Source: Pyrinomonadaceae bacterium MAG19_C2-C3
GTDB taxonomy: Bacteria > Acidobacteriota > Blastocatellia > Pyrinomonadales > Pyrinomonadaceae
Reading direction: 5' to 3'
Length of the DNA stretch: 57,450 nt
NCBI GenBank assembly: GCA_024330265.1
Contig: JANDLT010000032.1
Location: 1-57,450 of the forward strand
In this document: positions 1 to 57,450 of the stretch, piece after piece
Numbering within the stretch: the stretch's first letter is position 1
Layout: every line of letters begins with the position of its first letter
Made by a program: the position numbers and the translations under genes
Notes under the pieces: model-generated
Told to the model about the DNA's origin: nothing
The model's input: only the letters and a program-made list of their open reading frames with translations
The model's database searches: none

Positions 1-100
1 GGGGGGGCGCTACTAACAACCCCCACAACTTATATACCTTAAAACAAACCCCCTCCTGGGGTGGGTTTTTTTTTACCTTCCCCCCCCCCCCCCCACGCCC
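1..100. other. Low-complexity contig edge
   Basis: This stretch holds homopolymer runs of G, C and T, including about 15 C in a row near position 80. It is unlike the rest of the window and is probably an assembly-edge artefact. A CCCC...GGGG hairpin followed by a T run near 48-74 resembles a terminator, but the sequence quality is doubtful. Confidence 0.6.
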
Positions 101-161
101 GTTTATCGTTCCGGTGCTTTGCAAGCTTGGACACCGGAAGTTGCCGATTCAAAAATCGGAA

Positions 162-395
162 CTAAGCCGTCGCCGCTGTTGTGGCTTCCGCCGTCTTATA
201 GACGTTTTCGGCTTGCGGTCCTTTAGGTCCTTGCGTGACTTCAAACTCGACATCCTGACCCTGTTCGAGCGTCTTGAAGCCGTCGCCCTGAATCGCGCTG
301 TAATGAACGAAGATGTCGCTGGAGCCGGGTTGCTCGATGAAGCCGTAGCCCTTCGCGTTGTTGAACCATTTCACTTTTCCGATAATTTTCGACAT
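162..395 (-). CDS. Cold-shock protein, CspA family
   Basis: A 77-residue single-domain OB-fold nucleic-acid chaperone that binds single-stranded RNA and DNA. Both RNA-binding signatures are visible: RNP1 as KGYGFI near residues 15-20 and RNP2 as DIFVHYSAI near residues 28-36. The length is slightly above the usual 66-70 because of a short Ala/Thr-rich tail. The start is supported by a good AGGAGG site about 12 bases upstream of the ATG. It has a long leader region on its 5' side, as cold-shock genes often do. Family assignment is certain; cold induction is inferred. Confidence 0.95.
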
Positions 396-890
396 TGCTA
401 ACTAATCCTCCTGTCAATTTCAGTAACACATAAAGTTTAAGCGTCAGGCGACGAACGGCACACAGGGCAATTCATCACGGCGAACGCAGTGGTTGAGGGT
501 GGAAGTTTGTTGATTGATTTGAAGCCGACGGATGCCAAGCCGAATCGGTTTTGGATAAAAGGTGAGGCATACAGATTCAAACACTCGCACAAACAAAAAA
601 GCCCGCTTCAGATAAACGTGTGAACGTCGTCAAACGACACGCTTCATCTAAACAACGGACTGACGGGGAAAACGAAAAATCATTGTAATAAAACTTGAAT
701 ATAACGGGTGGCAGCCGGGTGCGACTGAGTTTCATTCGCGGTCACTAAAGCTGCACAAGACCGCGCATACTAGCGAAAGCGCGTGAAAACTGTCAAGCAT
801 GTTTTATCCGTCCGGGCATGTTTTACCGCTTCATGCCGCTTCCTTTGCCGTAACGATATGAGCGCGCGGTGTGGCTTAACGAATGTTCTC
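396..890. other. Non-coding 495-bp region between csp and yitT-like gene
   Basis: No convincing gene is seen. It contains the csp leader and the 3' flank of the YitT-like gene, both on the minus strand. Around 596-650 a minus-strand imperfect hairpin (arms related to AAACGTGT) is followed by a TTTTTTGTTTG tract. It could terminate the YitT-like transcript. Confidence 0.4.
596..650 (-). terminator. Possible intrinsic terminator
   Basis: On the minus strand an imperfect stem of about 12 bp, with a short inner stem (GTCGT / ACGAC), is followed by GGGC and a TTTTTTG run. It lies about 240 bases past the stop of the YitT-like gene, which is far for a terminator, so the assignment is weak. Confidence 0.3.
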
Positions 891-1742
891 CTAATGCAAA
901 GTCGGCTTCTTGATGATGCCGCCGTCAACATCGGATAGGGCGTGGGTGACGACGAACGCGGTTTCGTCTATGCCGCGCACCACAGTTTTGACGCTGCCGA
1001 TTTCAAGGCGCGTGACGACGCAATAGAGAATGGATTGTTCGGTATCGCTCAAGCCGCCGCGCCCTTTGTAAATCGTCACGCCGCGATTTAAGTCGCGCAA
1101 GATTGCCTGCCTGATTTCTTCGCTCTGTTCGGACATGATGATGACGGCGGTGTACTGCTCGATGCCGTGAATCAAAAAGTCAATCGTCTTTGACGCCGCG
1201 AAGTAGGTCAGTATCGAATAAAGCGCGATGTCCGTGCCGAGTAAAAACGCGGCGGCGGCGAAGATGAAGATGTTGAGAATCAGAATCACGTCACCGACTT
1301 TTAAGAGGTGACTGCTTTTGCTTATCAACAGGGCGGCGATTTCCGTACCATCCAAGACCGTACCGCCGCGTATCGCCAAACCAATTCCCGCGCCGATGAA
1401 GAAGCCTCCGAACACCGCCGTCAAAAGTAGATCATGCGTCATGTTCGGATACTTGACGAACTCAAGGCACAGGGACAATCCGGCAATCGCCAAAGCACTT
1501 TTGACGGCGAACACCTTGCCTATCTGCCGATAGCCGAGAGCGACGAACGGCAGATTGATGACCAATATCAAGATTGAAAGCGGCAAGCCCAAGACGTTCG
1601 CCAGCAACATCGAAACTCCCGTCACGCCGCCGTCAATGAAGTGGCTTGATAATAGAAAACCCTTCAATCCCAGACCTGCCGAAAGGATGCCGAAAATGAT
1701 TAGCGTCGTGTTGAAGGCTTCGCGTGCGAGACGGTTTTTCAT
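891..1742 (-). CDS. YitT family membrane protein (DUF161/DUF2179)
   Basis: A protein of about 283 residues with five or six hydrophobic segments in the first 170 residues, including the Gly-rich loops LSAGLGLKGF and GAGIGLAIRGG, followed by a soluble C-terminal domain of about 80 residues (DUF2179-like). This is the architecture of the YitT/YebE family, whose transported substrate and role are not known. I place the start at the ATG at 1742 rather than the TTG one codon upstream. An AGGT site lies about 12 bases before it. It is transcribed alone, divergently from the histidine kinase. Family is confident, function unknown. Confidence 0.88.
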   Translation of the reverse strand: MKNRLAREAFNTTLIIFGILSAGLGLKGFLLSSHFIDGGVTGVSMLLANVLGLPLSILILVINLPFVALGYRQIGKVFAVKSALAIAGLSLCLEFVKYPNMTHDLLLTAVFGGFFIGAGIGLAIRGGTVLDGTEIAALLISKSSHLLKVGDVILILNIFIFAAAAFLLGTDIALYSILTYFAASKTIDFLIHGIEQYTAVIIMSEQSEEIRQAILRDLNRGVTIYKGRGGLSDTEQSILYCVVTRLEIGSVKTVVRGIDETAFVVTHALSDVDGGIIKKPTLH

Positions 1743-1959
1743 CAAGTGAAATACCTAATTTTGAAGGGTAAAGAATCCCGCCCATGAACAAAGATTAAGA
1801 ATGCTCAATCATACTTCTTTGTTGATGAATCAGCGATACGACGTTTGACCACGCGAAACGGACGCGATAATTTGCCGCGCGAATTATAGAAGGCTGATGT
1901 AGTACAATTAGCGGCAACCCCTCACCCGGCTAGTAATTCTGACGCTAGATAGGTGAACC

Positions 1960-4305
1960 ATGACAAATAACAAAGAAGCCATTCCCGACCGGTTGACGGC
2001 GGAGTTGGAGAAACTACGCGCGAGTGAGGAGCGTTATCGCGTGCTGGCGGAGACTGCCTCCGACGCCATCATTACCATTGACGAAACTGGAACGATGCTG
2101 TTCGTCAACCCTGCCGCCGAAAGAATCTTCGGGTACTCTCGACAAGAGATGCTCGGTCGAAGTCTCACCATACTGATACCGGATACTATGCGGCAACGCC
2201 ACGAAGACGGCGTGCGACGTTACCTCGCCACCGGACGAAGACACATCCCTTGGGATGGATATGAACTGCCGGGTTTGCACAAGAGCGGGCGGGAGATAGC
2301 TCTGGAGATTTCCTTCGGCGAGTTCACCAGAGAGAACAGGCACTACTTCACGGGAGTCATCCGCGACATCAGCGGGCGAAAGCGATTAGAGGAAGAACTG
2401 CGGCAAAGCGAGGAATGGCTGCGCGCCCTACTCAGTGCCTCGCGCGACGGCATCCTCGTCGAGGACGAGGGACAGATCAGCTACGTCAACGAGGCGTACA
2501 CGCGGATGCTCGGATACGACTCGCCGGAAGAACTGATCGGCACCCATGTTTCCGGGATACTTTCGCCCGACGACGCGGAGCGGATGACCGGGTACGGCGA
2601 AGCCCGTCTGCGCGGCGAGTCACCCCCAACCATTTACGAATTCAGGGGCAAGCGGAAGGACGGGTCGCTCATAACCCTCGAAGCCACCGTCTCCATCTCG
2701 GTCGTCGCGGGCAAGACTTACATTAGCACCGCCGTCCGCGACATCACCGAACGCAAACAGGCTGAAGAGAAACTGAGGCTGCTCGGTTCCGCCGTGCAAC
2801 AGGCTAATGATCCGGTGCTGATTACGACTCCCGACCTCGACCTGCCCGGTCCCGCAGTGGTGTTTATCAATCCCGCCTTCACGAAGATGACCGGTTATAC
2901 GCCCGAAGAAATCATCGGCAAAACACCGCGCGTTTTACAAGGAGCGAAGACAGAGCGCGCCGTGCTGGATAAGTTGCGCCGGTGTTTATCGGAAGGCAAG
3001 GATTTTCACGGCGAAACCGTCAACTATCGTAAGGATGGCACGGAGTTTTGGATTGAGTGGAATGTCACTCCGGTGCGAAACGCGAGCGGCGAGACGACGC
3101 ATTTCATTGCCATCCAGCAAGACAGCACCGAGCGCAGAAAAATGGAACAACAATCCCGGCAGGCGCAGAAGATGGAAGCCGTCGGGCAACTCGCCGGCGG
3201 TGTGGCGCACGACTTCAACAATCTACTGACCGTCATCACCGGCTACAGCGATTTGGCGTTGCGACGAATCGGAGAGGCAGACCCGTTGCGCCGGAACATC
3301 GGAGAGATAAAAAAAGCTGCGGATCGCGCCGCCGCTTTAACCCGCCAACTTCTCGCCTTCTCGCGCAAACAGCCGCAGCAACTCCGGGTGCTTAACATCA
3401 ACGAGGTCGTCGGCGACACAGACAAGATGCTCGGTCGGCTTATCGGCGAGGACATCGGGTTGGCGTCCATGCTCGACCCCGCGTTGGGACAAGTCAAGGT
3501 TGATCCCGGTCAGCTTGAACAGGTTATCGTGAATCTCGTCCTCAACGCGCGAGATGCGATGCCTAACGGCGGGAAGATCACCATCGAAACGAAAAATGTT
3601 CGTCTGGACGAAGCGTTTGTGCAACATCACTTGGGGGCGCGAACCGGTCGCTATGTGATGCTGGCAATCTCGGACACCGGAATGGGGATGGACGCTGAAA
3701 CTCAAGCACGTATCTTCGAGCCGTTCTTCACGACTAAAGAGGCGGGCAAAGGCACGGGACTCGGACTCTCGACCGTCTATGGCATCGTCAAACAATCGGA
3801 CGGCTATATCTCGGTCTATAGCGAAGTCGGTCACGGCACGACCTTCAAAGTATATCTGCCGCGCGTGGACGAAGTCGCCGATCCGCCCGTCTCCAATTTC
3901 CCACGAGAAGAATCTGTTCGCGGCACGGAAACCGTCCTGCTCGTCGAAGATGAAGAAATCGTCAGGAGTCTGGCGCGGCAGATACTTGAGATGAACGGGT
4001 ATAAAGTGTTGGAAGCGACCGACGGCGTTGCGGCATTGCGGCTCTGCGAACGCAACGAAGAACCCATTCACTTGCTGCTCACCGACATGGTGATGCCGCA
4101 GATGAGCGGGCGCGAACTCTCCGAACGCTTATCGAAATTGCGTCCCGACATACCCGTTCTCTACATGTCCGGCTATACCGACGACGCCCTCATGCGTCAC
4201 GGCATGTTGGACGCGAACGTCGCATTCTTGGAGAAGCCGTTCACCCCGGAAAGCTTGGTGAGTAAAGTACGAGAGGTGCTAGACTCCACTAAGAGCGTGT
4301 CTTAA
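1960..4305 (+). CDS. Hybrid histidine kinase with three PAS domains and a receiver domain
   Basis: A 781-residue soluble sensor kinase with no obvious membrane segment, so it probably senses a cytosolic signal. Order: three PAS domains (about 20-145, 150-268 and 275-395, each ending in a PAC-type RDI-GRK / RDITERK / DSTERRK segment). Next comes a HisKA phosphoacceptor helix (GGVAHDFNN, His417), an ATPase domain (N box NLVLNARDAM near 524; GTGLGLS near 599), and a C-terminal receiver with phosphoacceptor Asp709 in LLTDMVMP and a conserved Lys in EKPF. The HDFNN type of HisKA is typical of hybrid kinases. AGGTGA precedes the ATG. No response-regulator gene is adjacent, so the output partner is unknown. 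The GAF-domain gene downstream, across a repeat nest, is a candidate functional neighbour. Confidence 0.95.
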   Translation: MTNNKEAIPDRLTAELEKLRASEERYRVLAETASDAIITIDETGTMLFVNPAAERIFGYSRQEMLGRSLTILIPDTMRQRHEDGVRRYLATGRRHIPWDGYELPGLHKSGREIALEISFGEFTRENRHYFTGVIRDISGRKRLEEELRQSEEWLRALLSASRDGILVEDEGQISYVNEAYTRMLGYDSPEELIGTHVSGILSPDDAERMTGYGEARLRGESPPTIYEFRGKRKDGSLITLEATVSISVVAGKTYISTAVRDITERKQAEEKLRLLGSAVQQANDPVLITTPDLDLPGPAVVFINPAFTKMTGYTPEEIIGKTPRVLQGAKTERAVLDKLRRCLSEGKDFHGETVNYRKDGTEFWIEWNVTPVRNASGETTHFIAIQQDSTERRKMEQQSRQAQKMEAVGQLAGGVAHDFNNLLTVITGYSDLALRRIGEADPLRRNIGEIKKAADRAAALTRQLLAFSRKQPQQLRVLNINEVVGDTDKMLGRLIGEDIGLASMLDPALGQVKVDPGQLEQVIVNLVLNARDAMPNGGKITIETKNVRLDEAFVQHHLGARTGRYVMLAISDTGMGMDAETQARIFEPFFTTKEAGKGTGLGLSTVYGIVKQSDGYISVYSEVGHGTTFKVYLPRVDEVADPPVSNFPREESVRGTETVLLVEDEEIVRSLARQILEMNGYKVLEATDGVAALRLCERNEEPIHLLLTDMVMPQMSGRELSERLSKLRPDIPVLYMSGYTDDALMRHGMLDANVAFLEKPFTPESLVSKVREVLDSTKSVS

Positions 4306-4307
4306 AA

Positions 4308-4322
4308 GTCCGCGAAGCGGAC
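4308..4322 (+). terminator. Small hairpin after the kinase stop codon
   Basis: A perfect 6-bp GC-rich stem (GTCCGC / GCGGAC) with a GAA loop begins three bases after the stop and is followed by ATTTTGG. It may act as a weak terminator or be the first hairpin of the adjacent repeat nest. Confidence 0.4.
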
Positions 4323-4365
4323 ATTTTGGCAATAGCCCGGCGATGAATCGCTGGGAATGCGCCAC

Positions 4366-4746
4366 TTCGGACAGTTTTGAAATTGCCTTGATAAATTGCC
4401 ACTAGCTAAAGCTAGTGGACAGGAGTTTCCAATAAAGGTAGGGGTTCAAGCGTGGGTGAAGGCGCGTGATCTTTGCTCTGCGGTTCTTTGCGTCTTTAAT
4501 CTTTGCGGTACTTTGCGATACAAGAAGAAGTAACGCAAAGTACCGCAAAGATTAAAGACGCAAAGAACCGCAAAGATTCTCCCGCCTTTGAGCCACTAAC
4601 CCCAATAAATTTTGGCTTTAGCCTAATTCTCGGGCTAAAGCCAAAAGGAATTTAATTATTTCTCTTCAAATTCGGCTAAAGCCTTTAATTTGTATTTCTC
4701 TGTCCACTAGCTAAAGCTAGTGGCAATTTATGAAAAACTGTCCGAA
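4366..4746. repeat. Nested inverted-repeat element, about 380 bp
   Basis: The ends form a long inverted repeat. The left arm (4366-4422) and right arm (4700-4746) share the 13-bp end TTCGGACAGTTTT and a TAAATTGCCACTAGC... segment. Each arm contains its own hairpin (CCACTAGC / GCTAGTGG, 4399-4418 and its mirror). The centre is a perfect 39-bp inverted repeat (4479-4517 and 4534-4572) built from CTTTGCGG and CTTTGCGTC words. Further hairpins of GGCTTTAGCC / GGCTAAAGCC type lie at 4610-4646 and 4674-4683. No coding capacity and no clear target duplication. It fills the gap between the kinase and the GAF gene. Confidence 0.85.
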
Positions 4747-4777
4747 CCATTGTTCAAGCGATACGGGAATTCATTAG

Positions 4778-5464
4778 ATGAAAGCACCTTTACCGGATAA
4801 CGAGGCGAAGCGGCTGGAAGCGTTACGCCGTTACGACATCCTCGACACCTCTCCCGAACAGGCATATGACGACTTCACGCAGCTGGCTTCATACATCTGC
4901 CAAACGCCCATCGCCCTTATCAGCCTGGTTGACTCCGAGCGACAGTGGTTCAAATCACGGGTCGGGCTTGGGGCGACGGAAACTCATCGTGACCTCTCCT
5001 TCTGCGCCCACGCTATTCTTCAGTCGGGCGTTTTCGTCGTCCGCAACGTGCTCGAAGACGAACGATTTGCGGACAACGCCCTCGTCACCTCCGACCCGCA
5101 CATACGATTCTACGCCGGCGCACCGCTGGTCACACCTGAGGGACACAAACTCGGAACGCTCTGCGCCATTGACCGCATCCCGCGAGACTTTAACGCCGAG
5201 CAAGAAGAATCGCTGCGTGCGTTGAGCCGTCAGGTGATGACGCAACTCGAACTGAGAAAGACAGTAGCCGAACTCAAGACGCTACGCGGAATACTTCCCA
5301 TCTGCACCTACTGTAAGCATATCCGCGACGATCAGAACTACTGGCAGCAGGTCGAGAGTTACATCACGGAACATACGGAGGCGCAGTTCAGCCACAGCAT
5401 CTGTCCGGACTGCTTTGAGAGCGTTGTAAAGCCAATGATGGAGAAGCATTCGGCGCAGAAATAA
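4778..5464 (+). CDS. GAF domain protein with C-terminal CxxC...CxxC domain
   Basis: A 228-residue soluble protein. Residues about 25-165 are a GAF domain of the kind starting with [11 protein letters not shown] and containing [12 protein letters not shown] and SFCAHAI. A short coiled coil follows (about 150-172). The last 50 residues hold [12 protein letters not shown] and SICPDCFE, giving two CxxC pairs (near 175/178 and 209/212) likely to bind zinc. This Cys-rich tail is known from the ends of some receiver and GAF signalling proteins and has no assigned role. There is no catalytic output domain, so it may be an adaptor or sensor. The hybrid kinase upstream is a possible partner, by position only. 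Confidence 0.88.
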
Positions 5465-5516
5465 ACATTCAATGCGCTTATCCTCAGCTTGTGCTTTCGC
5501 CCGTCTAAGATTAACT

Positions 5517-6572
5517 CTACACCACACGCACATTCCTATTCCCTTCAACTACGCGCCCGATGAGGCGCGCCGTTTCACCCCGTTGTGCGAGATGGTGAGT
5601 TATCGAATCATGCGCCTCCGCCGCACAGATGACGACCATGCCGATGCCGCAGTTGAAGGTGCGAAGCATCTCGTCTTCGGCGACGTTGCCAAGTCGTTGA
5701 AGCAGATTAAAGAGGGCGGGCGTTTCCCAACTCGCGCGTTCAAGTTCGACGCTTAAATTACGAGGTAAGACGCGCGGAATGTTTTCGATGATTCCGCCGC
5801 CCGTGATGTGGGCGAGGGCGTGAGTGTGTTCGTGTTCGAGAATGTCACGTAGCGCGGGAAGATAAGATTTATGTTCCGCGAGTAAAGCCGCGCCGACGGT
5901 CGTTCCGAGTTCGTCGAGGTGTGTGTCGGGCGTATATCCTGCGACATCGAAAAGAAGTTTGCGGGCGAGTGAATAGCCGTTGGTGTGCAAGCCGGACGAG
6001 GGAAGTCCAAGCACGATGTCGCCCGCTTTTGTGCGCGAGCCGTCAATGATTTTCGGGCGGTCAACGATGCCTATGATGAAGCCCGCGATGTCATATTCGC
6101 CTTCGCGGTAGAAGCCGGGCATCTCGGCGGTTTCGCCGCCAAGCAAGACACAATCGTTTTCACGACAACCGCGCGCCACGCCTTCGACGATTGCCGCGAT
6201 GGTGTCGGGTTCAAGCTTTCCGGTCGCAATGTAATCAAGAAAAAATAACGGACGCGCACCCTGTACGAGGATGTCGTTGACGCAGTGATTAACAAGGTCG
6301 CGCCCGACGGTATGATGCGTCTTTGTGAGAAAAGCAATTTTGAGTTTCGTGCCGACGCCATCGGCGGACGCGACGAGTGTGGGTTGCGTCATGTCTGGAA
6401 ACGCGGCGTCGAACATGCCGCCGAAGCTTCCGATTTCAGTCAGCGTGCGCGCGTTGAAGGTCGCGGCGGCGAGGGTTTTGATGCGCTCTTTCGCGGCGTT
6501 GGCGCGGTCAATCGAGACGCCGGAATCGGCGTAGGAAATCGTGTGGTGAGTGCTGTCATTCGTCGTCATCAT
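5517..6572 (-). CDS. purM: Phosphoribosylformylglycinamidine cyclo-ligase
   Basis: A 351-residue AIR synthetase that closes the imidazole ring of formylglycinamidine ribonucleotide using ATP in purine synthesis. Length is normal (about 340-350). Characteristic segments include GSFGGMFD, GVGTKLKIA, the conserved LLGGETAEMPGFY motif and the C-terminal GHITGGG-like AHITGGGIIENIPRVLP. Its ATG overlaps the stop of the DUF3006 gene by four bases (ATGA), which suggests translational coupling. It is the last gene of a minus-strand cluster that begins with purF. Confidence 0.96.
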   Translation of the reverse strand: MMTTNDSTHHTISYADSGVSIDRANAAKERIKTLAAATFNARTLTEIGSFGGMFDAAFPDMTQPTLVASADGVGTKLKIAFLTKTHHTVGRDLVNHCVNDILVQGARPLFFLDYIATGKLEPDTIAAIVEGVARGCRENDCVLLGGETAEMPGFYREGEYDIAGFIIGIVDRPKIIDGSRTKAGDIVLGLPSSGLHTNGYSLARKLLFDVAGYTPDTHLDELGTTVGAALLAEHKSYLPALRDILEHEHTHALAHITGGGIIENIPRVLPRNLSVELERASWETPALFNLLQRLGNVAEDEMLRTFNCGIGMVVICAAEAHDSITHHLAQRGETARLIGRVVEGNRNVRVV

Positions 6573-6841
6573 TTTCCCTTCAGCAGCTTTTCACGTAATG
6601 ACCTGATGCGCGCCGTCGTGTCAGCGCGCGATTCGCCGTCAAGTTTAATCGTGATGCGAAGGTGCGCGCCTTCTTCGGTTTCAGATGGAAGCAAGGCACG
6701 CGGGATGTCGAGTTGCGTCTGCGTATTGTCGGCATCAATCATCAACACCGCGATGTCACCGTCTTCGATGCGGTCAACGACGGCGCGCAAGGTGACGGAT
6801 GTTTTGCCGGATTCTGGCGATTCGCTTTCTTGATTAGCCAT
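6569..6841 (-). CDS. DUF3006 family protein
   Basis: A 90-residue small acidic/basic protein whose core matches the DUF3006 pattern: AVVDRIEDGDIAVLMI near residues 21-36, then IPRALLP and EGAHLRI. DUF3006 proteins are small beta-rich proteins of unknown function, often encoded next to ComEC-like metallo-beta-lactamase proteins. That is exactly the case here. It is preceded by GAGGAA and overlaps purM by four bases. Function is unknown; a regulatory or binding partner role for the adjacent MBL protein is only a guess. Confidence 0.8.
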   Translation of the reverse strand: MANQESESPESGKTSVTLRAVVDRIEDGDIAVLMIDADNTQTQLDIPRALLPSETEEGAHLRITIKLDGESRADTTARIRSLREKLLKGK

Positions 6842-6891
6842 GCGCGGTGTTCCTCATAAATCGCAACGAAGGACTGATTGAAACTTCAAGG

Positions 6892-8013
6892 CTATCTGCC
6901 GCGATTGTTATTGTTCGCAGTGCGGCGCGATGACGTGTTCGCGTTGCGATTGTTTGCATTGCGGTTATTGGCGTTGGCTTGGGTCGGGCGGCGCGCGGGT
7001 CCGAAGTCGCCATACTGTATGAAGCCTGTGCGTGATGAGTCGTCACGGTCGGGTTTGCGCCCCGTGGCGATGTCGCCCGTTGCTTCACGCGCAGGTTTAA
7101 TTTCGTACCGCTCACTGCCGTTTGAGGTGATGGTGATTTCGCCTTGAAGGTCTGTGCGATAGATATTGACCTTGCCCGCGCGCAAACGGTCGAGGACATC
7201 TTGCGACGGATGACCGTAACGATTGTCTTCGCCGTTGGAGATAATCGCGTCTGTAAAACGTCCGCGCTCGATAAAGTCTTCCGATGTCGCATAGCGCGAA
7301 CCGTGATGCCCGACTTTCAGTACGTCGGCTTCGAGACGCGCCCCCGCTTGAATGAGACGGTCTTCGGTTTGGGCTTCGGCGTCGCCCGTCAAGAGCATCG
7401 AGAACTCGCCGTAATCAAGCCGCATGATGATGGAATTGGCGTTCGGTTCGTTGCCGCCGCCGCGCAAATCTTCTTTCTTGAAAAGCGGTTGCGTCGGTGC
7501 GAGAACGGTTAAGAAAACGCCGTCGCCCAAGTCGAAGCGTTGTCCGGGCGTGGCGGTTAAATACTTGTCGGGGGCGTCCATGCGCTCGTCAATCGCCGCG
7601 AGAAAGTCAGCATAGTTTTTCGTATCGTTCTCAACGCCGGAATCTAAAACCTGACGCACGGGGATGCCTTTGATGACTTCATCCGCCGCTCCGATGTGGT
7701 CGGCGTGGGCGTGCGTGGCGACGAGCAAATCAATCTGATTTACGCCGTAACCGTTGAGGGCGGCGAGAATCTTTTTGCCGTTGCCGGGATTGCCCGCGTC
7801 AATCAGGACGGCTTTGTTTGACGGCGTGCGAATTAAGATTGAATCGCCCTGCCCGATGTCGAGGACATGAACATTTAGCTGACCGCCCGACGGCGGCGGT
7901 AGTTGTTCCTCCGTGCGGCGCGTGCGTAAATAATAAAGCACGCCGAAGATGATGATTGCTATGGCAATCAACACCGCGATTAAACATCCGCATCCGGTTC
8001 TTTTTTGCGCCAC
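6892..8013 (-). CDS. Membrane-anchored ComEC-like metallo-beta-lactamase protein
   Basis: A 373-residue protein with one N-terminal membrane segment (about 10-30), then a metallo-beta-lactamase domain like the C-terminal domain of ComEC/Rec2. Seen are LDIGQGDSILI, the metal motif THAHADHIG (first His near 101), GNEPNANSIIMRL, LLTGDAEAQTE and KVGHHGSRYATS. The freestanding form is often called a competence-related or phosphodiesterase-like MBL hydrolase, with unknown substrate. Start is GTG, preceded by a GGGTGA site. The last 40 residues are an unusual Asn/Arg-rich low-complexity tail with repeated NNRNA units. It sits 50 bases before the DUF3006 gene, its usual neighbour. Confidence 0.88.
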   Translation of the reverse strand: MAQKRTGCGCLIAVLIAIAIIIFGVLYYLRTRRTEEQLPPPSGGQLNVHVLDIGQGDSILIRTPSNKAVLIDAGNPGNGKKILAALNGYGVNQIDLLVATHAHADHIGAADEVIKGIPVRQVLDSGVENDTKNYADFLAAIDERMDAPDKYLTATPGQRFDLGDGVFLTVLAPTQPLFKKEDLRGGGNEPNANSIIMRLDYGEFSMLLTGDAEAQTEDRLIQAGARLEADVLKVGHHGSRYATSEDFIERGRFTDAIISNGEDNRYGHPSQDVLDRLRAGKVNIYRTDLQGEITITSNGSERYEIKPAREATGDIATGRKPDRDDSSRTGFIQYGDFGPARRPTQANANNRNANNRNANTSSRRTANNNNRGR

Positions 8014-8038
8014 TTGTCATTCACCCTTTCAGAAACTT

Positions 8039-8317
8039 TTACGCGGCGGGCGTGCGCTGGCGTTCTTCGAGTTGCGCGACGCGCGTTCGCGTCTCGAACA
8101 ACTCGCGCAACAGTTCACCGATGCGCGAGTCAATTTTATCAACGCGCTCTCGCATCTCACGCAACTGTACGATGACGACTTCCCACATCGGGCGCGTATC
8201 ATGTAGGCGACGTTCAACCTTATCTTCAAGCATCGTCAATCTTGCATTTATGCTGCTTAGTTCCGCGAGTACACGCTGTTCAAAGTCGGTTAATTGCTGT
8301 GTCGGTTCTTCGTCCAT
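8039..8317 (-). CDS. Small coiled-coil protein, paralogue of the next gene upstream
   Basis: A 92-residue hydrophilic protein, predicted helical throughout, with heptad-like spacing (ARLTMLEDKVERRL, then VDKIDSRIGELL). It has no signal or membrane segment. It begins with MDEEPTQQLTDFEQRVL, closely matching MNEETTQPLTAFEQRVL in the neighbouring 131-residue protein. The two also share the RLHDTRP(M/I)WE-type motif and an ERERTP/ERQRTP end, so they are tandem paralogues. GGAGG lies just upstream. It is part of the purF-purM cluster. No function is known to me. Confidence 0.75.
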   Translation of the reverse strand: MDEEPTQQLTDFEQRVLAELSSINARLTMLEDKVERRLHDTRPMWEVVIVQLREMRERVDKIDSRIGELLRELFETRTRVAQLEERQRTPAA

Positions 8318-8362
8318 ACTGTCCTCCGTAATAGATTCCTTGTTCGGCTGTTGTGCCGCTTT

Positions 8363-8758
8363 TTACACGGCGGGCGTGCGCTCACGTTCGAGTTCGTTCT
8401 GTTCAAGTTGCGAGACACGCCCGCGCAGGTCAACCGAGTCGAAAGCCAGTTGGCGCATTTGAATTTGAATGGCTTTTAAGGCTTTTTCTATTTCCGTTAA
8501 TTTCAACAACACGCCCTCCCAAATCGGTCGCGTCTCACGCAAACGCGCGTCAACTTTATCTTCGAGTTTGGTGAGACGCACATTGCTTATATCAACTTTG
8601 TCTTCGACTCTGGATAAGCGAGATTCGATAATGTCGCTCTTGCTTTCGAGTCTATCTAAACGTGAATTGATTTTGGCTATTTCTTGACGTATGCCAGCGA
8701 ACTCGTTAAGGACACGTTGCTCAAAAGCGGTTAAAGGTTGGGTTGTTTCTTCGTTCAT
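8363..8758 (-). CDS. Coiled-coil protein with duplicated linker repeats
   Basis: A 131-residue helical protein with internal repeats of about 14 residues (INSRLDRLESKSD, IESRLSRVEDKVD, SNVRLTKLEDKVD), giving a long coiled coil. Its ends match the 92-residue paralogue downstream, which seems to lack the repeated middle. A good AAAGGAG site precedes the ATG. The gap to purF is 42 bases, so they are likely cotranscribed. Role unknown; oligomerising or scaffold proteins look like this, but nothing ties it to purine synthesis except position. Confidence 0.75.
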   Translation of the reverse strand: MNEETTQPLTAFEQRVLNEFAGIRQEIAKINSRLDRLESKSDIIESRLSRVEDKVDISNVRLTKLEDKVDARLRETRPIWEGVLLKLTEIEKALKAIQIQMRQLAFDSVDLRGRVSQLEQNELERERTPAV

Positions 8759-8800
8759 GATGTTGACTCCTTTTCAACGAAAGCGAGTTGTAGATTTGGG

Positions 8801-10291
8801 TTAATCCGACGGCACGGGTTCATGTTCGCGCGCCCACTGCGTTTCGGCTTCCTTTGTGATGCGCGTCGGGTACTGTCCGTTCCAGCACGCGACGCATGAC
8901 GAATCGGGGCGGAAGCCGATCGCTTCCAACATGCCTTCGAGCGAGAGATAACCGAGCGAGTCGGCTTCGATGAAGCGGCAGATTTCATCGGTCGTCATCT
9001 GCGCGGCGATGAGGTCAGCGCGGTCGGGTGTGTCCACACCGTAGAAACACGGGTTGGTCGTCGGCGGGCAACTAACTCGCATATGGATTTCACTCGCGCC
9101 CGCTTCTCTGACCATGCGGACGATTTTCTTGGAAGTCGTGCCGCGCACGATGGAGTCGTCAATCAAGACGACGCGGCGACCTTGAATGAGATGCCGCACG
9201 GGGTTTAGTTTGATGCGAACGCCGAAGCTTCGGATTGATTGTTTGGGTTCGATGAAGGTGCGCCCGACGTAGTGATTACGCACCAAGCCTTGACGGTATT
9301 TGATGCCGGATTGGGCGGCGAAACCTATCGCGGCGGCGACGCCGGAATCGGGAACGGGAATCACGATGTCGGCGTCCGCCGGATGTTCGATGGCAAGGCG
9401 TTTGCCCATTTTGTGACGCGACTCATTCACGGAACGCCCGAAGGCGAGCGAGTCGGGACGCGAAAAATAGACATGCTCAAAGATGCAGAAGCTGTGCGGT
9501 TTTTCTCCCAACGGAAACGATGAATGAAGTCCGTCGCGGTCAATTATGAGCATCTCACCGGGTTCTATATCGCGGACGTATTCGGCTTCGATTAAATCGA
9601 ACGCGCATGTTTCCGAAGCGATGACCCATGCGCCGCGTGTCGAATAATTGGCATCACGTTTGTCGGGCGTCGTCATGCGACCCAAAGCGAGCGGGCGAAA
9701 GCCGCGCGCATCACGCACGGCGATGAGCGCGTCGGGCGTGAGGAAAAGCATCGAGAACGCGCCTTCGGTTTCGCGTAAAACTTCCGGTATCGCTTCCGCA
9801 ATCGTCGAAGCTTGAGAGCGCGCGACGCCGTGAAGCACGACTTCGGTATCGGAAGTCGAGGAGAAAATCGCCCCGTCATCTTCGAGTCGTTTGCGTTCAT
9901 CCGTCGCAAACGGAAGGTTGCCGTTGTGACAGACGGCGACTTGCCCGTAACGACATTTAACGAGAAAGGGTTGGGCTTCGCGTATTGAGACTTCTCCGGC
10001 GGTCGAATAACGAACGTGACCGATGGCACTCGCGCCCGGAAGACGATTCAATGCCGCTTCATTAAAAACATCGGAGACCAAACCCATGGCGCGTTCGCTG
10101 CGGAGTTCTGTGCCGGTCGAGGCAACGATGCCGCAGGATTCTTGCCCGCGATGTTGAAGGGCGTACAGACCGAGATACGCGAGGCGCGCGGCTTCCGTGT
10201 GACCGAAGATGCCGAACACACCGCACTCGTCGCGGAATTTATCGAAGATGGCGGATTGCACCGTAGTTTTCACCGTGAGTGTCGCTTTCAC
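8801..10291 (-). CDS. purF: Amidophosphoribosyltransferase
   Basis: A 496-residue enzyme for the first committed step of purine synthesis: PRPP plus glutamine to phosphoribosylamine. The N-terminal Ntn glutaminase domain starts at Cys23 (DECGVFGIFGH) after a putative 22-residue propeptide. GHVRYSTAGE and CHNGNLPF follow. The phosphoribosyltransferase domain carries VVLIDDSIVRGTT, the PRPP loop. The four-Cys iron-sulfur type is suggested by late cysteines (SCVACWNGQYP). The start is GTG with a poor ribosome site, so the exact start is uncertain. First gene of the minus-strand cluster ending in purM. Confidence 0.96.
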   Translation of the reverse strand: MKATLTVKTTVQSAIFDKFRDECGVFGIFGHTEAARLAYLGLYALQHRGQESCGIVASTGTELRSERAMGLVSDVFNEAALNRLPGASAIGHVRYSTAGEVSIREAQPFLVKCRYGQVAVCHNGNLPFATDERKRLEDDGAIFSSTSDTEVVLHGVARSQASTIAEAIPEVLRETEGAFSMLFLTPDALIAVRDARGFRPLALGRMTTPDKRDANYSTRGAWVIASETCAFDLIEAEYVRDIEPGEMLIIDRDGLHSSFPLGEKPHSFCIFEHVYFSRPDSLAFGRSVNESRHKMGKRLAIEHPADADIVIPVPDSGVAAAIGFAAQSGIKYRQGLVRNHYVGRTFIEPKQSIRSFGVRIKLNPVRHLIQGRRVVLIDDSIVRGTTSKKIVRMVREAGASEIHMRVSCPPTTNPCFYGVDTPDRADLIAAQMTTDEICRFIEADSLGYLSLEGMLEAIGFRPDSSCVACWNGQYPTRITKEAETQWAREHEPVPSD

Positions 10292-10468
10292 TAAAGTTCG
10301 TCGAAAGATTAAAAATTGATTTGATTGTCGTGCGCTTCACATTGTACAAGACACGCACGGGCGATGCGTGCTTTGATGCGCGATGCAGGCGAGAATGCTA
10401 GAGTCGCGGAAGCCGTGCCGGACGTGTGAAAAGATTCCCGCGCAAAACAATTTCACCAGCCTTCTTTA

Positions 10469-11041
10469 ATGCGATTCAAGAACTCAAACGACAGCGTGAC
10501 GCATACGACACCCGAACGGGAAGCGGATTTTCAAACACGTTTGATACTCGCGTTGCGCGTCGTGGTGGTCGCCGTGATTGTCGGCGGCGCGTGGTGGTTC
10601 GCGGTGACGTTGCCGCCCGAAGAAGCTTCGCCGTCAAGCGACGCGAAGCAATTAACCATGCTGCGCGTCAACTTGCACGACAGGGATAAAGAAGCTGCGA
10701 ACGGCAAATCAAAAGGCGACGAACCAAGCGATTTGAGCCTCAAGTTGTATCCGGTTGATGTCGCGGTCGTGCAGAGAGAGTTTTTGACGGAGCGGCGAGC
10801 GGGCGTGTCGTTCGATGATTTCGTGACGCGCCGCATGGCGGGACGCACGCCAATCGAAGCACATTTTGACGAGCGCGGACAGGCAACGGCGGAAGTCCCT
10901 GCGGGCAGATGGTGGGTTTATGCTTCGCGGCGACGTGGGGCGGAAGAAGTCATGTGGCGTCTGCCCGTCAACGTGCGCGGACGCGAACAGGATGTGAATT
11001 TAACCGCGCAAAATGCATACATGCGAACACGCGATTTTTGA
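10469..11041 (+). CDS. Unknown single-pass membrane protein
   Basis: A 190-residue protein with a hydrophilic N-terminus, one membrane segment at about residues 25-45 (LILALRVVVVAVIVGG) and an extracytoplasmic part rich in charged residues. The last 60 residues (EAHFDERGQATAEVPAGRWWVYASR) look like a small beta-sandwich of the type that presents short peptide-like repeats, but no family is clear. The start is weakly supported. The next gene, a signal-peptidase-like lipoprotein, begins 20 bases after its stop, so the two are probably cotranscribed. Confidence 0.65.
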   Translation: MRFKNSNDSVTHTTPEREADFQTRLILALRVVVVAVIVGGAWWFAVTLPPEEASPSSDAKQLTMLRVNLHDRDKEAANGKSKGDEPSDLSLKLYPVDVAVVQREFLTERRAGVSFDDFVTRRMAGRTPIEAHFDERGQATAEVPAGRWWVYASRRRGAEEVMWRLPVNVRGREQDVNLTAQNAYMRTRDF

Positions 11042-11060
11042 GATGGGAAGATGACATAAC

Positions 11061-11591
11061 ATGATGAATAGGGCATCACTGCTTTTAGTTTTGTCAGTAG
11101 TTCTTGTTGCGAGCGGCTGCGAAACGGCGCGACTTTTTTACCTTAATGCTACTCATCGAATTGTCAGAGTGCCGACAGAGAATATGAATCCGACGATTCG
11201 ACCGGGTGACTTCGCTGCAGTTGACGAGGGTTACTACAAAGCCAATCCGGTCAGACGATTCGATTTGGTCATGTTCAAAAACCCTGTAATGGTGAGAACC
11301 TTGGGGGAATCACCCGACACTATGTACATAAAGCGGGTCATTGCACTCGGCGGTGAGAAGATTGAAATAAAAGACGGTGGCATATACATCAACGACAAAA
11401 GGTTGGCTGAACCTTTTGCAACGATACCCTTCGCGCCTGAAAAAGATTTCGTGCCAGCCGTCGTGCCACGCGATGAGTGTTACTTATTGGGCGACAACCG
11501 GTCTAACAGTTTCGACAGCCGATTTTGGGAGAAGCCGACGCTCGACAATAAATTGATTGCGGGTAAGGTTGTTGAAATCATTCCGCAGTGA
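11061..11591 (+). CDS. Signal peptidase I-like lipoprotein with Asn in place of the nucleophile Ser
   Basis: A 176-residue S26 family protein. Residues 1-20 form a lipoprotein signal with lipobox VASGC (Cys20), instead of the usual transmembrane anchor. The family boxes are recognisable: PTENMNPTIRPGD near 38-50, YIKRVIALGGE with general-base Lys91, and LLGDNRSNSFDSR near 140. In active type I peptidases the residue before Met in box B is the catalytic Ser (SMxPT). Here it is Asn41, codon AAT at 11181-11183, one transition from AGT. The enzyme is therefore predicted inactive, or it works differently. It follows an unknown membrane protein, probably in the same transcript. Confidence 0.8.
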   Translation: MMNRASLLLVLSVVLVASGCETARLFYLNATHRIVRVPTENMNPTIRPGDFAAVDEGYYKANPVRRFDLVMFKNPVMVRTLGESPDTMYIKRVIALGGEKIEIKDGGIYINDKRLAEPFATIPFAPEKDFVPAVVPRDECYLLGDNRSNSFDSRFWEKPTLDNKLIAGKVVEIIPQ

Positions 11592-11641
11592 GCAGAACAC
11601 AAATTCTGACTCCTGACTCCTGACTTCTGGCTCCTGCTTTT
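11592..11641 (+). repeat. CTGACTCCTGACTTCTG simple repeat
   Basis: The short gap before the EamA gene consists of imperfect copies of CTGACTC / CTGACTTCTGG. The same words occur at about 14645-14680 before the aldehyde dehydrogenase gene, also directly upstream of a start codon. Confidence 0.7.
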
Positions 11642-12583
11642 ATGCTTTCTCGTTCACGCTATGCGGGCGATGCTGCACTTGTTTTGACGACGTTGATTTG
11701 GGGTTCGACGTTCATACTCGCCAAAGATATTTTGAGCGAATGGACGCCGCTCGCTTATATCACGGTGCGGTTTGGGATTGCCGCCGTCGCGCTTGCGTTG
11801 ATGTTTAGAAAAGAGTTGGCGGCGGCGACGCGAAGCGACTGGCTGGCAGGTTTTGTGCTTGGGATGCTGGTCGGGTGCGGCTTTGTTGTGCAGGCGATGG
11901 GACAGGTTTATACGTCCGCGGCGAAATCGGCGTTTATCACCGGACTCACGACGCCGCTTGTCCCGTTGTGTGCCTATCTTTTATTGCGTGCGCGCCCGAC
12001 GTTCGGGAACATGCTCGGCATCGTGTGCGCGACGCTTGGAGGCTTCATACTGCTCGCGCCGCCTTCATCAAATCAAAGCGAAGGCATGTTGAGCGCGGTC
12101 AACATCGGAGACTTATTGACACTCTCATGCACGATTCTGTTTGCGACGCATATCGTGCTGCTCGGCGTTTATACAAAGCGCACGAACGTCAAACGGTTGA
12201 CGGTTTTGCAAATCACCACCGCGACGATTCTGTTCGTCATCGTGTGGACGACGATTAAAGTGTGCGCCCTCTTTGGCGCGGACGCATGGATGCCGGACGC
12301 GCTCGCACGCGAAGCCGCGCCATTGGTGTGGAGCGTCGGCGCGCTGTGGCGTGTGCTGTATCTCGGCTTGGTCGGAACGCTCGCGGCGTTTCTGTTGTGG
12401 ACGTGGGGACAGGCGCGTGTTGAAGCAGTGCGAGCGGCGATTATCTTCAACCTTGAGCCGGTGTTTGCGACGCTGTTCGCCGTCGCATTGCGCGGGCGCG
12501 ACGAATGGCTTGGCGGCTGGGCAAGCTTCGGGGCGGCGTTGATATTGTTGGGCGTGTTGATTTCGGAAGTACGGCGGAAATAG
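11642..12583 (+). CDS. DMT superfamily transporter, EamA type
   Basis: A 313-residue inner-membrane protein with about ten hydrophobic segments in two repeated EamA halves. The N-terminal half shows the typical LIWGSTFILAKDIL start. The second half ends with FNLEPVFATLFAVAL and a Gly-rich last helix (GAALILLGVLISE), both hallmarks of drug/metabolite exporters. The substrate cannot be deduced. No strong ribosome site is seen, because the upstream gap is a simple repeat. The TAG stop is the first triplet of a 147-bp GTGGATA inverted repeat. Confidence 0.9.
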   Translation: MLSRSRYAGDAALVLTTLIWGSTFILAKDILSEWTPLAYITVRFGIAAVALALMFRKELAAATRSDWLAGFVLGMLVGCGFVVQAMGQVYTSAAKSAFITGLTTPLVPLCAYLLLRARPTFGNMLGIVCATLGGFILLAPPSSNQSEGMLSAVNIGDLLTLSCTILFATHIVLLGVYTKRTNVKRLTVLQITTATILFVIVWTTIKVCALFGADAWMPDALAREAAPLVWSVGALWRVLYLGLVGTLAAFLLWTWGQARVEAVRAAIIFNLEPVFATLFAVALRGRDEWLGGWASFGAALILLGVLISEVRRK

Positions 12584-12727
12584 TGGATAACGGATAGTGG
12601 ATAGTGGATAGTTTAGAACGTGTTGCCGTCCGTCTTATAAAGCGTTTCGGCGTGTAGTGGATAGTGGATAGTGGATGATTTAGAACGGCTTCTTCACTAT
12701 CCACTATCCACTATCCGTTATCCACTA
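12581..12727. repeat. GTGGATA inverted-repeat element, copy 1
   Basis: Perfect 31-bp inverted repeat: the left arm (12581-12611) is TAGTGGATAACGG followed by GATAGTG repeats, and the right arm (12697-12727) is its exact complement. The spacer holds further GATAGTGGATAG words. The first three bases are the stop codon of the EamA gene. A second copy of the family is at 27365-27452. Confidence 0.9.
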
Positions 12728-12812
12728 ATAAGCGTTATACTCGCTGACCTTCCTGTATTACCTGATTTTAAGCCATGCGCGCAGGAAGCCGCGTCGGGTT
12801 ACGCGCGGCGAC

Positions 12813-14585
12813 ATGGTTGACGAAAAACAATTTGCATTAAGCGGTTATGGAGTTAAAAGTTTTATGTTAAGACTTCCAGAAGGCGGCACGACGGACGCTG
12901 AAAAAGCGATTTTGCACAAGCTTCGGGTGTGGATTGCCGCGCTCGCCGTCGCGTGTTTGGTGTGTGGGATGGGTCTCGGCGCGTTGCTCGCCGGACGTTC
13001 TTCGGTCGTCGCGCAGAACGACGGACAATCGAGAGAACAGATTGCCCGCGCTCCCGAAGCGTTGTCGGCGTCGTTTGCGGAAATCGCCCGCCGTGTCGAA
13101 CCGGCGGTCGTTAATATAGACACCGTGACCGCCGCGCCGCGCATCGGGCGTGTGCGGCAAAAGCCCGACGGCACGTTCGGTATGGATGACGAAGAAGAAG
13201 AAAACGGCGACACACCGAAGCAGGGCGAAGGTGACAAAACGCCGGACGGTAAAACGCCGGATAAGGACGATAAAGAGAACAACTCCGATAACAATTTGTT
13301 CGAGATGTTTCGCCGTCAAATCAATCCCGCTCCGCGCGGCGTAGGCTCCGGCTTTATCGTTGATTCAAAGGGTTACATCTTAACCAATAATCACGTTATT
13401 GACGGCGCGACTTCCATCACCGTTCAACTCGAAGACGGTACGGAATTGCGCGGGCGCGTCGTCGGGCGCGATGCCGAATCGGATTTAGCGGTTCTCAAAG
13501 TTGATGCCGGAAGGGAACTTCCGACGCTTAAACTCGGTGATTCCAGTGCCTGTGAAGTCGGTGATTGGGTACTCGCCATCGGTTCGCCGTTCGGCTTGCG
13601 TCAAACCGTGACCGCCGGAATCGTGTCAACCAAAGACCGTCAAGCCGAATCCGGTCAAATCGTGCGCTTCATTCAAACCGACGCGGCGATAAATCGCGGC
13701 AACTCCGGCGGACCTCTCGTGAATATGCGCGGCGAAGTCATCGGCGTTAATTCGCAAATCGCCACCTCGACCGGAGATTACAACGGCATAGGCTTCGCCG
13801 TTCCGTCAAACGAAGCGACGTTCGTTTATAAACAGCTCACCGCCGAAGGCAATCGCGTCCGGCGCGGTTATCTCGGCATCGTGCTTCAACCTGTGCGCGG
13901 CGAATTTGCGCGCGTCTATAATTTGCCGGAAGCGAAAGGCGCGATTGTCGCCGACATCCCAGACCGCGAAGCACCCGCCCCGCGCGCCGGATTGCAAGTC
14001 GGTGATGTCATCACGGAAATCAACGGGCAGACAATCAAAGATTCACTGGAGTTGATTAACAAAGTCGCCGCCACGCCCGTCGGCAACACCATTCAACTGA
14101 CCTATTTGCGCGACACGGAAGGCGGTGCGACGAGCAAACTCGAACGCCGCACCGTGAGCGTCATGCTTGGCGAACGCCCCGCTACCAGCACGCGCCGCAC
14201 ACGTCGCGGCAATCTGCCGCCCGGTCATCCTACTCTGGATGAACCCGAAGCGGAAACACCCGCGCCGTCCGCCGATGCCGCGCCCGCGCGCCCGCGTATG
14301 GGCTTGCGTCTAAGCGAACTCACGCCGCAACTGGCGAACGAACGCAACCTCAAAGGCTTGCGCGGTCTGCTTGTCCGCGATGTCGAAGACGGCGGGCTTG
14401 CCGACAGCGCGGGCGTGCGCTCCGGCACAATCATTCAACGCATCAACCGCGCACCCGTCAATTCGATGACGGACTTTGAGCGCGCCATCGCCGCCCTTAA
14501 ACCCGGCGATGCCATCGTCTTAAACGTCGCCTTCTATGACGGCGAGCGCGTCGTCTATAACATCGTGCAGTTCACCTTCCAATGA
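12813..14585 (+). CDS. HtrA/DegP-type periplasmic serine protease with two PDZ domains
   Basis: A 590-residue protein anchored by one membrane segment (about 38-60). An acidic linker (about 100-160, rich in Asp, Glu, Lys and Pro) leads to a trypsin-like protease domain. The catalytic triad is His194 (NNHVIDG), Asp224 (SDLAVLKV) and Ser298 (RGNSGGPLV). PDZ1 begins at RGYLGIVLQPV and PDZ2 at RMGLRLSELTP, separated by a Pro/Ala-rich linker. Members degrade or refold damaged envelope proteins. The 5' region (12728-12812) is short. An alternative start at the Met of MLRLPEGG, 17 codons later, would retain the anchor. No sigma-E-type regulation is visible. Confidence 0.94.
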   Translation: MVDEKQFALSGYGVKSFMLRLPEGGTTDAEKAILHKLRVWIAALAVACLVCGMGLGALLAGRSSVVAQNDGQSREQIARAPEALSASFAEIARRVEPAVVNIDTVTAAPRIGRVRQKPDGTFGMDDEEEENGDTPKQGEGDKTPDGKTPDKDDKENNSDNNLFEMFRRQINPAPRGVGSGFIVDSKGYILTNNHVIDGATSITVQLEDGTELRGRVVGRDAESDLAVLKVDAGRELPTLKLGDSSACEVGDWVLAIGSPFGLRQTVTAGIVSTKDRQAESGQIVRFIQTDAAINRGNSGGPLVNMRGEVIGVNSQIATSTGDYNGIGFAVPSNEATFVYKQLTAEGNRVRRGYLGIVLQPVRGEFARVYNLPEAKGAIVADIPDREAPAPRAGLQVGDVITEINGQTIKDSLELINKVAATPVGNTIQLTYLRDTEGGATSKLERRTVSVMLGERPATSTRRTRRGNLPPGHPTLDEPEAETPAPSADAAPARPRMGLRLSELTPQLANERNLKGLRGLLVRDVEDGGLADSAGVRSGTIIQRINRAPVNSMTDFERAIAALKPGDAIVLNVAFYDGERVVYNIVQFTFQ

Positions 14586-14686
14586 AACAGTAGGCAGTAG
14601 GCAGAGGGCAGTAGGCAGAATAAAACACATTCTTCTTCCTGCCCTGATTCTGGCTTCTGGCTCCTGACTTCTGACTCCTTATCCTT
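14586..14686. repeat. AGTAGGC and CTGACTTCTG simple repeats
   Basis: Directly after the protease stop there are four copies of GCAGTAGGCAG-like words. After a TTCTTCTTCC stretch come words of the TTCTGGCTCCTGACTTCTG family also seen at 11592-11641. No gene is seen. Confidence 0.65.
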
Positions 14687-16246
14687 ATGTCTCAGGCGCA
14701 AAAGTCCATCAAGAAATCTAAGCCGCAAACAACCGTTGCGAACGCGAAACCGCGCGTGGCGAGTTATCAAAATTACATCAACGGTGAATGGGTCAAAGCT
14801 TCGGGCGGCGAGACGTTTGAAAATTTGAATCCAGCGGATACGCGCGAAGTCGTCGGGCGGTTCGCGGCTTCCACTGAAGATGATGTCAATCGCGCGGTCG
14901 AGGCGGCGGTTGATGCGCGTGATAAGTGGCGCAAGACTCCCGCACCCCGAAGGGCTGAATTGTTGTTCAAAGTCGGTGAGATTTTGATGCGAAACAAGGA
15001 CGCTCTCGCGCGTGAGATGACGCGCGAGATGGGCAAGGTTCTGAAGGAGACGGGCGGCGACGTTCAGGAAGCGATTGACTGCACATACTACACGGCGGGC
15101 GAGGGTCGCAGGCTACATGGCTTCACGACTCCGGCGGAAATGCCGAACAAGTTTGCGATGTGCGTGCGTCAACCCGTGGGCGTCTGCGGACTTGTCACCC
15201 CGTGGAACTTCCCGATGGCGATTCCAAGTTGGAAGATGATTCCCGCACTCATTTGCGGCAATACTCTGGTCATCAAACCCGCCGAAGACACGCCTTTATC
15301 AACCATCAATTTAGTCAAAGCGTGTGTTGAAGCGGGCATTCCGAAAGGCGTCGTCAACGTTGTGACGGGGGCGGGCGCAACGGGCGCGGCATTGGTCGGA
15401 CACCGCGACACGCGCTTGATTTCCTTCACGGGTTCGACCGAAACCGGAAGAAAAGTCGCGTCCGTGTGTGCCGACAGAAACGCGATATGTTCGCTTGAAA
15501 TGGGCGGCAAAAACGTCCAAATCGTGATGGACGATGCCAACATTGACCTTGCGATTGAAGGTGCTTTGTGGGGCGCGTTCGGAACTGCCGGACAGCGTTG
15601 CACGGCGACATCGCGCATCGTCGTTCACAAGAAAATCTATAAACAGTTTGCCGCGAAATTCGTCGAACGGGCGAATGCTTTGCGCGTCGGCGACGGGTTA
15701 AAAGACTCAACCGATGTCGGACCCGTCATCAACCAAAACGCCGTCAATAAAATCATCGGCTACATCGAAATCGGAAAGAGGGAAGACAAAGCGAAACTCG
15801 CGTGCGGCGGCGAACAACTTACAACGGGCGAACACCAACACGGATTCTTTATTCAACCGACGGTATTCACAGACGTTGCGCCGAGTATGCGAATCGCGCA
15901 GGAAGAAATCTTCGGACCCGTGACGGCACTCATCCCGTGCGACTCTTTGGACAATGCGGTCGAGATTGCAAACGGCGTGCGATACGGCTTATCGGCTTCG
16001 ATTTTCACGAAAGATGTCAACCAAGCCTTCGCCGCGATGAACGAACTCTACACCGGCATCGTCTATATCAACGCCCCGACCATCGGCGCGGAAGTGCATC
16101 TCCCGTTCGGCGGAACGAAAGCGACGGGCAACGGACACCGCGAAGCCGGAACGCAAGTCTTGGACATTTTCACGGAATGGAAATCCGTCTATGTTGATTA
16201 CAGCAACAAGCTTCAACGGGCGCAGATTGATACCGAGAACTTATGA
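14687..16246 (+). CDS. NAD(P)-dependent aldehyde dehydrogenase (semialdehyde type)
   Basis: A 519-residue ALDH superfamily enzyme that oxidises an aldehyde to the acid. The cofactor motif [22 protein letters not shown], general base Glu271 in LEMGGKN and nucleophile Cys305 in GQRCTATSR are all present. The CTATSR form is typical of alpha-ketoglutaric semialdehyde (2,5-dioxopentanoate) dehydrogenases, but aminoadipate-semialdehyde or succinate-semialdehyde enzymes remain possible. An N-terminal Lys/Ala-rich extension of about 25 residues precedes the domain. Its last four bases overlap the next gene (ATGA). Substrate is inferred only. Confidence 0.9.
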
Positions 16247-16659
16247 GCGATGCCTTTCATAACAACGAAGCGCGTTTGACGTTCACGGGCAGAGTTCGCA
16301 GTATGCGTTATGCGTTCAACGGCATTCGCATCATGCTAGCTTCACAACATAACGCATGGCTTCACGCGGCGGCGAGTTTATTGGTTTTATGTGTCGGGTT
16401 GTTCTTTCGTTTGTCGGCGGCTGAATGGTGTTGGATTATCCTCGCCGTGATTTCCGTGTGGACGGCGGAAGCATTAAACACGGCGTTCGAGTTTTTAACC
16501 GATGTCGCCTCGCCAAACTTTCACCCATTGGCAGCGAAAGCGAAAGATGTCGCGGCGGGCGCGGTGCTGATAACCGCCATCGGTTCGGTCTTAATCGGTT
16601 TGATGATTTTCAGTCCGCACATTTATCTGTATTTGAAAACAGAGTGGTTGCCGCGATAG
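16243..16659 (+). CDS. dgkA: Diacylglycerol kinase / undecaprenol kinase family protein
   Basis: A 138-residue integral membrane kinase of the small trimeric DgkA family, closer to the Gram-positive undecaprenol-kinase form. After a hydrophilic start, three membrane helices are visible. The family motif [13 protein letters not shown] is followed by [11 protein letters not shown], the metal-ATP region. It phosphorylates a membrane lipid alcohol, recycling carrier lipid or diacylglycerol. The ATG overlaps the dehydrogenase stop by four bases, so translation is probably coupled although the functions seem unrelated. Confidence 0.9.
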
Positions 16660-16677
16660 AAACTGCAAACCAAGCTG

Positions 16678-17130
16678 ATGCCGATAAGCGTTTATCTTGA
16701 TGTTTGTTGTTTGCAACGTCCGTTTGATGATTTGTCGCAAGTTCGTGTGCGGTTGGAAGCCGAAGCCGTCGCTTTGATTTTGTCTTACGTCGAAGAAAAC
16801 CGGATAAGGCTGTTTTCAAGCGAAGCGATTGAATACGAAGTAAATCAAATCACGAATCAAAGGCGCGCTAATCGCGTGCAAGCCATAATGATGCTGGCTT
16901 CACATCGCATTGCGTCGGATGAGTTTGTAGTTGCCCGCGCCGCAGAGATGACGGATTTTGGTTTCGCCGCGTTGGACGCGCTTCATCTGGCTTGCGCCGA
17001 AGCAAGTGAGGCAAGTGTGTTTTTGACGACGGATGATAAATTGCTCAAACGCGCGTTGCGGTTGCGCGCTCAACTTTCAATAAGCACGGCAAATCCTGTG
17101 ACATGGTTGCAAGAAACGGAGATACCATGA
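16678..17130 (+). CDS. PIN domain toxin-like nuclease
   Basis: A 150-residue single PIN domain. The acidic active-site residues are visible: Asp8 in VYLDVCC, a Glu in EAIEYEV, the Asp of ALDALHLA and the Asp pair of LTTDDKLL. PIN proteins of this size are Mg-dependent ribonucleases of toxin-antitoxin systems. The overlapping downstream gene encodes a 69-residue acidic protein that is a likely antitoxin, so the order is toxin first, the reverse of classical vapBC. Confidence 0.87.
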   Translation: MPISVYLDVCCLQRPFDDLSQVRVRLEAEAVALILSYVEENRIRLFSSEAIEYEVNQITNQRRANRVQAIMMLASHRIASDEFVVARAAEMTDFGFAALDALHLACAEASEASVFLTTDDKLLKRALRLRAQLSISTANPVTWLQETEIP

Positions 17131-17336
17131 ACACACGCGAAATGACACCTGAGCAGATTCGCACCAAAGGTTTAGAGGCGTTAGTGCGCGAACTCGGAAC
17201 AGTCGGCATGATTCGATTCATACAATTGTTTGAACCGGGAAGCGGCGATTACACAAAGGAACGCGAAAACTTGCTCAAAAGTATAACCTTGGATGAGATT
17301 ATGAGCGAGATTCAAAGCAAGCGAGATGCAAGCTGA
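17127..17336 (+). CDS. Small partner protein of the PIN gene, probable antitoxin
   Basis: A 69-residue protein starting MNTREMTPEQIR. I chose the ATG at 17127, which overlaps the PIN stop as ATGA, rather than the GTG-type start 24 bases upstream inside the PIN gene. Recognisable segments are GLEALVRELGTVGMIRF and YTKERENLL, which recur in small proteins found beside PIN genes. No known DNA-binding motif can be identified with certainty. The antitoxin role is inferred from context. Confidence 0.72.
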   Translation: MNTREMTPEQIRTKGLEALVRELGTVGMIRFIQLFEPGSGDYTKERENLLKSITLDEIMSEIQSKRDAS

Positions 17337-17387
17337 AACGCCGATGTTGATATTTCAAAACAACTTTTTACGAACGGAGAAATCATT

Positions 17388-18560
17388 GTGCTAGTTGGCT
17401 TACCGAAGGAAATCAAAGATAACGAGTATCGCGTCGGGATGACGCCCGCCGGAGTGCGCGCGTTGACCGATGCCGGACACAAGGTTGTGGTTGAACAGGA
17501 CGCGGGCGAGGGTTCGGGTTTTGAAAACGCCTTGTATGAAAAAGCGGGGGCGACGATTCTGGGTTCTGCCGATGAAGTGTGGGGGCAGGGCGAGATGATC
17601 GTGAAAGTCAAAGAACCCATCAAGCCCGAATACAATCGTATGCGTGAAGGGCAGTTGCTTTTCACCTACCTTCACCTCGCCCCCGACCCGGAACAAACGA
17701 AGGCTTTGCTCGAACGAAAAGTTTCGGCGGTCGCATATGAAACCGTGACGGACAAGCGCGGAACTTTGCCGCTTTTAACTCCAATGTCGGAAGTCGCGGG
17801 GCGCATGGCGGTACAGGTCGGAGCGCAGTATTTGGAGAAAATCAACGGCGGGCGCGGCGTGTTGCTGGGCGGCGTTCCGGGCGTTCCGGCGGGGCGCGTC
17901 GTGATTCTGGGCGGCGGTGTCGTCGGCACAAACGCCGCGAAAATGGCTGTCGGCTTGGGAGCGCAAGTCACGATTGTTGATAATAACCTTGACCGTTTGC
18001 GCGAACTCGACGACATCTTTTTATCGCGCATCACGACGCTGGCTTCGAGTCGTTATGCGATTCACGAAGCGATTTCGCACGCCGATCTAATCGTCGGCGG
18101 CGTGCTGATTCCCGGAGCCGCCGCGCCGCACCTTGTGACGCGCGAGATGTTGAAAGACGTGCCGAACGGGGCGGTCGTCGTGGACGTTTCGGTTGACCAA
18201 GGTGGGTGCATCGAGACGACGCATCCGACGACGCACAGCGACCCGACTTTCTATGTCGAAGGCGTCTTGCATTATTGCGTCGCCAACATGCCCGGAGCAG
18301 TTCCGCGCACGTCAACTTTCGCATTGACGAACGCGACGCTGCCTTACGTTTTGAAGTTAGCGAATCACGGATTTATGGAAGCCGTGACGGGCGACAACGG
18401 CTTAAAAGCAGGCGTCAATACCTACGCCGGAAAGCTTACCTACGAAGCCGTCGCCGAAGCGCAAAACTTGGACTACACGCCGTTTGACGACATCGCACGC
18501 GGAACTACAAGTACGACGACGGCGAACACCACGACGCAGGGCGCGACAACGGGAATCTAA
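17388..18560 (+). CDS. ald: Alanine dehydrogenase
   Basis: A 390-residue NAD-dependent enzyme interconverting L-alanine and pyruvate plus ammonia. The start is GTG, with GGAGA eight bases before it. The N-terminal signature [14 protein letters not shown], the catalytic-His region [10 protein letters not shown] and the Rossmann segment [13 protein letters not shown] are present, as are [10 protein letters not shown] and the late [11 protein letters not shown]. The last 22 residues form a Thr/Gly-rich tail ([10 protein letters not shown]) not normally found in the family. A strong terminator follows, so this ends the transcript. Confidence 0.96.
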
Positions 18561-18586
18561 ATTCCGGCGAAGCCCTCGACATAAAA

Positions 18587-18634
18587 ACAAGCGAAGAGGC
18601 GGGTTGTTTATAAACAGCCCGCCTCTTCGCTTGT
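18587..18634 (+). terminator. Strong hairpin terminator after ald
   Basis: A 20-bp stem (ACAAGCGAAGAGGCGGG... pairing with CCCGCCTCTTCGCTTGT, one G-U) with an 8-base loop is followed by TTTG. It lies 27 bases past the alanine dehydrogenase stop and may also serve the convergent response-regulator gene. Confidence 0.85.
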
Positions 18635-18699
18635 TTGAAGTATTTGCGTGTGAGACTAAACCTGTATCGTGTTTGCAGTGATAGTTTGGAAAAACCCTT

Positions 18700-19146
18700 T
18701 TACGCCGCGAGCGCGGCTTTGTGAAGCAAGGATTTTACGGAATGAACTATTTCGGCGGCAGCGGCGGGTTTAGGAATAAACGTGTCAACATAGCCGCGCG
18801 TTTCGGCGATGCCGGTGGTCAAGCCGCTTAGTAAAACCGTTGGAACGTGGGATGTCGCGGGATGTTGACGCAGGTAACGACACAGTTCGCGCCCGTCCAA
18901 ACCGGGCAACATGCCGTCCGTCACAACCGCGTCAATCGAGTGCGTCATCGCCAGTTCGACGGCTTCCATGCCGTCGCCCGCCGCGACGATGGCGAAACCC
19001 GCGCGTTGTAAAACGACGCTCAAGTAACGGCGCATCGCCGAATCGTCTTCGACAAGCAAAATCGTCGGTCGTCCCGTCGCGGCGGATGCTCCGTTAAGTG
19101 GCGGCGCGGGTGTGATGCCGGGAACGATGTGGTTGGCGATGCTCAT
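18700..19146 (-). CDS. Single-domain response regulator
   Basis: A 148-residue receiver protein with a short N-terminal extension (residues 1-25). The receiver shows the acidic pair in ILLVEDDSAM, phosphoacceptor Asp77 in VVTDGMLPG, Ser/Thr in LLSGLT and Lys126 in FIPKPAA. There is no output domain, so it acts through protein contacts, as in CheY or phosphorelay proteins. No kinase gene is adjacent; the hybrid kinase at 1960 is the only histidine kinase in the window. Confidence 0.92.
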   Translation of the reverse strand: MSIANHIVPGITPAPPLNGASAATGRPTILLVEDDSAMRRYLSVVLQRAGFAIVAAGDGMEAVELAMTHSIDAVVTDGMLPGLDGRELCRYLRQHPATSHVPTVLLSGLTTGIAETRGYVDTFIPKPAAAAEIVHSVKSLLHKAALAA

Positions 19147-19797
19147 GGTTTGACGTTTATTTGAAGATTGCTTGACGATTGTTCAGCAACGGGTGGGCGA
19201 CTTTACATCTTACAATCGTCACGCGACATCGAAACGGGATTGAGAAGGCAGGAGAAGACGGCTTGAAGCGAGCCGTTCGTGACAAGCACTGTGCAAATGC
19301 GATGCCGTGATGATAAGCGCGGCTTTAGCATGTTCTAAGCCTGAGGTGAAGCGCGGTTCGTTCAGTCTGACGGCGTTGTGATAGTCATAGTCTTCATTTT
19401 GAACGACGCGGTGATGTCCGAATAGTCGTGCCGTCAAATGGTGCGTGCGCGTGTCTGTGTTAGAATGCGCGGTTTCTCCGGCGCGAAGGTTTTGCAGGGT
19501 GAACGCCTTTGATAGCGAAGCACCCGAAAAGCCACCGGATGTGGATTTGTAAGAAGCGAATTTACGAAGTCACCTTACGCGGTGACGAAGTTTCGCGGCT
19601 CTGCCGCCTGATGTGCGGTGAGGCTGCCGCCTCACCGTCAAATATCTGAAAGGTCTTCGAGGCTACGCCTCGAACGTAGGCGGCGCAGCCGCCATAAATT
19701 TCTGAGAGCGGGTCGGAAAGGCAGAGCCTTTCCGCACATCGGGCGGCACAGCCGCTCTACCGCGTAAGGTGACTTACGAAGAAAGATTTGAGTTTTT
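19147..19797. other. Non-coding region of about 650 bp
   Basis: No convincing gene. 19147-19560 shows no structure I can name beyond a weakly coding-like minus-strand frame (19219-19437) that I do not accept. 19569-19773 is an inverted-repeat element described separately. Confidence 0.6.
19569..19773. mobile_element. Hairpin-rich MITE-like element, 205 bp, with target duplication
   Basis: The ends are inverted repeats: GTCACCTTACGCGGT at the left and ACCGCGTAAGGTGAC at the right. They are flanked by the 7-bp direct repeat TTACGAA (19562-19568 and 19774-19780). The inside is a chain of palindromes (GGTGAGGCTGCCGCCTCACC, CGAGGCTACGCCTCG, GGCGGCGCAGCCGCC, GGAAAGGCAGAGCCTTTCC). No reading frame for a transposase. 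The right end lies 17 bases before the DUF512 start codon. Confidence 0.85.
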
Positions 19798-21159
19798 ATG
19801 TACGAGTTTGCTGTCACTCCGGCGACGACGCAGATACGGCGACGCGGAGTTGAAATCGCGGAAGTCGCGGCGGCGAGTCTCGCCGCTGAACTGGAACTGG
19901 AACGCGGTGACCGCATCGTGCGCGTCAACGGGCGTGCCGTGCGCGATTATCTGGACTTTCGTTTTCAAACCAGCGGCGAAGCGGAACTGACCTTCGATGT
20001 CGTCAAACACACGGGCGAAGAATGGGAAGTCGAACTGGAGCGCGGCGAAGGCGAAGATTTCGGCATCACGTTTGAACAGATTGTGCCACGTCAATGTGCC
20101 AATGATTGCCTGTTCTGTTTCTGTAAAGGCAACCCGGAAGATGCCCGCCCCGCCCTTCGCGTCCGCGATGAAGACGTGCGCCTCTCGTTTCTCTACGGTA
20201 ACTACACGACGCTCACTTCAATCACCGAAGAAGAGATGCGCCGCGTCATCGAGCAACGCATGTCACCGCAATACGTCTCCGTCCACGCGACGGACTTGGA
20301 TGTCCGCGCGCATTTATTAGGCGTGGATAAAAAACGCGCCGATATTTCCGCGAAGTTGGAACGCATGATGGATGCCGGAATTGAGATTCACGCCCAAGTC
20401 GTTTTATGTCCGAACATCAACGACGGCGCGATTTTAGAGCGCACGATACGCGACCTCGCCGCCCGTCACCCGCAAATCATCTCATGCGCCGTCGTCCCGC
20501 TCGGACTCACGAAGTACAACACCGATTCTCGCCTCACGCGCGTCACCCCTGAATGGTGTCAATCCGTAATTCGCCAAATCACACCACTTCAAAAGGAACT
20601 TCGCGCCAGACTCGGTACAACCTTCGCTTTTCTCGGCGATGAAATCTACCTGCGCGCCGGACGCCCCGTGCCTTCTCGCAAACACTACGGCGACTACCCG
20701 CAAATTGAAGACGGCATCGGCATGGTCAGAAGTTTTTACAACGAATTTGAGCAACTCCGTCGCCAACTTCATCGCCGCCCTCCCCAAAATGTACGGCGCG
20801 TGAACGGCACAATCCTCACAGGCGAGCTTTTCGCTCCGATTCTGCGGAATTTGATAGGTTCTCTAAACGAACAATTTGGCACCAAACTTCATGTTGCAGG
20901 AATCGAGAATCGCTATTTTGGCGCGGACATTACCGTCGCCGGATTGCTCACCGGTTCAGACCTCTTAGCAGCGCGCGACCAAATTGAAGGCGATTTCGCA
21001 ATTCTCCCCAGTGCCGCTGTAAAATCCGACGAACCAGTGATGCTCGATGGTATGAATCTCAGCGACATGGAGCGGCGTCTCAGCATTCCCCTCCATGCTT
21101 GGGACCTCTCCACGTTCGTTAATTCCAAATTACAAGGCAAGATTAGCGCAAATCCTTAA
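19798..21159 (+). CDS. DUF512 radical-SAM-like protein with N-terminal PDZ-like domain
   Basis: A 453-residue protein. Residues 1-75 are PDZ-like (LELERGDRIVRVNGRAV, the usual start of this family). A cluster motif follows: Cys100, Cys104 and Cys107 in CANDCLFC, the CxxxCxxC spacing of radical-SAM enzymes, with an extra Cys109. Next come DVRLSFLYGNYTTLT and the DUF512 C-terminal domain (ENRYFGADITVAGLLTG). The family is a presumed iron-sulfur oxidoreductase of unknown reaction. The start codon lacks a good ribosome site, because a mobile hairpin element ends 17 bases upstream, which may change its expression. Confidence 0.9.
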   Translation: MYEFAVTPATTQIRRRGVEIAEVAAASLAAELELERGDRIVRVNGRAVRDYLDFRFQTSGEAELTFDVVKHTGEEWEVELERGEGEDFGITFEQIVPRQCANDCLFCFCKGNPEDARPALRVRDEDVRLSFLYGNYTTLTSITEEEMRRVIEQRMSPQYVSVHATDLDVRAHLLGVDKKRADISAKLERMMDAGIEIHAQVVLCPNINDGAILERTIRDLAARHPQIISCAVVPLGLTKYNTDSRLTRVTPEWCQSVIRQITPLQKELRARLGTTFAFLGDEIYLRAGRPVPSRKHYGDYPQIEDGIGMVRSFYNEFEQLRRQLHRRPPQNVRRVNGTILTGELFAPILRNLIGSLNEQFGTKLHVAGIENRYFGADITVAGLLTGSDLLAARDQIEGDFAILPSAAVKSDEPVMLDGMNLSDMERRLSIPLHAWDLSTFVNSKLQGKISANP

Positions 21160-21493
21160 TCAATCCCACGAGTAACATACTGTCGCTAGATAAGCTGCAT
21201 CTTGCGATTAGGCACTCAAAAATTTGGATAGTTATACAAAATTATCGAAAGATTACTTCTCGATTTTTTGAGGCAACTGTCTAAACCTTACATAACAAAG
21301 CATCTAGCTGTTGATAAGAGTGACGGCATAGTTTTTGCCAATCCTTGAAGTTCAGTCACCCAATCACAGGGCAATTCAAGCTACAACTTGACTGGCAAGT
21401 GCCAAATTCCCCTTACAATTCGATGCTATAAGGGTTCCCAGTCGCGTGCGTACAAGTAAAGACAAATTAAGGATGTGTAAAAGGAGTTCCAAC
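21160..21493. other. Intergenic leader of the Oar-like receptor gene
   Basis: A 334-bp AT-rich stretch without a credible gene. It must hold the receptor promoter, but no box pair is convincing; TTGACT and TACAAT near 21389-21420 are spaced too far apart. AAGGAG lies eight bases before the chosen ATG at 21494. Confidence 0.5.
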
Positions 21494-24400
21494 ATGAAAA
21501 GATTTATTTTCGCAGTGCTAATGCTATGCGCTTTTGTAGCTTCGGCGTCAGCGCAGACCACAAGTGGCAGACTTGTCGGTACTGTTTCCGGTCCCGACGG
21601 AGTCATTCCGGGTGCAACGGTCACAGTTACTGATAATCAAACCAAAAGAGAACAGACGCTGCAGACAAGCGGTCAGGGTGCATTCTCAATCCCGCTTGAA
21701 TTCGGTACTTATACGGTTAATATTACCGCACAAGGTTTCAAAACATCTGTTACGACAGATATAAAAATCGACGTTAACAGAGAGTACACGCTTAACCCGA
21801 CTTTAGAAGTAGGACAGGTTAGTGAAGAAGTCACCGTCGTTGGCGGTGCTGATATTCTTAACGCTTCAAACGGCGAGTTGAGTACCTCGGTCAGCCCCGT
21901 TCAGATTCAGGCACTTCCGCTTGACGGTCGTAGCCCCCTCAGCTTGACGACGCTGCAGTCCGGCACGCAGAGCACCGGTGGTGTCACGACTATTAACGGT
22001 CAGCGCACGTCTTTTACAAACATCACGCGCGACGGCATCAACGTCCAAGATAACTTTATTCGCGCTAATGCTACCGATTTCTCGCCTGAGAGATCGTCAA
22101 GCGATGACACGGGTGAGTTCACGATTGTTACGCAGAATGCGGGCGCAGAGTCGGGTTACGGTGCGGCGCAGATTCAGCTCGTAACTCCGCGCGGGCAGAG
22201 TACGTTTGACGGCGCACTCTACATTTACAATCGCAATTCAAGATTCAGTGCGAACGACTTCGTAGGTAATTCAGTCGGTAGGGACCCGGTGACCGGCGAA
22301 GAGATTAGCCCACGTCCGTTTTTGAACCGCAACCAGTTCGGCGGCAGAGTCAGCGGTCCCCTTCCGTTGCCGCGCTTCGGCGAAGGCGGTCGGTCAATAA
22401 TTCGAGACAAAGCTTTCTTCTTCTTTAACTATGAGAAGCAGTTTCTGCGTCAAGCTTTCCCTTTCAGCCGCACGGTGTTAACCGAATCGGCGCGCAATGG
22501 TCTTTTCACCTTTATTGATAGTGCAGGTGCTACGCGCCAAGTCAATATCTTTTCGTTGCTTAATGGTGCTGGCGGTGCTCCCACAAGCATCAATCCATTG
22601 GTTCGAGATGAGTTTATTACAGGTGTGCCACTTGGAAACACCGGAGGGGGCGACGGTTTAAACACCACCGGCTTCAGCTTCAACCAATCATTCCCTAGTG
22701 ATTACGATTACTACACCACGAGAATTGACGTTGACATCAACGACCGCAACACGGTTAACGGCGTGTACACGGATAAAAGAGAAATTCTCCTGCGTCCCGA
22801 CGCGCAGAGTGGCGGGTTCAATCCTACCTCCGGCATCCAACAGCCCGGCACCAACAGGTTTCTTGCTCTCGCTTACCGTTATTCATCTGCGGGCGGTTTC
22901 AGCAATGAGGTGCGTGGTGGCTTCAGCTTCCCTGAAGCTATCTTTGATCAAACGGGTCCCAATCCGGGATTCTTCGTTTTTTCCCCAATTATTAGTGGAA
23001 ACACAGACCGCTTCGTGGATCAGGGACGCACGCAACGGAACTACAATATTCAAGATAATGCTTCGTTTATCGCGGGGAATCACACGGTTCGCTTCGGTTT
23101 CTTGGGGCAGTTCTTTAGAGTTAATCCGTTCAATGCGGTCGGCACTACTCCGACTTTGAATCTCGGTGTCAACCAAAACACGCCGCAATTGACGGCAGCG
23201 AGTTTCGGTTTGCCGACGGGTACGACAATCAGCGCGACCAATGTAGCGAGGGCTAATAATTTGCTGGCTACGCTTGGCGGCATTGTCGGTAGTGCTGCCG
23301 TAAGCTTCAATCAAGCGAACATCACCAGCCCATTTGGTGTTCAGCCCACGATGCAAGATTTCAAGTACGAGAACTACGCCGGCTACATTGCCGATCAATG
23401 GCGCGTTACACCGCGATTGTCACTCAATTACGGGTTGCGTTATGACGTATTCACTGCCCTTCGTCTGGAGAACGGATTGTTCTTGGAACCGGCTATTAAT
23501 GGGGCTGATCCAGTTGAAGCAATTCTCAACCCGAACGGTCGTTTCCAGTTTCTCGGCGGAAACGCCGGAAGTGACAGGGGTGCGTTCCATAACACTGACA
23601 AAAACAACTTTAGCCCGGTCGTCAGCTTCGCTTACTCGCCGGAGTTTAAGAACAACTTCTTGAATTCGTTGTTGCCCGGCGAGAATCGAACAGCGATTCG
23701 CGGCGGTTTCCGTATCAGCTATGTTCAAGATCAAGTTCTCACGACGCTCAATAACGCTGGTGTTGGAAACGTTGGGCTGGGCAGAACGATAGTAAATGCG
23801 GTCAATGCAAGTAACTCGACGCAGCTTAACCTCCGCGCGGGCGATCCTCTACCGACATTTAACGCACCGACTGCCTTGACACCGGAAACGACACCAACAT
23901 TCTTGGCAAACAACGGTCCGAACCGGAACAACTTTGGTACGGTGTTCGGCGTTGATCCTGATCTTCAAACCACAAGTATCATGGAGTACAACTTTGGCAT
24001 CCAACGTGAGATCGGCTTCCAAACTGCGATTGAAATCAAGTATGTCGGCAACCGCAGCGGTTCCTTACTGCGCGCCATTGACTACAATCAGGTTGATATT
24101 TTCAACAACGGTTTGCTTGAAGATTTCAATCGCGCACGCGCGAACCTGCTTGCTAGTGGCAGTCCTTTCACGGGCACGCCGCTAACAATCTTTGGCATCG
24201 CAGCTAATTCGCGGATTAGAATCGGGACCGGAGCAAACGCTGTTAGCTCCGCAACGTTTATCAACAATCTAAACAACGGTACGCCGGCTGATTTAGCAGG
24301 TGGCATCCTTTCTACAAACGCCGACTTCAACACTGCAAACGGACAATTTCCGATACTGCGAAATCCGAACACGGGCGTTGCGGACTTGGTTCAAAGCGAC

Positions 24401-25252
24401 GGTGGCTTCAACTACAACTCGCTTCAAGCCGAGATTCGCCGTCGCTTCGCGCAAGGCGTCTCGTTGCAGGCGAACTACACTTTCTCGAAGACCTTAACCG
24501 ACACTATCGGCACAAGTCAGCAACTCTTCGACCCTCTTCTTGATCTCAACAACCCCGGACTGGAATACACACGCTCCGATCTCGATCAGACGCACGCCTT
24601 TAATTTCAATACGGTTGCTGAATTACCTTTCGGTAGAGGCAAGCGATTCTTTGGCGATGCAGGCGGCGCGCTCGACCGCTTAATCGGAGGTTTCCAGTTC
24701 ACAACGATTCTTCGCTACGGTACGGGTCGCCCGGTTACCATCGTTGATGCGCGCGGCACGCTCAATCGCGCTGTTCGCTCAGGTCGTCAAACGCCCGACT
24801 CCCCGTTGAGCAGAAATGAAATTCAAAATCTGTTCGGCGACTTTGAATTGAATGGACAACGCTATTTCATCAATCCGAGCGTGCTTTCAATCACACAAAA
24901 CGCTGATGGAAGCTTTACCAGCCTTGCTACCAACGGTCCCGGTCAAGATCCCTTCGCCGGTCAGGTATTCTTCAACGTGGCACCGGGAACAACCGGCAGT
25001 GTGAACCGTGCAATTGTGAACGGTCCGAAGTTGTTCACCACGGACATGGGACTCCTCAAGAATATCCGCCTCAGCGAGGGAACCCGTCTTGTGTTGCGTG
25101 CCGAGGCGTTCAATGTCTTCAACCATGCCAACTTTAGACTCCCGCTAACCGTTGATATCAATAGCTCAACTTTCGGTCAGCTTTTCCCGACCGATACGTC
25201 GCCAAGCTATGAGGCGCGCCGTCTTCAATTCGCCGTGCGCTTCGAGTTCTAA
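21494..25252 (+). CDS. Oar-like TonB-dependent receptor with carboxypeptidase-regulatory-like domain
   Basis: A 1252-residue outer-membrane protein. I chose the ATG at 21494, because AAGGAG precedes it and a clean signal peptide follows (cleavage near ASASAQ, residue 21). Residues about 25-110 are the beta-sandwich regulatory-like domain (PGATVTVTDNQTKRE). A plug-like segment follows (ALPLDGRSPLSLTTLQSG), then a long beta-barrel ending in aromatic FAVRFEF. Such receptors import large substrates using TonB energy. Substrate unknown. Codon use looks more AT-rich than in neighbouring genes. A strong terminator follows. Confidence 0.93.
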   Translation: MKRFIFAVLMLCAFVASASAQTTSGRLVGTVSGPDGVIPGATVTVTDNQTKREQTLQTSGQGAFSIPLEFGTYTVNITAQGFKTSVTTDIKIDVNREYTLNPTLEVGQVSEEVTVVGGADILNASNGELSTSVSPVQIQALPLDGRSPLSLTTLQSGTQSTGGVTTINGQRTSFTNITRDGINVQDNFIRANATDFSPERSSSDDTGEFTIVTQNAGAESGYGAAQIQLVTPRGQSTFDGALYIYNRNSRFSANDFVGNSVGRDPVTGEEISPRPFLNRNQFGGRVSGPLPLPRFGEGGRSIIRDKAFFFFNYEKQFLRQAFPFSRTVLTESARNGLFTFIDSAGATRQVNIFSLLNGAGGAPTSINPLVRDEFITGVPLGNTGGGDGLNTTGFSFNQSFPSDYDYYTTRIDVDINDRNTVNGVYTDKREILLRPDAQSGGFNPTSGIQQPGTNRFLALAYRYSSAGGFSNEVRGGFSFPEAIFDQTGPNPGFFVFSPIISGNTDRFVDQGRTQRNYNIQDNASFIAGNHTVRFGFLGQFFRVNPFNAVGTTPTLNLGVNQNTPQLTAASFGLPTGTTISATNVARANNLLATLGGIVGSAAVSFNQANITSPFGVQPTMQDFKYENYAGYIADQWRVTPRLSLNYGLRYDVFTALRLENGLFLEPAINGADPVEAILNPNGRFQFLGGNAGSDRGAFHNTDKNNFSPVVSFAYSPEFKNNFLNSLLPGENRTAIRGGFRISYVQDQVLTTLNNAGVGNVGLGRTIVNAVNASNSTQLNLRAGDPLPTFNAPTALTPETTPTFLANNGPNRNNFGTVFGVDPDLQTTSIMEYNFGIQREIGFQTAIEIKYVGNRSGSLLRAIDYNQVDIFNNGLLEDFNRARANLLASGSPFTGTPLTIFGIAANSRIRIGTGANAVSSATFINNLNNGTPADLAGGILSTNADFNTANGQFPILRNPNTGVADLVQSDGGFNYNSLQAEIRRRFAQGVSLQANYTFSKTLTDTIGTSQQLFDPLLDLNNPGLEYTRSDLDQTHAFNFNTVAELPFGRGKRFFGDAGGALDRLIGGFQFTTILRYGTGRPVTIVDARGTLNRAVRSGRQTPDSPLSRNEIQNLFGDFELNGQRYFINPSVLSITQNADGSFTSLATNGPGQDPFAGQVFFNVAPGTTGSVNRAIVNGPKLFTTDMGLLKNIRLSEGTRLVLRAEAFNVFNHANFRLPLTVDINSSTFGQLFPTDTSPSYEARRLQFAVRFEF

Positions 25253-25287
25253 GTTTGTGTAAAAAGCATAAGCTGAACTTGATTTTC

Positions 25288-25329
25288 AGGGCGTTGCCTT
25301 AAGCTAAGGCAACGCCCTCTTTTATTTTA
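25288..25329 (+). terminator. Intrinsic terminator after the Oar-like receptor
   Basis: A perfect 14-bp stem (AGGGCGTTGCCTTA / TAAGGCAACGCCCT) with a 3-base loop is followed by CTTTTATTTT. This is a classical rho-independent terminator, 36 bases past the stop. Confidence 0.93.
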
Positions 25330-25466
25330 AGCAACAAAAGCGAGGGATCCACGTCAGTAATATTGAGAAATTCTGAGTGAGGCGCGATACGCTATTGAAC
25401 TCCACTTTATCTTTCGAGCGCATTTTATACATGATTGCTGCTCTACAAAACGAGAGGAAAACGACA

Positions 25467-26345
25467 ATGAGAGATTTTCACATAAGGGATAAGTTCGTCT
25501 CCGCTTTTGCGGTACTAATGCTACTGCTCATATCCGTCCCGGCGTTTTCCAGTCCACCGGTCAAAGATACAATCACGGTAGAGGAGATCGTCACTAAGCA
25601 TCTGGATTCCATTGGTTCTGCTCAAGCCCGTGCAGCCACTAAGAGTCGAATCATCTTAGGGACTTGCATCGCCACCTTTCGCGGGCGCACAACCGGAACG
25701 CTTAACGGGCAAACTGTTTTCGCTTCGCAAGGCGTGAATAATTTGTTCCTTATGAGATTCCGAGCCACTGATTATCGGCTTGAGGGATTAGCATTTAACG
25801 GTAAGGATTACAGTATTGGCTATATCCTACCCGGCACCCGATCAACATTCGGCGATTTTCTTTATAGGAGTGAAGCAATTTTCAAGCAGGGCTTGATCGG
25901 CGGTGCGCTTTCCTCGTCGTGGTCGTTACTAAACACAACGTCAGGCGATGCAAAGCTTAGTTATGGAGGAACTGGAAAAATCGGAGACAGGAAGGTTTAT
26001 AAAGTCAGGTTCCTTCCAAAAAACGGTTCAGATTTACAAATCATCTTTTTCTTTGACGCTGACAATTTCCAACATCTCCGAACGCAGTATGAGAAAACAA
26101 TTGGTGCTGGTTTAGGCAGCAATATTGACAATTCGGTGCGTCAGAGCGAAACGCGCTTCAAAATGGTGGAAGATTTTTCGGATTTCAAGAAGGAAGGCAA
26201 CCTAGTTCTGCCACATACATACGTTATTCAGTTTTCCGTTACAGGCAATGCTGGAGCAACGATAAACGAGTGGAAGACAAATTTGGTGCAGTACAACTTC
26301 AATCGTCCAATAGACATGAAGAGTTTTGATTTAGGCACTTACTAA
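25467..26345 (+). CDS. Secreted LolA-like protein of unknown function
   Basis: A 292-residue protein starting at the ATG at 25467, which has AGAGGAAAA upstream and a clear signal peptide (SAFAVLMLLLISVPAFS). The mature part begins with a helix (VEEIVTKHLDSIGSAQARA), then a series of beta strands resembling outer-membrane-lipoprotein sorting (LolA/LolB-type) folds. I know no precise family. It sits after the receptor gene but behind its terminator, so it has its own transcript. It may work in the envelope with the receptor, which is only a guess. Confidence 0.72.
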   Translation: MRDFHIRDKFVSAFAVLMLLLISVPAFSSPPVKDTITVEEIVTKHLDSIGSAQARAATKSRIILGTCIATFRGRTTGTLNGQTVFASQGVNNLFLMRFRATDYRLEGLAFNGKDYSIGYILPGTRSTFGDFLYRSEAIFKQGLIGGALSSSWSLLNTTSGDAKLSYGGTGKIGDRKVYKVRFLPKNGSDLQIIFFFDADNFQHLRTQYEKTIGAGLGSNIDNSVRQSETRFKMVEDFSDFKKEGNLVLPHTYVIQFSVTGNAGATINEWKTNLVQYNFNRPIDMKSFDLGTY

Positions 26346-26470
26346 CGCGCGGAATTTGACAGAATCCAAAACTCTAACCTATAGGTGTGTTTGAATTGCT
26401 TTTATCTCAACTAAAAATCGCTCTGAATGCGGGCAAAACGTGCAATCGAACTGGACACTAATGTCGAGTT

Positions 26471-27373
26471 ATGAAAGAAGTTATTGAGTGTGTCCCGAAT
26501 TTCAGTGAAGGGCGAGACAAAGAAATTATTAAGCGCATTATTGCCGTCGTTGAATCGGTGGCGCGTGTGCTTGACGTGCATATAGACCGGGCGCATAACC
26601 GTTCGGTCGTGACGTTCATCAGTGCGCCGGAAAGCGTGGTTGAAGCGGCGGTGCGGGCGGCGGGTGTGGCGCGCGATGTGATTGATTTGCGTGTGCATAG
26701 TGGAGCGCATCCGCGCGTCGGAGCGATGGATGTGTTGCCGTTCGTGCCGCTTGAAGGCGTGACGATGGATGAATGTGTACGTCTCGCGCATGAAGCGGGG
26801 GGGCGTATTGCGCGTGAAGTCGGTGTGCCGGTTTATTTTTACGGGGCGGCGGCGCGTAAGGCGGAGCGCGTGAAGCTTGAGGATGTGCGGCGGGGCGGGT
26901 TCGAGAGGTTGCGCGATGAGGCGGTCAGTAATCCGAATCGCGCGCCCGACATTAAGGTGGAAGGCGTGAATGGTTTGCATAAATCGGCGGGTGCGGTGCT
27001 GATTGGGGCGCGTAAGTTTTTGATTGCGTATAACATCAATTTACGCACGCGCGATGTTGAGATTGCACGGTGCATTGCGCGAAGCATACGCACGAGCGGC
27101 GGCGGGCTGGCGGCGGTCAAGGCTCTCGGACTCGAACTTAGAGAACATGGCTGGGTCCAAGTTTCGATGAACCTTGTTGATTATGAAGTGACCTCTATTG
27201 CGCGGGCGTTCGATGCGGTGCGGGATTTGGCGGATGAAGCCGGAGTCGAAATTATTGAGAGCGAAATTGTCGGCTTGGTTCCGCGTCTCGCACTGGATGA
27301 AACCGCCGATTACTTTCCGACTATCAAAGGCTTTCATCGCGGCATGATTTTGGAAAACAAATTAAGTGGATAA
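26471..27373 (+). CDS. ftcD: Glutamate formimidoyltransferase
   Basis: A 300-residue enzyme of the formiminotransferase family, which moves the formimino group of N-formimino-glutamate to tetrahydrofolate in histidine breakdown. The signature starts ECVPNFSEGRDKEII. IDRAHNRSVVTF, HSGAHPRVGAMDVLPF and YFYGAAARK follow. Only the transferase part is present; the cyclodeaminase half of the mammalian enzyme is absent, which is normal for bacteria. No other hut gene is nearby. The last two residues (Ser-Gly) and the TAA stop are encoded inside a GTGGATA repeat element. Confidence 0.94.
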   Translation: MKEVIECVPNFSEGRDKEIIKRIIAVVESVARVLDVHIDRAHNRSVVTFISAPESVVEAAVRAAGVARDVIDLRVHSGAHPRVGAMDVLPFVPLEGVTMDECVRLAHEAGGRIAREVGVPVYFYGAAARKAERVKLEDVRRGGFERLRDEAVSNPNRAPDIKVEGVNGLHKSAGAVLIGARKFLIAYNINLRTRDVEIARCIARSIRTSGGGLAAVKALGLELREHGWVQVSMNLVDYEVTSIARAFDAVRDLADEAGVEIIESEIVGLVPRLALDETADYFPTIKGFHRGMILENKLSG

Positions 27374-27452
27374 CGGATAGTGGATAGTGGATAGTTTAAG
27401 ACATTAAGACATCGGCTTTTCACTATCCGTTATCCACTATCCGTTATCCACT
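27365..27452. repeat. GTGGATA inverted-repeat element, copy 2
   Basis: Left arm 27365-27394 (AGTGGATAACGG plus GATAGTG units) and right arm 27423-27452 pair over 30 positions with about three mismatches. The left arm reads through the last codons and the stop of ftcD. It belongs to the same family as the copy at 12581-12727. Confidence 0.88.
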
Positions 27453-27457
27453 AACAT

Positions 27458-28516
27458 CTAAAGTTTTCGTCGAAAGAACGACACGATTTTATAACCGTCG
27501 AGGTATTTCCAAGGCGTTTCGCCGAGCGTGTAGTGACCGCAAGGAAGCCATGCGACATCGAGCGGGATGTGGCGGCGGTGAATTTCACAAATGACGTGGC
27601 GGGATAAATCAACGGGAAAAGTCAAATCGTAACGGGCGGCGATGAAGCGCATCGGGCGCGGATTCAGTCGGCTTAGATGTTCGATGTAGGCGAGCGGGCT
27701 AATCGGCAGCCAGTAACGGCGCAAATCTTCGAGCGTCAGATGCGGCTCGAAGCTTTCGCGGACGTGGCGCGTCGAGATGCCGTTCCAGACGACATCGGCG
27801 AAGTAGCCGGAGACATGATTAAACACACCGACGTTAATCAAAGGTTCATGCACGAACGTTAGGAACGCGGCGCATGAACCGATGCTCGTGCCGAGGATGC
27901 CGATGCGCTCGAAGCCTTCGGCGGCAAGCCACCGGACGGCGGCGCGTGCGTCGAGCGCGGCTTGGCGAACCGATTGGATTGTGCGCCCGACGTTTGAGCC
28001 GATGAGGTAATCGGCGCGCGTCAGTTCCGGCGGGCGGCGCATTTCGTGATACGGCAGAGTCACACGTAGGGCGGCGATACCGAAGCGCGCGAGTAGTTTG
28101 GATAAAGCGATGTGGCTGTCGGGCTGCGCGTTCCATTGCGGCAGCAGGACGACGGCGCGGCGTGGGCGGGATGCGTGCCGCGTGTGTGAAGTTTGACGGG
28201 CGGCGGGCGGAAAGAATTGCGCGTGCGCGGTGTTGTTGACGGGCGAAGGCGTTTCAATCGCGCTCGTCCATGTCAAACGATGATGCGCGTCGAGTTTGTA
28301 ATCGCGGACGGGCGGCAGGTGGAAATAGTCGTCGCTGTGTTCGACGGCGTGAGTCGCGTGCAGGTCGAACAGCGCGGCGGGTGATGCGTGTTCATCGTGC
28401 GCGGGCATCGCATCCTGGATGAATGACGCGCCCCACTCAAATGGACGCACCTGACGCGAGTCGTCATCGAGTGTGGCGAGTCGCCGTTCGCGGGCGTGCA
28501 TGTAGCGTCGAAGCAA
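27458..28516 (-). CDS. Alpha/beta hydrolase, possibly ABHD18-like
   Basis: A 352-residue hydrolase-fold protein. The nucleophile elbow GTSIGSC (GxSxG) is near residue 220, the acid is likely the Asp of AARYDLTFP and the His is in CGHYTLGE. The segments VVLLPQWNAQ and FGIAALRVTLPYHE form the early strands and oxyanion loop. The overall pattern recalls the ABHD18/DUF2048 group, whose substrates in bacteria are not known. No signal peptide. Start uncertain: TTG at 28516 or ATG at 28501; the frame is open about 18 codons further upstream without a standard start. Confidence 0.8.
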   Translation of the reverse strand: MLRRYMHARERRLATLDDDSRQVRPFEWGASFIQDAMPAHDEHASPAALFDLHATHAVEHSDDYFHLPPVRDYKLDAHHRLTWTSAIETPSPVNNTAHAQFFPPAARQTSHTRHASRPRRAVVLLPQWNAQPDSHIALSKLLARFGIAALRVTLPYHEMRRPPELTRADYLIGSNVGRTIQSVRQAALDARAAVRWLAAEGFERIGILGTSIGSCAAFLTFVHEPLINVGVFNHVSGYFADVVWNGISTRHVRESFEPHLTLEDLRRYWLPISPLAYIEHLSRLNPRPMRFIAARYDLTFPVDLSRHVICEIHRRHIPLDVAWLPCGHYTLGETPWKYLDGYKIVSFFRRKL

Positions 28517-28656
28517 ATCGGCGGTTCTCTCGTTGAAAATAGAAGTTGCAGGTTGGCTTTCATCCTACGAATAACGAGAACGCGAAAGCAAGCGGGCGAC
28601 ACAAAAGGAAACGGCGCGACTTCGGTAGCATAGCGTCCGTTCGATACAAGACGCGA

Positions 28657-28747
28657 AAGTTTTTATCCACGAAGCACACGAATAAAAACGCGGAAGAAAT
28701 CCGGCTTTGGTTCGTGCCGTTTCGTGTTGATTCTTGGATAAAAACTT
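28657..28747. repeat. Short inverted repeat, 13-bp arms
   Basis: AAGTTTTTATCCA (28657-28669) and its exact complement (28735-28747) flank a spacer containing CACGAAGCACACGAA and TTCGTGCCGTTTCGTG words that also pair. It lies in the gap between the aldehyde dehydrogenase and hydrolase genes. It may be a terminator for the dehydrogenase or a dispersed repeat; no flanking duplication is seen. Confidence 0.6.
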
Positions 28748-28773
28748 CACCGCTTTTTATATCGAATCCACCG

Positions 28774-30468
28774 TCATTTCCGTCGGCGCATTTCGAGAAA
28801 GCGACGGACGACGGCGGGGAAGGCGAGGGCGGATTGAAGGATTGAGCCGTTCGTGGCGCGGCGTGCGAGTTGGCGAAAGAGGGTGTGGGCGGACGGGGTG
28901 TAGTTGAACCACCACAAATCAGCGAAGCGCGGAAGGCGGTTGGTGTGAATGTGTTGGGGGTAGACGAGTTCGAGAAGTCCTTGTTTGCCGTGCGTGCGTC
29001 CCATGCCGCTCTGCTTGATGCCGCCCCACGGGGTGGCGGCGAGTCCATGTGTGTAGAGAACTTCGTTGACCGTGACCGTTCCGGCGTCAATCATCGCGGC
29101 GAGACGCGCCCCGCGTTTTAAGTCGCGTGTCCACACACTCGCAGTCAAACCGAACGGCGAATCGTTGGCGAGTCTGACGGCTTCGTCTTCTGTGCGGAAA
29201 GTCTTAATCGGCAACACGGGTCCGAAAGTTTCTTCGTGCATGACGAGCATCGCATCTTCAACGTCAACCAGAATTGTCGGCTCATAAAACAGGTTGGTGT
29301 GCGTGTCGTTATGTGTGTCGTCGAGGTGTGCATCATCGGGCGACGCGGCGAAGTCGTGATTGCGTTTGCCGCCTGTCAGGATGCGCGCTCCGCGTGTGAC
29401 CGCATCGTTGATGTGCGCGTCAACGATTTGCGCTTGACGTTCGCTCGACATCGCGGCGACATCGGATGCTTCATTTGTGCCGTGATGTTGGCGAAGGTTT
29501 TTAGTCGCTTCGACGACGAGCTTTGTAAATTCGGCGGCGACGGATTCATGCACATAACAGCGTTCGACGCTCGCGCAGGCTTGACCGGAATTGGCGAATG
29601 CACCCCACACGGCGGCGTGCGCGGCAACGGGTAAATCCGCGTCACGGCAGATAATCATAGGGTCTTTGCCGCCGAGTTCAAGCACGACCGGAGTTAAGTT
29701 TTGCGCGGCGGCGGCGGCGACTCGCTTGCCCGTCGCCACGCTTCCGGTGAACATGATTTTATTCACCAACGGCGAGGCGGCGAGTGCCGCGCCCGTCATG
29801 CCGTCGCCCGTCGCAACGTGAAGCAAGTCATCGGTGAGTCCGGCGCGCGTGAATACGTCTTTGATTTTCAAACCGACGAGTGAAGTTACTTCGCTCGGCT
29901 TGAGGACGACGGCGTTTCCAGCCATCAACGCCATCACGACTTCGCCCAAAGGTATCGCCCAAGGGAAATTCCATGGAGCGATAATAGCGATGACGCCAAG
30001 CGGTTTATAAATGATGCGCGAGGTGCGTCCGGCAATCGTGTATTGACCGAGCGCGATGCGTTCAGGTTTGAGAATGTGCGCGGTGCGGCGGGCGAAGAAG
30101 TGCATCAGGTCGAGCGTCGGTATGATTTCCATCGAAACGCTTTCGGCGACGGGCTTGCCGGATTCGCGCGAAATAAGCGTCGCAATCGCGTCCATCTCAT
30201 CGAGTACGATTTGACGTGCGCGCGTAATTATTCGAGCGCGTTCATCAAACGACACCGCCACCCACGCGGTTTGCGCCGCACGCGCACGCGCAATCATGCT
30301 TTCGATTTCCGGTTGCGTGAGTATGGGGACGCGCCCGATTTCCTGATTCGTCGCCGGGTCGCGCGAGACGATTTCATCGTGTGTGAGGACGGGCGATTGA
30401 TTTAGCGGGGATTGATTTTGCAACGCGGGTTGATTGAGAGGTGCGGCGGTGGATGTTGACGGTTGCAT
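28774..30468 (-). CDS. Aldehyde dehydrogenase family protein (class 3-like)
   Basis: A 564-residue ALDH. The cofactor motif IAPWNFPWAIPLG, FTGSVATGKRV, general base in LELGGKDPM and catalytic Cys in NSGQACASVE are present. KQSGMGRTHGKQGL and the hydrophobic, Arg-rich C-terminal extension of about 50 residues resemble long-chain or membrane-associated fatty aldehyde dehydrogenases. An N-terminal Gln/Asn/Pro-rich stretch of 25 residues precedes the domain. A His/Asp/Thr-rich insertion (DDAHLDDTHNDTHTN) sits near residue 370. Substrate unknown. The hydrolase gene downstream on the same strand may be cotranscribed. Confidence 0.9.
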   Translation of the reverse strand: MQPSTSTAAPLNQPALQNQSPLNQSPVLTHDEIVSRDPATNQEIGRVPILTQPEIESMIARARAAQTAWVAVSFDERARIITRARQIVLDEMDAIATLISRESGKPVAESVSMEIIPTLDLMHFFARRTAHILKPERIALGQYTIAGRTSRIIYKPLGVIAIIAPWNFPWAIPLGEVVMALMAGNAVVLKPSEVTSLVGLKIKDVFTRAGLTDDLLHVATGDGMTGAALAASPLVNKIMFTGSVATGKRVAAAAAQNLTPVVLELGGKDPMIICRDADLPVAAHAAVWGAFANSGQACASVERCYVHESVAAEFTKLVVEATKNLRQHHGTNEASDVAAMSSERQAQIVDAHINDAVTRGARILTGGKRNHDFAASPDDAHLDDTHNDTHTNLFYEPTILVDVEDAMLVMHEETFGPVLPIKTFRTEDEAVRLANDSPFGLTASVWTRDLKRGARLAAMIDAGTVTVNEVLYTHGLAATPWGGIKQSGMGRTHGKQGLLELVYPQHIHTNRLPRFADLWWFNYTPSAHTLFRQLARRATNGSILQSALAFPAVVRRFLEMRRRK

Positions 30469-30634
30469 GAGTGTGGACGCTCCTTAATCAAAAACGAATA
30501 TCAATAGACAAATATCGGGCGGCAAATATCAAATGAATTGTGTCGCCCATTATCCGCGCAACCTCGCTTCGGTTACAATGTCAAAATCGCCTGACTCGCA
30601 AAAGAGAATTAACCACGAAGGAGAATAGAACCCC

Positions 30635-31954
30635 ATGCCACGCCCGTCCGCGCTTGATGAGTTGATGCGCCGTTTAACCGCAAACGACATCGCAATTATT
30701 CCGGGTGCTTTAGAAACCGTGCGCTCGAACGACACGAATCATCGTTACCGTCAAAGTTCCGATTTCTATTACTTGACAGGCTACGATGAACCCGAAGCCA
30801 TCGCCGTGATTCGTCCCGCGCACGAAGAACATCCGTATATTCTATTCGTCCGCCCGCGCGATGCCGAAAAGGAAGTGTGGGACGGAGAGCGCGCCGGAGT
30901 CGAAGGCGCGAAAGAGATTTACGGAGCGGACGAAGCTTTTCCCATCGCGGAGTTTGAGGCGAAGCTGCCGGAACTTTTAACCGGCAGAAGCAATCTCATT
31001 TATCGGCTTGGCACGCACCCGAACCTTGACCAAAACGTTATCAAGCATCTCGCACTTTTGCGGGCGATGACGCGCAAAGGCATCGTCGCGCCTTTGACCG
31101 TGACCGATACGGCAACGGTGATTCACGAAATGCGCGTCACAAAAACGGATGACGAACTCAAGCTGATTGAGCGCGCCGCGCAGATTTCCGCCGAAGCCCA
31201 CGTCGCCGCGATGAAAGCGATTAAGCCGGGCATGTACGAATATGAAGTCGAAGCGTTGGTTGAATATGTGTTTCGCAAGAACGGATGCGATGCCGCGTCT
31301 TACGGTTCAATCGTCGGCGGCGGCAACAACGCGACCGTTCTGCACTACGTTAGAAACGACAGGGAGTTAAAAGACGGCGACCTTGTACTGCTCGACGCGG
31401 GCGCGGAGTATAAAAGTTATGCGGGCGACATCACGCGCACGTTTCCCGTCAACGGTAAATTCACCGAAGCCCAACGCGAGATTTACGAACTGGTTTTAGA
31501 AGCGCAAACGGCGTGCGTCGCGGGTGTGCGTCCCGGCATTTCAATGGATGAACTGTATAACTTGTCGGTCGAGATTTTAACCGCCGGAATGATTCGACTC
31601 GGCTTGCTCGAAGGCGACGCGGCGAAGCTCATCGAAGAGGGCGCGCACAAGAAATTTTACATGCACAAACTCGGACACTTCATCGGTATGGACGTGCATG
31701 ATGTGGGAGCGTACTACCGCGACGGCAAACCGCGCCCGCTCGAAGCCGGAATCGTCGTCACGATTGAGCCGGGTTTGTATATTTCGCAGGAAGCCGAAAA
31801 CGTCCCCGACAAATATCGCGGCATAGGCGTTCGCATCGAAGATAACGTCGTCGTCACAACTGAAGGCGGGCGCGTCCTGACGGGCGATGTGCCGAAATCG
31901 GTTGAAGAAATCGAAGCCTTAATGGGCGGCGCGAAGGCGAACGCCGCGCATTGA
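30635..31954 (+). CDS. pepP: Aminopeptidase P family metallopeptidase
   Basis: A 439-residue M24B peptidase that removes N-terminal residues before proline. The N-terminal domain begins LMRRLTANDIAIIPGA. The catalytic pita-bread domain shows the metal ligands in order: Asp in LLDAGAEYKSY, Asp in GDITRTFP, His in KLGHFIGMDVHD, Glu in VTIEPGLY and Glu in GVRIEDNVVVT. The length matches E. coli PepP (about 440). An AAGGAGAATAG site precedes the ATG. It appears to be a single-gene transcript, divergent from the aldehyde dehydrogenase. Confidence 0.94.
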   Translation: MPRPSALDELMRRLTANDIAIIPGALETVRSNDTNHRYRQSSDFYYLTGYDEPEAIAVIRPAHEEHPYILFVRPRDAEKEVWDGERAGVEGAKEIYGADEAFPIAEFEAKLPELLTGRSNLIYRLGTHPNLDQNVIKHLALLRAMTRKGIVAPLTVTDTATVIHEMRVTKTDDELKLIERAAQISAEAHVAAMKAIKPGMYEYEVEALVEYVFRKNGCDAASYGSIVGGGNNATVLHYVRNDRELKDGDLVLLDAGAEYKSYAGDITRTFPVNGKFTEAQREIYELVLEAQTACVAGVRPGISMDELYNLSVEILTAGMIRLGLLEGDAAKLIEEGAHKKFYMHKLGHFIGMDVHDVGAYYRDGKPRPLEAGIVVTIEPGLYISQEAENVPDKYRGIGVRIEDNVVVTTEGGRVLTGDVPKSVEEIEALMGGAKANAAH

Positions 31955-32080
31955 AAGATTAAACCTGTGGCGTGGTGACTTGACGGTGAAATCGAAATAA
32001 AAGTTCGACCTTTTCCCCTGAAACAAAAGGCATTGTAATTTGTCTTGCGAAAATAAAGGCGGCGACTCTAAACTGTTGGT

Positions 32081-32452
32081 ATGCTGTTGCCAAATGGTAA
32101 AAACGCCTTTGTTGACATTCGCAAACTGCGCGATTATTGCTTAAATCCAGACAATCCACGCGGCAGTAACAAGGCACGAGTTTTCGCCGCCGCGCTTGGA
32201 ATAACATCCAACGAAGCCGAGTTCCTACGAGAATACTTGCTTAACTCAGCGCGCACGACCGAAGTGACTTTGGGTGAACTTGATGCTTACGGGCAACGCT
32301 ACAAGATGGATTTTGAGGTGATAACGGAAGTCGGGAGTGCGCCTGTCCGAAGCGGCTGGATTATATTGCGTGGCGAAAACAATCCACGCTTGACTACTTG
32401 CTACGTTTTGAAGAGGAAACGCAATGCTGAAGAAAGAAATGAAACTGCTTGA
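32081..32452 (+). CDS. DUF6883-like small protein
   Basis: A 123-residue protein with the pattern LPNGKNAFVDIRKLRDYCLNP near the start, KARVFAAALGI and YGQRYKMDF in the middle. This fits the DUF6883 domain, found either as a short stand-alone protein or as the tail of large polymorphic-toxin-like proteins. It overlaps by 29 bases with a DUF4926 gene, a pair that recurs in cyanobacteria and other phyla. Enzymatic activity is not established. More AT-rich than the housekeeping genes around it, consistent with acquisition. Confidence 0.7.
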   Translation: MLLPNGKNAFVDIRKLRDYCLNPDNPRGSNKARVFAAALGITSNEAEFLREYLLNSARTTEVTLGELDAYGQRYKMDFEVITEVGSAPVRSGWIILRGENNPRLTTCYVLKRKRNAEERNETA

Positions 32453-32654
32453 CACGGTGGCACTGTTAGAGGATTTGCCGCAACGTAATCTGAATCGAGG
32501 CGAAGTGGGTACTATTGTGGAACTGCTTGCACCCGATGTGTATGAGGTTGAGTTTTGCGATGACGAAGGGCGGACCTACGCCGAATTAGCTTTACGGAGC
32601 GAACAACTGATAGTGCTGCACAATCAAGGCGAAATGCTAAAGATTGCGGCTTAA
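32424..32654 (+). CDS. DUF4926 family small protein
   Basis: A 76-residue acidic protein: LLDTVALLEDLPQRNL, GEVGTIVELL and YEVEFCDDEGRTYAEL match DUF4926, a small beta-barrel-like fold. It probably starts at the ATG at 32424, or five codons later at MKLLDTV. The overlap with the upstream DUF6883 gene implies coupled translation. A toxin-immunity or toxin-antitoxin role for such pairs is a hypothesis only. Confidence 0.72.
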   Translation: MLKKEMKLLDTVALLEDLPQRNLNRGEVGTIVELLAPDVYEVEFCDDEGRTYAELALRSEQLIVLHNQGEMLKIAA

Positions 32655-32832
32655 AGCTTCCAGCGCGGTGAAATCAAAATAAAAGTTATGCCCGATTCAT
32701 CGTTTGTAATAGCAAAGACAAAACGCCTGTGCGCTGAAAGTATTTACGTCAATCATCTTTCGCCCGCGCGTGCGACAATCGTATTTTTAAGTTCGGACTT
32801 TTTAAGTTTCACACTCAACAAGGAGTCTCCAA

Positions 32833-33552
32833 ATGCCCATGCCGACCTCGCTCCGCAACGGTTCATATCGCCGTTGGTTGAGCGAAGATTTAAGCACCCT
32901 TATCGAATCGAAGGAACTCGGTTTTTCCACCGTCAATAAAACCTATTTGCGTTCGCGCTGGCTCGTGCAAATCCTGCAACTCGAACAGGACGCGACACGC
33001 GCCCGCAAACTCCATCAAGCCTTGCGCCTCACGACCGTCATCGGCAGCCTTCTGCTTTTGATGTTCGTGACGTTGCGCTTCAACGACACGCTTCTCGGCG
33101 GTTGGGCAGGCTTGGTGTACTACCTGACGGTGATGATGAGTCTCGCGGTCGCGGCAAGCATCGCCGTCGAACACATCTTCAACTACGGCGAACGCGCACG
33201 CCTTCTCGCCATTCAACTCGACAAACTGAAAACTGAAGGTTGGTGCTTTCTACAACTCTCCGGGCGTTATAACCGTTTCGGGACGCACGAAGAAGCTTTC
33301 GCCTCGTTCGCCAATCAGGTCGAATCCTTGAGCCGCCGCGACGCAGGCGAAGTATATGTCCCGGAAATCGTCCGCGACCGTCGCGTAGAAAGCGAGGCAA
33401 GCGCGAATGTGCCGGAAAAAAAGCCCCACTCCTTCTCACCGACGGCAACCCCGGAACGCTCATCGGTGATACGCACTTCCCCGACTACGACCACTACCGA
33501 CAGAGCGCAGACGATGACGCATCATCACGTCGAACCGGAGAGCATTCAATAA
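32833..33552 (+). CDS. DUF4231 (SLATT-like) two-helix membrane protein, zero-frame product
   Basis: A 239-residue reading. AAGGAGTC precedes the ATG. Residues about 15-165 match DUF4231/SLATT proteins: an amphipathic N-terminal helix with YLRSRWLVQILQLEQDA, two membrane helices (TVIGSLLLLMFVTL and YYLTVMMSLAVAASIAVEHI) and a C-terminal helix with LLAIQLDKLKTEGW. SLATT proteins are proposed pore-forming effectors in nucleotide-signalled defence. After the slippery heptamer at 33417-33423 the zero frame turns into a Ser/Thr/Pro-rich tail of about 42 residues that looks non-native, while the -1 frame stays protein-like for 179 residues. Confidence 0.82.
   Translation: MPMPTSLRNGSYRRWLSEDLSTLIESKELGFSTVNKTYLRSRWLVQILQLEQDATRARKLHQALRLTTVIGSLLLLMFVTLRFNDTLLGGWAGLVYYLTVMMSLAVAASIAVEHIFNYGERARLLAIQLDKLKTEGWCFLQLSGRYNRFGTHEEAFASFANQVESLSRRDAGEVYVPEIVRDRRVESEASANVPEKKPHSFSPTATPERSSVIRTSPTTTTTDRAQTMTHHHVEPESIQ
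33417..33423 (+). promoter_or_regulatory. A-AAA-AAG slippery heptamer, candidate -1 frameshift site
   Basis: In the zero frame the codons read GAA AAA AAG, so the last A of GAA plus the next two codons give the canonical A-AAA-AAG bacterial slip site used by dnaX. A 6-bp stem (CACCGA at 33437-33442 with TCGGTG at about 33463-33468) lies 13 bases downstream, and a GAGG word lies about 20 bases upstream. A real or assembly one-base deletion in the 7-A run would look the same. Confidence 0.5.
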
Positions 33553-33962
33553 CAATCGTCGCTCCCGCGATTGCTGACTACGCTACATCATCCGCCGCCC
33601 CGCATGTTCCAAACTACGCGGATGATGTCGGTGATGATGTGGTGCTTGACGATGTGACCGACGAAGCGGCGGACATCACCGTCGCGCCCATCGTAACGTG
33701 GGAAGCCTTGACGGAACGCGAACCGCGCCTTGCACAGATGTACACCGAAATCTCGCACGTCACCGACGACAAAACTTCCGCGACCTTCTGCGCCAACCGT
33801 CTGTGGTACATCCAATTCGAGCCGCGCTTGCTCAACCTCGTCGGCACACGCGCCGAAATGCCCGACAAACTCGTGCGCGCCCCCGAAGCCTACACCCTCG
33901 CGCGCCGCACGCTTTACCGCTTGCTTCCCGATTGCCGGAGTTGCGTGTGTGTGCCTTGGTAA
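33423..33962 (+). CDS. -1 frame continuation of the DUF4231 gene
   Basis: This frame has no start of its own near its beginning, but it is open from the slip site to the TAA at 33960-33962 (179 residues). It has normal composition: an acidic, Asp-rich linker (PDYDHYRQSADDD, YADDVGDDVVLDD), then a globular-looking end with NRLWYIQFEPRLLNLVG, APEAYTLARRTLYRLLP and CRSCVC. Joined to the first 197 residues it would give about 376 residues. A GTG at 33639 could start a 107-residue separate protein. Interpretation: programmed frameshift, mutation, or homopolymer error. I favour one original gene. Confidence 0.62.
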   Translation, partial: APLLLTDGNPGTLIGDTHFPDYDHYRQSADDDASSRRTGEHSITIVAPAIADYATSSAAPHVPNYADDVGDDVVLDDVTDEAADITVAPIVTWEALTEREPRLAQMYTEISHVTDDKTSATFCANRLWYIQFEPRLLNLVGTRAEMPDKLVRAPEAYTLARRTLYRLLPDCRSCVCVPW

Positions 33963-33994
33963 AAATTCTGCGGGATTAACGATTAAAGTTAAAT

Positions 33995-34186
33995 GAAGCC
34001 TGTGCAAATTAGACTGGAGCGCAAGCGTCCCCGCTTGCCATGCCGTTGCAAGACGGCAACCGCCTTTCGCGCTCTCGCGCTCATGGCAAGCGGGGACGCT
34101 TGCGCTCCAGTCGGTTGCTCCAGTCGGTTGGGCATTTTTATCAGCTAAATGTTGAAATAAAATGGTTTTAATTTGCACAGGCTTCA
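33995..34186. mobile_element. MITE-like inverted-repeat element with target duplication
   Basis: Terminal inverted repeats of 17 bp (TGAAGCCTGTGCAAATT at 33995-34011 and its complement at 34170-34186) are flanked by the direct repeat GTTAAA (33989-33994 and 34187-34192). Inside, an approximately 30-bp perfect inverted repeat (about 34014-34042 and 34082-34111, CTGGAGCGCAAGCGTCCCCG...) encloses CCGTTGCAAGACGG. No coding capacity. The right-hand duplication contains the stop codon of the DUF262 gene. Confidence 0.88.
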
Positions 34187-34187
34187 G

Positions 34188-35882
34188 TTAAATATGCCAA
34201 ATCGCTTTTGCGTATCTGGCGAGTTTGTCCTGCCTCGATTTAACTTGCGTCGGAGTCCAATCAGGGTAATCAATCGAGTTGGTCATTGCGTACTGACTGG
34301 TTTTATAGATTGACAGTTTTTCGCTGTACATCTTTCTTTCACAATCGCGGTTTTTGTTTGCTTCGAGTAGTGTGAGATTGCCAATGCGATAAATGAAGTT
34401 CGGTTGCTGGTCATCGCTAAAATTTTCCGCCCACTCGCCCGTTGGATTTTCCGGCAGAATGTGTTCGACGGTTGCCGATTCTTCTTCATAATCTCGCCCC
34501 GCGCCGCTCGCCGCAATCTGATTTTCAAGCGCAAACAAAACATACCGGACAAGTTTTTTGGAACGATTGGTGTTGATGCTTTTGGCGGCAAAAGCATTGC
34601 CGAACGCTGCATCATCCGGGTAAATATCCTTGAGTTCATGCGCGACTTGCGCGGCGTTGCTCAACGTACCGTCGAAAACCTTGCGTGCGGCACGGTTATA
34701 AACTCCTTCTTGTTCGTTGGGATTTAACCCGGAAATGACGTTGTACCGAAACGAGATTACAGAGCAGAGGCGCAAAACCTTTTCAAACTCCGCCGTCTCA
34801 AACCTTTCATATACGTTGAGCAAAAGCGGGTAACATTGCGTGACTCTGAATAGTTTGATTTCACGAATCAGCTTTCTGATTTCACGCGAACCGCTCCACA
34901 GTTCATCGTTCGGGTCGTCAAGCGCGACATACACGGCAGCCATTCTTTCGAGCGCGTCCAGCAACGCGAAAGACTCGTTCGCGGTTTTGATAGAGCCGCG
35001 AACGGCTTTGAACAGATTGCCCTTTCGCACAAGTTCGTTGCGCGAGTTCCAGTAGTAACGTAGGAATTTGGGAAACTCATCGAGGTCTGTGATTTGAATA
35101 ATCTTGTTCCATTGAACTTGAGCTTGTCGCTGGTCAACCGGCGATTGCGCCGACAACGCGAGTAGATAATTTTTAAGCAAATCGGTGACGGTTAAATCAA
35201 TTCCGCGCGCATTGAGCGTCTCAAAAACAGTGTATGCCTTGAGTTCGTCTTCAACGACGATTTGAATAAAGACCAATCTTTCAGCCGTCCAATCGGTGAC
35301 AAATGAAGCGATTCGCTCACCGCTCGCCTGTGTGCTGAAATGGTTTTTGATTTTGCCGTAAAAATAGTTGAAAGCGTTCCACAACAGTTTTTCGGTTGCC
35401 GTGAGTCGCGTCGGATTAATCGGTGGGCGAAGTTGCAGTAAGTAGTTTTGATAAAACCCGTCGTTGTTTTCGTTCAAGAAAAGTTTGCTTGAATAACGCA
35501 AACTCGCCGCGTCTTTTGAGCCGACATATCTTTCGCGTAGAAGCCTGATGCGTTGCGTGTTGGCTTCGGCTTCGATGTCCGAATCAATCAAGTCTTGAAT
35601 GTTTTTTATCGCTGCCAGAATGATGATGCTTAAAGTTGCGATGCGCTGCTGACCGTCAATGATGCTGAATGATTTGTCGCGTTGTTGTTGGAGAACAATC
35701 GCCCCCATGTAGTGCGGGCGGTCTTCACTTTCAATGCTCACGATGTCCGTCCACAGGTCGTCCCAATGTTCTTCCTTCCACGAATAATCGCGCTGGTACT
35801 GCGGCACACGGTAAATCCTGCCGTTGGTGAAAAGGTCGTTGATACTTACCGTATCCGTATCAAGCAGATTGTGTTTAGCCAT
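34188..35882 (-). CDS. DUF262/DUF1524 (GmrSD-like) nuclease
   Basis: A 564-residue protein. I place the start at the ATG at 35882 (MAKHNLLDTD), with AAGGAGCGG upstream, rather than nine codons earlier. The N-terminal DUF262 domain shows VPQYQRDYSWKEEHWDDLW and the nucleotide-dependent motif IIDGQQRIATL. The middle is helical. The C-terminal DUF1524 domain has the HNH-type TVEHILPENP with RIGNLTLLEANKN. Fused GmrSD proteins are type IV restriction enzymes cutting modified DNA, and others of this group act in phage defence. No methylase is nearby. Its stop lies in the target duplication of a MITE-like element. Confidence 0.9.
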   Translation of the reverse strand: MAKHNLLDTDTVSINDLFTNGRIYRVPQYQRDYSWKEEHWDDLWTDIVSIESEDRPHYMGAIVLQQQRDKSFSIIDGQQRIATLSIIILAAIKNIQDLIDSDIEAEANTQRIRLLRERYVGSKDAASLRYSSKLFLNENNDGFYQNYLLQLRPPINPTRLTATEKLLWNAFNYFYGKIKNHFSTQASGERIASFVTDWTAERLVFIQIVVEDELKAYTVFETLNARGIDLTVTDLLKNYLLALSAQSPVDQRQAQVQWNKIIQITDLDEFPKFLRYYWNSRNELVRKGNLFKAVRGSIKTANESFALLDALERMAAVYVALDDPNDELWSGSREIRKLIREIKLFRVTQCYPLLLNVYERFETAEFEKVLRLCSVISFRYNVISGLNPNEQEGVYNRAARKVFDGTLSNAAQVAHELKDIYPDDAAFGNAFAAKSINTNRSKKLVRYVLFALENQIAASGAGRDYEEESATVEHILPENPTGEWAENFSDDQQPNFIYRIGNLTLLEANKNRDCERKMYSEKLSIYKTSQYAMTNSIDYPDWTPTQVKSRQDKLARYAKAIWHI

Positions 35883-35994
35883 CGAAATCACCGCTCCTTG
35901 AACAAACAAAAACGCGAAACTTGATTTCGATTATAAACCGAAGTCTCAAGTTCCGCGCCTGTTGCAAGTCAGTTCGTTTTCGCTCAAAAAACCT

Positions 35995-38132
<2,138 letters not shown>

Positions 38133-38191
38133 TTCAGGTTGTCAGTGTACTACATGAAAATCTTTACGGGCGTATAAGCAAAACAGAGACA

Positions 38192-38548
38192 CTACAAAGG
38201 TAGATAGACAACTTGATTAACCCATTCATCTTGTTCGCTACATTCAATCATCGTGGCGAGTTCTTCAATAGCCTGTCCGATAGGAAGCGTTTCGGCGAAA
38301 GCAATCACGCCCGCCATCGCTTGCCCGTTGTCAACACGTGCGTAAGCATAGCGGGGAATTGTTTTCAAATCATGCGTCACGAGAATGCGGTTTTCCGTTG
38401 CCGCCCATGCTAAAACTTCCGTATCTTCAATACCCTTCAATCCGACATCTTGCGCGAGCATATAATCAAGTGACGGAAGTCGTAGTTTCAAGCCGCGCAA
38501 AATACGTTGATTCAAGTTTTCGTCAAACAGAAGTCTAAGCATTAACAA
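38192..38548 (-). CDS. DUF5615 PIN-like toxin
   Basis: A 118-residue protein starting LRLLFDENLNQRILRGL, with ATENRILVTHDLKTIPRYA in the middle. This is the DUF5615 (Mut7-C/PIN-like) family, with acidic residues in FDEN and THD. These are predicted ribonuclease toxins paired with DUF433 proteins. The DUF433 gene ends four bases upstream, so they form one unit. Last gene of a four-gene minus-strand operon. Confidence 0.88.
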   Translation of the reverse strand: MLMLRLLFDENLNQRILRGLKLRLPSLDYMLAQDVGLKGIEDTEVLAWAATENRILVTHDLKTIPRYAYARVDNGQAMAGVIAFAETLPIGQAIEELATMIECSEQDEWVNQVVYLPL

Positions 38549-38552
38549 AGGC

Positions 38553-38900
38553 TCACTGCTTCACCGTCTGTCCACGTCGCACGCGCAACCGTTCGCGTAA
38601 ATCGCCGCCGTTATCAGCCTTTAAACAAGTCTCAATCAAGCGGCGCGTTTCGGCAATCCCGGCTTCTTGTCGTTGCGCGTACTCTTCAAAATCCGTCGTG
38701 TGTTCAAGGTAATAAAAAATCGCGCCGTAGATTTCTCGCAAAGAGAGCGAAGGGAAATCCTCTTGAATCTGCTCCGCCGTCGCGCCTTGCTTGAAGTGAT
38801 AAATAATCGTTTCGAGATTGACGCGCGAACCCGCAATGCGAATCGTACCGTCTTCACTAACCATCAAGGGCGCGTGTGATGTTAGATCTAAATCGCTCAT
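38553..38900 (-). CDS. DUF433 antitoxin-like protein
   Basis: A 115-residue protein. IRIAGSRVNLETIIYHFKQGATAEQIQEDFP and SLREIYGAIFYYLEH fit DUF433, a helix-turn-helix family and the usual partner of DUF5615 toxins; the motif is split here because it runs through residues 21-65. A helical basic tail follows. Transcribed just before the DUF5615 gene (toxin second, antitoxin first, the classical order) and just after a Uma2 gene. Confidence 0.88.
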   Translation of the reverse strand: MSDLDLTSHAPLMVSEDGTIRIAGSRVNLETIIYHFKQGATAEQIQEDFPSLSLREIYGAIFYYLEHTTDFEEYAQRQEAGIAETRRLIETCLKADNGGDLRERLRVRRGQTVKQ

Positions 38901-38918
38901 TTGCTTTTCTCCCGTAAT

Positions 38919-39557
38919 TTACTCCGGCAGCAACAAGCCGCCGACCTTGATTTCAACTTCGGGGAAGGCGACGAGATTAAAAGATTCGTCGGCGCAAAGC
39001 AGATGCTTGTAACGATAACCTTCCGGCGAAGGCTCGCGGTAATCTTCAAGTTCGCGTGCGGCTAAATTCAAAATTAGATACTGGGGAACTCCGGCGGCGG
39101 CGTAAGCCGCGCCCTTTTTTTCGCGGTCGTACTTTAATGTGGATAAGGAAACTTCGACGAGCAACAAGCAATCTTCGGGTGTCGGATGCGCTTTCGAGTA
39201 TCTATCTTCACGCGGTTCGAGAACGGCAACGTCAGGCTCCGGTTCAGAGTGGCTACCGAAATGTATCGGCTCTTGCGTTCGCACGATAGCACGCTTTCCA
39301 AGACGCTCTTTCAGAGAATCGCCCGCCGTATCAACGGTCGCCGAGTGCATAGGATTCTTTGGACTCAATTTATAAATCCTTCCTTGAAACAATTCTACCT
39401 GCCCGTCCTCGTCGAAGATGCCCGCTTCGCCCATGCGGTAATACTCTTCGACCGTGATGAGGCGCAATGCGGGTTCGGGCGCGTGACTTTGGATATGCTT
39501 GCTTTGATTGCTTATCAACGCATGTTCAATCTCCGCATGTTCGAGAACTGTACTCAT
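38919..39557 (-). CDS. Uma2 family putative endonuclease (DUF820), copy B
   Basis: A 212-residue protein of the restriction-endonuclease-like Uma2 family. The active-site pattern is seen as EPDVAVLEP, LLLVEVSLSTL and a following Lys in KYDREKKGAAYA; GVPQYLILNL and a beta end (FNLVAFPEVEIKVG) follow. Uma2 proteins are abundant in cyanobacteria and other multicellular or soil bacteria, and their role is unknown. It lies 27 bases after a paralogue with an almost identical last 20 residues, so a local duplication is likely. Confidence 0.9.
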   Translation of the reverse strand: MSTVLEHAEIEHALISNQSKHIQSHAPEPALRLITVEEYYRMGEAGIFDEDGQVELFQGRIYKLSPKNPMHSATVDTAGDSLKERLGKRAIVRTQEPIHFGSHSEPEPDVAVLEPREDRYSKAHPTPEDCLLLVEVSLSTLKYDREKKGAAYAAAGVPQYLILNLAARELEDYREPSPEGYRYKHLLCADESFNLVAFPEVEIKVGGLLLPE

Positions 39558-39584
39558 AATGTCACCTTAGATTCTTTCCGCCAC

Positions 39585-40229
39585 TTACTCCGGCGGCAAC
39601 AAGTCACCGACTTTGATTTCGACTTCGGGAAACGCGACGAGGTTGAAGCGTTCGTCGGAGCGTAGGGTTTTCAGATAACGATAGCCTTCGGAAGAAGGTT
39701 CGCGCATGTCCGTGATTTCGCGCGTCTTGACGTTCAGCACGATGTATTGAGAGATACCGCTTTTGGCATACAGCAAACTTTTTGTGTCGCGGTCATACTT
39801 CAAAGTCGTATCGGAGACTTCGATTATCAGCAGCACATCGGCGGGCGTCGGCAGACGGTCGAAGTATTCTTTTTCTCGCGGCACAAGCAGGGCAATGTCC
39901 GGTTCAGGTTCGGTCGAGTCGTCAAACAGAATCGGGTTCTGATTGCGGACGATGACGCGCTCACCAAGCAACTTGTAAAAGACTTTGTTGATGTGGTCGG
40001 TGGTCGCCGCATGGCGTTTACCTTTCGGACTCATTTTGATGAGAACTCCTTTAATAAGTTCGAGACGCGCGGTTTCGTTGAAGGCGTTCGCTTCAATCAT
40101 CTTGTGATATTCCGCGACGGTGATGCGATACGTCTCCGGCGCGCTTTGGACAAGGACATCATCGGCGGTCTCGCTGTGCTGCGGCGTCGGTTCTTTAATC
40201 GCGGACGGTGGTTCGAGAATCGTTGACAT
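39585..40229 (-). CDS. Uma2 family putative endonuclease (DUF820), copy A
   Basis: A 214-residue paralogue of the next gene. The N-terminus is similar (STILEPPSAIKEPTPQ against STVLEHAEIEHALI). Then come the YRITVAEYHKMIEAN pattern and active-site residues in EPDIALLVP, VLLIIEVSDTTLKYD and RDTKSLLYAKSGI. It ends FPEVEIKVGDLLPPE. First gene of a four-gene operon with copy B, the DUF433 gene and the DUF5615 gene, with gaps of 27, 18 and 4 bases. Confidence 0.9.
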   Translation of the reverse strand: MSTILEPPSAIKEPTPQHSETADDVLVQSAPETYRITVAEYHKMIEANAFNETARLELIKGVLIKMSPKGKRHAATTDHINKVFYKLLGERVIVRNQNPILFDDSTEPEPDIALLVPREKEYFDRLPTPADVLLIIEVSDTTLKYDRDTKSLLYAKSGISQYIVLNVKTREITDMREPSSEGYRYLKTLRSDERFNLVAFPEVEIKVGDLLPPE

Positions 40230-40506
40230 GGCTGGCTCACCTCAAGTGTTCGGAAGATGCAGCAAGTATAACTCTCTTAATAAAAAAGTGGTCAGTGAAC
40301 AGTGGTCGGTGGTCAGTTAAAACAGTGACATCGAGGCTCGTTTCTTTTCATTCGTGGCGATGCCTCGGAATCATGTCGGCTCACGGAAAGGAAATCACGC
40401 ATCGTGTTTTACGGTATGGATTAAGCTGCGAAAAGAGAAGCGGTGCGTGTCTTATCTATAAGCACGCACCGCTCCTGTAATTCGTGTTCGAGGTTGGTGT
40501 GATGTT
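40230..40506. other. Intergenic region with GTGGTCAGTG microrepeats and a terminator
   Basis: Contains a run of GTGGTCAGTGAACAGTGG words near 40289-40318, on the 5' side of the Uma2 operon, and the msrB terminator. No gene seen. Confidence 0.5.
40439..40473 (-). terminator. Terminator of msrB
   Basis: A perfect 11-bp stem (AGCGGTGCGTG / CACGCACCGCT) with a 13-base loop is followed on the minus strand by TCTCTTTT. It lies about 35 bases past the msrB stop. Confidence 0.85.
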
Positions 40507-41061
40507 TTAGCTGCGGCGCGCGGTCGCACGTCGCTTAGTCGTCGTGCTTCCGGCGGCGGGCATGAATTTAAGCGCGACGCCGTTCATGCAATAACGTAAG
40601 CCGGTCGGTTGCGGTCCATCTTTGAAGACGTGTCCCAAGTGTCCGCCGCAACGGGCGCATGTAATCTCCGTGCGCGTTTCCATAGGGTTACTGGTGTCTT
40701 CGGATTCGATGACGTTGGCGGCGGCAATCGGTTGGTAAAACGATGCCCATCCGGTCTTCGAGTCGTATTTGTTTTCGGAACTAAAGAGCGCGAGTTTGCA
40801 CGCCGCGCAGTGGAAAGTTCCTTTGGCTTTAAGCTTGGTGTAAGGGTGTGAGTAGGGTGCTTCCGTGCCGCTCTTGCGAAGCACGGTGTACTGTGCGGGC
40901 GTCAGAACGCGCTTCCATTGGGCGTTGGTTTTCGTGATTTTTTCGCCGTTAAACGCGACATCGGTCATCGTCTGCGGTTGGGCGATGCGGGCTTCGGTCG
41001 GGGTGTACAGGAAGGCACACGCGGCGATGAGTAACAAGAACAGGGAACTGATAATTTTCAT
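40507..41061 (-). CDS. msrB: Exported peptide-methionine (R)-S-oxide reductase
   Basis: A 184-residue MsrB. Residues 1-24 form a signal peptide (SLFLLLIAACAFLYTPTEA), so it repairs oxidised envelope proteins. The zinc-binding pairs are CAAC and CARC, the catalytic Cys is in GLRYCMNGVALKF, and the core motifs are GTEAPYSHPY and GWASFYQPI. The C-terminus is a short basic Thr/Arg tail (TTTKRRATARRS). It lies downstream of moaA on the same strand with a 102-base gap and ends at a clear terminator. Confidence 0.94.
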   Translation of the reverse strand: MKIISSLFLLLIAACAFLYTPTEARIAQPQTMTDVAFNGEKITKTNAQWKRVLTPAQYTVLRKSGTEAPYSHPYTKLKAKGTFHCAACKLALFSSENKYDSKTGWASFYQPIAAANVIESEDTSNPMETRTEITCARCGGHLGHVFKDGPQPTGLRYCMNGVALKFMPAAGSTTTKRRATARRS

Positions 41062-41163
41062 ACGAAACTCCTTTTTCTAAAACGGGGAAAGGTGCGTGGA
41101 CGATTTACGAGAGTGTCCTGTTTGGTAGTGACTTATAAAAGCGTCACTTACCGTGAAGCGTCT

Positions 41164-42243
41164 TTAGCCGCCGATAAGCGACATCGTGCGCGCGGGTTGA
41201 ACGAAGGCGTGGCTGCCGATGTTGTGGCTCGCTTCCTTGCGCCATACGACGGCGCGTATGAAGTCCATGATTTCATCTTCGTTTGCTCCACCCCTAATTA
41301 CGTCGCGCAAAGAGTGTTCGGATTTTGAAAACAGACATGTTCTGATTTGCCCGTCGGCGGTTAAGCGGATGCGCGAACATGCTCCGCAGAACGCTTGTGT
41401 GACGGGAGCGATAATTCCGATTTCGCCCGGTGCGCCGTCGGCAAAACGAAAGCGCGTCGCGGTTTCCGAACCGAGCGGTGTGGGCGACATGTGAACGGGA
41501 ACAAGCGGGAATCTTTCTTCGATGCGCGCACGAATTTCTTTACCGGAAACGACATCGGCGCGCCTCCAATCGTGACCGGAATCCAAAGGCATAAATTCGA
41601 TAAAGCGCATCTGTGCATCATGCTCACGCGCGAACTGCGCCATATCCGCGACTTCCCCGTCGTTGTGTCCGCGCACGATAACGGAATTGATTTTAATCGG
41701 CTCAAGTCCGGCACGCTTCGCAGCGCGGATGCCTTCAAGCACGCGGTCAAGCACATCAACTCCGGTCATTCGTTTGAAGCGTTCGGGGTTAAGACTATCG
41801 AGGGAAATCGTGATGCGATTAAGTCCCGCGTCTTTCAATTTACCCGCGCGGTCGGGTAAAAAATAACCGTTCGTCGTGAGTGCTAAATCCTGTATGCCGT
41901 CAATCGCCGCGACGCGCGCAACGAGAATTTCGATGTCGCGGCGCATGAGCGGTTCGCCGCCCGTCAAACGTATTTTCTCGATGCCGAGCCTGACGAAGAT
42001 GCGACACGCGAGTTCGATTTCTTCATAAGTCAGCATCTGCGACTTGGGCGCGGCGGGCGGTTCGCCGTGCGGCAGACAATAGAAACATCGAAAGTTGCAA
42101 CGGTCGGTCACTGAAACGCGAAGGTCGCGTATCGGGCGATGATATGAATCTTTTAAGGGCGTGATATTCAAAACTCGGACGTACAACCTCAACAATCCAA
42201 AAACTAACGGGTGAGTCGTGACTTTAACATAACCCCCGGTCAT
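41164..42243 (-). CDS. moaA: GTP 3',8-cyclase (molybdopterin precursor synthesis)
   Basis: A 359-residue radical-SAM enzyme for the first step of molybdenum cofactor synthesis. The N-terminal cluster is Cys49/53/56 in CNFRCFYC. LTGGEPLMRRDI and ITISLDSLNPERF follow. The C-terminal cluster is CGACSRIRLTADGQ plus the next RTCL, and the protein ends with the conserved Gly-Gly (MSLIGG). The first 25 residues (up to YVR) are longer than usual, so a later non-ATG start is possible. No other moa gene is in the window. Confidence 0.96.
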   Translation of the reverse strand: MTGGYVKVTTHPLVFGLLRLYVRVLNITPLKDSYHRPIRDLRVSVTDRCNFRCFYCLPHGEPPAAPKSQMLTYEEIELACRIFVRLGIEKIRLTGGEPLMRRDIEILVARVAAIDGIQDLALTTNGYFLPDRAGKLKDAGLNRITISLDSLNPERFKRMTGVDVLDRVLEGIRAAKRAGLEPIKINSVIVRGHNDGEVADMAQFAREHDAQMRFIEFMPLDSGHDWRRADVVSGKEIRARIEERFPLVPVHMSPTPLGSETATRFRFADGAPGEIGIIAPVTQAFCGACSRIRLTADGQIRTCLFSKSEHSLRDVIRGGANEDEIMDFIRAVVWRKEASHNIGSHAFVQPARTMSLIGG

Positions 42244-42554
42244 GAGTTGAAGAAGGATTGCTCTTTGCGCGCCCTTTGCGTCTTAGCTTTGCGCGCCCTT
42301 TGCGATACTGCTTGGCTGAATATAGAGCTATGTCAGAGAGTATCGCCAAGGTACGCGAAGAGATAAGACGCAAAGTTACGCAAAGCAAGAGGGTTAAACA
42401 TCATCTTTGCTTAACTCATGACTGAGGTTAACATAGACGAAACCGCGACTGGCATTCCGCGTAAATTCGATTAAGGCGAAGGTTATGATGCCGCGCGGAA
42501 GGCTTTTCGTGCGCGCATGAGACGCAGTGGTCAAGTCGGAGGTGATTGCCCGTT
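42244..42554. other. Intergenic region with CTTTGCG inverted repeat
   Basis: 311 bp without a gene. 42259-42391 is an imperfect inverted repeat described separately; the rest shows nothing I can name. Confidence 0.55.
42259..42391. repeat. CTTTGCG-type inverted repeat, copy 2
   Basis: The left arm (about 42259-42308) carries CTCTTTGCGCGCCC, CTTTGCGTCTTAG and CTTTGCGATACT. The right arm (about 42340-42391) carries the complementary words with several mismatches. The words match those of the perfect 39-bp repeat at 4479-4572, so both belong to one dispersed family. This copy is older or recombined. Confidence 0.75.
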
Positions 42555-43358
42555 TCAAAAATCTACCGAGACACCGATTTGCGCTCCGGCGCGCGGGCTG
42601 GCGACGAAGCCTCCGGCGAGGACGCCGAAATCGAAGGTCAGATTTTCGCGCACAAGGTAATTACCGCCGACTTGGAAGATGAGTTGTTCTTGACCCAAAT
42701 CACGGTTGCGCGTGGCGGCTCCCGCGAGTTCGGCTCCGAGTTGCAGGCGCGAATTAAAACGCCGGACAAGCGAAGTCGCGCCGGTAAAGACCGTGCCGCG
42801 TGCGCGTATGCCGACCGCGCCGGTGGCGGTGTTGCCGGAGAAGATGACGCCCGCGTTGCCGCGCCAAGTGGTGCGCTTGGTCAACGTCTTTTGCGCGATG
42901 CCGTTAATGGAATAATCGGCGATGCCTGAGCCGAGACTGCGCGCCACGTCGCCGGACGGTATTTCTATATTGCCGCTCACAGTGAGGGCGGGCAGCCGTG
43001 AGCCTTCTCGCTCACTTCGGAAGTTATACTTGACGGCGAAGTTTGTATCGCCGATTCCCGTCACGCGGCGCGGCGTCGTACCGGGCGCATTGAAAATGCT
43101 GACGAGCGGTGCTTCAAGGCTAATCTCAACTCCGTTGAGTAGCCCGTAACCCAACTCGAAACTCGCCGTGTTCTGCCGCCGGGCAGGGAAGGCATCGCGT
43201 TGGAGCAAATCATATTCATCGCTAAACTCGAAGTGAAACTTGCCGCGCGGTGTGACATCCGCATCGTCGGTGATGAAGGGTTGTTGCGCCGGGACGAGCC
43301 TCGGCGCGACGCAGAGCAACACGAGGGCGGCGAACAGAAGGCGGCAACGGCGATTCAT
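42555..43358 (-). CDS. Outer-membrane beta-barrel protein (MetA-pathway-of-phenol-degradation type)
   Basis: A 267-residue protein with a signal peptide (LLFAALVLLCVAPRLVPAQQ) followed by a series of amphipathic strands typical of a small outer-membrane channel. It opens with ITDDADVTPRGKFHFEFS and LGYGLLNGVEISLEAP, and ends with the aromatic signal IGVSVDF. This is the pattern of the PF13557 group, often named putative transporters. The substrate is unknown. It follows queG on the same strand but is separated from it by a palindromic repeat. Confidence 0.8.
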   Translation of the reverse strand: MNRRCRLLFAALVLLCVAPRLVPAQQPFITDDADVTPRGKFHFEFSDEYDLLQRDAFPARRQNTASFELGYGLLNGVEISLEAPLVSIFNAPGTTPRRVTGIGDTNFAVKYNFRSEREGSRLPALTVSGNIEIPSGDVARSLGSGIADYSINGIAQKTLTKRTTWRGNAGVIFSGNTATGAVGIRARGTVFTGATSLVRRFNSRLQLGAELAGAATRNRDLGQEQLIFQVGGNYLVRENLTFDFGVLAGGFVASPRAGAQIGVSVDF

Positions 43359-43481
43359 CGTGAATGATTATGTGTGAGACCTTTGACTTCCGGCAAAAGC
43401 GATTAGCGTCAATTCAACGTAAATTAAGGATTCGTAAATTGATAAGTTCTTCTAAATCGGAACATGCAAGATTGGGACAGA

Positions 43482-43554
43482 TGTAGGGGCAGGGCTTGTC
43501 CCTGCCCGTGTTTTCGGTAGAAGAAGACGGGCAGGGACAAGCCCTGCCCCTACA
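43482..43554. repeat. Perfect 28-bp palindromic repeat
   Basis: TGTAGGGGCAGGGCTTGTCC... (43482-43509) and its exact complement (43527-43554) enclose a 17-base spacer. No flanking duplication. It lies between queG and the outer-membrane gene and could also act as a terminator for queG. This is a known style of dispersed bacterial palindrome. Confidence 0.88.
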
Positions 43555-43623
43555 ACCATTCGTTCACTGTGCCAATCTCATGGGTTCTGATTTAGAACCG
43601 ATGTCTATCGAAGCGAGAAAAGG

Positions 43624-44616
43624 TTACTCGAAATCGCCGCGCGACGTTTCCGATGAAGCTTGTAGCAGAGCTTGGGCGTTGCGTCGCAAGCCTGAAAGTT
43701 TGGCGCGCTTTATCGCGCTGTGGCGGAAACGCGCGGCGTATTCTTCCTGTGTCCACGCTAAAACCTGCACGAGTTCGAGCGCGGTTTCATTCGCACGCGG
43801 AGTGAATCTTTCTTCGGCTGTCGGCTTCTCGAAACGATTCCACGGGCATACGTCCTGACATATATCGCACCCGTAAAGCCAACCGTTTTGAGCGTGCGCG
43901 ATGTCATCGGGCAGTGTCGCGGCACGCGATTCAATGGTCTGATAGGAAATACATTTGCGCGCGTCAACGATTCTGTCCGCGATAATCGCATCGGTCGGGC
44001 AAGCTTCGATGCACAGGCGACACGAGCCGCAATGGTCGCTTTCAATTTGCGTGTCGTATTCGAGTTCGAGATTCGTTATCAGTTCGCCAAGAAAAACCCA
44101 CGAACCGTAATCGCGCGTGATGACGTTCGAGTGTTTGCCAATCCATCCAAGACCGGCGCGCACCGCCCACGCTTTATCCATCATCGGCTGAATGTCGCAA
44201 CACGCTTTGCCCGCCGCCCCCGCAAAGTTGTCGCTCATCCAAGCAAGCAGCGCGCGCAGCTTTTCACCCACGACATCGTGATAATCGTCGCCCCACGCAT
44301 AACGCGAAAGCTTGCCGTGCGCCGGGCTTTCTTCGTGTTCATGGGCGGTGAAATAGTTGAGAGCGACGACGATAACCGAGCGTGCGCCCGCGAAAATCTC
44401 GCGTGGGTCGGTGCGTCGCTTCGTCGCATCATCATCACGTCGCATCCAATTCATATCCGCGTGAAAGCCGTTGACGAACCACGCTTCGAGATGTTCACGT
44501 TCCGCGTCAAGCGCGACGGCGGGGACAATTCCGACTTTGTGGAAACCTAATTCGCGCGCCTTGTGCTTTATCGCGGCGGTGCGTGCGCGTCGGTTGTCGG
44601 GCGTTTCAGAGTTCAT
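43624..44616 (-). CDS. queG: Epoxyqueuosine reductase
   Basis: A 330-residue cobalamin-dependent iron-sulfur enzyme for the last step of queuosine synthesis in tRNA. N-terminal domain: GFHKVGIVPA and LEAWFVNGFHADMNWM. Central: VLNYFTAHE-like VALNYFTAHEHE and GWIGKHSNVITRDYGSW. Two ferredoxin clusters: CGSCRLCIEACPTDAI and CDICQDVCPWN. Length is normal, without the HEAT-like tail some members carry. Divergent from the MBL gene at 44653. Confidence 0.95.
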   Translation of the reverse strand: MNSETPDNRRARTAAIKHKARELGFHKVGIVPAVALDAEREHLEAWFVNGFHADMNWMRRDDDATKRRTDPREIFAGARSVIVVALNYFTAHEHEESPAHGKLSRYAWGDDYHDVVGEKLRALLAWMSDNFAGAAGKACCDIQPMMDKAWAVRAGLGWIGKHSNVITRDYGSWVFLGELITNLELEYDTQIESDHCGSCRLCIEACPTDAIIADRIVDARKCISYQTIESRAATLPDDIAHAQNGWLYGCDICQDVCPWNRFEKPTAEERFTPRANETALELVQVLAWTQEEYAARFRHSAIKRAKLSGLRRNAQALLQASSETSRGDFE

Positions 44617-44688
44617 GGCGATTTGCTGTTAGAATCCCGCTTTGCCATTTAGATGCTTGCTTCATCGAAAAGCTTATTGAACAAATTT

Positions 44689-45354
44689 ATGTACATCGAG
44701 GAAATCGTCGTTTCAGCTTACGCCCAGAACGCGCGCATCGTCGCGTGCGAACGCACACGCAAAGCAATCGTCATTGACCCCGGCGATGACGGTGCGCGCT
44801 TTGCCCGCAGGCTCAATGCGCTCGGTTTTGAACTTCAGGCAATCGCCTTGACGCACGCGCATCTTGACCACATCGGCGGCGTCGCGGAACTTAAACGGCT
44901 TCGCCCGAAAGCAGAAATCATCTTGCACAAGGATGATAATCTGCTTTATGAACACTTGCCCGAACAACCCGCGTGGCTCGGCATTCCGCGTTCGCAATGG
45001 GCGATGCTCAACCTGATTTACGATGCGCCGCCGCCCGTCGAACGCTTCTGGCAGGACGAGGAAACGTACACGGTCGGAGAATTAAACTTCGACATCCTTC
45101 ACACGCCCGGACATGCTCTCGGTCACGTCGTGATGTATGAAGCACGCGAACGCATCGTTATCGCGGGCGATACATTGTTTGCCGGAAGCATCGGGCGCAC
45201 GGATTTACCCGGCGGTTCTTACGATGAACTAATCGCTTCGATTAAGACCAAAATTTTGCCGCTCGGTGACGATGTGCGCGTGCTGAACGGACACGGCGAA
45301 GCGACGACGGTCGGGCGCGAACGCGCGACGAATCCTTTTCTGAACTCGCCATAA
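44689..45354 (+). CDS. MBL-fold hydrolase, glyoxalase II-like
   Basis: A 221-residue metallo-beta-lactamase-fold protein. I take the ATG at 44689 (MYIEEIVVSAY), which matches the usual beginning of this group; an ATG 12 codons upstream is possible. Metal motif THAHLDHIGG, the later His in HTPGHALGHV, Asp in IAGDTLFAGS and His in LNGHGEATTVG. This is the YcbL/glyoxalase-II-like set of small thioester hydrolases with unsettled substrates. It ends at a strong bidirectional terminator. Confidence 0.9.
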   Translation: MYIEEIVVSAYAQNARIVACERTRKAIVIDPGDDGARFARRLNALGFELQAIALTHAHLDHIGGVAELKRLRPKAEIILHKDDNLLYEHLPEQPAWLGIPRSQWAMLNLIYDAPPPVERFWQDEETYTVGELNFDILHTPGHALGHVVMYEARERIVIAGDTLFAGSIGRTDLPGGSYDELIASIKTKILPLGDDVRVLNGHGEATTVGRERATNPFLNSP

Positions 45355-45386
45355 AGCGACGCGGGTTGCGGGAACAAATAACAACC

Positions 45387-45427
45387 GCAAGCGGGCGGCG
45401 AGAATCTCAATCTCGCCGCCCGCTTGC
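45387..45427. terminator. Bidirectional terminator between convergent genes
   Basis: A perfect 17-bp stem (GCAAGCGGGCGGCGAGA and its complement, 45387-45403 and 45411-45427) with a 7-base loop. On the minus strand it is followed by GGTTGTTATTTGTT, on the plus strand by AATTTG. It serves the MBL gene and the convergent small protein. Confidence 0.85.
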
Positions 45428-45450
45428 AATTTGATACCGTCGTGATTTTG

Positions 45451-45687
45451 CTAAGAGTTCGTTGTGACGGGCGGTGTCGGGGTTGTTTCGGCGGGTTGGT
45501 GAAGTTGGCTGTCCTTAATCTTTTCCCAACGTGTTTTGAGTTCGCCGTCCAACTCGCTCGGCATCGTTTCGACATCTATGTTCGCTTCGGTGCAGAACAT
45601 GCGCCACAACATAAAGCGCGAATCTAGTTGTCCGGTTTGGTCTGAAATCGCCGGTGGTTGAATTGCATGGTCGTCGGTTGATGCCAT
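45451..45687 (-). CDS. Small hypothetical protein downstream of fbaB
   Basis: A 78-residue acidic protein starting MASTDDHAIQPP, with an AGGGGG site about ten bases upstream; an ATG three codons earlier is too close to it. The core (RFMLWRMFCTEANIDVETMPSE) looks helical and the tail is Thr/Pro-rich. It begins about 30 bases after the aldolase stop and shares its transcript up to the terminator. No family recognised; a functional link with the aldolase is not shown. Confidence 0.65.
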   Translation of the reverse strand: MASTDDHAIQPPAISDQTGQLDSRFMLWRMFCTEANIDVETMPSELDGELKTRWEKIKDSQLHQPAETTPTPPVTTNS

Positions 45688-45715
45688 TGTTCTCATTCCC
45701 CCTGTGGTGTTTATT

Positions 45716-46825
45716 TTAAGCGACGGTGATTTCAGGCGCGAGATAAATATCCTGAATCAAGTTCAAAAGTTCCACGCCTTCGGTCATCGGACGTTGAAAG
45801 GCTTTGCGCCCAGAAATTAGTCCCATGCCACCGCCGCGTTTGTTGATGACGGCGGTGCGCGCCGCGTCTTTCATGTCGCTCGCGCCTTTGGAGTCGCCGC
45901 CGGAATTGATAAGCCCGGCGCGTCCCATATAGCAATTTGCCACTTGGTAACGCACAAGGTCAATCGGGTGGTCGGTGGTTAATTCAGAGTAAATCTTATC
46001 GCTCGATTTGCCGTAACTGCTTCCGGCGGCGATGTTCAGCGCGTTGTAGCCGCCGTTTCTCTCAGGCAATTTCTGCTTGATGATGTCGGCTTTAATCGTC
46101 ACGCCTAAGTGATTTGCCTGCGCGGTTAAATCAGCCGCCGTGTGCATATCGCCGCCTTCGGTTTTGAACTTCGGGTTGCGAAGGTAGCACCACAGAATCG
46201 TCGCCATGCCGAGTTCGTGTGCAAAGGCGAATTGCTCCGCGACTTCGACAATCTGGCGCGGCGATTCATCCGAGCCGAAATAGACGGTCGCGCCGACCGC
46301 GACCGCGCCCATATCGCGTGCTTCCTGAATCGTGCCGAACAAGATTTGGTCGTGTTTGTTCGGGTATGAGAGAAGTTCGTTGTGGTTGATTTTGACGATG
46401 AATGGAATCTTGTGCGCGTACTTGCGCGCCACCGAGCCGAGTACGCCGAACGTCGAAGCGACGGCGTTACATCCGCCTTCATGCGCGAGTTTGACGATGT
46501 TCTCCGGGTCGAAATACTGCGGGTTCGGAGCGAACGACGCACCCGCCGAATGCTCAATTCCTTGATCAACCGGAAGGATTGAGAGATACCCCGTACCCGC
46601 GAGGCGTCCGTTGTCGAAAAGCGTTTGCAGGCTGCGTATGACGGGAATAGGACGGTCGGAGAGCAGCCACACGCGGTCAACATAATCAGGTGTCGGGAGG
46701 TGAATGTTTGCGCGAGGAATGGTGTTCGAGGTGTGGTCTAAAAGCGAGCGCGTATCGTCGCCAAGTAATTGTTCGATGCGGTCAATCACGCTGCCCGCCG
46801 TGTTGCGTTTTAATTCCGTCGCCAT
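45716..46825 (-). CDS. fbaB: Fructose-bisphosphate aldolase, class I (FbaB/DhnA type)
   Basis: A 369-residue Schiff-base aldolase of glycolysis and gluconeogenesis. The start is the ATG at 46825 ([11 protein letters not shown]) with AAGGAGAAG upstream; the frame is open 35 codons further but with untypical sequence. Recognisable: [40 protein letters not shown] and [17 protein letters not shown], which holds the likely Schiff-base Lys, then [11 protein letters not shown]. Homologous to E. coli FbaB and not related to the zinc-dependent class II enzyme. Confidence 0.95.
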
Positions 46826-46906
46826 CTTTCGCTTCTCCTTCGGATGTGCATTTATAAGCCGCTGATTTCTGCGATTGCGCGCGGGATTATAGCACGCACT
46901 GACGAC

Positions 46907-46947
46907 GAAAGACGTGGCGGGAAATCTCACTTCCCGCCACGTCTTTC
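46907..46947 (-). terminator. Hairpin between the Oar-like receptor and fbaB
   Basis: A perfect 17-bp stem (GAAAGACGTGGCGGGAA and its complement, 46907-46923 and 46931-46947) with a 7-base loop. It lies about 45 bases past the receptor stop on the minus strand and upstream of fbaB. It probably ends the receptor transcript, although only a short T run follows. Confidence 0.75.
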
Positions 46948-46990
46948 AGGTAACAAAGTCTTTCCGGCAAGACGACCAAAGTCCCTTGTC

Positions 46991-49921
46991 TTAGAAACTG
47001 AAGCGGACTCCCATTTCGATGCGACGATTGCCGCCGAATTGACCGCCACCACCACCGAAGCCGCCCGCGCTGGAAAATGATTGACCGAAGCGGCTCGAAC
47101 TCAAGTTGCCGACGGGTGTGCCTTCATTCGTGGTGTTCAAAATGTTTCGCACTTGAAGCGAGAACGTCAGGTTATAGGGGCTGTTGCTTGACGCGCCGCC
47201 TCTGCCGCCGCCGCGCCCACCACCAAAGCCGCCGCCACCGAAACCACCGCCGCCTCTGCCGCCGCCACCTTGTTGATTGGCTGCCACGTCACTGCTTTCG
47301 CCGCCGAAGCCGAAGGTTTTACTGGCGCGCAGGTTGACATTGAAAAACGATGGAGCTTGCCCGAAGTTGCGCGGGATGACGGTATCGGCAAGCGACGGGT
47401 CGAAGGTGAAGTTGAAGCGGTCGGTTAAGTTGCGCGCGGCAATCGCGTCGGCAAGTTGGGTGTAAGTCGGGCGTTCCGCAAACAGCGTGTCGCCGTTGGT
47501 ATCGAAGCCGGTCGTGATGTTGTACGGGCGACCGGAGAACGCCGTGACGAACGGGCTGAGGCTGATGCCGTAAGGAGCAGTGAAATTGCCGACGATGACG
47601 AAGCGATGGCGTATGTCTTGAGCCGCCCTGCCGTATTCGTTCGTGAAATCGTAAGGGTCGGCGGCGAACGTACCCGCGCCGTCGGTGTCGCTGTTGGCTT
47701 TGTTCAAAGCGTAGTTGGCGAACAGTGAAACGCGCGGATTGAGTTGGCTTCTGACGTTGACGATGAATTGATTCTGGTTGAAGCGTCCCGATGATTCATA
47801 TTGATAAATGTTGCCGGGTGCGTTTGTCGGATTCGGATATTGCGCGGAAACAATATCGCCGTCCGCGCTGCGAACAATCGTGCCGGGAAGCGGGGCGTTC
47901 GTATTGCGCGAACGAAGCAGGTGAAGCGTGCGCGCGTTAAGATAAGTGAGCGAAACCGTCGTGTTGAACGGCAACTGACGCTCGATGCTGAATGAGGTTT
48001 GCATCGTGTACGGAGCTTGTAAATCTTCCGCGACGCGGCGCACGGTTTGCGGCAAGGCGAAGCTGTTGAGAGTTTCAATCGTCGGAATCTTCGAGATTGT
48101 ACCGTCCGCGTTGAAGACGACGGCATCGAGAATGTTCGGGTCGGTGACGATGAATTGTTGTTGGTTCGTGCCGTTAAAGCGGTTTGCCTGAAGCGTCAGA
48201 TTTTCACCGAAGCGGTCATAGAAGACGCCGAAGCCGCCGCGAATCACGGTCTTGGGTCTGCCCTGTCCGTTCGCTCCCGGCGAGTACGCGAACGAGAAGC
48301 GCGGGGCGAAATTGAGATTGCTGCTGATGTTGGTTTGCGTTTCGTAACGAAGCCCGAACGAGAGCGTCAGGTCAGGACGCACGCGCCAATCGTCTTGCAA
48401 GAACAGACCTAAATCGGTCTGCTTGACGGTGGCGAGCGGGTTGCCGCCCGCGATGGTGAACTGTGTGGGACCTGCGCCGTCAATGTTAAGCAGCGTGTTG
48501 CGATAAAGTTCAAGCGAGGTAAGGGTCGGAGTACCCGCGAAGGTGAATGTCCCCGCGAAGTTGTTCGGCGATGAATCGGCGAGGCGTATGTGACGCAAAC
48601 GCGCTCCGGTTTTCAGGCTGTGCGTGCCGAGTGTGAAGGTCGTGTAGTTTTGAAACTCGAAGCGACTTTCATCACCAAACCCGACACCGACACCGGAGCC
48701 GCCGCCGTTGAACGCGCCGAGAACATTGACGGACGGAATCAGGTTGTTGCCGTTCTGTTCGTCGCGGCGGCTGATGTATTGAAAGCGCGTTTCGTTGATG
48801 ATGGACGAATTGATAATCGCCGTTTCCGTCAATTGAATTGTGTGTTCGACGCGCTCGGTGTCGAAGGCGCGCGTCGGCAAACTGAGTTCACCGATGCCTT
48901 GATTCTCTCCGCGTGAGCGCGAGTATGAATAACGTCCGGCAAGCGTGTTGGTGGAATTTATCGCGTAGTCAAAGCGCGGGCTAAACGTCGTGCGCGTGCG
49001 CGGGACAAGCACTCCGAGTTGAAACGGCGTGATGTTAAGCGAAGGGTCAAGCGTCAAAGCGTTGATGACGGCGTTGTCGTCCGTATCTTGTTTGCTGAAG
49101 TCGAGGAAGAACGACGCTTTGTTTTTGACGATGGGACCCGACAAATTGAAATCGTATTCGCGGTTTTGAAACGCGGCGCGGTTGGGCGCGAATGGGTTGC
49201 GCGAATTAAGCGATTCATCTTCAAACTCGAACTCGGCTTGACCGCGAAAGCGATTCGTTCCCGGCTTCGTCAAAATCTCGACGCGCCCGAAACCGAGACG
49301 GTCATACTCCGATGAAAACGGATTCGAGTTGATGCGGATTTCGCGTATGGTTTCACGCGGCGGAAGACGCCCGCCCGTGAAGCCGTCAATGAAAATCTGA
49401 CCGCCGTTCGGACCTGCTCCGGGTCCCGCTAAGGCTTGAAGCGCGGCGGCTAAATCATCCGGGTCATCGGGCAAAGCTTCGATGTCGGCTTCGCGCAAGA
49501 CGACCGCACTCGCGTTGTTTTCCGGGTCGGTGCTGACCGGAGCCTCGCCCGCGACGGTCACTTCTTCTGCGGCAATCGTGATGCCGAGCGTGATGTTAAG
49601 CGGCGTGACGGTGCTATTCGTGACGGCGACTCCGGCGTTCTCATACTGTGCGAAACCTTCCGCCGCGACACGCACGGTGTACGTCCCGAAGGTGAGTCCG
49701 GTCAAGGTATAAACGCCTTCGCCGTTTGTCGTCGCGGTTTTTTCAATCCCGTTGGCATCAATGGTCGAAACGGTCGCACCGACGACGAGACCGCCGGATT
49801 CGTCCGCGACTTGACCGCGTAAAGTTCCGGTCGTCTGCTGTGCCAAGCCTAAGCCGCCGCACAGAATTAACGTCAACATCAAACTGACGCTTCGCTTAAA
49901 TAAATCACTCAATAAACTCAT
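46991..49921 (-). CDS. Oar-like TonB-dependent receptor with a glycine-rich insertion
   Basis: A 976-residue outer-membrane receptor. Signal peptide (SLMLTLILCGGLGLAQQ), carboxypeptidase-regulatory-like domain (about 30-115, VADESGGLVVGATVSTID), plug (about 120-250: LPDDPDDLAAALQALAGPG, IFIDGFTGGRLPPRE and GFGRVEILTKPGT) and a barrel ending in GVRFSF. Near residue 900 there is a striking Gly/Phe/Arg stretch of about 30 residues (QGGGGRGGGGFGGGGFGGG) in a C-terminal loop, and a second one (GGFGGGGGQFGG) close to the end. Substrate unknown. An inverted-repeat element lies just upstream of the start. Confidence 0.93.
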   Translation of the reverse strand: MSLLSDLFKRSVSLMLTLILCGGLGLAQQTTGTLRGQVADESGGLVVGATVSTIDANGIEKTATTNGEGVYTLTGLTFGTYTVRVAAEGFAQYENAGVAVTNSTVTPLNITLGITIAAEEVTVAGEAPVSTDPENNASAVVLREADIEALPDDPDDLAAALQALAGPGAGPNGGQIFIDGFTGGRLPPRETIREIRINSNPFSSEYDRLGFGRVEILTKPGTNRFRGQAEFEFEDESLNSRNPFAPNRAAFQNREYDFNLSGPIVKNKASFFLDFSKQDTDDNAVINALTLDPSLNITPFQLGVLVPRTRTTFSPRFDYAINSTNTLAGRYSYSRSRGENQGIGELSLPTRAFDTERVEHTIQLTETAIINSSIINETRFQYISRRDEQNGNNLIPSVNVLGAFNGGGSGVGVGFGDESRFEFQNYTTFTLGTHSLKTGARLRHIRLADSSPNNFAGTFTFAGTPTLTSLELYRNTLLNIDGAGPTQFTIAGGNPLATVKQTDLGLFLQDDWRVRPDLTLSFGLRYETQTNISSNLNFAPRFSFAYSPGANGQGRPKTVIRGGFGVFYDRFGENLTLQANRFNGTNQQQFIVTDPNILDAVVFNADGTISKIPTIETLNSFALPQTVRRVAEDLQAPYTMQTSFSIERQLPFNTTVSLTYLNARTLHLLRSRNTNAPLPGTIVRSADGDIVSAQYPNPTNAPGNIYQYESSGRFNQNQFIVNVRSQLNPRVSLFANYALNKANSDTDGAGTFAADPYDFTNEYGRAAQDIRHRFVIVGNFTAPYGISLSPFVTAFSGRPYNITTGFDTNGDTLFAERPTYTQLADAIAARNLTDRFNFTFDPSLADTVIPRNFGQAPSFFNVNLRASKTFGFGGESSDVAANQQGGGGRGGGGFGGGGFGGGRGGGRGGASSNSPYNLTFSLQVRNILNTTNEGTPVGNLSSSRFGQSFSSAGGFGGGGGQFGGNRRIEMGVRFSF

Positions 49922-50235
49922 ATCCTATCCCTTAAAATAAAAATCGTAACTACTCAGCCGTCTTCAGACGGCTTCCCCGCAGGGCGCATAGACCAGCCGT
50001 TTGACGGCTGGGTTGGTAGTTGAAAAATATAGAAGGGCGTTTCAACGTCCTTCTCTCATCCGGCTTTAGCCACCACACCCGAACGGCTCAAGCCTCATGC
50101 CGGAAGCCCGTTAGAAACGGGCTGCTGAACTTGGTTGGCAATAGTCCCCAGCCGTCAAACGGCTGGTCTATGTGCCGCTTCGCGGAAAGCCGCGTGAACG
50201 CGGCTGAGTAGTTACTAAAAATCAATAAATTCAAA
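49922..50235. other. Intergenic region filled by an inverted-repeat element
   Basis: 314 bp. Apart from the short promoter-proximal flanks, it is occupied by the 270-bp element at 49946-50215. It therefore separates the glycine-rich receptor from the LTxxQ gene upstream on the same strand. Confidence 0.7.
49946..50215. mobile_element. MITE-like element, 270 bp, with 15-bp terminal repeats and 8-bp target duplication
   Basis: Ends: GTAACTACTCAGCCG (49946-49960) and its exact complement (50201-50215). They are flanked by a perfect 8-bp direct repeat, TAAAAATC (49938-49945 and 50216-50223). Sub-terminal inverted blocks (CATAGACCAGCCGTTTGACG and its mirror at the other end) and small hairpins (GCCGTCTTCAGACGGC, AGCCCGTTAGAAACGGGCT) lie inside. 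No transposase. The element sits 25 bases upstream of the receptor start codon, between the promoter region and gene or within its leader. Confidence 0.92.
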
Positions 50236-50631
50236 TCACCGCCCATTGCGTTCTTCGCGCCGTGCATCGCGTGCGTCGCGTTCGGCAACCTTGAGGTCGA
50301 AAATCTTTTGTTGTTCGGCGGTCAACACCGCCCTGATGCGCGTCCGTCCGTCATCGCGTATCCGGTCATAACGCGGGCGGGCTTCGGCGCGCAAACGGCG
50401 ATATTCCTCGCGCGTCTCATCGAGAACGGCGCGTACCTGCGCCGCCTGTTTATCACTTAAATTTAGGTCACGCCGCAGACGCTCGAAGACATCGCTTCGG
50501 TGTCGTTCGCGCCCGCCGCCGAACTGCGAACGGTACACGCCCACAAGCGATGCTCCGGTCACACACCCAAGCACAAAAACGAGAACTATGACCAACCAGA
50601 TTTTTAGTTTATTACCCGTCAAACGATTCAT
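50236..50631 (-). CDS. LTxxQ (Spy/CpxP/CnrX-like) periplasmic sensor-type protein
   Basis: A 131-residue protein with one N-terminal membrane anchor or signal (KIWLVIVLVFVLGCVTGAS) and a helical hairpin domain: LRRDLNLSDKQAAQVRAVLDET and later IRAVLTAEQQKIFDLKV, the two LTxxQ-like repeats of the Spy/CpxP and CnrX/Metal_resist group. These are periplasmic chaperones or metal/stress sensors. Its ATG overlaps the stop of the anti-sigma-like gene by four bases. With the sigma factor upstream, this suggests it is the sensing member of the module. Confidence 0.85.
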   Translation of the reverse strand: MNRLTGNKLKIWLVIVLVFVLGCVTGASLVGVYRSQFGGGRERHRSDVFERLRRDLNLSDKQAAQVRAVLDETREEYRRLRAEARPRYDRIRDDGRTRIRAVLTAEQQKIFDLKVAERDARDARREERNGR

Positions 50632-51083
50632 CTTGATAACCCCGCATCATCGCTGCCGCCACTATCGCCGCTACCGTAAAGCGTATCGAAAACTTCATCA
50701 CGCGAAAGCGCGTCGCGGTCGGCAAACAGAACGTGTTCGACGCCCGCATCGTTGGCGGCAAACATCACTTCATCCGTAAATAATGATTCGGGTGAAATGT
50801 TTGAAGTCCCGCCAAACCAGAACACGCCGAACGCCATCGCCGCCGCCAAGCCCATCGCGGGGACGGCGCGCCATGCAACCGTCAACATCGTCAACCAACT
50901 CTCGCCCGCTTCGCGTCGTTCGCGTTCGGCGGCGATGCGTGCGCGCACACGCGCATAAAGAAACGGCGATGCGGCGACGGCTTCGATTTCCCGCTCGTCC
51001 ACTTCGGCGGCGCGGCTTACCACCGCCGCCCCTAAACGGTCGAGACGTGCTTTCGTTAATTGTCTGTGATGTCTGCCGAACAT
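50628..51083 (-). CDS. Probable membrane anti-sigma factor
   Basis: A 151-residue protein. I start it at the ATG at 51083 (MFGRHHRQLTKARLD), with AAAGAGG upstream. A cytosolic helical part (residues 1-65), one membrane segment (about 70-91, AVPAMGLAAAMAFGVFWFGG) and a periplasmic acidic tail give the topology of an anti-sigma factor. The zinc-binding HxxxCxxC motif of many anti-sigma factors is absent. It lies 70 bases after the ECF sigma gene and overlaps the LTxxQ gene. Function is inferred from topology and position. Confidence 0.7.
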   Translation of the reverse strand: MFGRHHRQLTKARLDRLGAAVVSRAAEVDEREIEAVAASPFLYARVRARIAAERERREAGESWLTMLTVAWRAVPAMGLAAAMAFGVFWFGGTSNISPESLFTDEVMFAANDAGVEHVLFADRDALSRDEVFDTLYGSGDSGGSDDAGLSR

Positions 51084-51153
51084 AGTTAAAACCTCTTTCG
51101 CCGAAAGTGATGCGCTGATGCTAAATAGAGAGACGACAAATAAATCGAACGGG

Positions 51154-51759
51154 TTACAAAAACCTGTGAAGCGTTGCGCGCAAACTCGCCCGCGCACGAT
51201 GCGCGCGGACTTTGACTTTGGCGATTGACCATCCGGTCATCTCCGCGACTTCCGCGACGGAAGCTTCTTCGCCGTTAAGCAAAGTCAAAACCAAACGGTC
51301 TTCAGGACTCAAACGCGCGAGAAGTTTATGTGCCAAATCGCGCGAGATGAGTGCGCTTTCGATGTCGCCGTCTTCACCTTCCGCGCGCAGGTTCGCTTCG
51401 AGGTGCGCGGTTTCTTCTTCCGATAACTCGCTTTCACGGCGGCGTCCGGTGCGCCGCAATTCGTCATAAGCAGCGTTGGTGGCGATTCGCGCGAGCCACG
51501 CCGGAAAAGATTTATCGTGCGTGCCGTCAAAGGATTCGAGCGCGAAAAAGGCTTTGACGAAAGTTTCCTGAATCACATCTTCGACCTGTTCACGCCGCTT
51601 GAAAAAACGATTGATGATGAACGCGACGCGGCGACGATGACGATTGAACAACTCCTCAAACGCCGCCTCATCGCCTGAACGCACGCGCCCGACGAGTTCG
51701 GCATCCGTCGCTTCGGGAGTGACGGAATCAGAACCGTTTGCCATCTCGTCGTTCACCAA
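51154..51759 (-). CDS. ECF-type RNA polymerase sigma factor
   Basis: A sigma-70 family protein of up to 201 residues. Region 2 is seen at about 22-95 (AFEELFNRHRRRVAFIINRF, VEDVIQETFVKAF, FPAWLARIATNAAYDELRR). Region 4 at about 140-195 has the helix-turn-helix VAEMTGWSIAKVKVRAHRAR. The start may be the TTG at 51759, a GTG one codon on, or the ATG at 51744 (MANGSDSV); no strong ribosome site decides. An acidic linker joins the two domains. It heads a three-gene unit with the anti-sigma-like and LTxxQ genes. Confidence 0.92.
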   Translation of the reverse strand: MVNDEMANGSDSVTPEATDAELVGRVRSGDEAAFEELFNRHRRRVAFIINRFFKRREQVEDVIQETFVKAFFALESFDGTHDKSFPAWLARIATNAAYDELRRTGRRRESELSEEETAHLEANLRAEGEDGDIESALISRDLAHKLLARLSPEDRLVLTLLNGEEASVAEVAEMTGWSIAKVKVRAHRARASLRATLHRFL

Positions 51760-51816
51760 TCGTCACGCCCGCGCCAAGTGAAAAAAGTTGAAAAGTAAAA
51801 CAGTAAAGTGAAAACA

Positions 51817-51851
51817 GTTTCGGCAGCCTTCCTGCGAAGAACTGCCGAAAC
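51817..51851 (-). terminator. Terminator of the RPNGRT-repeat gene
   Basis: A perfect 10-bp stem (GTTTCGGCAG / CTGCCGAAAC) with a 15-base loop is followed on the minus strand by TGTTTTCACTTTACTGTTTT. It lies about 50 bases past the stop of the repeat protein. Confidence 0.7.
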
Positions 51852-51899
51852 CGAACTTATGAACTTCGCCGTTTTTAAGCCAATCGGCTTGCGGACCGC

Positions 51900-52199
51900 T
51901 TAGTTACGATAAATGCGTCTGCCGTTTGGCAACACGGTCACATATCTGCCGTTCGATAAACGATACGTCCGCCCTTGCTGCACACCGCGACGGCGCGCAT
52001 TCGGTCTGACCACCGTGCGACCGTTCGGACGACGAACAATCGTGCGACCGTTCGGACGACGAATCACGCGCGAACCGTTGCGGCGAACCGTGACGGTTCT
52101 GCCGTTTTGCGTGCGATAAGTCGTTTGCGCCGACGACGTGACTGCCGTACCGAGCATCAGGGCGCACATCACGAAAAATACTTTCAGCTTGTTCTTCAT
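51900..52199 (-). CDS. Secreted Arg-rich protein with RPNGRT repeats
   Basis: A 99-residue protein starting at the ATG at 52199, preceded by GGAGGATAAG. A signal peptide (KVFFVMCALMLGTAVTSSAQ) is followed by a mature part of about 75 residues with tandem units: NGRTVTVRR, NGSRVIRRP, NGRTIVRRP, NGRTVVRPN, then NGRYVTVLPNGRRIYRN. Arg makes up roughly a quarter of the mature protein, giving a strong positive charge. The alternation suggests short beta strands with NG turns. No family recognised. It lies between the ECF sigma gene and a Spy-like gene on the same strand, hinting at an envelope role. Confidence 0.78.
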   Translation of the reverse strand: MKNKLKVFFVMCALMLGTAVTSSAQTTYRTQNGRTVTVRRNGSRVIRRPNGRTIVRRPNGRTVVRPNARRRGVQQGRTYRLSNGRYVTVLPNGRRIYRN

Positions 52200-52270
52200 T
52201 TTCTTATCCTCCACTAAATGTTTTAAGGAGAGCCTTTGATACATCAGGGGAGATGTCTTGTGACGATTGA

Positions 52271-52310
52271 AGGCTTCCGCGCTCTGTTTGAATTTGGAGC
52301 GCGGAAGCCT
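52271..52310 (-). terminator. Terminator of the Spy-like gene
   Basis: A perfect 14-bp stem (AGGCTTCCGCGCTC and its complement) with a 12-base loop lies 17 bases past the stop of the Spy-like gene. It is followed on the minus strand only by TTCAATCG, so it may be a weak or rho-assisted terminator. Confidence 0.65.
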
Positions 52311-52326
52311 CTCGATTTCTAAGACC

Positions 52327-52869
52327 TTACAAACTCTGCGTTGCATTCGACTGGCGTTGTGCGCGTCGTTGTTGACGACGTTGTTCGCGCTGTTGACGGG
52401 CAGCCGTGATTTGCGCCTTCTGCTCGGCGGTCAAAACGGCGTACATCTCCGACATCATGCGCGCCCGCGCGACTTCCATTTCGACATGCGCGTTGGCGCG
52501 GGCTTGGGCTGCCGCGCGCACTGCCGCTTCGTTAAACGTGCCGTCGGTCAGAGCATCGACGCCGCCACCACCGCGTTGGGCTTTGCCTTGTCCACGCATT
52601 GCCTTGAAGCTTTCTTTGTAACGCGCGGAAATCTGTTGCATCTGTTGCTTCTGCGCTTCCGTCAGATTGAGTTGCGCCCCGAAGCGTCCGAACATACTGT
52701 GTCCGCCGCGCATCCCTTTACCACCGCCGCGATGCCCGCGCTCCATGCGTTTCGTCTCGCCTTGATTCGGCGTTTGTGTTTGTTGTGCGAATCCGGCGTC
52801 GCCGGATAGTGCCATCGCTCCGACGAGGGTCAGCCCGCCGATGATTTTCTTTGAACGTGTGAATTGCAT
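52327..52869 (-). CDS. Spy/CpxP family periplasmic protein
   Basis: A 180-residue protein with a signal peptide (IIGGLTLVGAMALSGDAGFAQ), a Gly/Arg/His-rich segment (RGHRGGGKGMRGGHSMFG), and a helical domain with two LTxxQ motifs (QLNLTEAQKQQM and AVLTAEQKAQI). It ends in a Gln/Arg-rich tail. Spy and CpxP are envelope chaperones or stress sensors; the His/Gly-rich part could bind metal. A second LTxxQ protein is encoded 2 kb away, beside the ECF sigma factor, so both may belong to one stress response. Confidence 0.88.
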   Translation of the reverse strand: MQFTRSKKIIGGLTLVGAMALSGDAGFAQQTQTPNQGETKRMERGHRGGGKGMRGGHSMFGRFGAQLNLTEAQKQQMQQISARYKESFKAMRGQGKAQRGGGGVDALTDGTFNEAAVRAAAQARANAHVEMEVARARMMSEMYAVLTAEQKAQITAARQQREQRRQQRRAQRQSNATQSL

Positions 52870-53265
52870 CTGTCTTTTTCTCCAAAACTTGAATTGATTT
52901 ACCGTCGTTATTTACGTCTTAGCCGCTTTACCGAAGACGCGAGAGATGACGCTCCAATCCGGCTTGTTATGGTATTAGACGAAGCCCGCACACGGTTGGT
53001 TACAATTTTTTAACCCATCGCAAATCCAGCCCGAACAAGCGTTGACAATAGATTACTTAAAAGTCTAGTATCCCCGAAATTGAAACCCGATTTCAATTCA
53101 GCGATTTTCATTGAACGTAAATCGAGGTTCACGCGCCGACCCTTTGTCGAAGCAAGCGCGCGAACCTCTTCCACCGACGACCCGAAGGCTGACGGCGCGC
53201 GTGCATGTTACGCAACGTCGGTCATAAAAACCAAACACCCCGAACGCGAACGAGGAAATAACAAA
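52870..53265. other. Divergent promoter region between Spy-like and FecA-like genes
   Basis: About 396 bp. It contains the plus-strand promoter at 53042-53071. The part from 53080 on is open in the receptor frame but is probably leader sequence, because a better start with GAGGAAATAA lies at 53266. I searched by eye for a Fur box (GATAATGATAATC-like) and saw none. Confidence 0.5.
53042..53071 (+). promoter_or_regulatory. Probable sigma-70-type promoter of the FecA-like receptor
   Basis: TTGACA at 53042-53047 and TAGTAT at 53066-53071 are separated by 18 bases. Transcription would start near 53078-53080, giving a leader of about 187 bases before the chosen ATG, or an almost leaderless message if the ATG at 53080 were used. 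Confidence 0.5.
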
Positions 53266-55704
53266 ATGACTGACTCCGCCCAAACTAATAAACCCGATAC
53301 GCCCCGCGCCGCCCGCCACAACTGCAATCTTCGCATCGCATTGTTGTTATTGATGCTGCCTTTATTGTCATCGACGTTGTTCGCGCAAACCCCGAACGGC
53401 ATCGTTCAAGGGATGATTTTAGACCCGGACGGGCGTGCCGTGCCGGGTGCGTCCGTTGAAATTATTGAACTCAAGCGGCGCGTGATAAGTGATGTCGCGG
53501 GGATGTATCAATTCACGAATCTACCGTCAGGCGATTACACCATCAGGATTGTCGCCGATGATTACAACACCGTTACGTCGCCTTCGGTGACTGCGACGGT
53601 CGGCGGCAGGACAACGCGAGACATCAGTTTCGTCGAAGTGCGCGGCAGCCTTAATCAAGTTGATGTTGTCGGCACGGATACGGACGCTATCGCGGAGATT
53701 CCCGGTTCGGTGGCGGTGATTTCGCGTGAAGAATTGCGCGCGAGTCACGCGATTGATGCGAACGAAGTTTTGCGGCGCGTGACGGGTGTTCATATCAGAG
53801 AAGACAGCGGTCCGGTCGCGCTTCGTTTGAACATAGGGATTCGCGGTTTGAATCCTGACCGTAGTCGTCAGATTTTAGTTTTAGAAGACGGCATACCGCT
53901 TTCACTCGCGCCTTACGGCGAACCGGAACTTTATTACAGCCCGCCGATTGACCGTATGCAGCGCGTGGAAATTTTGAAAGGCAGCGGCTCGATTCTCTAC
54001 GGTCCGCAAACCATCGGCGGCGTCGTCAACTTCGTCACGCCCGACCCGCCGCAACGCGCGGGCGGATCGTTTGAAATCGTCGGCGGACAGCGCGACTTTC
54101 TTAACTTGCGAACCAACTACGGCGGGACTATCGGCAAACTCGGTCTGTACGGTTCTTTCTTGCGTAAGCAGGGCGACGGGTTTCGTGCTTTCAATTTCGG
54201 AGTCACGGATTTTACGGGCAAGCTGAATTACGCTTTAACCGACCGTCAAACTCTCGGCGCGAAAATCTCGCTCTATGATGAAAACTCGAACTCGACTTAC
54301 CTTGGTTTGACGCAGAGGCAGTTTGAACTTAACCCGAACGACAACGCCGTCCCCAACGACCGTCTGAAGGTCAATCGCTACTTCGCTTCCATCAATCATC
54401 AATTCGTCCTCAACTCGACGACGCTCTTAAACACGACGGCTTACGCTTACAACACGGTTCGCAACTGGCGCAGACAAGACTTTGACCGGGCGCGCGTCGC
54501 GGGACGAAATTACACGGGCGTGTTCGGCGATGAAAGCATACCGGGCGGCGCGGTTTTCCTGCGTAACAGCACGGGCAATCGCAACCGCGAGTTTAACGTC
54601 GCGGGCATCGAATCGCGCTTGACGAAAGAGTATTCGATTGCCGGAAACCGCAGTAACTTCACGGGCGGAGCGCACTATATTTACGAGAAAGCGTTTGACG
54701 AATACGTACAGGGCGCGACGGCGACGAGCAGCGACGGCGTATTGCGCGATGCTGAAACCAGACCGGCTCACGGCGTGTCGGTGTTCGCGCAAAACCGCTT
54801 TACGATTGGCAAATATTTTACCGTGACGCCCGGCTTACGTTACGAGCGTTACAGCTATCAACGCTTTATCACCAGAGCGCGCGTCAACAACATTCCGACC
54901 GATGTCAACCGTCGCGGCGAAGACCAAGTTTCGGCACTTGTTCCCGGCATCGGCGTCACGTTTCAACCCGTCGAGCGGTTGACGTTTTTCGCCGGAGCGC
55001 ATCGCGGCTTCGCTCCGCCGCGCGTGAAAGATGCGGTCAGCAGTCAGGGCGTTCCCGTCCAACTTGACGCCGAATATAGTTGGAATTATGAAACCGGTGC
55101 GCGCTTTGCGACCCGTCGCGGCTTTAACGCGGAAGCGACTTTCTATGTACTTGATTTTGAAAATCAGATTATTCCGGCATCGCAATCCGGCGGCGCGACT
55201 TCGACTTTAATCAACGCCGGGGAAACTTTGCATCGCGGAATTGAACTGCAAGCCGGATTTGACTTCGGCAGATTGTTTGATATTCGCCACCGCGTCACCA
55301 CCGATTTTCGTTATACCAATCTCGCCACCGCGCGCTTTATCGAAGGCATTTACGACGGTAACCGTCTGCCTTACGCGCCGGAAAACTTGTTTAGCTTTAT
55401 CACCGGCTATCGCCACCCGCGCGGCTTCGGCACGCAGTATGATGTCACGTTCGTCGGCAGCCAATTTGCCGACAACAACGAAACCGTTTCTCCGAGTGCA
55501 AACGGCGAAATCGGTTTGATTCCGTCGTACACGCTGCACAATCTTTCTTTAGATTACGAACGCCGCTTCGAGCGATTTTCAATCGCGCCGTTTGTGACAA
55601 TCAAGAACTTGACGAATCGAGTTTATATTTCATCGCGCGCACCGCAGGGCATTCAACCCGGCTTGTTTCGTCAGGCTAATTTCGGTTTGCGCGTGCAATT
55701 CTGA
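53266..55704 (+). CDS. FecA-like TonB-dependent receptor with regulatory-like domain
   Basis: An 812-residue outer-membrane receptor. The start is the ATG at 53266 with GAGGAAATAA upstream and a signal peptide ending at TLFAQ. Domains: carboxypeptidase-regulatory-like (about 45-130, PGASVEIIELKRR), plug (about 135-255: IPGSVAVISREELR, IGIRGLNPDRSRQIL, APYGEPELYYSPP, EILKGSGSILYGPQTIGGV) and a 22-strand-type barrel ending LRVQF. The plug closely resembles ferric-dicitrate receptor FecA, so ferric chelate uptake is likely. The PepSY membrane protein gene follows 128 bases later, a common pairing in iron uptake. Confidence 0.93.
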   Translation: MTDSAQTNKPDTPRAARHNCNLRIALLLLMLPLLSSTLFAQTPNGIVQGMILDPDGRAVPGASVEIIELKRRVISDVAGMYQFTNLPSGDYTIRIVADDYNTVTSPSVTATVGGRTTRDISFVEVRGSLNQVDVVGTDTDAIAEIPGSVAVISREELRASHAIDANEVLRRVTGVHIREDSGPVALRLNIGIRGLNPDRSRQILVLEDGIPLSLAPYGEPELYYSPPIDRMQRVEILKGSGSILYGPQTIGGVVNFVTPDPPQRAGGSFEIVGGQRDFLNLRTNYGGTIGKLGLYGSFLRKQGDGFRAFNFGVTDFTGKLNYALTDRQTLGAKISLYDENSNSTYLGLTQRQFELNPNDNAVPNDRLKVNRYFASINHQFVLNSTTLLNTTAYAYNTVRNWRRQDFDRARVAGRNYTGVFGDESIPGGAVFLRNSTGNRNREFNVAGIESRLTKEYSIAGNRSNFTGGAHYIYEKAFDEYVQGATATSSDGVLRDAETRPAHGVSVFAQNRFTIGKYFTVTPGLRYERYSYQRFITRARVNNIPTDVNRRGEDQVSALVPGIGVTFQPVERLTFFAGAHRGFAPPRVKDAVSSQGVPVQLDAEYSWNYETGARFATRRGFNAEATFYVLDFENQIIPASQSGGATSTLINAGETLHRGIELQAGFDFGRLFDIRHRVTTDFRYTNLATARFIEGIYDGNRLPYAPENLFSFITGYRHPRGFGTQYDVTFVGSQFADNNETVSPSANGEIGLIPSYTLHNLSLDYERRFERFSIAPFVTIKNLTNRVYISSRAPQGIQPGLFRQANFGLRVQF

Positions 55705-55831
55705 TTAAGCACTTGCGTGTTACATGGGTTAAGAAAAGACGTTCAATGTTCGAGCTTAGAGGTTCGACGACCCGGACGGATTGTAAAATCTTTGAACATT
55801 AAACCGTGAACCTTGAACGTCAAAAGAAACC
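55705..55831. repeat. Gap with imperfect inverted GTTCAA repeats
   Basis: GACGTTCAATGTTC near 55739 pairs imperfectly with TTTGAACATT...CTTGAACGTC near 55790-55822 (outer 9 bp perfect). It may be an attenuator or a small repeat between the receptor and PepSY genes; no T tract follows. Confidence 0.45.
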
Positions 55832-57028
55832 ATGAAGCAATTTAGAAAAATCATTTTTTGGTGTCACTTAATCGCGGGCGTGTTCGCCGGAATCGTGGTT
55901 CTCGTGATGTCGGTCACCGGAGTTTTACTAACCTACGAGCGGCAATTCACAAGGTGGGCGAACACGCGCAATTATCAAGTGACACAGGCTTCGGAATCTG
56001 CCGCGCGCTTGCCCGTTGCGACGCTTATCGCGGGCGCACGCGAAGCGAAGCCCACCGCCACCGCCGCGACTGTTACGTTGCGGCGTGAGAGTACCGCTCC
56101 GGTGGAAGTCGGCTTCGGGCGCGACGGCACGGTGTTCATCAATCCCTTTACGGGTGCGGTCTTCGGTGAAGGCTCACATCGGACGAATGAGTTTTTCGAT
56201 GTGGTCACGGATTGGCATCGCTGGCTCGGAGCATCGGGTCAAGGCGCGCGTCACGATGTCGGTCGCGCCATTACGGGAGCGTGTAATCTCGCGTTTCTGT
56301 TTATCGTCGCCAGTGGTTTTTACCTGTGGTTTCCGCGCCGTAAAACGTGGGGACAATTTAAGAACGTGTTGTGGTTTAGAAGCGGGCTTTCGAGCAAGGC
56401 GCGTGATTTCAACTGGCACAACGTCATTGGCATCTGGTCAGCCGTGCCGCTCTTTATCGTCGTCCTGTCAGGCGTCGTCATCTCTTATACATGGGCGGGA
56501 AATCTGGTCTATCGCGTCGTCGGTGAAACTCCGCCCGCCGCCAACGCCACGCCGCCCCGCCCCGCGAACGAACGTCCGCAAAATACGCCAACCGCACCCG
56601 ATAATCTTGATGCGTTGTTCGCACGCGCCGCCGCCCACACCGACGATTGGAGAAGCATCAGCTTTCGCTTGCCAAACACTCCCGATGCTCCCGCCGTGTT
56701 CACGCTCGACGCGGGCGACGGCGGGCAACCGCACAAGCGCGCCACTCTCACACTCAACCGCGCAAGCGGTGAAGTCGTGAAGTACGAACCCTTTTCAAAC
56801 AATTCGCGCGGGCGACAATTGCGCTCGATACTTCGCTTCGCGCACACGGGCGAAGCCGCCGGATTTACGGGTCAGACCATCGCCGGACTCGTCAGTTTAG
56901 GGGCGGCGTTTCTCGTCTGGACGGGTTTGTCTTTATCGTGGCGACGCTTCCACACGTGGCGTTCGCGTCGCGGGAATAATGTTGATGCGGACGGCTTGGA
57001 AAATGCGGCGGAATCCGGTACAACCTAA
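55832..57028 (+). CDS. PepSY-associated transmembrane protein (PiuB-like)
   Basis: A 398-residue inner-membrane protein with four membrane segments: residues about 10-35 (CHLIAGVFAGIVVLVMSVTG), about 148-170, about 195-220 and about 345-370. The periplasmic loops carry PepSY-like domains. Conserved His residues (DWHRWLG, NWHNVIG) suggest heme or metal contact. Such proteins often accompany TonB siderophore receptors and may act as ferric reductases or in siderophore handling. The receptor gene lies directly upstream. A Pro/Asn-rich linker separates the two halves. Confidence 0.9.
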   Translation: MKQFRKIIFWCHLIAGVFAGIVVLVMSVTGVLLTYERQFTRWANTRNYQVTQASESAARLPVATLIAGAREAKPTATAATVTLRRESTAPVEVGFGRDGTVFINPFTGAVFGEGSHRTNEFFDVVTDWHRWLGASGQGARHDVGRAITGACNLAFLFIVASGFYLWFPRRKTWGQFKNVLWFRSGLSSKARDFNWHNVIGIWSAVPLFIVVLSGVVISYTWAGNLVYRVVGETPPAANATPPRPANERPQNTPTAPDNLDALFARAAAHTDDWRSISFRLPNTPDAPAVFTLDAGDGGQPHKRATLTLNRASGEVVKYEPFSNNSRGRQLRSILRFAHTGEAAGFTGQTIAGLVSLGAAFLVWTGLSLSWRRFHTWRSRRGNNVDADGLENAAESGTT

Positions 57029-57082
57029 ATCAAACCTCGCGGTTTAGCGATTCCGCCATACCTCACAAGAAAGCCGGACATC

Positions 57083-57364
57083 ATGGCACGCGGTTGGGAA
57101 AGCAAATCGGTTGAAGACCAAGTTGACGCGCGGCAAGCGAGCGTGATTGAAAGCGACGACACGAGCGCGAAATTGACAGATGCCGAGCGCGCACGGCAAT
57201 CCGAAATCCGTTCGCTTCAACTCTCACGCTCACGCATCGTTAATCAACTCGCTACCGCCACCAATCCACGCCACCGCACGATGCTTGAGCGCGCCCTTGC
57301 CGCGCTTGACGAACGCCTCGCCCGCACCATCTCTAGCGATTTGCATTTGGATGGGACTGTTTAG
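57083..57364 (+). CDS. Small hypothetical helical protein
   Basis: A 93-residue hydrophilic protein, MARGWESKSVEDQVDARQ, rich in Arg, Ser and Ala. A predicted helical hairpin (LTDAERARQSEIRSLQLSRS, then RTMLERALAALDERLARTI) covers most of it, and there is no membrane segment. It follows the PepSY gene with a 54-base gap and may be cotranscribed. Similar short proteins exist in acidobacteria to my recollection, without known function. The stop is just before the degraded contig end. Confidence 0.65.
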   Translation: MARGWESKSVEDQVDARQASVIESDDTSAKLTDAERARQSEIRSLQLSRSRIVNQLATATNPRHRTMLERALAALDERLARTISSDLHLDGTV

Positions 57365-57366
57365 AG

Positions 57367-57450
57367 GCGGGGGTGCGCCCCCCCGCGGGGGGGGGGGGGG
57401 GGGCCCCCCCCAAAAAAAATTTTTTTGTTGGTGTTTTTGGGAAAAAGGAA
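57367..57450. other. Low-complexity contig edge
   Basis: Runs of G, C, A and T, including about 18 G in a row, mirror the artefactual opposite end. No biological meaning should be drawn from it. Confidence 0.65.

Follow-up and report, generated by a model that had tools for sequence, protein, structure and literature searches.

Introduction

The dnaX gene of E. coli carries an A-AAA-AAG slippery heptamer and yields two products that share their N-terminal part, its shift leading to the shorter product with the help of a Shine-Dalgarno-like (SD-like) stimulator (PMC3711429). Along with dnaX, the demonstrated bacterial -1 cases in a survey of programmed -1 frameshift (PRF-1) clusters are insertion sequences and phages, and 56 of its 69 clusters are other gene families, which stand as candidates apart from dnaX (PMC4066793). 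According to the same survey, the downstream structure, usually 5-8 nt past the heptamer, cannot be found in every prokaryotic case, a good many of the hairpins predicted in this way may be there by chance, and an upstream SD-like stimulator is present in some prokaryotic cases (PMC4066793). SLATT proteins are predicted to be nucleotide-responsive pore-forming effectors (PMC7159879), and deletion of the SLATT gene of DRT10 abolished defence (PMC12632851).

Here, we describe a SLATT/DUF4231 gene that very likely uses a conserved -1 programmed ribosomal frameshift, found in a 57,450-nucleotide stretch (the window, meaning the whole stretch analysed) of a 4.8-Mb draft genome in 144 contigs from a family of the Acidobacteria. 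Like dnaX, the gene has the A-AAA-AAG heptamer and two predicted products with a common N-terminal part; unlike dnaX, its predicted shift leads to the longer product and adds a whole domain, and by eye no conserved upstream SD-like stimulator was found in the 40 nt upstream of the slip site in the four genes compared. With the PRF-1 clusters it shares a conserved X-XXZ-ZZN heptamer, a gene family that is not mobile and, as is often the case there, a predicted hairpin, but the shift product is the shorter one in 57 of the 69 clusters, whereas the SLATT product would be 137 residues longer and end in a conserved domain (PMC4066793). SLATT/DUF4231 may itself be among these clusters, whose lists stand in the supplements of the survey.

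The SLATT gene and its two reading frames

The features of the locus are as follows (window coordinates, strand, feature, basis):

32820..32825, +, Shine-Dalgarno-like AAGGAG, 7 nt before the ATG (sequence)
32833..33552, +, zero-frame ORF, short product of 239 aa, a SLATT/DUF4231 protein with two transmembrane (TM) helices (ORF, PF14015 and NF033634)
32944..33342, +, SLATT_1 domain (NF033634 profile)
33016..33084, +, predicted TM helix 1, aa 62-84 (Kyte-Doolittle windows; AlphaFold model helices)
33106..33180, +, predicted TM helix 2, aa 92-116 (Kyte-Doolittle windows; AlphaFold model helices)
33417..33423, +, A-AAA-AAG slippery heptamer in the zero-frame phase GAA AAA AAG (sequence; same heptamer in phase in L002, L003 and L004)
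33417..33962, +, -1 frame extension of the predicted 376-aa long product (reading-frame analysis)
33424..33552, +, dual-coded stretch, zero-frame tail and -1 frame linker (selection counts; AlphaFold model)
33436..33469, +, possible stimulatory hairpin UCACCGA...UCGGUGA, 12 nt past the slip site (folding: -11.8 kcal/mol, z -1.3, weak)
33681..33962, +, C-terminal domain with conserved FCAN...CRxCxC, -1 frame (homologues in 3 of 3 relatives; dN/dS; model core pLDDT >90)

The zero frame runs from an ATG at 32833 to a stop that ends at 33552, and its 239-aa protein scores 38.3 bits against the PF14015 (DUF4231) profile (cut-off 24.7) and 59.8 bits against NCBIfam SLATT_1 (NF033634; cut-off 41). 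The AlphaFold model of this protein has long helices, with block pLDDT of 70-91 across residues 61 to 120, and an unstructured low-confidence tail from about residue 170, for a mean pLDDT of only 59.7. The initial annotation, made from the sequence alone, had read a two-helix SLATT-like protein here, and this reading is upheld by both family cut-offs and by the two TM helices predicted from hydropathy and from the model. In these features the protein is like other SLATT_1/DUF4231 proteins; it is unlike them in ending in a low-confidence tail that holds a frameshift site. The short product is likely embedded in the membrane, and its tail after the slip site, to judge by the low model confidence, is likely disordered.

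As the initial annotation had also noted, A-AAA-AAG at 33417-33423 lies in phase within the SLATT gene. The Ser/Thr/Pro tail that it described in the zero frame up to 33552 is borne out as 42 codons 3' of the heptamer, rich in His as well as in Ser, Thr and Pro. The -1 frame entered at the heptamer stays open for 181 codons, 179 of them after Lys-Lys, to a stop at 33960-33962, the 179-residue frame that the initial annotation had described. The predicted products are thus of 239 and 376 residues.

Relatives and selection

Three relatives were compared with the window at the DNA level (L002, L003 and L004, from genomes G019, G051 and G040, all of a single further genus in the family). This genus supplies three of the four genes, and the DNA-level evidence thus amounts to about two lineages. 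With the SLATT part alone as query, 4 of 97 near genomes match, namely the genome of the window and these three (47-48% identity, E 4e-56 to 3e-53). The -1 part alone matches five of the 97, the same four and, weakly, G002; the G002 match was judged to be chance. Directly downstream of the SLATT gene, each of the three relatives has the C-terminal domain (about 93 residues, 55-57% identical), kept in the -1 frame relative to SLATT in 3 of 3, and each carries A-AAA-AAG at the corresponding place, again in phase, so that the homologue comparison and the check for a conserved slip site proposed in the initial annotation both came out in favour of a switch. In profile searches, the SLATT subfamily and the C-terminal domain occur in the same four of 119 genomes of the family, and the domain occurs in 4 of 162 genomes of the class; even draws across the phylum (396 genomes) gave the genome of the window only.

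Protein databases list the SLATT part and the domain as separate ORFs. Only three of nine further SLATT proteins could be paired with domain ORFs (P0003 with P0019, P0004 with P0025 and P0009 with P0082), in each case through longest contigs of identical length, which suggests that the members of each pair lie on the same contig. By eye, Lys-Lys recurs in each of the 13 SLATT proteins aligned, despite the diverged linker around it. In L003 and L004 the residue before Lys-Lys is Val, encoded by GTA, a codon that makes up 7-9% of Val codons in those genomes.

The stretch in which a -1 shift would be productive, bounded by the nearest preceding -1 frame stop and the zero-frame stop, is 93 codons long in the window, 105 in L002, 45 in L003 and 46 in L004, and within it A-AAA-AAG is the sole in-phase X-XXY-YYZ heptamer in all four genes; a TTTGGGC heptamer in L002 and L004 lies outside it. 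As background, A-AAA-AAG is in phase in 10 of 366 ORFs (at least 150 aa; window and retrieved stretches of four genomes), and four of these ten are the frameshift genes themselves. The family has 37 places with SLATT_1, 20 of them with loci; three of these 20 belong to the frameshift subfamily, all with the heptamer. Among the other SLATT_1 ORFs, compared at 17 of the 33 other places, two carry the heptamer (L056 and L062), at unrelated places and neither near the 3' end. An in-phase heptamer at the equivalent site in four of four subfamily genes compared as DNA is more than chance.

Selection was assessed with Nei-Gojobori counts. Past the zero-frame stop, the -1 frame has dN/dS of 0.13-0.36 in six pairs, and the SLATT part has 0.10-0.30, the pairs that include the window having dS of 1.2-1.8, near saturation. 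For the dual-coded linker, which offers few sites, dN/dS over both frames is 0.36-0.96 in ten comparisons, zero in one and without a ratio in one. The zero frame and the -1 frame are both under purifying selection.

Alternative explanations

The slip site is a homopolymer in a draft assembly, as would suit an assembly error, a recent indel or a pseudogene, but the same frame relation recurs in four of four genes from separate assemblies and two genera, both frames are under purifying selection, and no relative was found to encode SLATT and the domain in one uninterrupted frame, the arrangement that the initial annotation had tied to an indel. The conserved heptamer, the -1 relation, purifying selection and the absence of an in-frame fusion among the relatives found together argue against an indel, which is hardly credible here, and for a programmed frameshift. 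Between the two readings that the initial annotation had left side by side, the comparative evidence therefore speaks for one gene with two products, while a lost base is at odds with the shared frame relation. Slippage of the RNA polymerase on the A run, giving mRNAs of mixed length that encode the same long product, would find an A7 run in L002 and in the window, where the heptamer sits in it (33416-33422). L003 and L004 have a run of just A6, and the tandem-slippage format A-AAA-AAG is conserved in all four genes. Transcriptional realignment is described for run lengths of n > 7 (PMC3711429); runs of 7, 7, 6 and 6 fall below this and so make transcriptional slippage very unlikely.

The domain could also be the product of a second, overlapping gene, translated by internal initiation or by reinitiation coupled to SLATT termination, with no frameshift. 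A domain profile search, which scored the 7986 candidates sharing most words and admitted short proteins only, matched at least 110 proteins that are separate small ORFs of 50-174 aa, as this explanation would have it. Two of the domain proteins, P0011 and P0014, are called from VSYLAP and MSYLAP, where the start codon could overlap the zero-frame stop, and reinitiation is therefore possible in those two; in the window, a -1 frame GTG at 33639 precedes the domain, and GTGs there and beyond could in principle start the domain alone. Against it, L002-L004 have no -1 frame ATG, GTG or TTG between the slip site and the conserved LAPVxTWE, the first one coming after that motif, and the -1 codon that spans the zero-frame stop is GTA in these three genes and ATA in the window. 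Separate initiation would, moreover, give no reason for the conserved heptamer in phase or for a Lys-Lys kept within a linker that has diverged, and we regard it as unlikely. We therefore favour, as very likely from the comparison of sequences, a conserved -1 programmed ribosomal frameshift by which one mRNA would give the 239-aa protein and, part of the time, the predicted 376-aa protein. That the shift is ribosomal rather than transcriptional, its efficiency, and the accumulation of both proteins are what we infer.

Stimulatory elements

Hairpins begin 6 nt after the heptamer in L003 and L004 (GC-rich), 8 nt after it in L002 and 12 nt after it in the window, where the hairpin is weaker than in the relatives. 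Dinucleotide-shuffle z-scores for the window and the relatives are only -1.0 to -1.8. With each gene as its own reference, the best 40-nt window near the slip site is in the top 0.2-7%; 70-nt windows rank at 5-12% in the relatives and at 77% in the window. The hairpin of the window is ordinary for its own gene, the fraction of segments as stable being 0.32 at 50 nt and 0.77 at 70 nt. Hairpin support for the frameshift is weak. GAGG occurs 6-17 nt upstream of the slip site in L003 only.

The added C-terminal domain

The model of the C-terminal domain is confident, with a mean pLDDT of 88, and has four helices and, next to the FC and CRNC segments, one bridge residue each at positions 50 and 100. 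All 92 aligned domain sequences have Cys51, Asn53, Gly69, Leu96, Pro97 and Cys99, and Cys102 and Cys104 recur in at least 90% of them. The four conserved cysteines, with the modelled bridge residues beside FC and CRNC, make a four-cysteine metal site plausible.

Pfam searches with a set of 37 domain sequences gave one member matching GIY-YIG (3.5e-5), the remaining matches being of single members at E 0.015 or worse. Among PHROGs, two endonuclease families match one member each, and there are otherwise single or double weak matches, the best at 0.0031; NCBIfam gave no match for the domain of the window, P0014 or P0101. In P0104, a GIY-YIG nuclease domain is fused to the same C-terminal domain, a fusion that points to the C-terminal domain as a mobile module. 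On a Verrucomicrobia contig (L013), a relative of the domain is an ORF of about 100 residues.

Foldseek structure searches with the domain returned no convincing relative. The best match to a solved structure by sequence is T4 Vs.4 (7uq2), the Acb2 cyclic-nucleotide sponge. The two share a 47-residue colinear, ungapped stretch with KP...G...D..Y...L.NC..C, but the match reaches E 0.16-0.24 by profile, which is not significant, and T4 Vs.4 is absent among the Foldseek matches; the likeness to T4 Vs.4 is a lead, not membership.

Four IMG/VR viral contigs encode relatives of the domain, as small separate ORFs in L048, L049 and L050 and, in L047, inside an open frame of 230 residues with an extra N-terminal part in frame. 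By eye, the domain gene of L048 lies two genes upstream of a large terminase-looking ORF, and that of L047 lies upstream of a ParB-like ORF.

Proposed mechanism

Under the programmed frameshift favoured above, ribosomes would step back one base at A-AAA-AAG part of the time. The short and long isoforms would share the SLATT membrane part and could assemble together into a membrane channel or signalling complex, in which the isoform ratio would be set by the frameshift, much as the dnaX shift does for two subunits of a single assembly. The minority subunits, with their cysteine-rich and likely cytoplasmic domain, might then act as sensing or gating subunits. This model of subunit ratios in a mixed oligomer is pure inference. 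A more specific version, in which the frameshift fixes the share of sensor-bearing SLATT pore subunits, and the virus-shared domain is an integrated decoy or ligand sensor so that the pore opens on a viral protein or ligand, is doubtful.

If the frameshift is real, a membrane protein of a predicted pore-forming superfamily gains by it an uncharacterised domain that is conserved in its own right. Annotations would then list such a gene as two and overlook the functional long form, and the site would offer a handle on SLATT gating, with an isoform ratio tunable by one synonymous change.

Genomic neighbourhood

In the window, the SLATT gene is preceded by genes for DUF6883 and DUF4926 and followed by a GmrSD gene. 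The first two are overlapping small ORFs at 32081-32654 (+), DUF6883 (PF21814) followed by DUF4926 (PF16277), directly before the SLATT gene, and may form a pair of toxin-antitoxin or immunity type. The GmrSD-type (type IV restriction) protein is encoded at 34188-35909 (-), convergent with the SLATT gene. Elsewhere, an AlbA_2/Schlafen gene lies about 2.8 kb away at locus L011.

By ORF listing, the three relatives have neighbours in common among themselves, and no neighbour common to the window and the genus of the relatives was found; among window ORFs of at least 120 aa at positions 20-50 kb, the SLATT gene and a single distant ORF are the only ones that match the retrieved stretches. Neither a reverse transcriptase nor any other shared partner was seen next to the SLATT gene, so that the frameshift gene may work alone. 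In PADLOC searches, which bear on the defence role that the initial annotation had suspected, two SLATT proteins, the domain of the window, P0014 and P0101 had no match, and weak matches (E 0.012 and 0.027) came up for P0104 only. Between the SLATT and GmrSD genes, at 34020-34104, lies an inverted repeat with two perfect 23-nt arms (CGCAAGCGTCCCCGCTTGCCATG), of which one further exact copy is present in the genome, on contig C123.
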